42,188 bases of DNA from an uncultured Lachnospiraceae bacterium (GTDB taxonomy: Bacteria > Bacillota > Clostridia > Lachnospirales > Lachnospiraceae). Location of the stretch: the NCBI GenBank assembly GCA_905235465.1, contig CAJOLP010000020.1, forward strand, positions 1 through 42,188, written 5' to 3'. Positions within the stretch are counted from its first letter, which is position 1, and the number at the start of each line of letters is the position of its first letter. Shown here one piece after another: positions 1 to 42,188 of the stretch. Below the pieces are notes generated by a model. The model saw only the letters and a program-made list of their open reading frames with translations, was not told where the DNA came from and did not search any database. The translations under genes were made by a program, and so were the position numbers.

Positions 1-29
1 GTATTACTTAAGGGACAAAGGAGAAACGT

Positions 30-1081
30 ATGGCTAAGTTAAGAGAGGCAATTGAGAAGTTTCCGCAGATGGAAGTATGGAATGATTCCTGCAGCTGCAA
101 GGAATTGAGCTATGCAATCGCAAATGGTGCATGCGGGGCAACGACAAACCCGGTTATCGTCGGCAACGTACTCAAGAAAGAGCTGCCGGACTGGGAGGAT
201 ACCATCCGCCAGATCATCAAAGACAACCCCACATTTACAGAAGACGAAGTGTCATGGAAAGTGATCGAAGCCCTCGGAACAAAGGCTTCCAAGCTTCTTC
301 TTCCTCAGTTTGAGGCCTCAAACGGACAGAAGGGCAGAATTTCCTTCCAGACCAATGCGAAATATTACCGCAACGCGGAACTCATGTGGAAGCATGGCTG
401 CCAGCTCGCGAGTCTTGTTCCCAATTCTCAGATCAAAGCACCTGCCAGTAAGGCCGGCATCGAGGCATTTGAGGAGATGACATACCGCGGTGTTTCCATC
501 AACGCAACCGTTTCCTTCACATGCGCGCAGGCGCTTGCCGTCGCCGAGGCGGTCGAGAGAGGTCTTAAGAGACGTGAGGCGGAGGGCCTACCTCCACGAT
601 GCATCCTGTCTGCACGATCATGGTGGGCAGAGTGGATGACTACATCAAAAAAGTCGTCAAAGCTTCCGATTACTGCATTACACCCGAGGCGCTTGATTAC
701 GCCGGCGTCGCGGTCGTCAAGAACGCATACAAGATCTATAAGGAGAGAGGATACAGGACCAAGCTCCTCACAGCCGCATACAGGAACGCCCATCACTTTG
801 AGGATTTCATCGGCGGCGATATCGTCATGACGATCACTTATGACTGGCAGAAGAAATTCAACGGTTCTGATATAGAGATCAAATCCAACATCGACAAAGA
901 AGTGGATGAGAAGTACATGAATCAGCTCATGCAGCTGGATGAGTTCAAGAAGGCTTATCTGGCGGATGGACTTAAGCCCGAGGAGTTCGAGCACTACGGA
1001 GCTTTCCTTGACACGATGAGACAGTTCCTGGGCGGCTATGACAGCCTGGTACAGCTCATCAGAACATACATGGTCGTCTGA
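30..1081 (+). pseudogene. Transaldolase-family protein, reading frame broken by an apparent 1-nt deletion near 584-596
   Basis: ORF 30..830 matches the transaldolase N-terminal half (Schiff-base lysine context SQIKAPASKAGIEAFEEM) up to about REAEGLP. The C-terminal half (TSTMHPVCTIMVGRVDDYIKKVV...TYMVV) continues in the -1 frame (ORF 599..1081). Confidence 0.75.
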
Positions 1082-1120
1082 CATTTCTCATGAAAGAGCA
1101 TACGCATTGAGATCGAGGTT

Positions 1121-2146
1121 TTGCAGATGAAATATCTTGACATTGATGAGAGCAGAGAATTCGATCTGATCATTCTCGGAAGAATAGCGATCGACCTTAA
1201 TCCGGCTTATACGGATCTGGTCAAAGAGGAGTTCGGACCGCTCAAGAATGTTCACTATTTTGAAAAATTCGTAGGCGGATCGCCCGCCAACATCGCGCTG
1301 GGCACAACAAAGCACGGCTTGAAGGTCGGATTTATCGGCAAGGTCTCGAATGATCAGTTCGGCGATTTTGTGGTCGATTACTTCAATGAGAAGGGAATCG
1401 ACACATCACATATTACGAGAGCCGAACACGGTGAAAAGCTGGGGCTTACTTTCACAGAGATGGAATCTCCCTCAAAGAGCGATATCCTGATGTACCGGAA
1501 TATGGCGGCGGACTTACAGCTCCATGTGGACGACATTGACGAGGAATACATCAAAAAGGCGAAAGTACTGCTGATCTCCGGAACGGCGCTCGCGCAGGCT
1601 CCCTCGAGAGAGGCAACGATCAAGGCGCTGATGCTGGCCAAGAGGAATAAGACAAGGGTCCTGTTCGATATCGACTACCGCGCCTACAACTGGAGGAACG
1701 CGGACGAGATCTCCATGTACCACTTTATTGTGGCGAAGGAAGCCAACATCATTATGGGATCCAGAGAGGAGTTCGATCTCACGGAAAAGCTGGTCATGCC
1801 CGGCATGAATGACGCGGAAAGCGCCTACCACGCGAGGATCGTCGTGATCAAGCACGGTATGGAAGGTTCGACCGCCTATACAAGGGATGGACAGAAATTC
1901 TCGATCAAGCCTTTCCCCGTGGTGGCAAGAAAGGGATTCGGCGGCGGCGACGGGTACGCGTCTGCCTTTATTTACGGACTTTTCAGTAATTGGGACATCA
2001 TCGACTGTCTGGAATTCGGCTCCGCCGAGGCTTCCATGATGGTCAGAAGCAATAATTGCTCTGAATCGCTTCCCGGTTCGGAAGAAGTGAAGGCGTTCAT
2101 TCAGGAAGAGAAGGAAAAGTACGGCGAGATGATCGCAAGAGTATGA
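1121..2146 (+). CDS. iolC: 5-dehydro-2-deoxygluconokinase (PfkB family)
   Basis: PfkB kinase motifs (GGSPANIALGTTKHGLKVGFIGKV, GFGGGDGYASAFIYGL) and position directly upstream of iolD. Start is TTG 1121 or ATG 1127. Confidence 0.9.
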   Translation: MQMKYLDIDESREFDLIILGRIAIDLNPAYTDLVKEEFGPLKNVHYFEKFVGGSPANIALGTTKHGLKVGFIGKVSNDQFGDFVVDYFNEKGIDTSHITRAEHGEKLGLTFTEMESPSKSDILMYRNMAADLQLHVDDIDEEYIKKAKVLLISGTALAQAPSREATIKALMLAKRNKTRVLFDIDYRAYNWRNADEISMYHFIVAKEANIIMGSREEFDLTEKLVMPGMNDAESAYHARIVVIKHGMEGSTAYTRDGQKFSIKPFPVVARKGFGGGDGYASAFIYGLFSNWDIIDCLEFGSAEASMMVRSNNCSESLPGSEEVKAFIQEEKEKYGEMIARV

Positions 2147-2158
2147 GAGAGGGTAATT

Positions 2159-4090
2159 ATGGAAAAAACAGTCAGATTAACAACTGCGCAGGCAATTGTG
2201 CGTTTCCTGGATAACCAGTATGTGTCTATGGACGGTGAGGAGACAAAGTTTGTCGAGTCTTTCTTTACCATTTTCGGCCACGGCATCGCGGTGGGTCTGG
2301 GCGAGGCGCTCGATACCAATCCCGGCGGCATCAAGGTCATGCAGGGAAGAAATGAGCAGGGCATGTGCCACACAGCCATCGCTTACGCCAAGCAGAACGA
2401 CAGGAAAAAGATCATTCCCTGCGCTTCTTCTGTAGGGCCCGGCGCGGCAAATATGGTCGTCGCCTGCGCCACAGCAACCGTCAATAACATTCCGCTGCTT
2501 GTGTTCCCGGCGGATACATTCGCTTCCAGGCAGCCCGACCCGGTGCTGCAGCAGCTGGAGCAGCCCTCCAGTCTGGCCGTCACGACCAATGATGCTTTTA
2601 AGCCAGTCGTAAAGTACTGGGACCGCATTCAGAGGCCGGAGCAGATCCTCACAGCGCTGATCAACGCCATGCGTGTTCTCACGGATCCCGCGGATACGGG
2701 CGCTGTGGCGATCGGGCTTCCGCAGGACGTGGAAGGTGAAGCATATGACTATCCCGAGAGCTTTTTTAGAAAGCGCGTCCATCGGATCACCAGACCCGTG
2801 GCCGTAAAGGAAGAGATCGAGGATATCGCGGAAGTGATCACTGCTTCTAAAAAGCCCCTGGTAATCGTGGGCGGCGGCGTCCGCTATTCTCTGGCGGGCG
2901 AGGAACTGGAGAAATTCTGCGAGGAATTTAACATTCCTTTCGGCGAGACGCAGGCAGGCAAGAGCGCGTGCAGATCCAGCAGTCCGTACTGCCTGGGCGG
3001 CATAGGCGTGACCGGCACATCGGCTTCCAACAAACTGGCCAAAGAAGCGGATTGCGTCATCGCGATCGGAACGAGACTGACCGATTTCACAACCAGCTCC
3101 AAGTGGCTCTTCAGAAACGAAAACGTCCGCTTCGTCACGATCAACAACAGCCGCTATCACGCGTACAAGTACGACGCGGTCAAGGCAGTCGGGGACGCGA
3201 AGGCCACCATTGCAGCTCTTGCGGAAGTACTGCGCGGCGAGGGATATAAGTCCTCCTACACCACAGAGATCGCGGACGCGAAGGCGGAGTGGGATGCTGA
3301 ACTCGAGCGCCTTGGCGGCATCGTCTGCACAGGCGAGGACTTCGAGCCCATCATCAAGGACAGAGATCCCAGGACGATACCGGAATTCGTCAAGATGTAC
3401 GGCACTTCCCTGACACAGACCGCGGCACTGGCAACACTGCGCGCTGTAATGGGACCCAATGACAATGTGATCACAGCCGGCGGATCACTTCCGAGCTGTC
3501 TGCAGAGAGTCTGGAAGACGGACAAGCGCGGCGGCTATCATGTGGAGTACGGCTATTCCTGCATGGGGTATGAGATCGGCGCTTCCATGGGCGTCAAGAT
3601 GGCGGATCCCGAGAATGAGGAATACACAGTGGTCGGAGACGCGGGCTTCCAGATGCTCAGCAGCGAGCTCGGCACAATTATGCAGGAGCGCGTCAAAACC
3701 AACATTCTTGTATTTGACAACAATGGATTCGGCTGCATCAACAACCTGGAGATGACACATGGCATCGGCAGCCTTGCGACAGAGTTCCGGTATACGGACG
3801 GCAAAAAGCCCGCGGGCAATCTCGTGCCCACAAGCTATGCCAAGATCGGTGAGGCCTTCGGCATGAAGTCCTACACCTGCAGGTCGGTGGAAGAGCTCAG
3901 GGACGCCCTGATCGATTCCAGAAAACAGACTGTGGCCTGCCTGTTCGATCTGAAAGTCGTTCCGAAGACAATGACAGACGGCTACGGCGCCTGGTGGAAC
4001 GTGGGTATGGCTATGGAGTCCGAAAAAGAGAGCGTCCGCGAGGCGGCGAAGGAAGTCCTTGAGTACCGCGCCGAAGCCAGAAAATATTGA
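2159..4090 (+). CDS. iolD: 3D-(3,5/4)-trihydroxycyclohexane-1,2-dione hydrolase (ThDP-dependent)
   Basis: 643-aa ThDP-enzyme architecture (GDAGFQM...NNGFGCINNLE) within an iol operon. Confidence 0.93.
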   Translation: MEKTVRLTTAQAIVRFLDNQYVSMDGEETKFVESFFTIFGHGIAVGLGEALDTNPGGIKVMQGRNEQGMCHTAIAYAKQNDRKKIIPCASSVGPGAANMVVACATATVNNIPLLVFPADTFASRQPDPVLQQLEQPSSLAVTTNDAFKPVVKYWDRIQRPEQILTALINAMRVLTDPADTGAVAIGLPQDVEGEAYDYPESFFRKRVHRITRPVAVKEEIEDIAEVITASKKPLVIVGGGVRYSLAGEELEKFCEEFNIPFGETQAGKSACRSSSPYCLGGIGVTGTSASNKLAKEADCVIAIGTRLTDFTTSSKWLFRNENVRFVTINNSRYHAYKYDAVKAVGDAKATIAALAEVLRGEGYKSSYTTEIADAKAEWDAELERLGGIVCTGEDFEPIIKDRDPRTIPEFVKMYGTSLTQTAALATLRAVMGPNDNVITAGGSLPSCLQRVWKTDKRGGYHVEYGYSCMGYEIGASMGVKMADPENEEYTVVGDAGFQMLSSELGTIMQERVKTNILVFDNNGFGCINNLEMTHGIGSLATEFRYTDGKKPAGNLVPTSYAKIGEAFGMKSYTCRSVEELRDALIDSRKQTVACLFDLKVVPKTMTDGYGAWWNVGMAMESEKESVREAAKEVLEYRAEARKY

Positions 4091-4114
4091 TTGATGATCG
4101 AGTGATCGGAAAGG

Positions 4115-4912
4115 ATGATCGGGATTATGGCAAAAGTATTCGGATATCCGGAATTTGATGAGAACGGCGTCCAGACGCTGTGTACATATGACAATGAGTA
4201 CAGCGCCATGAACATGGACGTTCATGTTTACCGCATGAAGGCCGGTGAGGAGAAAAGATTTGAAAGGGAAGGCGAGGAGATCGCCGTGCTGCTCCTTAAA
4301 GGAGATGTGGAGCTCACGGCAGGAGGCGATACCCTCAGGGGATCCCGCAAGGACGTCTTCACAGAGGGGCCTTACGCGGCACATGTCTGCGCCGGCAATG
4401 CGATCGAAGTAAAGGCGCTTGCGGATAGTGAGATCCTGGTGCAGTGCACACACAATGAAAAGTCATTCCCCGGAAAGCTTTACAGGCCCGAGGACGCGCC
4501 CTGGAAGGAATCTTCCAAAGGCAAATTCGGAAATGTGGCGAACCGCAGGGTCAACACGATCTTTGATTATGAGCATGAGCCTTTATCCAATATGGTGCTG
4601 GGAGAAGTGCTCAATGACCGCGGCAACTGGTCCGGTTATCTTCCCCACCGTCATCCGCAGCCTGAATGCTATTATTTCCTGTTCGACCGCCCCGAGGGAT
4701 TCGGCGCGAGTTTCGTAGGAGATCAGGTATTTAAGAGCGTGAGCGGCAGTTTTTCCGCCATTCCCGGCGGCGAGCTCCATCCGCAGGCTGTCGCGCCCGG
4801 TTTTTTGATGTACACATGCTGGATGATCCGGCACAACGACGGTGAGCCGTGGCTGCAGACCGCCCGGAACGAGGACGAGCGCTATCTGTGGCTTCACGAC
4901 GCACAGTTCTGA
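4115..4912 (+). CDS. iolB: 5-deoxy-glucuronate isomerase
   Basis: Cupin-like protein with GYLPHRHPQPECYYFLFDRPEGFG; between iolD and iolA. Confidence 0.92.
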   Translation: MIGIMAKVFGYPEFDENGVQTLCTYDNEYSAMNMDVHVYRMKAGEEKRFEREGEEIAVLLLKGDVELTAGGDTLRGSRKDVFTEGPYAAHVCAGNAIEVKALADSEILVQCTHNEKSFPGKLYRPEDAPWKESSKGKFGNVANRRVNTIFDYEHEPLSNMVLGEVLNDRGNWSGYLPHRHPQPECYYFLFDRPEGFGASFVGDQVFKSVSGSFSAIPGGELHPQAVAPGFLMYTCWMIRHNDGEPWLQTARNEDERYLWLHDAQF

Positions 4913-4986
4913 CACAACACAAGGTACACGCAGGGTACGGCACCCTGGCAAATATATTTTCTTGCAACCAGAGAGGAGATTACATT

Positions 4987-6504
4987 ATGAGCGAAGTCAA
5001 GAGAATGAAGTATTGCGTAGGAGGCGAATGGATCGAGTCCAAGACAGACAAGTACATGCCTGTCACAGATTCCAGCACGGGCGAAGTGATCGCGGAAGTT
5101 CCCTGCTGCACAGCAGAGGAAGTGGAAGCGGCGATCGCGTGCGCGGACGAGACATTTAAGAGCTGGTCCAAGCTTTCTATGGCTAAGAGGGTCCAGTACC
5201 TGTTCAAGTGGAGAGAAGTCCTTTACGCGCACAAGGAGGAGCTTTCTGTTCTCTGCGCGAAGGAGCTCGGCAAATCCCTGAGTGAAGCCAGGGGTGATGT
5301 ACAGAAGGCGATCGAGCCCACGGAAGAGGCATGCGCAGCGCCGAACATGATTCAGGGCGATGCGGCCATGCAGGTCACAACGGGCTATGACACGGCAACA
5401 TATCGGTATCCGCTGGGCGTCTGCGCCGGCATCGTTCCCATGAACTTCCCGGCTATGATTCCGTGGGGCTGGATGGTTCCGCTGGCAATCGTCTGCGGCA
5501 ACACCGTTGTGCTGAAGGCAAACAGCCAGACTCCCCTCACTTCCATGAGAATGCTGGAACTCTTCTATGAAGAGGCAGGCTTCCCGAAGGGCGTTGTGAA
5601 CCTTGTGACGACAGACCGCGTCAAAGCTGAAATTTTCCTGACCGACCCCCGCGTCAAGGCAGTTACATTTGTTGGCACGACCGGCGTCGGCAAGCACATC
5701 TATTCCGTAGCTTCCGAGCACGGCAAGAGAGTGCAGGCGCAGACAGAGGCCAAGAACCACGCGCTGGTGCTGGCAGACTGCAACCTCGAGGCAACTGTCA
5801 ACGCGATCATCAACTCCACCTATGGCTGCGCCGGCATGCGCTGCATGGCACTTCCGGTCGTTGTTGTTGAGGAGAAGATCGCGGACGAGTTCGTCGCGCT
5901 TCTTAAAAAGAAAGCGGAAGAGATGGTCATCGGCTGCGCGTATAAGGAAGAGACAAAGCTCGGCCCGGTGGTTTCCGCAGGTCACAAAAAGAAAGTGTGC
6001 GACTGGATCCAGAAGGGCATCGATGAGGGCGCCAAGCTCGTGCTGGACGGCAGAGACGTTGTGGTTCCCGGCTATGAGAACGGCTTCTTTGTAGGCCCGA
6101 CGATCCTCGACTATGTCAAGCCCGGCATGTCGGTCGGTGACTGCGAGATCTTTGGCCCCGTCACCTGCATCAAGAGAGTCAAGAACTATGAGGAAGGCAT
6201 CGCGATCATGAACGCGAATCCCTTCGCGAACGGCTCCTGCATCTTCACAAGCAGCGGCTATTATTCCAGAAAGTTTGTCACAGAGACAGACGGCGGCATG
6301 GTCGGCGTAAACGTCGGTATCCCGGTACCGAGCGCTTACTTCCCCTTCTCCGGAAACAAGGATTCCTTCTTCGGCGATCTCCATGTTCTGGGCAAGGACG
6401 GCTACCGCTTCTTTACAAGAGCGAAAACTGTCACGACCCACTGGTTTGACGAGGATGCCGGCAAGAGAGCGGTCGGCACATGGGAAGGAAGCACGGAGCA
6501 GTAA
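4987..6504 (+). CDS. iolA: (Methyl)malonate-semialdehyde dehydrogenase, CoA-acylating
   Basis: ALDH family, MmsA-type (GVCAGIVPMNFPAMIPWGWMVPLAIVCGNTVVLK; YGCAGMRCMALPVVV). ATG 4987 follows GAGAGGAG. Confidence 0.92.
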   Translation: MSEVKRMKYCVGGEWIESKTDKYMPVTDSSTGEVIAEVPCCTAEEVEAAIACADETFKSWSKLSMAKRVQYLFKWREVLYAHKEELSVLCAKELGKSLSEARGDVQKAIEPTEEACAAPNMIQGDAAMQVTTGYDTATYRYPLGVCAGIVPMNFPAMIPWGWMVPLAIVCGNTVVLKANSQTPLTSMRMLELFYEEAGFPKGVVNLVTTDRVKAEIFLTDPRVKAVTFVGTTGVGKHIYSVASEHGKRVQAQTEAKNHALVLADCNLEATVNAIINSTYGCAGMRCMALPVVVVEEKIADEFVALLKKKAEEMVIGCAYKEETKLGPVVSAGHKKKVCDWIQKGIDEGAKLVLDGRDVVVPGYENGFFVGPTILDYVKPGMSVGDCEIFGPVTCIKRVKNYEEGIAIMNANPFANGSCIFTSSGYYSRKFVTETDGGMVGVNVGIPVPSAYFPFSGNKDSFFGDLHVLGKDGYRFFTRAKTVTTHWFDEDAGKRAVGTWEGSTEQ

Positions 6505-6548
6505 AAAACACTGCCGCAGATACAAAAAAATAGTTTGATTGTTTTTAA

Positions 6549-6574
6549 GAGCCCTCCCTGAGAGGGGAGGGCTC
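6549..6574 (+). promoter_or_regulatory. Intra-operon stem-loop between iolA and iolG
   Basis: GAGCCCTCCC-TGAGAG-GGGAGGGCTC: perfect 10-bp stem, no T-tract after it. Confidence 0.7.
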
Positions 6575-6588
6575 GGAATGGAGATAAA

Positions 6589-7608
6589 ATGACCAAAATC
6601 AGAATGGGCCTTCTGGGTGCAGGCAGAATTGGAAAACTTCACGGCACAAATGTACAGAATTTTATCCCGGACGCCGAGATCGTCATGCTTGCGGATCCTT
6701 TCCTCAATGACGAGATGGTCGAATGGGCAAAGGGAATCGGTATTGAGAAATGCACAAAGGATCCGGAAGACGTCTTTGCGAATCCGGACGTGGATGCCGT
6801 CATGATCTGCTCTTCCACGGCCACACATGCGGACTTTATCATCAGGGCAGCGCGCGCGGGCAAGCACATTTTCTGCGAAAAACCTATTCACACGGACATC
6901 GACAAGATCAAAGAGGCGATCGCGGAAGTCGATAAGGCCGGCGTCAAGCTGCAGGTCGGTTTTGTACGCCGCTTTGACAGGAGCCACAAGGCAGTCCGCG
7001 ACGTAGTCGCGTCCGGCAAGCTTGGCAATCCCTATGTGGTCAAGGTCTGCTCCCGCGATCCCGCAGGACCGCCCATGGAGTACATCAAAGTTTCCGGCGG
7101 CATTTTCCTGGACATGATGATCCATGATTTTGATATGGTTCGCTATCTGTCCGGAAGTGACGTAGTCGAAGTTTCCACCACAGGCGCCGTTCTCACGGAT
7201 CCCCGCTATGCCGATTATGACGATGTGGATACGGCGATCGTCACACTGAAATTCGCCAATGGCGCGATCGGTGTCATCGACAACTGCCGCCAGGCGCCTT
7301 ACGGATATGACCAGAGAGTGGAGGTCCTTTGCGAGAAAGGTTCCGTGCAGGACAACAACCACCTGGAGAACGAGGCGTACGTGAGCACAGCGGAGAATGT
7401 GGAATCCGCAAAGCCCACTTATTTCTTCCTTGAGCGCTACAATGACGCGTTCGTGGCAGAAGTTAAGGATTTCATTGATGCAGTCATGAATGACAAAGAG
7501 ACGCCCGTCAGCGGCAAAGACGGCCTTGAGCCCGTCCGCATCGCGATTGCCGCCAAGAAGTCTCTTAAGGAGGGAAGACCGGTCAAGATGGACGAGATCC
7601 CTTCATAA
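6589..7608 (+). CDS. iolG: Inositol 2-dehydrogenase (Gfo/Idh/MocA family)
   Basis: N-terminal Rossmann motif GLLGAGRIGKLHGTN, EKP motif (FCEKPIHTD), operon context. Confidence 0.92.
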   Translation: MTKIRMGLLGAGRIGKLHGTNVQNFIPDAEIVMLADPFLNDEMVEWAKGIGIEKCTKDPEDVFANPDVDAVMICSSTATHADFIIRAARAGKHIFCEKPIHTDIDKIKEAIAEVDKAGVKLQVGFVRRFDRSHKAVRDVVASGKLGNPYVVKVCSRDPAGPPMEYIKVSGGIFLDMMIHDFDMVRYLSGSDVVEVSTTGAVLTDPRYADYDDVDTAIVTLKFANGAIGVIDNCRQAPYGYDQRVEVLCEKGSVQDNNHLENEAYVSTAENVESAKPTYFFLERYNDAFVAEVKDFIDAVMNDKETPVSGKDGLEPVRIAIAAKKSLKEGRPVKMDEIPS

Positions 7609-7628
7609 GGCCCAGAGGTGAATGAATT

Positions 7629-8525
7629 ATGCTGAATAAAGAATACGTATCTCTCGGTATTGCGCCCATCGGCTGGACAAACGACGACATGCCGGATCTG
7701 GGCAAGGAAAATACCTTCGAGCAGACTGTCAGCGAGATGGCGCTGGCAGGCTACAAAGGAAGCGAAGTGGGAAGTCACTATCCCACGGATCCGGTGGTCC
7801 TCAAGAAGGCTCTGGATCTGAGGGGGCTGACGATCTGCAATCAGTGGTTTTCCTCCTTCCTTCTGACACAGCCCTATGAGGAAGTTGAGAAGGCGTTTGT
7901 AAAGCAGTGCGATTTCCTCAAATATGTCGGGAGCAAGTGCATCGGCGTGTCCGAGCAGAGCTACAGCATTCAGGGAATGCTGGATCACCCGATCCTGGAA
8001 GGCAAATATGTCATGAACGACGAGGAGTGGGACAGAATGGTCACAGGCCTCAACAAGCTGGGCAAAGTCGCGCAGGACAAGGGCATGGTCATGACCTTCC
8101 ACCATCACATGGGAACCGTCGTGCAGACAGAGGAGGAGATCGACCGGTTCATGGAATCCGTAGATCCCAACTATGTATTTCTGCTCTTTGACAGCGGACA
8201 TCTGTCTTTTGCCGATATCGACCCGGAGAAAGTACTTCGCAAATATGTGGACCGCGTCCGCCACGTGCACCTCAAGGATCTTCGCCGCAGCGTCGTCGAA
8301 CAGGCGAGGGAAGGCAAGTGGAGTTTCCTTAAGGGCGTCCGCGCCGGTACATTCACAGTGCCCGGCGACGGCGACGTGGATTTCAAGCCGATCTTTAATA
8401 TTCTCGCGGATGCGGAATATAAGGGATGGGTGGTCGTAGAGGCCGAACAGGATCCCGCTGTGGCCAATCCGCTGGAATATGCCATGAAGGCAAGAAAGTA
8501 CATCGCGGAGAACACAGGGTTATAA
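7629..8525 (+). CDS. iolE: myo-Inosose-2 dehydratase
   Basis: Xylose-isomerase-like TIM barrel with IolE-like N-terminus (LGIAPIGWTNDDMPDLG) and TFHHHMGTVVQTEEEID. Confidence 0.92.
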   Translation: MLNKEYVSLGIAPIGWTNDDMPDLGKENTFEQTVSEMALAGYKGSEVGSHYPTDPVVLKKALDLRGLTICNQWFSSFLLTQPYEEVEKAFVKQCDFLKYVGSKCIGVSEQSYSIQGMLDHPILEGKYVMNDEEWDRMVTGLNKLGKVAQDKGMVMTFHHHMGTVVQTEEEIDRFMESVDPNYVFLLFDSGHLSFADIDPEKVLRKYVDRVRHVHLKDLRRSVVEQAREGKWSFLKGVRAGTFTVPGDGDVDFKPIFNILADAEYKGWVVVEAEQDPAVANPLEYAMKARKYIAENTGL

Positions 8526-8574
8526 AGAGCGGCAGAGGCTGCAGACCCGGGTCAGAAAAAAAGAGGGATAAATT

Positions 8575-9363
8575 ATGAGTCTGAGAAAATGTGCCTGCAT
8601 AGACACACTTTATACGGAACTTCCGTGGAATGAGCGCTTCGCCGCAGCCAAAAAGGACGGCTTTGAGGCAGTGGAATTCTGGGATTGGCGCATACGCGAT
8701 CTCAAAGAAACGAGAGCGGCGGCGGATCAGGCGGGAATCAGGATCAACGGTTTTAACGGGGACAATGATTTTTCACCGGTCGATCCCACGCACAAGGAAA
8801 AGTATCTCAATGCCCTGAAGGATAGCATGGATGCGGCAAAGATCCTCGGCGCGCCGACAGTGACCATTCACTCGAACGCGCTGGGCGACGGCGGTATTGT
8901 CGTGAACCATTACGACGATCTTTCGGATACGGTCAAGCTTTGCTCCATGTACGATACATTCCTGGCGGCTGCCAGAATGGGCGAGGAGTACGGGATCCGC
9001 TGCAATATTGAGGCGCTCAATATCACGACGGATCATGTCGGAAACTTTTTGAAGAATACACAGATGAGCGCCGAGATCGTACGTCTGATCGGATCGGACA
9101 AACTGAAGGTCCTTTATGATATCTATCACATGCAGATCAACGAGGGCTGCATTTGCGATACGATCACGAACTATTGGGATACCTTCGGACATGTCCATGT
9201 GGCAGACGCGCCCGGAAGACATGAGCCCGGGACAGGCGAGATCAACTATAAGTGTGTGATCCGCCATCTTGAAAAATGCGGGTATAAGGAATTTGTCGGC
9301 TACGAGCTGTTCCCGATAAAAGATACGGAGACAGCCGTGAAGGCAATTATGACAGAGTGCTGA
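8575..9363 (+). CDS. Hydroxypyruvate isomerase / IolI-like sugar phosphate isomerase (TIM barrel)
   Basis: 262 aa, xylose-isomerase-like TIM barrel (EALNITTDHVG, LYDIYHMQINEG, GHVHVADAPGRHEPGTGEINY). Confidence 0.8.
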   Translation: MSLRKCACIDTLYTELPWNERFAAAKKDGFEAVEFWDWRIRDLKETRAAADQAGIRINGFNGDNDFSPVDPTHKEKYLNALKDSMDAAKILGAPTVTIHSNALGDGGIVVNHYDDLSDTVKLCSMYDTFLAAARMGEEYGIRCNIEALNITTDHVGNFLKNTQMSAEIVRLIGSDKLKVLYDIYHMQINEGCICDTITNYWDTFGHVHVADAPGRHEPGTGEINYKCVIRHLEKCGYKEFVGYELFPIKDTETAVKAIMTEC

Positions 9364-9536
9364 TGACTCCGGAATTATCATCAGGCACCCTTTGATCAGA
9401 ACTGTTATTGGTGAGTGCAGCAGGACTCAAATGCAAGATACCTCAATCAATTGCGCACTTGCTGATAAACGCGACAACGGCAGCATCTCCTAAAGAGACA
9501 GGCTGACATTAGTAATTACCAGAAGGGAGATTATGA

Positions 9537-10661
9537 ATGAGTAAGAAGTTATTATCCATCATGATGGCTGCTATGATGGCTGCGGCACTCGTGGCTTGCG
9601 GCGGCTCAAGTACAGCATCAAGCACAAGCAGTGATGCGGAAGCTGAAACCGAAGAGGTTGAAGCAACAGAAGAGACAGAAGAGACAGTAGAAGAAAATGC
9701 GGAAGCGGTTGATGAGACTGCGGCTGATGAGACTGCGGCTGATGAGACTGCGGCTGACGCAGGCGAGGAGAAGGCTTACAAGATCGACGTGATCTGCAAG
9801 ACACTTTCCTCTGAGTATTGGACATACATTGAGGCCGGTGCAAAGGCTTATTCCAAGGATCACCCCAATGTAACAGTCGACGTGAAGGGCCCGCCGAGTG
9901 AGACATCCTATGACGAGCAGCAGAACATGATCCAGACAGACCTTGCGGCCGGCGATTATGACGGATACATCATTGCGCCTCTGCAGTCCGAGCTGGTTGC
10001 CACACTGCTTCAGGACACAGACAAGCCCGCTATGGCGCTTGACACAAACATCGAATCCGACAAGATTCTTTCCTTCATCGGCACAGGCAACCAGGAAGCT
10101 GCAAAGGCAGGCGCTGAGGCGGCTGTTGAGGCTGCAAAGGCTGCAGGCTGGGAAGAGATCAAGTGCATCGAGATCGCAGGCGTTCAGGGTGACGCGACCA
10201 ACACAGCCCGTATGAACGGCTATCGCGAAGGCATCAACGGTGCCGGCGGCGAGTTCCTTGATGACGAAGTGCAGTACGCGAACGCAGTTGCTGACCAGGC
10301 AGTTACCTGCATGGAAGCTATTATGTCCAACCATCCGGAAGGCATCGCGATCATCTGCGCAAACAACGATGATATGGCAGTAGCTGCCGCCAAGACCGCT
10401 AAGGGAAATCCCGCGTATGAAAAGACGATCTTCCTTGGATTTGACGGTCAGATCTCCGCAGCTCAGTCCATTCTGGAAGGCAACCTTACAATGACGACTG
10501 CGCAGAATCCTTACAATATGGCTTACAAAGCGGTTGAGACCATGGTTGCATATCTGAACGGCGAGACGGTCGAGCCCGTTGTAGATTCCGGCTTTACGAT
10601 CGTTAATGGTCAGACCGCTCAGGAGCACATCGATACCCTTAAGGGATACGCCGGCAACTGA
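9537..10661 (+). CDS. Sugar ABC transporter substrate-binding lipoprotein
   Basis: Signal peptide plus lipobox (ALVACGG), acidic linker, periplasmic-binding-protein type 1 fold similar to RbsB; upstream of transporter genes. Confidence 0.9.
   Translation: MSKKLLSIMMAAMMAAALVACGGSSTASSTSSDAEAETEEVEATEETEETVEENAEAVDETAADETAADETAADAGEEKAYKIDVICKTLSSEYWTYIEAGAKAYSKDHPNVTVDVKGPPSETSYDEQQNMIQTDLAAGDYDGYIIAPLQSELVATLLQDTDKPAMALDTNIESDKILSFIGTGNQEAAKAGAEAAVEAAKAAGWEEIKCIEIAGVQGDATNTARMNGYREGINGAGGEFLDDEVQYANAVADQAVTCMEAIMSNHPEGIAIICANNDDMAVAAAKTAKGNPAYEKTIFLGFDGQISAAQSILEGNLTMTTAQNPYNMAYKAVETMVAYLNGETVEPVVDSGFTIVNGQTAQEHIDTLKGYAGN
9711..9755 (+). repeat. Three exact tandem copies of a 15-bp unit (gatgagactgcggct, DETAA)
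   Basis: 9711-9725, 9726-9740 and 9741-9755 are identical. Confidence 0.95.
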
Positions 10662-10742
10662 TCAGGTAAGACACGAAATTTGAATGAGGTATCTGCAGCA
10701 ATATTGATCTTATAAGGGTGTTCAATGTTTCCGGAATACAAG

Positions 10743-10764
10743 TGGGGCATGGAAACATGCCCCA
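10743..10764 (+). promoter_or_regulatory. Stem-loop with GAAA tetraloop between substrate-binding protein and ATPase genes
   Basis: TGGGGCATG-GAAA-CATGCCCCA: perfect 9-bp stem followed by TTCTATTT. Confidence 0.8.
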
Positions 10765-10800
10765 TTCTATTTACTGCAAACAGGGGAAAAGGTGGTAAAC

Positions 10801-12297
10801 ATGAGCGAATATGTCGTTGAATTAAAAAACTGCGTGAAGCGCTTTCCTGGTGTTATCGCCCTCAATCAGATGCATCTGAATGTAAAACCGGGGGAGATCC
10901 TGGGACTGATCGGGGAGAATGGCGCAGGGAAATCCACGCTGATCAAAGTACTGACAGGCGTGCACCAGGCAGATGAGGGACAGATCTTTGTGGACGGCAA
11001 GGAAGTGACCTTCAAGAATCCGAATGAATCCGGCGCCGCGGGAATCGCCTGCGTATATCAGGAGCTGAATATAGAGAAACTTCTTTCTATTACAGATAAT
11101 ATTTTCATCAACAAGTGGATCAAGGGCAGCAACGGACTGCTGGACTATCCGGCCATGCATAAGAAGGCAAAGGAAGTGATGCTGTCTTTGGGCCAGGATG
11201 TTGATCCGACACTCCCCGCCGGTTCCTTCGGCATGGGCGTGCAGCAGATGATAGAAATTGCGAAAGCTGTTCTCATCAACGCGAAGATGATCATCATGGA
11301 TGAGCCCACATCTTCACTGGGAGAAAAGGAAGTAGAGCAGCTGATGAAGACGTGCCGTGAACTGAAGGCACGGGGCATCGGCATCATATTTGTCTCGCAC
11401 AAACTGGAAGAACTGTTCGAACTGTGTGACCGCGTCACGGTCATCCGTGACGGTATGTTTATTGAGACGCGTGACATTCAGGATTGGGACAACGAATCTC
11501 TGATCAAAGCAATGGTCGGCCGTTCTCTTGAAAACCAGTTCCCGAAACAGTTCGGTGTGAAGAGCGAACAGCCGGTTCTCAAGGTGGAACATCTGGAAGA
11601 GGCCGGAGTTCTGCACGATGTTTCATTTGAAGCTTATGGCGGGCAGATCCTTGGATTTGCAGGTCTTGTCGGCGCGGGGCGCTCTGAGACGATGAGAGCG
11701 ATCTTCGGCGCGGATAAGATCGACAGCGGAACCATATCGGTCAACGGGAAGAAAGTGACGATCAGGGATCCCAAGGATGCCATCAAGAACGGCATTGCTT
11801 TCCTGACAGAGGACCGGAAGGGCCAGGGACTTGTCCTTGCGCAGCCCATCGAAACGAATCTGATCCTCGCCAATCTCTCCAGATTCGTCAAAGGCATTTT
11901 CATTCAGGATAAGGTCGTTGACGAAGTCTGCACCGGAAATATGAAGGACCTCAATATTAAAGCGGTCTCCTTGAAGGAGGAGGTAGGACAGCTTTCCGGC
12001 GGCAACCAGCAGAAGGTCGTCATCGGCAAATGGGTCAATTCAGACGCGGAGATCTATATTTTTGACGAACCCACACGCGGCATCGACGTCGGCGCGAAGG
12101 TAGAAGTTTACAACGTCATGAACAGGCTGGTCAAGGATGGAAAATGTGTCATCATGGTTTCCTCTGAAATGCCTGAGATTCTGGGAATGAGTGACCGGGT
12201 CGTGGTCATGAGAGAGGGACACATCACGGCGATCGTTGACCGTGATTCTGAAGAATTCAACCAGGAAGACCTCATGAAGCATGCCTGGGAAGTGTGA
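10801..12297 (+). CDS. Sugar ABC transporter ATP-binding protein (two ABC domains, RbsA/MglA type)
   Basis: Walker A GENGAGKST, second ABC domain with signature QLSGGNQQKVVIGKW and FDEPTRGIDVGAK. Confidence 0.93.
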   Translation: MSEYVVELKNCVKRFPGVIALNQMHLNVKPGEILGLIGENGAGKSTLIKVLTGVHQADEGQIFVDGKEVTFKNPNESGAAGIACVYQELNIEKLLSITDNIFINKWIKGSNGLLDYPAMHKKAKEVMLSLGQDVDPTLPAGSFGMGVQQMIEIAKAVLINAKMIIMDEPTSSLGEKEVEQLMKTCRELKARGIGIIFVSHKLEELFELCDRVTVIRDGMFIETRDIQDWDNESLIKAMVGRSLENQFPKQFGVKSEQPVLKVEHLEEAGVLHDVSFEAYGGQILGFAGLVGAGRSETMRAIFGADKIDSGTISVNGKKVTIRDPKDAIKNGIAFLTEDRKGQGLVLAQPIETNLILANLSRFVKGIFIQDKVVDEVCTGNMKDLNIKAVSLKEEVGQLSGGNQQKVVIGKWVNSDAEIYIFDEPTRGIDVGAKVEVYNVMNRLVKDGKCVIMVSSEMPEILGMSDRVVVMREGHITAIVDRDSEEFNQEDLMKHAWEV

Positions 12298-12328
12298 TCT
12301 TAGGGGATAGAGAGGAGTGTAATTAATT

Positions 12329-13303
12329 ATGAAGAAAAAAAGTAATCTGATGGAATATGCGGGCACATTCGGTGCTCTGTTGATTCTTTGCATCGTTCTT
12401 TCGTTTGCATCCAAAAACTTTTTGAAAGTTGACAACCTGATGTCCATCCTGAAGCAGACATCCTTCAACGCATTGGTTGCGACCGGCATGCTGCTCTGCC
12501 TGATCACAGCAGGTATCGATCTTTCCGTCGGCGCGAACGCGACTTTCTGCGCCTGCCTTGCCGGCTGCCTCGTCAACAGGGGCGTCACGAATTCACTTGT
12601 ACTGTTTATAGTCGCGATCCTGGGCGGCGCCCTGATCGGCTTTATCAACGGCACACTGCTGACCAGACTGCATCTGCCTCACCCCTTCGTATCAACGCTT
12701 GGTATGAAGAATGTTCTCTGGGGCCTTGCGCTTATCGTTTCCGGATCACAGATGATCTCTTTCTCCGGCATTAACGGTATTATGTGGCTCGGATCCGCAA
12801 CGATCGGCGGCTTCCCGGTAAGCTTTATCGTCGTTCTCATTATCTATGTGATCATGCATGTCATGCTGACACGCACTTCGCTGGGCCGCTCGATCTACTG
12901 CGCCGGCGGCAACATGGAAGCGACAAGACTGTCCGGCATCAATTCCGCCAATGTCCTGACTTTCTGCTACACTTTGTCCGGTATCATGGCATCTCTGGCA
13001 GGCATAGTCTCCATCGGCCGCTCCGGCATCTGCAACGGCGCGAACGCGACACAGCCTTACGATACAGACGCGATCGCGGCCTGCATCATCGGCGGCGCGT
13101 CCTTTAACGGCGGCAAAGGTACTATGATCGGCACGATGATGGGCGCCCTGATCATCGCGGTGCTCAGAAACGGCTTCACACTGCTGTCCGTTTCCTCCGC
13201 TGTACAGAACATGGTTCTGGGTCTGGTTATCATCGGCGCCGTCCTTCTTGACGTGACACGCGCGAGAATGGAAGCGGAAGCCAAGAAGAAAGCGACCAAA
13301 TAA
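12329..13303 (+). CDS. Sugar ABC transporter permease (RbsC type)
   Basis: Multi-TM protein with ITAGIDLSVGA and GGASFNGGKGTMIGTMMGALII. Confidence 0.93.
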   Translation: MKKKSNLMEYAGTFGALLILCIVLSFASKNFLKVDNLMSILKQTSFNALVATGMLLCLITAGIDLSVGANATFCACLAGCLVNRGVTNSLVLFIVAILGGALIGFINGTLLTRLHLPHPFVSTLGMKNVLWGLALIVSGSQMISFSGINGIMWLGSATIGGFPVSFIVVLIIYVIMHVMLTRTSLGRSIYCAGGNMEATRLSGINSANVLTFCYTLSGIMASLAGIVSIGRSGICNGANATQPYDTDAIAACIIGGASFNGGKGTMIGTMMGALIIAVLRNGFTLLSVSSAVQNMVLGLVIIGAVLLDVTRARMEAEAKKKATK

Positions 13304-13363
13304 TAACTGTACTGCGCAGTTTTACCCGAACAGAATTTGACATCAGCAGTATTTTGATCATGG

Positions 13364-13419
13364 CAGCCGCATCGCCCATGCAGTATTCCTACGTGCACAG
13401 GCGATGCGGCTGTTTTTTT
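13364..13419 (+). terminator. Rho-independent terminator after the transporter operon
   Basis: CAGCCGCATCGCC ... GGCGATGCGGCTG (13-bp stem) followed by T7. Confidence 0.85.
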
Positions 13420-13558
13420 ACAGGTGGTCAAAAAGCGTATTGCTATTTTGGGTGCGCGTACTTATAATTTATGCACCGGCTAAGGAGAGGCCTTTCCGCG
13501 CCGGGAAGTGACGAGAAGATTATCAATAATAATTTATATATTTTGGTTCGGTATTGCG

Positions 13559-14995
13559 ATGATAGACAGACGTAACGAAGCCGCACAGGGGCTGGCCGCG
13601 CTGGGAGCGTCCGCCCTTGTACTGTTTGCGGCATATTACCTGGCAAAAGCGGATGATTACCGGGCAGTGTGGAATCCGGGCACGATCATCAACGGCGTCG
13701 ACTATTCCGGCGGCGACATCGCGCAGGTGGAGAAAGCGCTGGGCGCCTATGAGCTGGCGGTCACCTTCCGGGACGGGGATCCGTATGTGATCCCGGGGGA
13801 GGAGATCGGTTATCACTATATCTCCGACGGGACGCTGGAAAAGATCTTTGAGGAGCAGAACCCGCTGCTCTGGGCCAGGGGATTATTTCAAACTGCGGAA
13901 TACGAGGTGGAAGTCAACACGGCCTATGACGAGGGGCTTTTAGAAAAAGTCCTCCGGGACGCGCCGCAGATGAAGCCGGAAAATATGGTCGCCCCGCAGG
14001 ATTCCTTCCTGGACTATCAGGACGGAAAATTTCTTGTGACAAAGGAAGTGGAGGGCTCGACGCTGGATACGGATAAGGCGGCCGCGCTGGCCCGGGAAGC
14101 GGCATCCGGGCAGGAGACGAAGGTGGATCTGTCCGGCGCGGAGGGCCTTTACAGCGCGCCTAAGATCCGTCAGGACGACGAGGCGCTCAATGAGGAGGCG
14201 GCACAGCTCAACGATCTGGCGGGCGCCAGGGTATCCTATATACTGCCGGACGGGAGCCGCAAGGTGCTGGACGGCCCCATGCTGCGCGAGTGGCTGGAGG
14301 TCGACGAGGACGGCGATTATTACCGCGACGACTATGAATGGGCGCAGCATGTGAATGATTTCGTCCTGGAGCTGGCGGACGAAGTGGATACGGTGTACAA
14401 AGAGCACCCCTTCATCACCCATGACGGCGAGGAAGTCATGATCCCGGGGACCGGCTACTACGGCTACCGGATCAGCAAAAAGGAGGAGACCGCGCAGCTC
14501 ACTCAGGAACTGGATGACAACGAGCAGCTGGAGCGGGAACCCGTCTACTGGCGCAAAGAGAGCGCGGCGCCCGACGACAACAACGGGTTCGGGGACACCT
14601 ATGTGGAGGTGAGCCTTACGGAGCAGCACCTCTGGATCTATGTGGACGGCGAGACGGTGCTGGAGACGGATATCGTTTCCGGGACGAACGACCGCAAACA
14701 CAGAACGCCGGCGGGGGCCTATTTTGCCTACGACAAAAAGAGGGACACCATTCTCCGCGGCGACAAACAGGATGACGGGGAGTGGGGATACGAGACCCAC
14801 GTCAATTACTGGATCCGGCTGACCGATACCGGCATCGGGCTCCATGACGCGTCCTGGCGGTATTCCTTTGGCGGCAATATCTGGCAGTGGGGCGGTTCCC
14901 ACGGCTGCATCAACATCCCCAAACAGGTGATGCCGGAGATCTATGACATCGTGGAGGAGGGCATGCCCATCGCGGTCTATTATCTGGATGGGTGA
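13559..14995 (+). CDS. L,D-transpeptidase (YkuD domain) with N-terminal peptidoglycan-binding-like domain and TM anchor
   Basis: Catalytic motif GSHGCINIPK; VanW-like/PG_binding_4-like N-terminus; one N-terminal TM. ORF opens at 13508. Confidence 0.88.
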   Translation: MIDRRNEAAQGLAALGASALVLFAAYYLAKADDYRAVWNPGTIINGVDYSGGDIAQVEKALGAYELAVTFRDGDPYVIPGEEIGYHYISDGTLEKIFEEQNPLLWARGLFQTAEYEVEVNTAYDEGLLEKVLRDAPQMKPENMVAPQDSFLDYQDGKFLVTKEVEGSTLDTDKAAALAREAASGQETKVDLSGAEGLYSAPKIRQDDEALNEEAAQLNDLAGARVSYILPDGSRKVLDGPMLREWLEVDEDGDYYRDDYEWAQHVNDFVLELADEVDTVYKEHPFITHDGEEVMIPGTGYYGYRISKKEETAQLTQELDDNEQLEREPVYWRKESAAPDDNNGFGDTYVEVSLTEQHLWIYVDGETVLETDIVSGTNDRKHRTPAGAYFAYDKKRDTILRGDKQDDGEWGYETHVNYWIRLTDTGIGLHDASWRYSFGGNIWQWGGSHGCINIPKQVMPEIYDIVEEGMPIAVYYLDG

Positions 14996-15023
14996 GCCGG
15001 TTTTGCCGCGTTACGGACAAGTA

Positions 15024-15035
15024 TTTGTATACAAA
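15024..15035. promoter_or_regulatory. Perfect 12-bp palindrome upstream of apt
   Basis: TTTGTATACAAA, about 40 bp upstream of the extended -10-like TGCTATACT (15071-15079). Confidence 0.4.
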
Positions 15036-15145
15036 ACGAAATGTTCCCTCTGGAGCGCGGACGCCGCGCGTGCTATACTAATGCATGTAAGAAAGGCCCG
15101 GATGTCTGCGGGCGGTTTCGACAGGTATAGAGGGAGGTATAGAGA

Positions 15146-15670
15146 ATGAAAACCTTAGACGATTATATCCGCACAATTCCCGATTTCCCGGAGCCCGGCG
15201 TAATGTTCCGGGATATCACGACGGTCTTCCAGGATGCGGACGGACTCAAGCTTGCCATCGATACAATGCAGGATCTGGTCAAAGATCTGGATTTTGACGT
15301 CATTGTCGGCGCGGAGTCCAGAGGCTTCATATACGGCGCGGCGCTGGCTTACAACCTGCACAAGCCGCTCATTCTGGTGAGAAAGAAAGGAAAACTTCCC
15401 TGGAAGAGGATCTCCGTCGAGTACGATCTGGAATACGGCTCCTCCACGCTGGAGATGCATGAGGACGCGATCAAGCCCGGGCAGAAGGCGCTGATCGTCG
15501 ACGATCTGCTGGCGACGGGCGGCACAGCCAAAGCGATGGCAGAGCTGGTGGAGAAGCTTGGCGGCAAAACGGTGGGCATGCTCTTTATGATCGAGCTGGC
15601 AGGCCTTCACGGAAGAGAGCACCTCAAGGATTATGAGGTCTACTCCGCCCTGATCTATGAGGGGAAGTAA
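15146..15670 (+). CDS. apt: Adenine phosphoribosyltransferase
   Basis: 174 aa; IRTIPDFPEPGVMFRDITTVF, PRPP motif ALIVDDLLATGGTAKA. Confidence 0.96.
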   Translation: MKTLDDYIRTIPDFPEPGVMFRDITTVFQDADGLKLAIDTMQDLVKDLDFDVIVGAESRGFIYGAALAYNLHKPLILVRKKGKLPWKRISVEYDLEYGSSTLEMHEDAIKPGQKALIVDDLLATGGTAKAMAELVEKLGGKTVGMLFMIELAGLHGREHLKDYEVYSALIYEGK

Positions 15671-15738
15671 TGCGGCGCGGGGGTGACCCGCCAAAGTACT
15701 GAACAGCGCGTAAAGATACAGAGATTATAGAAAAAAAT

Positions 15739-15785
15739 GGGAGGCCGCGGAACTTATGATGAGTTCCGCGGCCTCCCTGTTTTTT
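15739..15785. terminator. Bidirectional terminator between convergent apt and leuA-like gene
   Basis: GGGAGGCCGCGGAACT / AGTTCCGCGGCCTCCC 16-bp stem flanked by A-tract (15731-15737) and T-tract (15780-15785). Confidence 0.9.
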
Positions 15786-15798
15786 GAGAAAGAGGCGG

Positions 15799-17787
15799 TC
15801 AGCCCGCCTTTGTCGAGATCTTTCTGTACTGCGCGGGCGAGACGTCAAAAGTCTTCTTGAACACGCGCGAGAAGTGCTCGGCGCTGGGATACCCGATGGT
15901 GTACGAGATGTTCTCGATCGTCATATTGGTGTTGCGCAGCATAGTCTTGGCCTTCTTCATGCGGACCTGCGTGACCTGCTCGCCGAAGGTCTTGCCGGAC
16001 TTGTCGCGAATGAATTTCGAGACGTAAGGCGGTGAGAGATGGAACTCGTTCGCCAGTGCCTCGAGGGTGACGGTCTGGTAGTTGGCCTGGATGTAATTGA
16101 GCATGGCCACCAGCCGGCTGTCCTTTTCAAAAGATCCGCCCGAAAGCTGAGGGAGCTTATTGACGGCGACCACAAGCGCGTCGATGGAAGCGGAGATGAT
16201 ATCCTCATCGATTCCCGCGCCCCAGTAAAACTTGCCGTCGCAGAGGATCCCGACGTAGGCCATCGCCTTGGAGGAGGAGCCTCTGGAAAGCGCGTGCTCC
16301 TCGTAGACGGACAATTCGTAGCTCACGCCAAAGTACTGCTTGATCGCGTTGCTGACCGCGTCCAGACGTCCGTTTCCGTTGGCGGTGATGACAGTATCCT
16401 TGCCGCCGCAGGAGATCGTGACTTCGGCCATGATGCCGTCCACCTGGCGGAAATGGAATTCCGGAATGGTGAAGTACGGCGTGCTGTCCACATAGCGGTC
16501 GCGGAAGATCTCATAGACGGAGGCGGGAGAGAGCTCGCTGTGCGTCTCGTCGGAGACCTGCTTGACGGCATAACCGACCTCCTCGCGCATCTTTTCGGGC
16601 AGGAGGATGGAGTAATTTTGCTTGAGCACGTACGCGACGCCGCCCTTGCCGGACTGGCTGTTGATGCGGATGACGTCGGAGTCGTATGTGCGCGACACGT
16701 CCTGCGGGTCGATGGGAAGGTACGGAACCGTCCACTTGTCCGGATTGTTGAGCTCCATGAAGGCCATGCCCTTGGAGATCGCGTCCTGGTGAGAGCCGGA
16801 GAAGGCACTGAATACGAGATCGCCCGCGTAAGGCTGGCGCTCTCTCGTGGTGCGCTCGAACACTTCGCGGATCGAGGGCATGTTGGAGAAGTTAAGGCCC
16901 GGGTCGATGCCGTAGGAGAAAAGGTTCATGGCCAGCGTGACGATGTCCACGTTGCCGGTGCGCTCGCCGTTGCCAAAGAGCGTCCCCTCCACGCGGTCAG
17001 CGCCGGCTAAAAGGCCAAGCTCCGTGTCGGCCACGCCGCAGCCCCGGTCGTTGTGGGGGTGAAGGCTCAGAACGACGCCGTCGCGGTATTTCATATGCTT
17101 GCTCAGATATTCGATCTGGGAGGCAAAAATGTGCGGCATGGCGGTCTCCACCGTCGCCGGGATATTGATGATCGCCTTCCAGTCGGGGGTGGGCTGCCAC
17201 ACATCCAGAACGGCATTGCACACTTCCAGCGCGTACTCCACCTCGGTGTTGTGGAAGCTCTCGGGGCTGTACTCGAACAGGAAGTTGCCCTCTGTCTCGT
17301 CCGCCAGTGTCTTGAGGAGCTTGGCGCCGTCCACGGCAAGCTTCTTGATCTCTTCCTTACTCTTCTTAAAGACCTGCTCGCGCTGGGCGACAGAGGTGGA
17401 GTTGTAGAGGTGCACGACCGCCTTGGGAGCGCCCTTGACCGCCTCAAATGTCTTGCGGATGATGTGCTCTCTGGCCTGCGTCAGCACCTGAATGGTCACG
17501 TCGTCAGGGATCATGTCGCGCTCGATGAGGGAGCGGAGAAATACATATTCCGTCTCGGAAGCGGCGGGGAAGCCCACCTCGATCTCCTTGAAGCCGATGT
17601 CCACCAGCATCTGGAAGAATTCGAGCTTCTCCTCAAGGCTCATGGGCTCGATCAGCGCCTGATTGCCGTCGCGCAGATCCACGCTGCACCAGATCGGCGC
17701 CTTTTCTATATGGTCTTTCTTTGCCCACTCAAGGCTCTCCTCGGGGGGAAGAAAATACTGCCTGGTGTACCTGTCAAAGTTTTTCAT
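15799..17787 (-). CDS. leuA: 2-Isopropylmalate synthase with C-terminal AraC-type helix-turn-helix domain (fusion)
   Basis: Residues ~1-560: LeuA ([32 protein letters not shown], regulatory domain [20 protein letters not shown]). Last ~100 residues: AraC double HTH ([39 protein letters not shown]...[30 protein letters not shown]) in one uninterrupted frame. Confidence 0.93.
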
Positions 17788-18024
17788 GTTGTCTAAAACC
17801 TCCTGATTGCTCTATATCGGTCCCAAAGCCAAAATAATCAAAAAATATATCAAGACCGATGACAGTATTTTAACACCGCGCGCCAAAGCGGTGAATGATT
17901 ATATTTAACAAGATTTGTTGATATATTTTAATGGATTTGGATAAAAGGCATATTTGGCGCCCATAGTGCAATATCGTGCTATAATGGAAACGTTGGTAAC
18001 ATTCGGCGGAGGATGATCAGACGA

Positions 18025-19083
18025 ATGAGTGAGTATCTGATGACGATTATTGAGTTTGCGGTGCCGTGCCTCATCATGTGGGGGATCCTCATGGTGTCCA
18101 TGGCGCTGGACAGAAGCCGCTACAGGAACTGCGTGTTTTTGACGGCGGCGCTTCTTGTCACGATCCCGTTTCTGTGCTCTCTGGCGGGAGATCACTATGG
18201 GGCGGTCCTACTCTGGGCGATGGTCCTGTTGGCGCTCCTGATGCTCTTTACGCCGGCGGCGCTGATCATCAACGGCGTGATCATGTTAAGGAGAGAGGGG
18301 CACAGCCTCGCCAATATTCTCTCCCTTTTGATGGGGATCCTCATCGGCATCGGCGACCTGAGCTTTTTTGCCCTCTTTTTGCTGCCGATCCTGTGGTCGG
18401 AACAGTACGCGCGGTTTATCAGCCACGGCGTCACGCTGTCTCTGATCGTCGGGACATCGATCCTCTACGTATCGCTCTCTTTTGGCGGATTTGCGCTCTA
18501 CACGCTCCTTTTGCAGGTCATCCCCCGCAGGCGGGATTTTGACTATGTGATCATCCACGGGAGCGGTCTTTTGGACGGGGAACGGGTGCCTAAGCTTTTG
18601 TCGGACAGGCTGGACAAGGCGATCGAGGTGTATTTAAAGGACCCCACGCCGCCGTATCTGGTCCCGTCAGGGGGACAGGGACCGGACGAGACGATCTCCG
18701 AGGCGGAGGCGATGAAGCGCTATCTGATCGGGAAGGGGGTCCCTGAGGACAGGATCATCAAGGAGGATCAGTCCCGCACCACAAGGGAGAATGTGGCCAA
18801 TTCGAAGCGGATCATAGAGGCGCGGGAAGGGAGACACTATACCGCGCTGGTCACGAGCAATTACCATGTGTACCGGGCGCTCCGATACGCCAGGGACATG
18901 GGGTTTAAGTGCACGGGCATCGGGGCGCATGTGGCCCCTTACTACTGGCCCAGCGCGCTGATAAGAGAATATGCGGCGATCCACTCAGAGCCGCTCAATC
19001 TTGCCGTGTTCGTCATCGGCTGGATCGTGAGCATAGTGATGGTGGTGCTGTTCGTCGGCGGGACCGGCGGTATTTTGCAGTAA
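18025..19083 (+). CDS. YdcF/ElyC-family (DUF218) membrane protein
   Basis: N-terminal multi-TM region, then DYVIIHGSGLLDGERVPKLLSDRLDKAI...TRENVANSKRII...LVTSNYHVYRAL. Confidence 0.85.
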   Translation: MSEYLMTIIEFAVPCLIMWGILMVSMALDRSRYRNCVFLTAALLVTIPFLCSLAGDHYGAVLLWAMVLLALLMLFTPAALIINGVIMLRREGHSLANILSLLMGILIGIGDLSFFALFLLPILWSEQYARFISHGVTLSLIVGTSILYVSLSFGGFALYTLLLQVIPRRRDFDYVIIHGSGLLDGERVPKLLSDRLDKAIEVYLKDPTPPYLVPSGGQGPDETISEAEAMKRYLIGKGVPEDRIIKEDQSRTTRENVANSKRIIEAREGRHYTALVTSNYHVYRALRYARDMGFKCTGIGAHVAPYYWPSALIREYAAIHSEPLNLAVFVIGWIVSIVMVVLFVGGTGGILQ

Positions 19084-19107
19084 CCGGCCGGGGGGAGGAC
19101 ACGAAAC

Positions 19108-20559
19108 ATGATAGATACCGAAAAAAAGTGGGAGTTTTCCCTTCCGCGGCCCGGAAAGGGAAGAAAGTCCGGGGCGGGGAAAAGGTCCGGAGCGGGGAAG
19201 AGGCCCGGCTCCGGTCAAAATAGAGAGAGGCGGGATTTATCCCCCGTCCGCCGCAAGGTCATTCAGATCGTGATCACTGTGCTGCTGGTATTCATAATGT
19301 GCATAGCGGGCCTTCTGGAGTTTTTGACGCTGACGGAATATAAGCCTCTCAAACAGGAGACCATCGATGTGAACGACGCGTATCAGGCGCCGGGCGTCAC
19401 AGCCGGCGATGAGATCAAGGTCATGACCTGGAACATCGGGTACGGCGCGCTGGGCGACAACGCGGATTTCTTTATGGACGGCGGGAAGCAGGTCAACACG
19501 GCCGACCACGACAGAGTGCTGGCGAATCTGCAGGGCGAGGCCAACGTGATCGCCTCCGAAAACCCTGACGTCATCTTCATGCAGGAAGTGGACAGGGACT
19601 CCGCCAGATCCCACAATATCAATGAGGAGATATGGCTGAGCAATTCGATGCTGGAACAGCGCGGCGTGGCCTATTCCTCCGCGTTTGCGTACAATTTCAA
19701 GGTGGCGTTCATCCCTTATCCTGTGCCGCCCATCGGCCGCGTGCAGAGCGGCCTGCTGACATTTACAAAGTACGGCGGCGCGGAGGCGGAGAGGATCCAG
19801 CTCCCCTGCCCCTTCTCATGGCCCGTGCGGCTGGGGAACCTCAAGCGCTGCCTTCTGGTGGAGCGCATCCCGGTGAAGGAGGAAGACGGCACCCGCAGGG
19901 ATCTGGTCCTGGTCAACCTCCACCTCGAAGCTTATGACAGCGGAGAGGGCAAGGCGGAACAGACCAAAATGCTGCGGGAAGTGCTGCAAAAGGAGGCGCA
20001 GAAGGGCAACTATGTGATCGCCGGCGGCGACTTCAATCAGATCTTCTCAAATGCCGATCAGCAAAAATACGCGGTGGAGGGGGACGACTGGAAGCCGGGC
20101 ATCATCGATGTCAGCCAGATCGGCAGGGAGTTCAGCTGCTTTATGGACACCGACACGCCGACCTGCCGGAGTCTGCGCACGCCTTATGAGGGCGCGGACA
20201 AGGAGGATTTCCAGTTTTACTGCATCGACGGATTCATCGTCTCTAATAATGTGCAGGTAAAATCCGTAAAGACGAAGGATCTTGGCTTCGAGGTGAGCGA
20301 CCACAATCCGGTCATTCTTCAGTGCGTCATAGGACAGAAGAAGGAAGAGGAGGAAGAGAGCGCGAAGACTAAGAAGAGTACGAAGACGGAGAAGAGTACG
20401 AAGACTGAGAAGAGTACAGAGTCGGAGAAGAGTACGAAGACGGAGAAGAGTACAGAGTCGGAGAAGAGTACGAAGACTGAGAAGAATACGAAGTCGGAGA
20501 AGAGCACAGAGTCGGAAAAGACTGAAAAGTCCGAGAAAGAAACGAAAAAAGAGGAGTGA
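19108..20559 (+). CDS. Membrane-anchored endonuclease/exonuclease/phosphatase (EEP) family protein with charged repeat tail
   Basis: N-terminal TM; EEP motifs (KVMTWNIGYGA, FMQEVDRDSARS, NLHLEAYDSGEGKAEQTKML, IAGGDFNQ, VSDHNPVILQ). Confidence 0.88.
   Translation: MIDTEKKWEFSLPRPGKGRKSGAGKRSGAGKRPGSGQNRERRDLSPVRRKVIQIVITVLLVFIMCIAGLLEFLTLTEYKPLKQETIDVNDAYQAPGVTAGDEIKVMTWNIGYGALGDNADFFMDGGKQVNTADHDRVLANLQGEANVIASENPDVIFMQEVDRDSARSHNINEEIWLSNSMLEQRGVAYSSAFAYNFKVAFIPYPVPPIGRVQSGLLTFTKYGGAEAERIQLPCPFSWPVRLGNLKRCLLVERIPVKEEDGTRRDLVLVNLHLEAYDSGEGKAEQTKMLREVLQKEAQKGNYVIAGGDFNQIFSNADQQKYAVEGDDWKPGIIDVSQIGREFSCFMDTDTPTCRSLRTPYEGADKEDFQFYCIDGFIVSNNVQVKSVKTKDLGFEVSDHNPVILQCVIGQKKEEEEESAKTKKSTKTEKSTKTEKSTESEKSTKTEKSTESEKSTKTEKNTKSEKSTESEKTEKSEKETKKEE
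20374..20517 (+). repeat. Eight tandem copies of an 18-bp unit encoding K[SN]T[KE][TS]E
   Basis: Units aagagtacgaagacggag / aagagtacagagtcggag and close variants, 20374-20517, in frame. Confidence 0.93.
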
Positions 20560-20579
20560 CCCGCGGGTCACTCCTCTTT
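20548..20579. terminator. 32-nt perfect palindrome shared by the ends of two convergent genes
   Basis: AAAGAGGAGTGACCCGCGGGTCACTCCTCTTT is its own reverse complement and contains both stop codons (TGA 20557-20559 on +, TGA 20570-20568 on -). Confidence 0.85.
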
Positions 20580-21908
20580 GCGTACCATAACACTTCTGTA
20601 GGCGGGACGAAGGATCTTGCCCATGCCCACCAGTTCCTCCAGGCGATGCGCGCTCCAGCCGGAGATTCGCGCGATGGCGAACATCGGCGTGAACAGCTCG
20701 CGCGGAATGCCGAGCATTTCATAGACAAAGCCGCTGTAGAAGTCCACGTTCGGGCTGACGCCCTTGTAGATGTGGCGCTGCTCCGCGATGACTTCCGGCG
20801 CCAGCCGCTCGATGGATTCGTAGAGAGCCAGGTCGTCCGTCCGCCCCTTGGCAGCGGCCAGGCGGTCGACGAACTGTTTGAACACGCGCTCTCTGGGATC
20901 GGAGATCGAATAGACGGCGTGGCCCATGCCGTAGATCAAGCCCTTGTGATCGAAGACGGATCCGCCCAGCATGCGGTTGAGGTAGTCGCGCACCTCGTCG
21001 TCATCCTTGGGGTCTCTGACGTGCGTCTTGATGTCCTCCATCATCTCCATGACCTTAAGGTTCGCGCCGCCGTGCTTGGGGCCCTTGAGGGAAGACATGG
21101 CCGCGGCCACCGTCGCGTAGGTGTCGCTTCCGGAGGACGTGACGACGCGGGTCGTAAAGGTGGAGTTATTGCCGCCGCCGTGCTCCATGTGCAGCATCAG
21201 CGCGGTGTCCAGCACGATGGCCTCGATGGGCGTGAACTGCTTGTCGGGGCGGAGCATCCGCAAAATATTCTCCGCGGTGGAGTATTCCGCCTCCGGCCAG
21301 TGGATATACATACTGTCCAGATTCTCGTAATGATTGTAGGCGTGGTAGGCGTAGATCGCGAGCATCGGGAATGTGGCGATCAGCTGGATACACTGCCGGA
21401 TGACGTTGACCAGATCCGTCCGGGTCGCGTCGGGGTCGTAGGACGCGAGTGTCAAAATACTGCGCGTCATGGAGTTCATGATGTCCTCGGTGGGCGCCTT
21501 CATGATGACGTCGCGCGTGAAGTTCGTGGGGAGCTGCCTCGCCTCGGCGAGGATCTGCGTGAATTCCGCCGTATCCTTCTTGTCCGGGAGCTGGCCGAAC
21601 AGCAGCAGATAAGTCACTTTTTCGTAAGCAAAGCGCCCGCTGGCATAACGGTCCACCAGATTCTCGATGGGATACCCGCGGTACCAGAGCCGACCGTCGA
21701 TGGGCGTTCTCGTGCCGTCCGGATTGTCATTGAAGGAAATAATTTCGGATATGCCGGTGAGGCCGGTCAGCACGCCTCGGCCGTTCTCATCACGAAGGCC
21801 TCTGTATACTTCATACTCCTTGAACAGGGAATCCGGAATCTTGTCGTTCTTGGCACAGAGATTCATGTGCGATACGGCAAAGTCCTGAATATCTTTTTCG
21901 TAGCCCAT
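20568..21908 (-). CDS. gltA: Citrate synthase
   Basis: Citrate synthase motifs (HMEHGGGNNSTFTTRVVTSSGSDTYATVAAAMSSLKGPKHGGAN, GMGHAVYSISDPR). ATG 21908 preceded by AGGAGG. Confidence 0.94.
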   Translation of the reverse strand: MGYEKDIQDFAVSHMNLCAKNDKIPDSLFKEYEVYRGLRDENGRGVLTGLTGISEIISFNDNPDGTRTPIDGRLWYRGYPIENLVDRYASGRFAYEKVTYLLLFGQLPDKKDTAEFTQILAEARQLPTNFTRDVIMKAPTEDIMNSMTRSILTLASYDPDATRTDLVNVIRQCIQLIATFPMLAIYAYHAYNHYENLDSMYIHWPEAEYSTAENILRMLRPDKQFTPIEAIVLDTALMLHMEHGGGNNSTFTTRVVTSSGSDTYATVAAAMSSLKGPKHGGANLKVMEMMEDIKTHVRDPKDDDEVRDYLNRMLGGSVFDHKGLIYGMGHAVYSISDPRERVFKQFVDRLAAAKGRTDDLALYESIERLAPEVIAEQRHIYKGVSPNVDFYSGFVYEMLGIPRELFTPMFAIARISGWSAHRLEELVGMGKILRPAYRSVMVRKEE

Positions 21909-22052
21909 TAAGCATCCTCCTTTCTGTAATACTGCGCAAGTTAAAATCGATCTATTTAGGAAGGTTTGTAAAAAATCTGTAATATGTATTGTTTGAAAAT
22001 ATAGTATACAATTAAACAATTTATTTCGTCAAGGGACATTTTTTCCGCATCA

Positions 22053-22100
22053 CGGCCGAGCTATGTTATCATTATGCGGCGGAGCTATGTTATAATAGCG
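22053..22100 (+). repeat. Imperfect 24-bp tandem duplication in the galE promoter region
   Basis: CGGCCGAGCTATGTTATCATTATG and CGGCGGAGCTATGTTATAATAGCG; second copy carries a TATAAT -10 box. Confidence 0.75.
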
Positions 22101-22146
22101 TGGAAGGAATATAATTTCTGTCTATTAATAGAAAGGAAGCAGGACA

Positions 22147-23166
22147 ATGACGATTTTGGTAACAGGCGGTGCAGGCTTTATCGGAAGCCACACAGTAGTG
22201 GAGCTTTTAAACGCGGGCTATGATGTTGTTATAGCGGACAATCTGTACAATGCAAAGGCTATGGTCATAGACCGGATCGAGATGATCACGGGCAAGCGGC
22301 CCAGATTCTATGAGATCGATGTCTGCGACAGAGAGGCGCTGGACTGGCTTTTTGACAGAGAGGGCATCGACGCGGTCATCCATTTCGCGGGCTATAAGGC
22401 AGTGGGCGAATCCACCAAAAAGCCCATCGAGTACTATCGCAACAACCTCGGTTCCACCCTGACGCTGTGCGATGTGATGAGACAGCACGGCACATTTAAA
22501 ATCGTCTTTTCCTCCTCAGCTACAGTATACGGCGACCCCGCTTTCATTCCGATCACAGAAGAGTGCCCCAAAGGTATTACCACTAACCCTTATGGCGAGA
22601 CGAAGTCCATGCAGGAACGCATCCTGACCGATATCTGGAAGGCCGATAACCGCTGGCAGGTCATACTGCTGCGCTACTTCAATCCCATCGGCGCGCATGA
22701 GAGCGGCCTCATCGGCGAGGATCCCAAGGGCATCCCCAACAACCTCGTTCCCTACGTCGCGCAGGTGGCCACCGGGAAGCTCGAGAAGGTCCATGTATTC
22801 GGCAATGACTACGACACGCCGGACGGCACCGGCATCCGCGATTACATCCATGTCGTGGATCTGGCCAAGGGCCATGTCAAGGCGATCGAGGGGATGGAGA
22901 AGCTGGAAGGCGTCAATATTTTTAACCTGGGCACCGGCATCGGCTACAGCGTCCTGGACATCATCAAGGCTTTCTCCAAGGCCTGCGGCAAGGACCTTCC
23001 CTATGTGATCGATCCCAGAAGGCCCGGCGACATCGCCATCTGCTACAGCGATCCCACCAAGGCCAAAGATGTGCTGGACTGGAAGGCCGAAAAGAATCTG
23101 GACGATATGTGCCGCGATGCCTGGAACTGGCAGAGCCACAATCCGGACGGATACGTTGAGGGGTGA
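22147..23166 (+). CDS. galE: UDP-glucose 4-epimerase
   Basis: GGAGFIGSHTVVELL, YGETK, GTGIRDYIHVVDLAKGHVKAI. Confidence 0.96.
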   Translation: MTILVTGGAGFIGSHTVVELLNAGYDVVIADNLYNAKAMVIDRIEMITGKRPRFYEIDVCDREALDWLFDREGIDAVIHFAGYKAVGESTKKPIEYYRNNLGSTLTLCDVMRQHGTFKIVFSSSATVYGDPAFIPITEECPKGITTNPYGETKSMQERILTDIWKADNRWQVILLRYFNPIGAHESGLIGEDPKGIPNNLVPYVAQVATGKLEKVHVFGNDYDTPDGTGIRDYIHVVDLAKGHVKAIEGMEKLEGVNIFNLGTGIGYSVLDIIKAFSKACGKDLPYVIDPRRPGDIAICYSDPTKAKDVLDWKAEKNLDDMCRDAWNWQSHNPDGYVEG

Positions 23167-23173
23167 TCACTGA

Positions 23174-24085
23174 ATGCCTTTTCTGTACAGGATAAGGGAG
23201 ACACAGGCGGAGCGGTTCGTCGAGATAGAGGGCTTTGAATCACAGACCGAATACCTGACCATACCCGCCCGCATCGAGGGTCTCCCCGTGCGGCGCGTCG
23301 CGAGCCACGCGTTTGAGGGGCGCGGTGATCTTGTTGAGATCAGCGTGCCCGACACCGTGCGGGAATTCGGTACTTTTGCCTTTCACAATCTCCGGTCCCT
23401 TAGCAAAATACAGTTGTACGATTCGGTGCAGGATTATGCCCATGGCGTCCTGCGCCATTGTGCGCATTTGGAGGAAATCACGCTTTACAGCGGGGGAGAG
23501 GACTTCTCTCTCTTAAAGCAGATTTTGGAGGCCTGTGAGGAGGCGGTCTCTGTACTTTTATGCCTTCCCGACGGACAGGCCCGCCTCGCCTTTCCGGATT
23601 ACGCGCTGATCGCGTCCGAGAACACCATGGCCAGGACCATTCAGTTCGCGTATGAGGGCGGGGGATACGCCTACCGCCAGTGCGTGCGCAAGCGCGGCAT
23701 CCGATACCGCGAGTACGACGGGCTCTTTTCCTTCATGGAGCACGATGATCCGGACTATGCCGCGGAGATCGCCATCGACCGGCTGATGTATCCGCGCGAT
23801 CTCGACGAGCGGAGCGAACAGACCTACCGCCGCTTTTTGACCGAGCACGCGCGGGAGGCGCTCAGCCGTTTTGCCGCCGCCAGGCAGGAGGCGCGCATCC
23901 TGTGGATGATGGAGCAGCGCCTTGCGGCAGCGGACCCGGGGGCTGTGGACGAGGCCCTGCGGATCGCCTCTTCTCTGGGCGCGTCCGCGATCTGCGCTGT
24001 TCTTATGGACGGCGCGGGGGCGGCCGGCCTGTCGGGAGAGGGCGGCCTTACGGAGGCGGGCGGCCTGTCGCTGGAGGACTGGTGA
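23174..24085 (+). CDS. BspA-like leucine-rich-repeat (LRR_5) protein, no signal peptide
   Basis: LTIPARIEGLPVRRVASHAFEGRGDLVEISVPDTVREFGTFAFHNLRSLSKIQL resembles LRR_5 repeats. Confidence 0.7.
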   Translation: MPFLYRIRETQAERFVEIEGFESQTEYLTIPARIEGLPVRRVASHAFEGRGDLVEISVPDTVREFGTFAFHNLRSLSKIQLYDSVQDYAHGVLRHCAHLEEITLYSGGEDFSLLKQILEACEEAVSVLLCLPDGQARLAFPDYALIASENTMARTIQFAYEGGGYAYRQCVRKRGIRYREYDGLFSFMEHDDPDYAAEIAIDRLMYPRDLDERSEQTYRRFLTEHAREALSRFAAARQEARILWMMEQRLAAADPGAVDEALRIASSLGASAICAVLMDGAGAAGLSGEGGLTEAGGLSLEDW

Positions 24086-24107
24086 CGGACGGTAAGTATT
24101 AAATATT

Positions 24108-25523
24108 ATGGCAAGTACAAGGGAAAAGCTTTCTCAAACCGGCATACAGATTCTGGATCTTGCGCGCACGGATCTGATCCTGTCCATGCGCTTTCTTTCG
24201 CCTGCGCTGAACAGCCTCGGCTTTAAGATGGATCTGGCGACAGCGACGATGGGAACCGACGCCGCCTATATTCGCTTCAATCCCATGTTTCTGATGCAGG
24301 TGTATATAGAGAACCCCCGACGGCTGAACCGGATGTATCTGCATATTTTGACGCACTGTCTGTTCCGCCACATGTTCTCGGCCGGCGGGCGCGAGGACAA
24401 GGAGCTGTGGGACCTTTGCTGCGATATCTGCGCGGAGTCGGTGGTGGACTCCATGTCCTGCGACGCGGTGATGCGCACGCACTCCGTGGTCCGGGACGAG
24501 TGGTATGAGCGCCTGACGGGAGAGGTCAAAGTACTGACCGCGGAGCGTCTGTATGCGTGGTTTACGGAGCGGCCGCGGGATTACGCGGCGGAGGAACTGC
24601 TGCGGCAGACTTTTACCGCGGACGACCACAGCTTCTGGAGAAAGCTGGAGGAAGAGCAGGAACAGAAGCCGCCTGTCGGACCGCAATCAAAACCGCAGTC
24701 CCAGGGGAAGAGCGGGCAAAGGGAAGCGGAGGACGCGCCCAATCTAAGGCCCATCGATCCCGGGGAGCGGGAACGTCTGGAGCGGGAGTGGAAGGAAAAC
24801 GCGGAGAGGATCCGCGCCCAGCTGGAAGTGATGGGCAGGGAGAAGTCTGATGAGACGGGCTCTCTCTTAAAGTACCTGCGCATGGACGGGCAAAGAAGAA
24901 CGGATTACCGCGAGTTCCTGCGGCGCTTCAGTATTTTGAGAGAGGAAACGGGGATCGATGTGGACTCCTTCGACTACGGATTCTACAATTACGGCATGGA
25001 GCTTTACGGGAATCTGCCGCTCATCGAGGAAAATGAGTTCAGGGAAGTCAATAAGGTGGAGACGCTTGTGATCGCCATCGACACTTCGGCCTCCTGCCAG
25101 CAGGAGCTGGTGCAGGAATTTCTGCGGGAGACGGCGGACCTTCTTGGCGGGATCGGCAGTTTTTTTACCAAGGCTGAGATACACATCATCGAGTGCGACG
25201 ATCAGGTGCAGAAGGATCTGGTGATCAGGAGCGCGGACGAAATACAGCGATATGCCGATCACTTTGAAGTGCGGGGCGGCTTCGGGACAGATTTCAGGCC
25301 GGTGTTCAGGTATGTGGAGGATATGCAGAGGGCCGGCAGGATCAAAGGTCTGAAGGGGCTCATGTATTTTACCGACGGCATGGGTGTATATCCCGAGAAG
25401 GCGACCACCTACGACACGGCGTTCGTCTTTGTGACAGGTCATGAGATGAGCGATGAGGAGGTGCCCGACTGGGCGATCCGGCTGTACTTGACACCGAAGG
25501 GACTGAAGGCAGAAGGGAAATGA
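24108..25523 (+). CDS. VWA-like domain protein with N-terminal putative metallopeptidase-like domain (DUF2201 type)
   Basis: LHILTHCLFRHMF region and C-terminal VWA-like TLVIAIDTSASCQQELVQEFLRE; next to a MoxR-type ATPase. Confidence 0.75.
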   Translation: MASTREKLSQTGIQILDLARTDLILSMRFLSPALNSLGFKMDLATATMGTDAAYIRFNPMFLMQVYIENPRRLNRMYLHILTHCLFRHMFSAGGREDKELWDLCCDICAESVVDSMSCDAVMRTHSVVRDEWYERLTGEVKVLTAERLYAWFTERPRDYAAEELLRQTFTADDHSFWRKLEEEQEQKPPVGPQSKPQSQGKSGQREAEDAPNLRPIDPGERERLEREWKENAERIRAQLEVMGREKSDETGSLLKYLRMDGQRRTDYREFLRRFSILREETGIDVDSFDYGFYNYGMELYGNLPLIEENEFREVNKVETLVIAIDTSASCQQELVQEFLRETADLLGGIGSFFTKAEIHIIECDDQVQKDLVIRSADEIQRYADHFEVRGGFGTDFRPVFRYVEDMQRAGRIKGLKGLMYFTDGMGVYPEKATTYDTAFVFVTGHEMSDEEVPDWAIRLYLTPKGLKAEGK

Positions 25524-25530
25524 GGGAAGA

Positions 25531-27081
25531 GTGAATATTCAGGAAGCAAAGCAGGAAGTAATCAATACCGTGCGCGCCTATTTGAAGAAGGATGACACGG
25601 GCGCCTATGTGATCCCGCCGGTCAAGCAGAGGCCGATCCTGCTCATGGGGCCGCCCGGCATCGGGAAGACGGCGATCATGGAGCAGGTCGCGCAGGAGTG
25701 TTCGATCAATCTTGTCTCCTACACGATCACGCATCACACCAGGCAGAGCGCCATCGGCCTTCCTTTTATATCGCAGCGGGAATACGGCGGAAAGACCCAT
25801 GCCGTGACGGAGTACACCATGAGCGAGATCATCGCGGCGGTCTATGATCAGATCGAGAGATCCGGAATTTCGGAGGGGATCCTTTTCCTTGACGAGATCA
25901 ACTGCGTCTCCGAGACACTGGCGCCGACGATGCTGCAGTTTCTGCAGTACAAGATGTTCGGCAATCACAAGGTGCCGGAGGGATTCATCGTGGTGACGGC
26001 GGGCAATCCGCCGCAGTACAACAAGTCGGTGCGGGATTTTGACATTGTCACCCTGGACCGGGTCCGCCGGATCGACATTGAGGAGGATTTTGACGCCTTC
26101 AAGGAGTACGCCTACCGGGCCGGCATCCACGGCGCCGTGATGGCGTATCTGGAGATCCGCAAGCAGGATTTTTACAAAATACAGGCGCAGGTCGAGGGGA
26201 AGAGCTTCGTCACGGCCAGGGCCTGGGAGGATCTCTCCTCGGTGCTTCATGTCTACGAGGAGATGGGGATCCCCGTGACGGAGAAGCTCTGCGCGCAGTA
26301 TCTCCAGGATCCGGAGGTGTGCGCGAACTTTGCGGCGTATTATGAGCTCTATAATAAATACAGAAATCTTTACCGGATACCCGACATCCTGGAGGGAACA
26401 CAGAGCGAGGGAGATGAGGCTCTGCGCACCGCGCCCTTCGACGAGAAGTGGAGCCTTTTGGGGCTTCTCATCGACAGCCTGAACCAGGACTGCCGCGGCT
26501 ATGCCGAGCACAAGCAGATCCAGGAGATCGTCCTTAACGAGCTGCAGGGACTGCGGGCGTCTCTCAAGGAGCAGGAGGAGAATGCGGTCGCGCAGGCCGC
26601 GCAGGAAGGCGCGCAGGCCGATGCCCTGAAGATTTTAAAGGAGCGGCGCGCCGCGATGGAAGAGGATCTGGCGTTCCGCAAGGAAGCGGGTCTGAGCAGC
26701 CGCGAGGAGGAGCGGATCGGCCGAAGGGCCGCCCAGAGGCTTCGGGACATGGAGAGGGAGCTCAAGATCCGAAGGCCCGCCTCCGCCAGGGAGGCGTTTG
26801 GGATCTGCAAGGAGGATTTTGACCGGCAGGAACAGATCCGCCGGGAGGAGATCGAACGCACAGACCGGCACATGACGAACAGTTTCCGCTTTCTCGCGGC
26901 GACTTACGGGGAGGGGCAGGAGATCGTCCTTTTCCTGTCGGAGCTGTCGGAGAGCTATCCCACGCTGCAGTTCGTCCGTGAGTGCGGCAATGACGCCTAT
27001 TACCGCTACAATAAGCTGCTGCTGTTAAAGGACAGGCGGCAGCAGATGCGGGAGAAGGCGCTGGAGCTGCTGACGCTGTAA
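25531..27081 (+). CDS. MoxR-like AAA+ ATPase
   Basis: Walker A GPPGIGKTAIM, Walker B ILFLDEINC, VTAGNPPQYN; GTG start at 25531. Confidence 0.88.
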   Translation: MNIQEAKQEVINTVRAYLKKDDTGAYVIPPVKQRPILLMGPPGIGKTAIMEQVAQECSINLVSYTITHHTRQSAIGLPFISQREYGGKTHAVTEYTMSEIIAAVYDQIERSGISEGILFLDEINCVSETLAPTMLQFLQYKMFGNHKVPEGFIVVTAGNPPQYNKSVRDFDIVTLDRVRRIDIEEDFDAFKEYAYRAGIHGAVMAYLEIRKQDFYKIQAQVEGKSFVTARAWEDLSSVLHVYEEMGIPVTEKLCAQYLQDPEVCANFAAYYELYNKYRNLYRIPDILEGTQSEGDEALRTAPFDEKWSLLGLLIDSLNQDCRGYAEHKQIQEIVLNELQGLRASLKEQEENAVAQAAQEGAQADALKILKERRAAMEEDLAFRKEAGLSSREEERIGRRAAQRLRDMERELKIRRPASAREAFGICKEDFDRQEQIRREEIERTDRHMTNSFRFLAATYGEGQEIVLFLSELSESYPTLQFVRECGNDAYYRYNKLLLLKDRRQQMREKALELLTL

Positions 27082-27106
27082 AGGCGCCTGAGGCAGGAGG
27101 TTACAC

Positions 27107-27508
27107 ATGGCATTATTCGGTTACAGCCCGGTCAAGGAGGGCTGCACGGTCGCCGATCCCGGCAGGGACAGAAGGAAGGCGCAGGCCATAGAGCAGTATT
27201 ATCTCGGTGAGGAGGCCATTTACATGCCCGGACCGGGATTTGGCTGGCGCTATCTTCCCTACAGCGAGATCAGGGGCGTGATCCCGGGGCGTGAGACGCT
27301 GAAGGAGGAGACGCTGCTGGTAAATTTCGAGAGGGAAAAGCCCACGCTTCGGCTCATCTATCAGGGCGGCGTTCAGATCCTGTCGCTGGAGAGCAGCAAG
27401 AACGCGGAGACGATGCTCGGGATCCTGAAGAGCAAGAGGCCCGCCAGTCAGGCCTTTTATGAGAATGTGCTGTTTGGGAACGAGGCAGATGGGGGATCCG
27501 GGACATGA
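27107..27508 (+). CDS. Small PH-like/uncharacterised protein
   Basis: 133-aa ORF, GAGGT upstream of ATG, stop overlaps the truA start; GFGWRYLPYSEIRGVIPGRE. Confidence 0.6.
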   Translation: MALFGYSPVKEGCTVADPGRDRRKAQAIEQYYLGEEAIYMPGPGFGWRYLPYSEIRGVIPGRETLKEETLLVNFEREKPTLRLIYQGGVQILSLESSKNAETMLGILKSKRPASQAFYENVLFGNEADGGSGT

Positions 27509-28254
27509 AGAATTTTAAGATGATCGTAAGCTATGACGGGACGCGGTATTTTGGCTGGGAGCACCAGCCCGACACCGACATGACCATCCAGGGAAAGCTT
27601 GAGGCGGTCCTGAGCGCCATGATGGGGCTTCCCGAGGGCGAGAGCGTGACCGTGATCGGCGCCGGAAGGACGGACGCCGGCGTGCATGCCAGGGCCATGA
27701 CCTGCAACGTGCTCCTGGATACGGACAAATCTGAGGATGAGATCCTGGCGTACATGAACCGCTACCTGCCGGAGGACATCAGCGTGAACAGCGTCAGACA
27801 GGCGGCGGACCGCTTTCACAGCCGATTCAACGCCATCGGCAAGACGTACCGCTATACCTGCTGGTACGGTCCCAATAAGCCGGTCTTTGACCGCAAGTAC
27901 GTCACGGTCCTGCCCAAAGAACCGGACGTGGAGAAGATGCGCGAGGCGGCGGAGTATCTGACGGGCATGCACGACTACAAGAGTTTTTGCAGCAACGCGC
28001 GGATGAAGAAATCGACGATCCGCGTCGTGGATGTGATCCGGATCGAGGAGAGCGGGGCGTATATACGGCTGTATTTTCACGGGAACGGATTTTTGCAGAA
28101 CATGGTGCGCATCATGGTCGGCACCCTGCTGGAAGTGGGATTCGGAAAGCGGGAGCCGCAGGAGATCGCGGAGATCATAGAGGCCAAAGACAGGAAGCGG
28201 GCGGGCTTTACGGCGCCGGCGGCAGGCCTTTGCCTGATGAAGGTGGATTACTGA
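27505..28254 (+). CDS. truA: tRNA pseudouridine(38-40) synthase
   Basis: YDGTRYFGWEHQPD, GAGRTDAGVHARAM, FLQNMVRIMVGTLLEVG. Confidence 0.96.
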   Translation: MKNFKMIVSYDGTRYFGWEHQPDTDMTIQGKLEAVLSAMMGLPEGESVTVIGAGRTDAGVHARAMTCNVLLDTDKSEDEILAYMNRYLPEDISVNSVRQAADRFHSRFNAIGKTYRYTCWYGPNKPVFDRKYVTVLPKEPDVEKMREAAEYLTGMHDYKSFCSNARMKKSTIRVVDVIRIEESGAYIRLYFHGNGFLQNMVRIMVGTLLEVGFGKREPQEIAEIIEAKDRKRAGFTAPAAGLCLMKVDY

Positions 28255-28282
28255 AAAATACAGATCAAAGAGGGGTGGCAGT

Positions 28283-29026
28283 TTGAAAAAGGGATTAGCC
28301 AGTGATTTTGACAATACCCTGTACTTCAGGGATACGGAAGAGAGAATGCGCGCGCAGGATATTTTTGAGATCCTGTACTTTCAGCAGAGCGGCGGGATCT
28401 TCGGCATCTGTACGGGGCGCTCGCCCGACAGCGTGCGGGAGACGGCGGGGAAATTTATCCGGCCCGACTTTATCATAGCGGTGAGCGGAGCGCTGGTCGT
28501 CGACGGGAAAGGCAAAATACTGCATGAATACCTCATGGACCGCGGCGTATTGGAGGAGCTCTATCATATGATGGAGAGCGAGGCGCAGATGGTCATTCAC
28601 GCGGGCGGCGAGGTCTACACGCTCATGGATGTGGAGTATCCGCTGCAGAAGAGGATCGGGGATCTGTCCGAATTGCCGGACAGTATCTACGGACTTTCCA
28701 TGCGGCTGCCCACACCGGAGGCCGCGCTGGAGACTGCCGAGCGGATCGAGGAGATATTCGGCGATGATATAGTGCCCAATGTGAATGTCAACCATATCGA
28801 CGTGACGGGCGGGGACTGCTCCAAGGCGACGGGCGTAAAGGCGGTCCGCAAACACTTCGGGATCGACTGCATAGGCGGGATCGGAGACTCCTTTAATGAC
28901 ATCCCGCTGCTGGAGGCGGCCGACATCGGCTATACCTTTGAGAGCGCGCCGAAGGAACTGAAGGACGTTGCCGACGAGATCGTCGTGTCCGTGGCGGACG
29001 CGCTGGCAAGGCTGAGAGTCATGTGA
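28283..29026 (+). CDS. Cof-type HAD-superfamily hydrolase
   Basis: SDFDNTLYFRDTEERM, ICTGRS, GGIGDSFNDIPLLEAADIGYTF; TTG start. Confidence 0.85.
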   Translation: MKKGLASDFDNTLYFRDTEERMRAQDIFEILYFQQSGGIFGICTGRSPDSVRETAGKFIRPDFIIAVSGALVVDGKGKILHEYLMDRGVLEELYHMMESEAQMVIHAGGEVYTLMDVEYPLQKRIGDLSELPDSIYGLSMRLPTPEAALETAERIEEIFGDDIVPNVNVNHIDVTGGDCSKATGVKAVRKHFGIDCIGGIGDSFNDIPLLEAADIGYTFESAPKELKDVADEIVVSVADALARLRVM

Positions 29027-29040
29027 CAGAGTCATGTGAC
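29015..29040 (+). repeat. Perfect 13-bp tandem duplication across the HAD gene stop codon
   Basis: AGAGTCATGTGAC at 29015-29027 and 29028-29040. Confidence 0.9.
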
Positions 29041-29090
29041 GACAGCCTCCTCCCATGCGGGGCTGCCGGGAGGCCTGTGCCGACGGACCG

Positions 29091-31030
29091 TCAGGGACGC
29101 ATCTCTAGCAATACTTCTTCCCAGATGGTCTGCTCCGGCCAGGAGTCATCCCCCAGCGTCTGCCGCAGGACCGTGAAATAGTAACCGAGCTTTTCCTGAA
29201 TGTGCCGGCCGCGGAAGCAGTCGTTTGGCGGGTCGTCCCTGCCCAGGAGATATTCCATCAGACGCGCGCGGTCCTCCATGGGAAATGTCTTGCTGTAAGC
29301 ATCGATAAACCATATCTCATCGGGATCACCGCCGCCCGCGATGGTGTAGTCGGCGGACCCTGTATTTTCATAGCTCTCCCCGTTCTCGTCTATATAAGCA
29401 TAGTAATAGGAAAAGCCCGGGGGATTCATGGCGTTCCACGCCTCCTCATCCAGAAGCGATTCGCCGGTCAGCATGTAGTCCACGACGTGAAACAGCTCGT
29501 GCAGCACGGTGCTCAGCGCGGGATCATCCCAGAGGTCCAGCGCGATGCGGCAGACGCCGAAGTCCTCCGTCGTGAACGCGCCGGCGTTGGAGATATTGCT
29601 GTCGCTGTCCGAAGGCACCATCTCTCCCGTCAGGTAGATCACGATCTCCCTGTAATAGCTGCCCTTTACATTTCTGAAAAAGTCCTCCGGAAAGAGGGAA
29701 AGCGTGTTCTCGATCACGGAGAGCGTGCCGTCCATCAGCTCCTCGTCCGCGGTCTGTGTGACCTCATAATCATTGAAGTAGACGGGCACATTTTGGCCCA
29801 TCACGATCCTGACGCCGTACCGGTCCTCCAGGTCCCGCGCGCGCTGCGTCAGGTTTCCGTATACGATCTCCTCGGGCGGATCGAGCGCTTCCTCCCAGGG
29901 AAGTTCCCAATCTTCAGCCGGCGCTGTGCCTGAATCCCACAGATACAGCTCCAAAGGGCGCCCCATGTCATCGCTGATCATCCAGCAGCATTTGTCCCCG
30001 CAAAGACTCACGGGCGCGCAGGCAAGGATGGCCGGATCCTTGGCATTGTAGAGCGTGTCCGGGAGCGAGAGCACTTTCTGCGTCCCTTCACGGGTGTCGC
30101 GCAGGGTGATACAGGGGGCCTGCCTGTAGTAAGTACTGATCAAAATACCGTCCGCCGCGGCGCTGTAATAGCTGCCCGACGCGTTGGACCGGTAGAAACA
30201 GGCCTCCCCCGTGACCGGATCCAGATCCAGGTAGGCGATCAGGCTCTCATTCCACTCGGGATAGGTCATAAAGGACAGTTTGCCCTCTTTTCCCAGAGGA
30301 ACCGGCGTGAGGCGGCTGTATTCGAGGGGCAGAGTCCAGACAGACGAGTAGGACCCGTCCTCTTCGATCTTAAAGACGATTCCCCTGTCCGTGGAAAAAT
30401 ATACCTGCCCGTCCAGCACAGAGAAGGACGCGTCGGAAAGCCACTCCGGAATGAGGATCTGCCTTGCGGCGGCCTCCATTGCCTGCGGCTGATAGAGATA
30501 CCCGCTGACCTCATCGCGCACGACCAGAGGATCGACGGAGAGGATCTCCACAGAGATGTCGGCGTCATCGCCGGGGAGATCCTCAGCGCAGGCAAACTCC
30601 GCCTGCGGCGTGAGAGTGCCGCTCGAGACGTCAAGAAGCGTCGTCTTAAAGACGCGGCCGTCGATGGAGAGAAGAAGCACATGGGTCTCATCCGCCAGCG
30701 CGTACGCGCACAGATCACCCGGCGCCTTCCGCGCGGCCGCGGTCAGATCCGTGATGCCTTCCCGCTTAGGGAAATCCGCGCCCAGAATACTTTGCGGGCG
30801 CGTCCCGGAGTCTTCAGCGTCCTCACTCCCGCTTTCGGCGCTTTCGCCCGGCGGCAAATGCACGGCGGGGGCGCCCGTGCCGCCGCTCTCGGTATTTTCG
30901 CTTTGCTGCGGCAAAAAACTGCCCCCGCAGCCCGTCAGAAACGGCTGAGCAGCACTAAAAGCAATATGGAAACAACATACAGGCATGAGTGCCTGCGGCG
31001 CCGGGCCGGCGCCCCTGCAGAATCAGTCAT
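29091..31030 (-). CDS. Putative secreted lipoprotein metallopeptidase (HELFH); frame disrupted at the signal peptide
   Basis: Main ORF 30986..29091 carries ALSTVLHELFHVVDYMLTGE and lipobox FLTGCGG. The signal n/h-region (MTDSAGAPARRRRHSCLYVVSILLLVLLSRF) starts at ATG 31030 in another frame and stops at TGA 30937-30935, exactly at the lipobox. Confidence 0.7.
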
Positions 31031-31162
31031 GATGATACCTTTCAGCACAAGTTTGTGATAAGATGATAACATGATTTGACGGAAATTTCAGCTGTGCCCA
31101 GGGGCGAAAGCCCACACCCATTTGTTCATAAAGCGCCTTGGCGCGCGGATCGGAGGGAAATT

Positions 31163-31975
31163 ATGAAACTTGGCTTTATCGGATGCGGCAATATGGCCCG
31201 GGCCATGATCGGCGGCATTATCCGGGGCGGCGTGACGCGCCCGGAGGATATCATCGCCTCCTGCCGGACGAAGGAGGGGTGCGAAAGGGCAGCGGCAGCG
31301 GTGCCTATCCGTGTCACTAAGGACAACCGGGAGGTCGCGCGGGAGGCGGACATTCTGTTTTTGTCCGTAAAGCCCCAGTTTCTTGACGGCGTCCTTGAGG
31401 AGATCCGGGGGGAGCTCCGTCCGGATCAGCTTCTTGTCAGCATCGCGGCGGGAAGGAGCATCGACTACATATTAAAGAGGCTGGGCGATCCCGATGCCCG
31501 CCTGGTGCGGCTGATGCCCAATACGCCCGCGCTTGTGGGCGCCGGCATGACCGCGGGGTGCGGGAGCCCCTCCGTGACGGCGGAGGATATGGCGTTAGTT
31601 ACGTCGATCTGCGAGACGTTCGGCGCGTTCGAGCAGGTGCCGGAGTCCCTTTTTGACGCGGTGACCGGCGTCAGCGGCAGTTCGCCGGCCTATGTATTTA
31701 TGTTCATAGAGGCCATGGCCGACGCCGCCGTGCAGGGCGGCATGCCCCGCGCGCAGGCCTACAAATTCGCGGCGCAGTCCGTGATGGGAAGCGCCCGCAT
31801 GGTGACGGAGCTTGGCAGGCACCCGGGCGAGCTCAAGGATATGGTCACATCGCCGGGCGGCACGACCATAGAGGCCGTCCGCGTGCTGGAAAAGAAGGGA
31901 ATGCGCTCGGCTGTCTTTGAGGCGGTGCGGGCCGCAGCCGCCCGATCGGAAGAAATGGGGAAGGACAAAAACTGA
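31163..31975 (+). CDS. proC: Pyrroline-5-carboxylate reductase
   Basis: KLGFIGCGNMARAMIGGI, VTGVSGSSPAYVFMFIEAMADAAV, SPGGTTIEAVRVLE. Confidence 0.96.
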   Translation: MKLGFIGCGNMARAMIGGIIRGGVTRPEDIIASCRTKEGCERAAAAVPIRVTKDNREVAREADILFLSVKPQFLDGVLEEIRGELRPDQLLVSIAAGRSIDYILKRLGDPDARLVRLMPNTPALVGAGMTAGCGSPSVTAEDMALVTSICETFGAFEQVPESLFDAVTGVSGSSPAYVFMFIEAMADAAVQGGMPRAQAYKFAAQSVMGSARMVTELGRHPGELKDMVTSPGGTTIEAVRVLEKKGMRSAVFEAVRAAAARSEEMGKDKN

Positions 31976-32069
31976 GCGCCGCATTTTGAGCGTTGCATTT
32001 ATGAGAGAAATGGAGTATTTTAATTGGGGAATTTGCGTACATGTCATGAGATAGTCTTAGGAGAAGACG

Positions 32070-33662
32070 ATGGGCAGTAGTAATAGCAGTAGTAATAGTG
32101 GCAATAGAAGCGGCAAAAGCAGCAGAAGCATTGGTAGCAGCGGCAGCACAAGCAGCAAGATCAGTGCCGACACGCCTAAAAAGACACAGAAAAAGCGTCC
32201 TGCCGGCAAGCGCGCCAGGAATAAACAAATCAATCGGTATATCCGCATTGCGGGGAGAGCCGCTTTCCTGCTTCAGATGCTGGTCTCTCTCTTTGTGATC
32301 ATCCGCGTCGCCGTTACAGGGCTGCTTCCGGGGAAGTATCTGGTACTGACCACACTTCTCATTGTTGCTCTGGGCGTCCTCACATATCTGATGAATCTAA
32401 GGAGGAACAGGGTCATACGATGTATAGGCCTGGCGATCAGTGTGATCGTCATCATCGGCCTTCTGATGTTCAACAATTACCTGTCAAAGACTCTCAACCT
32501 CCTCTCGGCAGGAGAAAATTCATATAAAACAGACGATATGGTCGTCGCCGTCAGGGCGGACGATCCCGCGGAGTCCATCAAGGACGCCGCTGACTACACG
32601 TTCGGCGCCCATCTCGTAAAAGGAGAGACGGGCGGCAGCACGGCGATGGTCGAGGATATTCAGAGCCGCCTGGAAAAGAATATCGATGTCAAGGAGTACG
32701 CCAGCGCCTCGCAGGCAGCGGAAGCGCTGCTGGAGGGAAAGGTGGACGCCGCTATTTACAATCAGGCCTATACCTCCGTCCTGAGCGACCTGTTCGAGGA
32801 CTATGAGGACAAGGTCAAGATCATCGATCACTACGGCATCCAGACGGAATATGAAAAGGAGAGCGTAGACGCGGGAGAGCCGTTCAATGTCCTGATCAGC
32901 GGCATCGATGTCTACGGTGATATCTCGCAGACAAGCCGGAGCGACGTCAACATTATCGTGACGGTCAATCCCAAGACGAAGAAAATACTGCTTACCTCCA
33001 CGCCCAGAGATTATTACGTGACGATTCCGGGCGTATCGGGCGATCAGAGAGACAAGCTCACACACGCGGGGATCTACGGTGTGGATGCCTCTATGAGGAC
33101 GCTGGAAAATCTGTACGGCATCGACATCACGTATTTTGTCCGCGTCAATTTCGACACCCTGATCAAGCTTGTGGACGCGGTGGGGGGACTTGATATCTAC
33201 GTCGAGTATCCCTTCGAGACATACACGGATGATTACTATTTTGAGCAGGGCTGGCACGATATGTACGGCGACCAGGTCCTCGCCTTCTGCCGCGAGCGCT
33301 ACAGCTTCGCGGACGGCGACAACCAGCGCGGACGCAATCAGGAGATGGTGCTCAAGCTCCTTTTGGACAAACTCATGTCTCCCGCGGTCCTGGCCAATCT
33401 GGACGAAGTCTTCGACGCGCTGGACGGATGCTTCCAGACCAACATGCCCGAGAAGAAGATCACGGAGCTGGTCAACATGCAGCTGAGCGACAACGCCTCG
33501 TGGGATGTGCTGCGGCAGACGGCGTCACAGGGCGAGAGCGAGCTGGCTCCCACCTATTCCGGCGGAAGCACGCCGCTCTACATCATGTGGCCGGATACCG
33601 CCAGCGTGTTTATCAACACGACGAGAATCGACATGATCCTGGAGGAGAAGCCTGAGAAATAA
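32070..33662 (+). CDS. LytR-CpsA-Psr (LCP) family protein
   Basis: FNVLISGIDVYGDISQTSRSDVNIIVTVNPKTKKILLTSTPRDYYV, ERYSFADGDNQRGRNQEMV; TM helices after an S/N/G-rich cytoplasmic N-terminus. Confidence 0.92.
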   Translation: MGSSNSSSNSGNRSGKSSRSIGSSGSTSSKISADTPKKTQKKRPAGKRARNKQINRYIRIAGRAAFLLQMLVSLFVIIRVAVTGLLPGKYLVLTTLLIVALGVLTYLMNLRRNRVIRCIGLAISVIVIIGLLMFNNYLSKTLNLLSAGENSYKTDDMVVAVRADDPAESIKDAADYTFGAHLVKGETGGSTAMVEDIQSRLEKNIDVKEYASASQAAEALLEGKVDAAIYNQAYTSVLSDLFEDYEDKVKIIDHYGIQTEYEKESVDAGEPFNVLISGIDVYGDISQTSRSDVNIIVTVNPKTKKILLTSTPRDYYVTIPGVSGDQRDKLTHAGIYGVDASMRTLENLYGIDITYFVRVNFDTLIKLVDAVGGLDIYVEYPFETYTDDYYFEQGWHDMYGDQVLAFCRERYSFADGDNQRGRNQEMVLKLLLDKLMSPAVLANLDEVFDALDGCFQTNMPEKKITELVNMQLSDNASWDVLRQTASQGESELAPTYSGGSTPLYIMWPDTASVFINTTRIDMILEEKPEK

Positions 33663-33770
33663 CAAAACAGTTATTGCGAAGCAGAAGCCTGATTGCTATA
33701 CTGGTGGTTGGCTTGTGTCTTATATACACCACATAACTTTTGACAAAATATGGAGGGCGAGAGGTAAAGA

Positions 33771-35000
33771 ATGTATTCGATCGAAGAAGTTAGAAGAGAA
33801 GATCCGGTGATTGCTGCCGCGATCGAAAAGGAGATCAAGAGGCAGAATGATCACATCGCTTCTGAAAACTGGACGAGCAAGGCTGTGATGGCGGCGATGG
33901 GCAGTCCTTTGACCAATAAGTACGCGGAGGGCTACTCCGGCAAGCGCTACTACGGCGGCTGCGGCGTCATCGACGAGATCGAGACGATCGCCATCGAGCG
34001 GGCGAAGGAACTGTTCGGCTGTGACTATGCCAACGTGCAGCCCCACTCCGGCGCGCAGGCGAACCTTGCGGTCGAATTCGCGATCCTTAAGCCCGGCGAT
34101 ACCCTGATGGGCATGAATCTGAACCAGGGCGGCCACCTCACCCACGGAAGCGCCGCGAATATTTCCGGCACATATTTTAATGTCGTCCCTTACGGTGTCG
34201 ATGAGAACGGATTTATAGATTACGATGAGCTGAAGCGCATTGCTGTTGAGACCAAACCGAAGCTGATCATCGCGGGCGCGTCGGCCTATGCCAGAACCAT
34301 TGATTTCGCGAAGTTCAGAGAGGCAGCGGATGCCTGCGGCGCCGTCCTGATGGCGGACATCGCGCACATCGCGGGCCTTGTGGCGGCAGGGATTCATCCC
34401 AGTCCGTTCCCTTACGCGGATGTGGTCACGACCACGACCCACAAGACGCTGCGCGGTCCCCGCGGAGGACTGATCCTCGCCAATGAGGAGGCAGCCAAGA
34501 AATACAACTTCAACAAGAGCGTGTTCCCCGGCATCCAGGGCGGCCCTCTCGAGCATGTCATCGCCGCGAAGGCGGTCTGCTTCAAGGAGGCACTGGACCC
34601 GTCCTTCAAGGTCTACGCGCAGAATGTGATCGACAACGCGCAGGCGCTGTGCAAGGGCCTTATAGCGAGAGATATCGATATCGTCTCCGGCGGAACGGAT
34701 AACCATCTGATGCTTGTGGACCTGACCAGATACGATCTGACCGGCAAGCAGGTGGAGAACTGGCTCGATGAGGCAAATATCACGGCCAACAAGAACACGA
34801 TCCCCAATGAGCAGAGATCTCCCTTCGTGACCAGCGGCATCCGCCTGGGATCCCCGGCGGCGACCACAAGGGGCCTGAACACAGAGGACTTTGACCGGGT
34901 GGCGGAGGCGATCTCCGTCGTCATCAAGGAGCAGGAGGCCGGCATCGATAAGGCCAGGGCGATCATCAAAGAGATCACGGACAAGTATCCGCTGGATTAA
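33771..35000 (+). CDS. glyA: Serine hydroxymethyltransferase
   Basis: [38 protein letters not shown]. Confidence 0.97.
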
Positions 35001-35030
35001 GACGGATCATAAGAGGCAATTGAGAGACAA

Positions 35031-35063
35031 AAGGGAGACTGGAGCGAAAAGGTCTCCCTTTTT
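35031..35063 (+). terminator. glyA terminator
   Basis: AAGGGAGAC ... GTCTCCCTT followed by TTT. Confidence 0.8.
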
Positions 35064-35170
35064 GATGTTTTGAAGTTTTGAGGTTTTGAGGAGCCCGGAA
35101 GGAATATTGTATATAAATTCGCACTAAAATTCTGAAAATTCAAACAATTTAAGATAATACGCGGAAATTG

Positions 35171-35199
35171 TTGACAAATTGCATTTCATTTTGTACAAT
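35171..35199 (+). promoter_or_regulatory. Near-consensus sigma-A promoter
   Basis: TTGACA (35171-35176), 17-nt spacer, TACAAT (35194-35199). Confidence 0.85.
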
Positions 35200-35204
35200 A
35201 ATCT

Positions 35205-35898
35205 CAACAACAGAGGAGAAGAAAAGGTGACGAGAAGATCACCAATCAATCCCCAGCAGCTACGGGAGGGGAAGAAAGGAAGGACATATTGTTCCACCGG
35301 AGTGAAATGTTGGAAGTAACGTTAACAAGCCACAAAATATCCGATTTCGAGTCCATGGTTAGGCGGTGAGTTTCCATATTAGCAGGATATCTCAAGAAGC
35401 CTCGGACAGAACTCTAATAGCTGGTCAGATGTTCGAAGAAAAGCGCATAGGAAGTGAGAGCAGCATAAAGCCATCACCGGAGTGCAGCAGTAGCAGAGCA
35501 CAGAACAGGCGAAAAGATGAGATCGATCGGAATGAAAACCGGGAAGTTATCAGGAAGTAAACCGGAGACCGGAAAAATGCAGGATGAAAAGCAGGGATGC
35601 TTTAGATCATCGCATTGATCAAACAGTAGGTTGCGGATCGGTAATGAAGCGGTAAGTTTTCGAAAGAGATCACCATTAGAGAAACTGAAAGAGAGTGGAA
35701 GGGAGCTTCGAGGTTAAGTGTTTAACACTTGATGATGCAGGAACATCCTGATATGAACATCGCAGTACAATCAGTACAAAAGTAAGAGGTGGAAAAAGAA
35801 AGAGGATCATAGCGGAGGTACAATCCATTGGACAAAGTACACTAGGAAAGGGTATTGATCAGAAGTCAGATCGATACCCTTTCCGTTTTGTCTTTTTT
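35205..35898 (+). ncRNA. Putative large (~690 nt) structured noncoding RNA
   Basis: Between a strong promoter and a strong terminator; longest ORF is 64 codons without a convincing RBS; purine-rich, with several local hairpins (35226-35243, 35583-35611, 35716-35730, 35734-35761) and a repeated CACCGGAGTG motif. Confidence 0.75.
35845..35898 (+). terminator. Intrinsic terminator of the putative ncRNA
   Basis: GGAAAGGGTATTGATC-AGAAGTCA-GATCGATACCCTTTCC (16 bp, one G-U), followed by GTTTTGTCTTTTTTT. Confidence 0.93.
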
Positions 35899-35916
35899 TA
35901 ATTTGCCGCGAAATAT

Positions 35917-38900
35917 TTACTGCGCAATACCCGCCGCCTTTGCGGCGTTTTTGTTTGCCGTCGCCAGCATGAGCTTGATGCGGTTGAGCTGGTTGACCTC
36001 GCTGGCGCCCGGGTCGTAGTCGATGGCGGCGATGTTGGCCGTCGGATAGATCTTGCGGATCTTCTTGATGACGCCCTTGCCGACCACGTGGTTGGGAAGG
36101 CAGCCGAAAGGCTGGATGCAGACGATATTTTCAACGCCGGAGTGGATCAGCTCCACCATCTCGCCGGTGAGGAACCATCCCTCGCCGGTCTCGTTTCCGA
36201 TGCTGACGATCGGTTCCGCGTATTCCACGATCTTATAGATACTGACCGGCGCGTCGAAATGGACGCTCCGTCTGTATTCGTTGTAAATAGGGCGGAGCAG
36301 CGTCTCGATCGTGCGGATGCCCGTATTGCACAAGGCCGCGGCCTTCTTGCTGGTGCCCAGGTGGTTCGCTTTGTAGACCTGGTTGTAGAAGCAGTAGAGC
36401 ATAAAGCCCATCAGATCCGGCACGGTGGCCTCCGCGCCTTCCTTTTCCAGCAGGTCCACCAGATAATTGTTGGCCGCCGGCGCGTATTTGACCAGGATCT
36501 CACCGACGACGCCGACGCGCGGCTTGCGCTTCTCATCGATGGGGATCCTGTCGAAATCACGGATCATCTGTTTGCACATCCGCTGGACCTTCGGGATGTT
36601 GAGGCCGCTGGTCGTGGTCAGATAGTCGGTGCAGATGCGCAGCCACTTCTGATGGCACTCCTCGACGCTTCCCTCCCGGAGCTCATAGGGCCGCATGCGG
36701 TAAATACAGCGCATCAGCACATCTCCGAAGACGAGACAGGAGCTTTAAATTGACCTTAAAGCCCGGGTTCTCCTCGAGCCCGGAGAGGTTGGCGCTGATC
36801 ACGGGGATCTGGCCAAGGCCCGCCTTTTTGAGGGCGCGTCTGATAAAGCCTACATAGTTGGACGCGCGGCATCCGCCGCCGGTCTGGGACATGATCACGG
36901 CCGTGTGGTCCGGGTCGTATTTGCCCGAATCCAGCGCCTCCATGATCTGACCCACCACGAACAGCGAGGGGTAGCAGGCGTCATTATTGACATATTTGAG
37001 CCCGTAATCCACGGCGCGGCGGTTGTCGTTGGGCAGCACCACAACGTTGTAGCCGCAGGAATTGACCGCCGGCTGCAGCAGGTCGAAGTGGATCGGGGAC
37101 ATCTGCGGGCAGAGGATCGTGTAGGTCTCCCGCATCTTTTCCGTAAAGGGCACCTTCTCGATGGCTGTGGGCCGCATGGTGCGCCTTGTGTTTTTGGCGT
37201 CGCGGATGCGGATCGCCGCGATCAGGGAGCGCACGCGGATACGCGCGCTGCCGAGCGTGTTGACCTCGTCGATCTTGAGGCAGGTGTAGATCTTGTCGGA
37301 TCCGGACAGGATGTCGTCCACCTGGTCGGTGGTCACAGCGTCCAGGCCGCACCCGAAGGAATTGAGCTGGATCAGGTCCAGATCCTCTCTGGTGCGCACA
37401 AAGCTCGCCGCCGCGTACAGGCGGGAGTGATACATCCACTGATCGAGAACGACGATGGGCCGCTCGGGCTCAGCCAGATGGGAGATGGAGTCCTCGGAGA
37501 GGACCGCGATCCCGTAGGAGTTGATCATCTCGGGTATGCCGTGGTTGATCTCCGGGTCGATGTGGTAGGGACGGCCCGCCAGCACGATGCCCTTGACTTT
37601 GTGCTCCTGCATATACCGAAGCACTTCTTCGCCCTTGCGCTGAATATCCCGGCGGCAGTTCATCAGTTCTGTCCAGCCGGCATATACGGCCTTTTCCACT
37701 TCCTCCGCGGGAATCTCCGAGAATTCCGCCTTGAGCGCCTGACTGACTGTCGCGACGTTCGTAAAGGCCATGAAGGGATTGCGGTAGAGCACTTCACCCC
37801 GGGTGATCTCCTCCACGTTATTGCGGATGTTCTCGGGATAGGAGGTCACGATGGGACAGTTGTAGTGATTGTCCGCGTTCTCAAACTCCTGCCGCTCATA
37901 GAACAGCGAGGGGTAGAAGATAAAATCGACGCCCTTATTGATCAGCCACATGATGTGGCCGTGCACGAGCTTTGCGGGATAGCAGGCGGATTCGCTGGGG
38001 ATCGACTCGATGCCCATCTCGTAGACCTGGTGGGTGGAGAGGGGTGAGAGCACGACGCGGTATCCGAGCTTTCCAAAGAAGGTCGCCCAGAAGGGGTAGT
38101 TCTCGTACATGTTGAGGACGCGGGGTATGCCCACCGTGCCGCGGTAAGCATCCTTTGCCGGCAGCGGTTTGTAACCGAAAATGCGCCCCAGTTTGTATTT
38201 GTAGACGTTCGGAATGTCGTTTTTGCGGACTTCCTGCCCCAGACCTCTCTCGCAGCGGTTGCCGGAGATATATTCGCGGCCGCCGCTGAAATGGTTGATG
38301 GTGAGGCGGCAGTTATTATTGCACCTGCCGCAGTTCCTAAGGGAAGTCTCGTACTCGAGGGTCTCGATCTCCTCAAAGGAAAGCATGGTGCTCTCCTGGC
38401 CCTCATACCGCTCGCGGGCGATCAGCGCCGCGCCGAAAGCGCCCATGATGCCGGCGATGTCGGGACGGGTCACCTCGCCCTCCGCGATCAGCTCGAGGCT
38501 CCTAAGGACGGCGTCGTTGTAGAAGGTGCCGCCCTGGACCACGATATTGCGGCCAAGCTGGGAGGCATCGGATACCTTGATGACCTTAAAGAGCGCGTTC
38601 TTGACGACAGAATAGGCCAGGCCTGCCGAGATGTCGGCGACCTCCGCGCCTTCCTTCTGCGCCTGCTTGACGCGGGAATTCATAAAGACGGTGCACCGCG
38701 TGCCCAGATCGATGGGATGCTCCGCGAACAGGGCCTCCTGCGCGAAATCCTGCACCGAGTAGCTCAGGGAGTTGGCGAATGTCTCGATAAAAGAACCGCA
38801 GCCGGAGGAGCACGCCTCATTGAGCAGGACGTTGTCCACGGCGCCGTTCTTGATGCGGATGCACTTCATGTCCTGTCCGCCGATATCGAGGATGCAGTCC

Positions 38901-40147
38901 ACGCCGGGGTCAAAGAAGGCGGCCGCGTAGTAGTGCGCGATGGTCTCTACTTCCCCCTCGTCCAGAAGGAACGCGGCCTTGAGCAGCGCCTCGCCGTAAC
39001 CGGTGGAGCAGCTGCGCACGATGCGCGCGCCGGGGGGAAGAAGCTTATGGATCTCTGTCATCGAGCGGATCGCCGTCTTTAAGGGGCTCCCCTCATTGCT
39101 GCTGTAGAAGGAGTAGAGGAGCTGCCCGTCCTCCCCCACCAGCGCAAGCTTTGTGGTGGTGGAACCGGCGTCGATGCCCAGATAGCAGTCGCCGCAGTAG
39201 GAGGCCAGATCGCCCTTGATCACGCGGGCCTTGTCGTGGCGCTCGCGAAACTCCCTGTATTCCTCCTTGGAGGCAAAGAGCGGGTCCATACGGCCGATCT
39301 CGAACTGCATGCGGATCTCGCCGGCGAGCCTGCCGCGCATCTTAGTCAGCGGGAGGCTGACGTCCTCCTTCGCGTTCATGGCGCTTCCCATGGCCGCGAA
39401 CAGATGGGAGTTCTCCACGTCGATGGTGTGCTCCTCATCCAGGTTCAAAGTGCGGATAAAGGCGGCCTTGAGCTCCGTCAAAAAATGGAGAGGCCCGCCC
39501 AGAAACGCGACGTGGCCGCGGATCGGTTTGCCGCAGGCCAGTCCGCTGATGGTCTGATTGACCACCGCCTGGAAAATGGAGGCGGCCAGATCCTCTTTGG
39601 TCGCGCCCTCGTTGATGAGGGGCTGAATGTCGGATTTGGCGAAGACGCCGCAGCGGGCGGCGATCGTGTAGAGGGAGTGGTAATCCTTAGCGAATTCATT
39701 GAGGCCCGCGGCGTCCGTCTGAAGGAGCGCGGCCATCTGGTCAATAAAAGAGCCCGTGCCGCCGGCGCAGATGCCGTTCATGCGCTGCTCAACGTTGCCG
39801 TTCTCAAAGTAGATGATCTTGGCGTCCTCGCCGCCAAGCTCGATGGCGACATCCGTCTTGGGCGCGATGTGTTCCAGCGCCGTGGATACGGAGACGACCT
39901 CCTGCACGAAGGGCACTTTGAGATAGTTGGCAAGCGTAAGGCCTCCCGAGCCCGTGATCACCGGGTGGACAGTGCATTCGCCCAGCTTGTCATAGGCCTC
40001 ACAGAGAAGCTCGTAGAGCGTCCTGCGGATATCGGCGTTGTGACGGCGATAGTCCGCGAACTGAATATTATACGCCGGATCAAGAATGGCGATCTTGACC
40101 GTCGTAGATCCTATATCGATGCCTAAAGTAAAATTTTTGTCTAACAC
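35917..40147 (-). CDS. Acyl-CoA dehydratase activase (BadF/BcrA-type ATPase repeats plus CoA-enzyme-activase/HgdB-like C-terminus), split by a +1 frame change near 36710-36740
   Basis: ORF 40147..36683 (FTLGIDIGSTTVKIAILD; CYLGIDAGSTTTKLALVGEDG; GGQDMKCIRIKNG) continues in ORF 36720..35917 (VFGDVLMRCIYRMRPYELREGSVEEC...) in the +1 frame. Confidence 0.85.
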
Positions 40148-40393
40148 TGAATGCTCCTAAGGTTCAATACTTCAAACTTGCTTTCATTTTTCAAGAAATT
40201 ATAGACCAGTCTCCGGGAAAAAGCAACGGAAAACGCGGCTCCGGGGAAGGCGGACCGGCGCGCCGGCGACCCTGCGGAAGTGAATTGAAATTGCGGGGCC
40301 ATGATGATAGAATGTTGTATTATCTTTTGAAGGTCAAAGGCGCCTGCGGCGGGCTGCCTTGAGAATAACAGGAAATAACAGGAGTTTAACCAA

Positions 40394-41311
40394 ATGAGTG
40401 ATCTGGAAAAGAAATTCGGAAAATACGCTATTAGCAATCTGTCGCTTAAACTTGTCATCCTGTACGCGGTCGGATATGTCATCGAGATGATCAATCCGAA
40501 TGTGTTTTATTTTCTGACGCTGAATCCTTACGCGATCGCGCACGGACAGATCTGGCGGCTCGTATCCTGGCTTTTGATCCCGCCCAGTGCCGGCAATATT
40601 TTCTTTACCCTCATCATGCTGTATTTCTACTATTGTATAGGCACCTCCCTGGAGAGAGTGTGGGGGACGTGGGATTACAATGTGTTCATCTTTTTGGGGA
40701 TCCTTCTGACGATCGTATGCGCCTTTGTGTGGATGGGCGTGTCCTTTGCCACGGGCGGCACCCAGGGTTTGATGACGCAGCTTGGCGCGACGGAGTATTT
40801 CAGGTATCTGTCGCAGGCCTTTTCGACCTATTACATCAATCTGGGTATTTTCTTCGCCTACGCGCTGACGTTCCCGGACGCGGTCGTGCTGCTTTTCTTT
40901 ATCCTTCCCATCAAGGTCAAGTGGCTGGGCCTGTTCGATCTGGCCTATCTCATCTATGTATTCGTGGTGACGCCGGGGCCCGCCCGCTACGCCATCGCGG
41001 CGACGTTTATCAACATAGCCCTGCTGTATCTGCGCAATAACGCGCCCGTACGCATGCGCCCGTCCTTTTGGAAAGCGCAGAGAAAAAGCGGCAGCGCGGG
41101 GAGCGCAAAGAGGGCAGCTACGGCCGGCAGGACCGCGGGCAGGGATCAGCTCCTTCACCGCTGCGCGATCTGCGGGAGGACCCAGCTGGACAGTCCTGAC
41201 CTTGAGTTCAGATACTGCTCCAAATGCGAGGGGAATCTGGAATACTGTCAGGACCATCTGTTCACCCACGTGCACGTTAAAGAAGGGGAAGTCCCGCACA
41301 TGAAGCCCTGA
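40394..41311 (+). CDS. Rhomboid-like membrane protein with C-terminal Cys/His-rich (zinc-ribbon-like) tail
   Basis: HGQIWRLVSWLLIP...LYFYYCIGTSLERVWGTWDYNVFIFLG; tail HRCAICGRTQLDSPDLEFRYCSKCEGNLEYCQDHLFTHVHVKE. Confidence 0.7.
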   Translation: MSDLEKKFGKYAISNLSLKLVILYAVGYVIEMINPNVFYFLTLNPYAIAHGQIWRLVSWLLIPPSAGNIFFTLIMLYFYYCIGTSLERVWGTWDYNVFIFLGILLTIVCAFVWMGVSFATGGTQGLMTQLGATEYFRYLSQAFSTYYINLGIFFAYALTFPDAVVLLFFILPIKVKWLGLFDLAYLIYVFVVTPGPARYAIAATFINIALLYLRNNAPVRMRPSFWKAQRKSGSAGSAKRAATAGRTAGRDQLLHRCAICGRTQLDSPDLEFRYCSKCEGNLEYCQDHLFTHVHVKEGEVPHMKP

Positions 41312-41371
41312 CAGCGGCGGGCAGCCAAGGTGATTTGCGCCGGAAACGGACCGGCGCGGGGAGGAAGGAAT

Positions 41372-42136
41372 TTGTCTAAGGAAAATGAGCAGCAGCGCCG
41401 GTTCATGGAAAGGATGCAGGACATCCTCAAAGAGGCGCGGGAAAACGGCAATATGATCCCGGAAGAGACACTGCGGGAAAGGCTGGGTGACCTGTCTTTG
41501 GATGAGGCGCAGATGGAGCAGGTCCGCGCGTTTCTTGCCGCGGGCGGCGTTGGCATCGGGGAGGCGCTCTCCGCGGAGGAGGTCCTCACCGAAGAGGAGT
41601 ACGATCACCTGCAGGAATATCAGGCGCTGGTGGACGCGATCGAAGTGCCGGACAGCAATATTTTGGAGGCCATGAAGCTCTCCGCCATGGCGGGAGAGAG
41701 GCCGGCGCAGAAAAGGCTGACGGAAGTCTCTCTGGGGAAGGTGATCGACATCGCGCGGCTCTATGCCGGGCAGGGCGTTTACATGGAGGACCTGATCGGC
41801 GCGGGAAATGAGGCGCTGACCATCGCGGTGACGCAGCTGGCGCCCCTGGAGTCCCCGGCCGAGGTGGACGGCTATCTGGGGCGGCGCATCATGGACGCCA
41901 TGGAGGACCTGATCGCGGAAAATATTGACGCCAAGGCGCTGGACAAGCGCGTGGAGGAAAAGGTCAACGATGTGGCGGACAAGGCCCGCGAGCTGGCAGA
42001 GGCCATCGGCCGCAAGGTGAGTCCCGAAGAAGTCGCCCGGGAGTATGAGATCGATGTGGAAGAAGTGCGGGAGGCGGTGCGCCTGTCGGGCTATGCCATC
42101 GAGGACATAGAGACGGACGAAAAGAAATTGACATAA
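41372..42136 (+). CDS. Sigma-70-like protein lacking region 4
   Basis: Region 2-like KVIDIARLYAGQGVYMEDLIGAGNEALTIAVTQL and region 3-like ELAEAIGRKVSPEEVAREYEIDVEEVREAVRLSG; TTG start 41372 preceded by GGAAGGAA. Confidence 0.65.
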   Translation: MSKENEQQRRFMERMQDILKEARENGNMIPEETLRERLGDLSLDEAQMEQVRAFLAAGGVGIGEALSAEEVLTEEEYDHLQEYQALVDAIEVPDSNILEAMKLSAMAGERPAQKRLTEVSLGKVIDIARLYAGQGVYMEDLIGAGNEALTIAVTQLAPLESPAEVDGYLGRRIMDAMEDLIAENIDAKALDKRVEEKVNDVADKARELAEAIGRKVSPEEVAREYEIDVEEVREAVRLSGYAIEDIETDEKKLT

Positions 42137-42160
42137 GGCGAATAGATAGCGGATAATGGA

Positions 42161-42188
42161 ACCGGAGACGGATGTCTCCGGTCTTTTT
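42161..42188 (+). terminator. Terminator after the sigma-like gene
   Basis: ACCGGAGAC-GGAT-GTCTCCGGT then CTTTTT. Confidence 0.9.

Follow-up and report, generated by a model that had tools for sequence, protein, structure and literature searches.

In the gap downstream of glyA, an uncultured Lachnospiraceae bacterium appears to encode a structured RNA belonging to a hitherto undescribed family with vertical inheritance. The RNA is predicted to be produced as a transcript of its own and to end in a micro-ORF of a few codons, and is proposed to act in trans as a dock for ribosomes. Taken whole, this is our leading reading, held with slightly less than even confidence; its components differ in strength and are graded below where the evidence for each is given.

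A predicted transcript between glyA and a convergent gene

Within the window, by which we mean the whole 42,188-nt stretch of DNA analysed, the RNA occupies an intergenic gap flanked on its 5′ side by glyA (SHMT, 33771–35000, + strand) and on its 3′ side by a convergent BcrAD_BadFG/DUF2229 CoA-activase-like gene. The original prediction placed here a promoter and a terminator bracketing ~690 nt with no credible ORF, and both signals were confirmed (Table 1); five terminator-like sites were found in the region versus 0.7 in shuffles of the same region. A TTGACA promoter stands at the corresponding position in nearly all homologues, and promoter, conserved blocks and terminator all recur across loci of the genus, so that the interval is predicted to be an independent transcription unit whose own promoter and terminator are kept in homologues. 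A hidden protein was considered and rejected: the longest internal ORF (64 aa) has no Pfam match and the sequence evolves as RNA.

The neighbouring CoA-activase-like gene is split in the window into two overlapping frames (35917–36720 and 36683–40147, − strand) and is a single ORF of ~1416 aa in relatives (locus L109); the split is an apparent frameshift or assembly error.

Table 1. Sequence features of the predicted RNA, in window coordinates.
Feature	Position	Strand	Remarks
Sigma-70-type promoter, TTGACA-17-TACAAT	35171..35199	+	Score 11/12; recurs in homologues
Predicted transcript, ~690 nt	35206..35899	+	5′ end inferred from the −10 box; homologues
5′ hairpin, GGTGA-cgagaaga-TCACC	35226..35243	+	Sequence shared by some members of the genus (33-nt block, 91–94% identity)
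5′ RBS-like element without start codon, GAAAGGAAGGAC...TTCCACCGGA	35274..35301	+	Relatives: AAAGGAGGTACGGACCACC(A/G)AAAAC; by eye
Window form ATTTCGAGTCC of conserved motif TTC(A/G)AGTACA	35344..35354	+	
Core helix, 5′ strand, GCGGTG (6 bp, long-range)	35363..35368	+	Covariation
Variable insert within core helix, ~390 nt	35369..35757	+	~25–55 nt in compact relatives
Insert subdomain, three stacked stems AATGC/GCATT, GATGA/TCATC, AAAGCA/TGCTTT	35576..35616	+	Covariation
Core helix, 3′ strand, CATCGC	35758..35763	+	Covariation
Hairpin GTAC-AATCA-GTAC	35765..35777	+	Relatives: GATAC/GTATC, GATAC/GTGTC, GTGCC/GGCAC
Conserved purine block GAGGTGGAAAAAG	35786..35798	+	Consensus RATGGAAAGAG
Shine-Dalgarno GGAGG of micro-ORF	35814..35818	+	9 nt ahead of start codon
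Micro-ORF TTG GAC AAA GTA CAC TAG (MDKVH)	35828..35845	+	Stop overlaps first base of terminator stem
Intrinsic terminator	35845..35899	+	16-bp stem 35845–35884 and T-rich tail

Covariation supports a compact core with a variable insert

Compared with shuffled sequences, the RNA region folds with z = −3.5 when the terminator is included and −2.5 without it, against z = 0.0 for a coding control of the same length inside glyA. Single-sequence folding energy is by itself weak, modest support, and conservation decides. The central element is the long-range core helix, flanked by the motif (A/G)AGTACA on its 5′ side and by the block AGTAC-loop-GTAC on its 3′ side. In a set of 24 sequences, each of its six pairs shows changes on both sides, with 96.5% of cells paired (98.2% in a set including more divergent members), while sliding the helix out of register lowers pairing to at most 71%. 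Absence of covarying pairs in homologues had been named beforehand as grounds for giving up the prediction; compensatory changes were found at all six core-helix pairs and in the 35576–35616 helix as well.

Given that the 5′ strand of the core helix had been located by complementarity, at most ~24 nt from the motif, a check for circularity was made. Matched with its own partner strand, the helix had 5.5 of 6 Watson-Crick positions and was perfect in 19 of 38 cases; matched with strands of species differing at three or more positions, it had 3.8 of 6 and was perfect in 0 of 402. This excess of own-strand pairing answers the concern. In the window itself the covariance-model alignment runs past the 390-nt insert and draws its score mainly from the 3′ part, for which reason the core helix was located there separately.

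Several local hairpins had also been proposed. The one at 35583–35611 is real and lies inside the longer helix 35576–35616, in which 9 of 18 pairs have undergone compensatory change; GGTGA/TCACC at 35226–35243 was found in the window with its sequence conserved in the genus. The hairpin at 35716–35730 was likewise confirmed in the window sequence. At 35734–35761 the outer GATG/CATC pairing is doubtful: covariation assigns bases 35758–35761 to the helix with 35363–35368, so the conserved structure probably does not include this outer pair. The GTAC-loop-GTAC hairpin, adjacent to the core helix, maintains its pairing through sequence changes in relatives. The length of the RNA is plastic, ~300 to 750 nt among family members, around a core of ~300 nt. 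On this comparative evidence, the existence of a structured RNA family is close to certain.

Two sequence elements of the RNA body recur beside the helices. Near the 5′ end, the element AAAGGAGGTACGGACCACC is, by eye, similar to the ribosome-binding site (RBS) at the 3′ end and has no start codon. Of 62 genomes of the genus, 34 contain the block GTACAATCAGTACA, about once per genome; beyond the genus, an order-wide search with this 14-mer returned only chance matches.

Distribution within the Lachnospiraceae

The RNA was detected by blastn in 18 of 37 genomes of the window genus and by covariance-model search in 36 of 62. Many genomes of the genus without a match are incomplete MAGs; 12 of 26 good genomes also have no copy, which indicates that the RNA is dispensable in some species. 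At the inspected loci of the genus it always lies 3′ of glyA and, where visible, 5′ of the convergent CoA-activase gene. No blastn match was obtained in genomes of 24 other families of the order.

Beyond the genus, a pattern scan of genome contigs returned Lachnospiraceae MAGs, mostly from ruminants, together with one cultured isolate, Kineothrix sp. MSJ-39, whose copy is locus L104; matches at L106, L110, L121 and L129, as well as L081, were excluded as chance. With model R1 there were 15 carriers among 397 Lachnospiraceae genomes, one per genus (15 genera), and with model R2 22 carriers among 396 genomes, in 18 genera. Almost all covariance-model matches were confirmed by eye (L155 looks false and L188 is unconfirmed), giving at least 20 genera besides that of the window. 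The counts of carriers and genera from these family searches are lower bounds, first-pass scoring taking few candidates per genome. Order and class samples outside the Lachnospiraceae gave no match to the covariance models. Upstream neighbours in other genera are often lysC or a LUD-domain gene, and at L104, L109 and L174 glyA is also found upstream of the RNA, a link between the locus in the window and that seen across the family.

No copy was found in the phage and plasmid collections, nor, by exact pattern, in viral contigs; a mobile or phage origin was rejected on these grounds and on the fixed synteny at glyA. Tandem copies within one genome were seen twice, at L164 (G459:C57:183442-184342) and L197/L209 (G070:C27:4180-5047), and the ORF of the second copy in G459 is reduced to ATGGGATAG. 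We read the RNA as a member of a vertically inherited structured RNA family of Lachnospiraceae that is absent from Rfam.

We found no description of the family in the literature as far as its text was available to us, and large candidate lists such as that of PMC8040213 (structures of 27–219 bp) could hold fragments of it. In Clostridium phytofermentans, a strong noncoding transcript that lacks annotation lies close to a GH gene (PMC5171806); this is a lead only.

A micro-ORF at the base of the terminator

All intact copies end alike: GGAGG and a spacing of 8–11 nt lead to a start codon, and after a few codons the stop falls at the foot of the terminator stem. In 49 distinct sequences the start is TTG in 38, ATG in 9 and GTG in 2, a tally partly conditioned by the ORF regex, which demanded [ATG]TGG; the tally of stops (TAG 24, TAA 14, TGA 11) is unconditioned. 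The ORF has five codons in 35 of these sequences and six in 12, and its second codon specifies Asp or Glu in 47. Of 32 sequences, 28 have a stop ahead of the stem in frame 0, versus 7 and 12 for the two remaining frames, with the reservation that a stop near the stem is partly favoured by terminators starting with A-rich arms. The distance from start codon to terminator stem is 15–21 nt (median 16).

Serine at codon 3 is written as AGY as well as TCA, and 36 different peptides occur among the 49 sequences; given such variation beyond the acidic second residue, the sequence of the peptide may be unimportant. From these regularities we consider it likely that the micro-ORF is translated. The label "noncoding" in the original prediction therefore has to be revised: no conventional ORF is present, but the label missed the conserved RBS at 35814–35818 and the conserved 5–6-codon ORF at 35828–35845, which is very probably translated.

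The same ending recurs in shorter units. A second unit of ~150 nt in the same genus (L050:5780-5990, L051–L053, L190, L195, L202, L205 and L207) runs from a TTGACA promoter through AAAGGAGGTACGGTCCAAAGTACAA to GGAGGTACAATCCA with an MDKNH ORF and a terminator, the structured middle missing. Retention of the 5′ element, RBS-ORF and terminator in these coreless paralogous units supports the view that what stays constant is the module of ORF and terminator. In a very short unit, L192 (G064:C121:16025), nothing separates AAGGAGGTACGGTCCA from ATGGATGTATTCTTTGGATAA (MDVFFG), after which comes a terminator.

Alternative explanations

The family could in principle belong distantly, or be related, to one of the known classes of large RNA (ROOL, GOLLD, OLE, raiA/ModT); the original prediction allowed this for ROOL, GOLLD and OLE, beside a new class. 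Similar size, solitary transcription and rumen or gut hosts speak for this, and ModT is also transcribed from a SigA promoter in clostridia (PMC11706538). The Rfam search that the prediction had called for, covering ROOL, GOLLD, OLE and related models, was nevertheless negative: at gathering thresholds the window had no match and 17 homologous loci returned tRNAs only; at E<=10 the interval gave chance matches only, and two compact relatives gave nothing useful at E<=1. ROOL, GOLLD, OLE and raiA were never listed in any of these searches. ROOL and GOLLD are carried by phages and prophages, close to tRNA islands (PMC12286853), whereas the present RNA was not found in the phage, plasmid and viral collections and keeps a fixed chromosomal place beside glyA. 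ROOL (RF03087), GOLLD (RF01998) and OLE (RF01071) are, like it, large solitary bacterial RNAs, some of them from rumen, but the family described here is plastic in length, has a core of only ~300 nt and closes with an RBS, a pentapeptide ORF and a terminator. The raiA motif or ModT RNA (RF03072) shares more, being a standalone structured Bacillota RNA with a SigA-type promoter, an intrinsic terminator and a trans role; its core structure and motifs differ, however, the micro-ORF sets the window RNA apart, and the family is confined to Lachnospiraceae in the samples searched. We regard membership in a known class as very improbable, and conservation with covariation favours the other option, a new structured class. 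Even less credible is a small RNA that titrates CsrA through its many GGA motifs in a purine-rich body. The window RNA does have 26 GGA (z 2.3 versus mononucleotide shuffles), but it has no excess of ANGGA and compact relatives have no clear GGA excess. The CsrA gene is absent from the window genome and present in one of 19 genus genomes searched, one in which no copy of the RNA was detected; unless CsrA was missed in incomplete MAGs, its absence excludes titration.

More weight attaches to the genes downstream. A co-directional GH3 gene is among the next three genes at 15 of 18 loci outside the window genus, and at L104 and L113; the RNA is solitary, as first described, in the window genus, whereas in other genera it usually has this neighbour, whose N-terminal stretch is basic. 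With a leader peptide and a terminator, the classical anatomy of an attenuator, the RNA could be a long leader controlling a membrane-anchored, NagZ-like GH3 gene, with ribosome movement on the micro-ORF opening the terminator; the window genus would then have lost the target and kept the leader as a remnant or put it to new use. Against this, the window genus retains the promoter, the core, the ORF and the terminator even with a convergent gene as the next neighbour, and the RNA is intact in the window genome, in which there is no close GH3 orthologue (best E 1.5e-7). A promoter-like site (>=9/12) is present at 11 of 18 loci of other genera, mostly starting within the terminator 3′ arm, versus 0 of 14 in the window genus, so the GH3 gene seems to have a promoter of its own. 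At L096, L104, L113 and L132, the −35 box (TTGATA/TTGATG) of such a site lies in the 3′ arm of the RNA's terminator, with a TATAAT-like box ~18 nt further on and GH3 after it. No alternative antiterminator pairing was found, the search for one not being systematic. Leader-peptide attenuators such as antibiotic-responsive leaders with a uORF and terminator also place a short ORF beside an intrinsic terminator ahead of a gene; they differ from the RNA of the window genus in having a co-directional target, the latter having a long covarying core and a stop at the stem base, which is not an antiterminator layout. A pure GH3 attenuator is possible, though on balance unlikely and not our preference. 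Less probable again is a messenger for a micropeptide, with the pentapeptide as product (a signal or enzyme modulator) and the RNA body setting only stability or translation. It would fit that the RBS, the start, the stop and the length of the ORF are conserved while synonymous changes occur, as would the short units that retain the ORF and not the core, but conservation of the peptide is poor, no export signal is present, and the covarying core and insert would be left unexplained. Dual-function sRNAs (RNAIII/hld, SgrS/SgrT, SR1/SR1P) are likewise regulatory-looking structured RNAs with an ORF; here, by comparison, an ORF of 5–6 codons is fused to the terminator and its peptide is not conserved.

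A proposed ribosome dock and its meaning

At our best guess, the RNA would stand alone and use its 3′ end to dock a ribosome. It would be made as its own transcript, from the strong promoter to the intrinsic terminator, and its micro-ORF would be translated. Initiating ribosomes give toeprints at +15 to +17, marking their downstream footprint. Since ~16 nt separate the start codon's first base from the terminator stem, a distance close to this footprint, an initiating ribosome on the start codon would abut the hairpin, and a ribosome elongating on the micro-ORF would have to open it. The RNA would then bind or count initiating ribosomes, and a trans action is proposed for the window genus; at loci with a downstream GH3 gene, ribosome loading could also alter read-through into that gene. 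That the 3′ end works as a dock is suggested by this geometry, and we advance it tentatively, with less assurance than the reading as a whole; in any particular regulatory output we place little confidence.

If this reading is right, the RNA may represent a new kind of ribosome-docking RNA, in which an ORF one footprint long holds an initiating ribosome flush with the 3′ hairpin, a start-less RBS-like element sits near the 5′ end, and a body that varies around a small core senses or tethers ribosomes; we think it rather doubtful that all of this applies. An RBS with a 5–6-codon ORF at the base of a terminator is overlooked by gene finders, for which it is too short, and by noncoding-RNA screens, for which it is coding. 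The anatomy of the RNA opens the way to direct testing and to a link with the neighbouring cell-wall GH3 gene, and a new RNA family supported by covariation is added for a dominant bacterial family of the human and ruminant gut.
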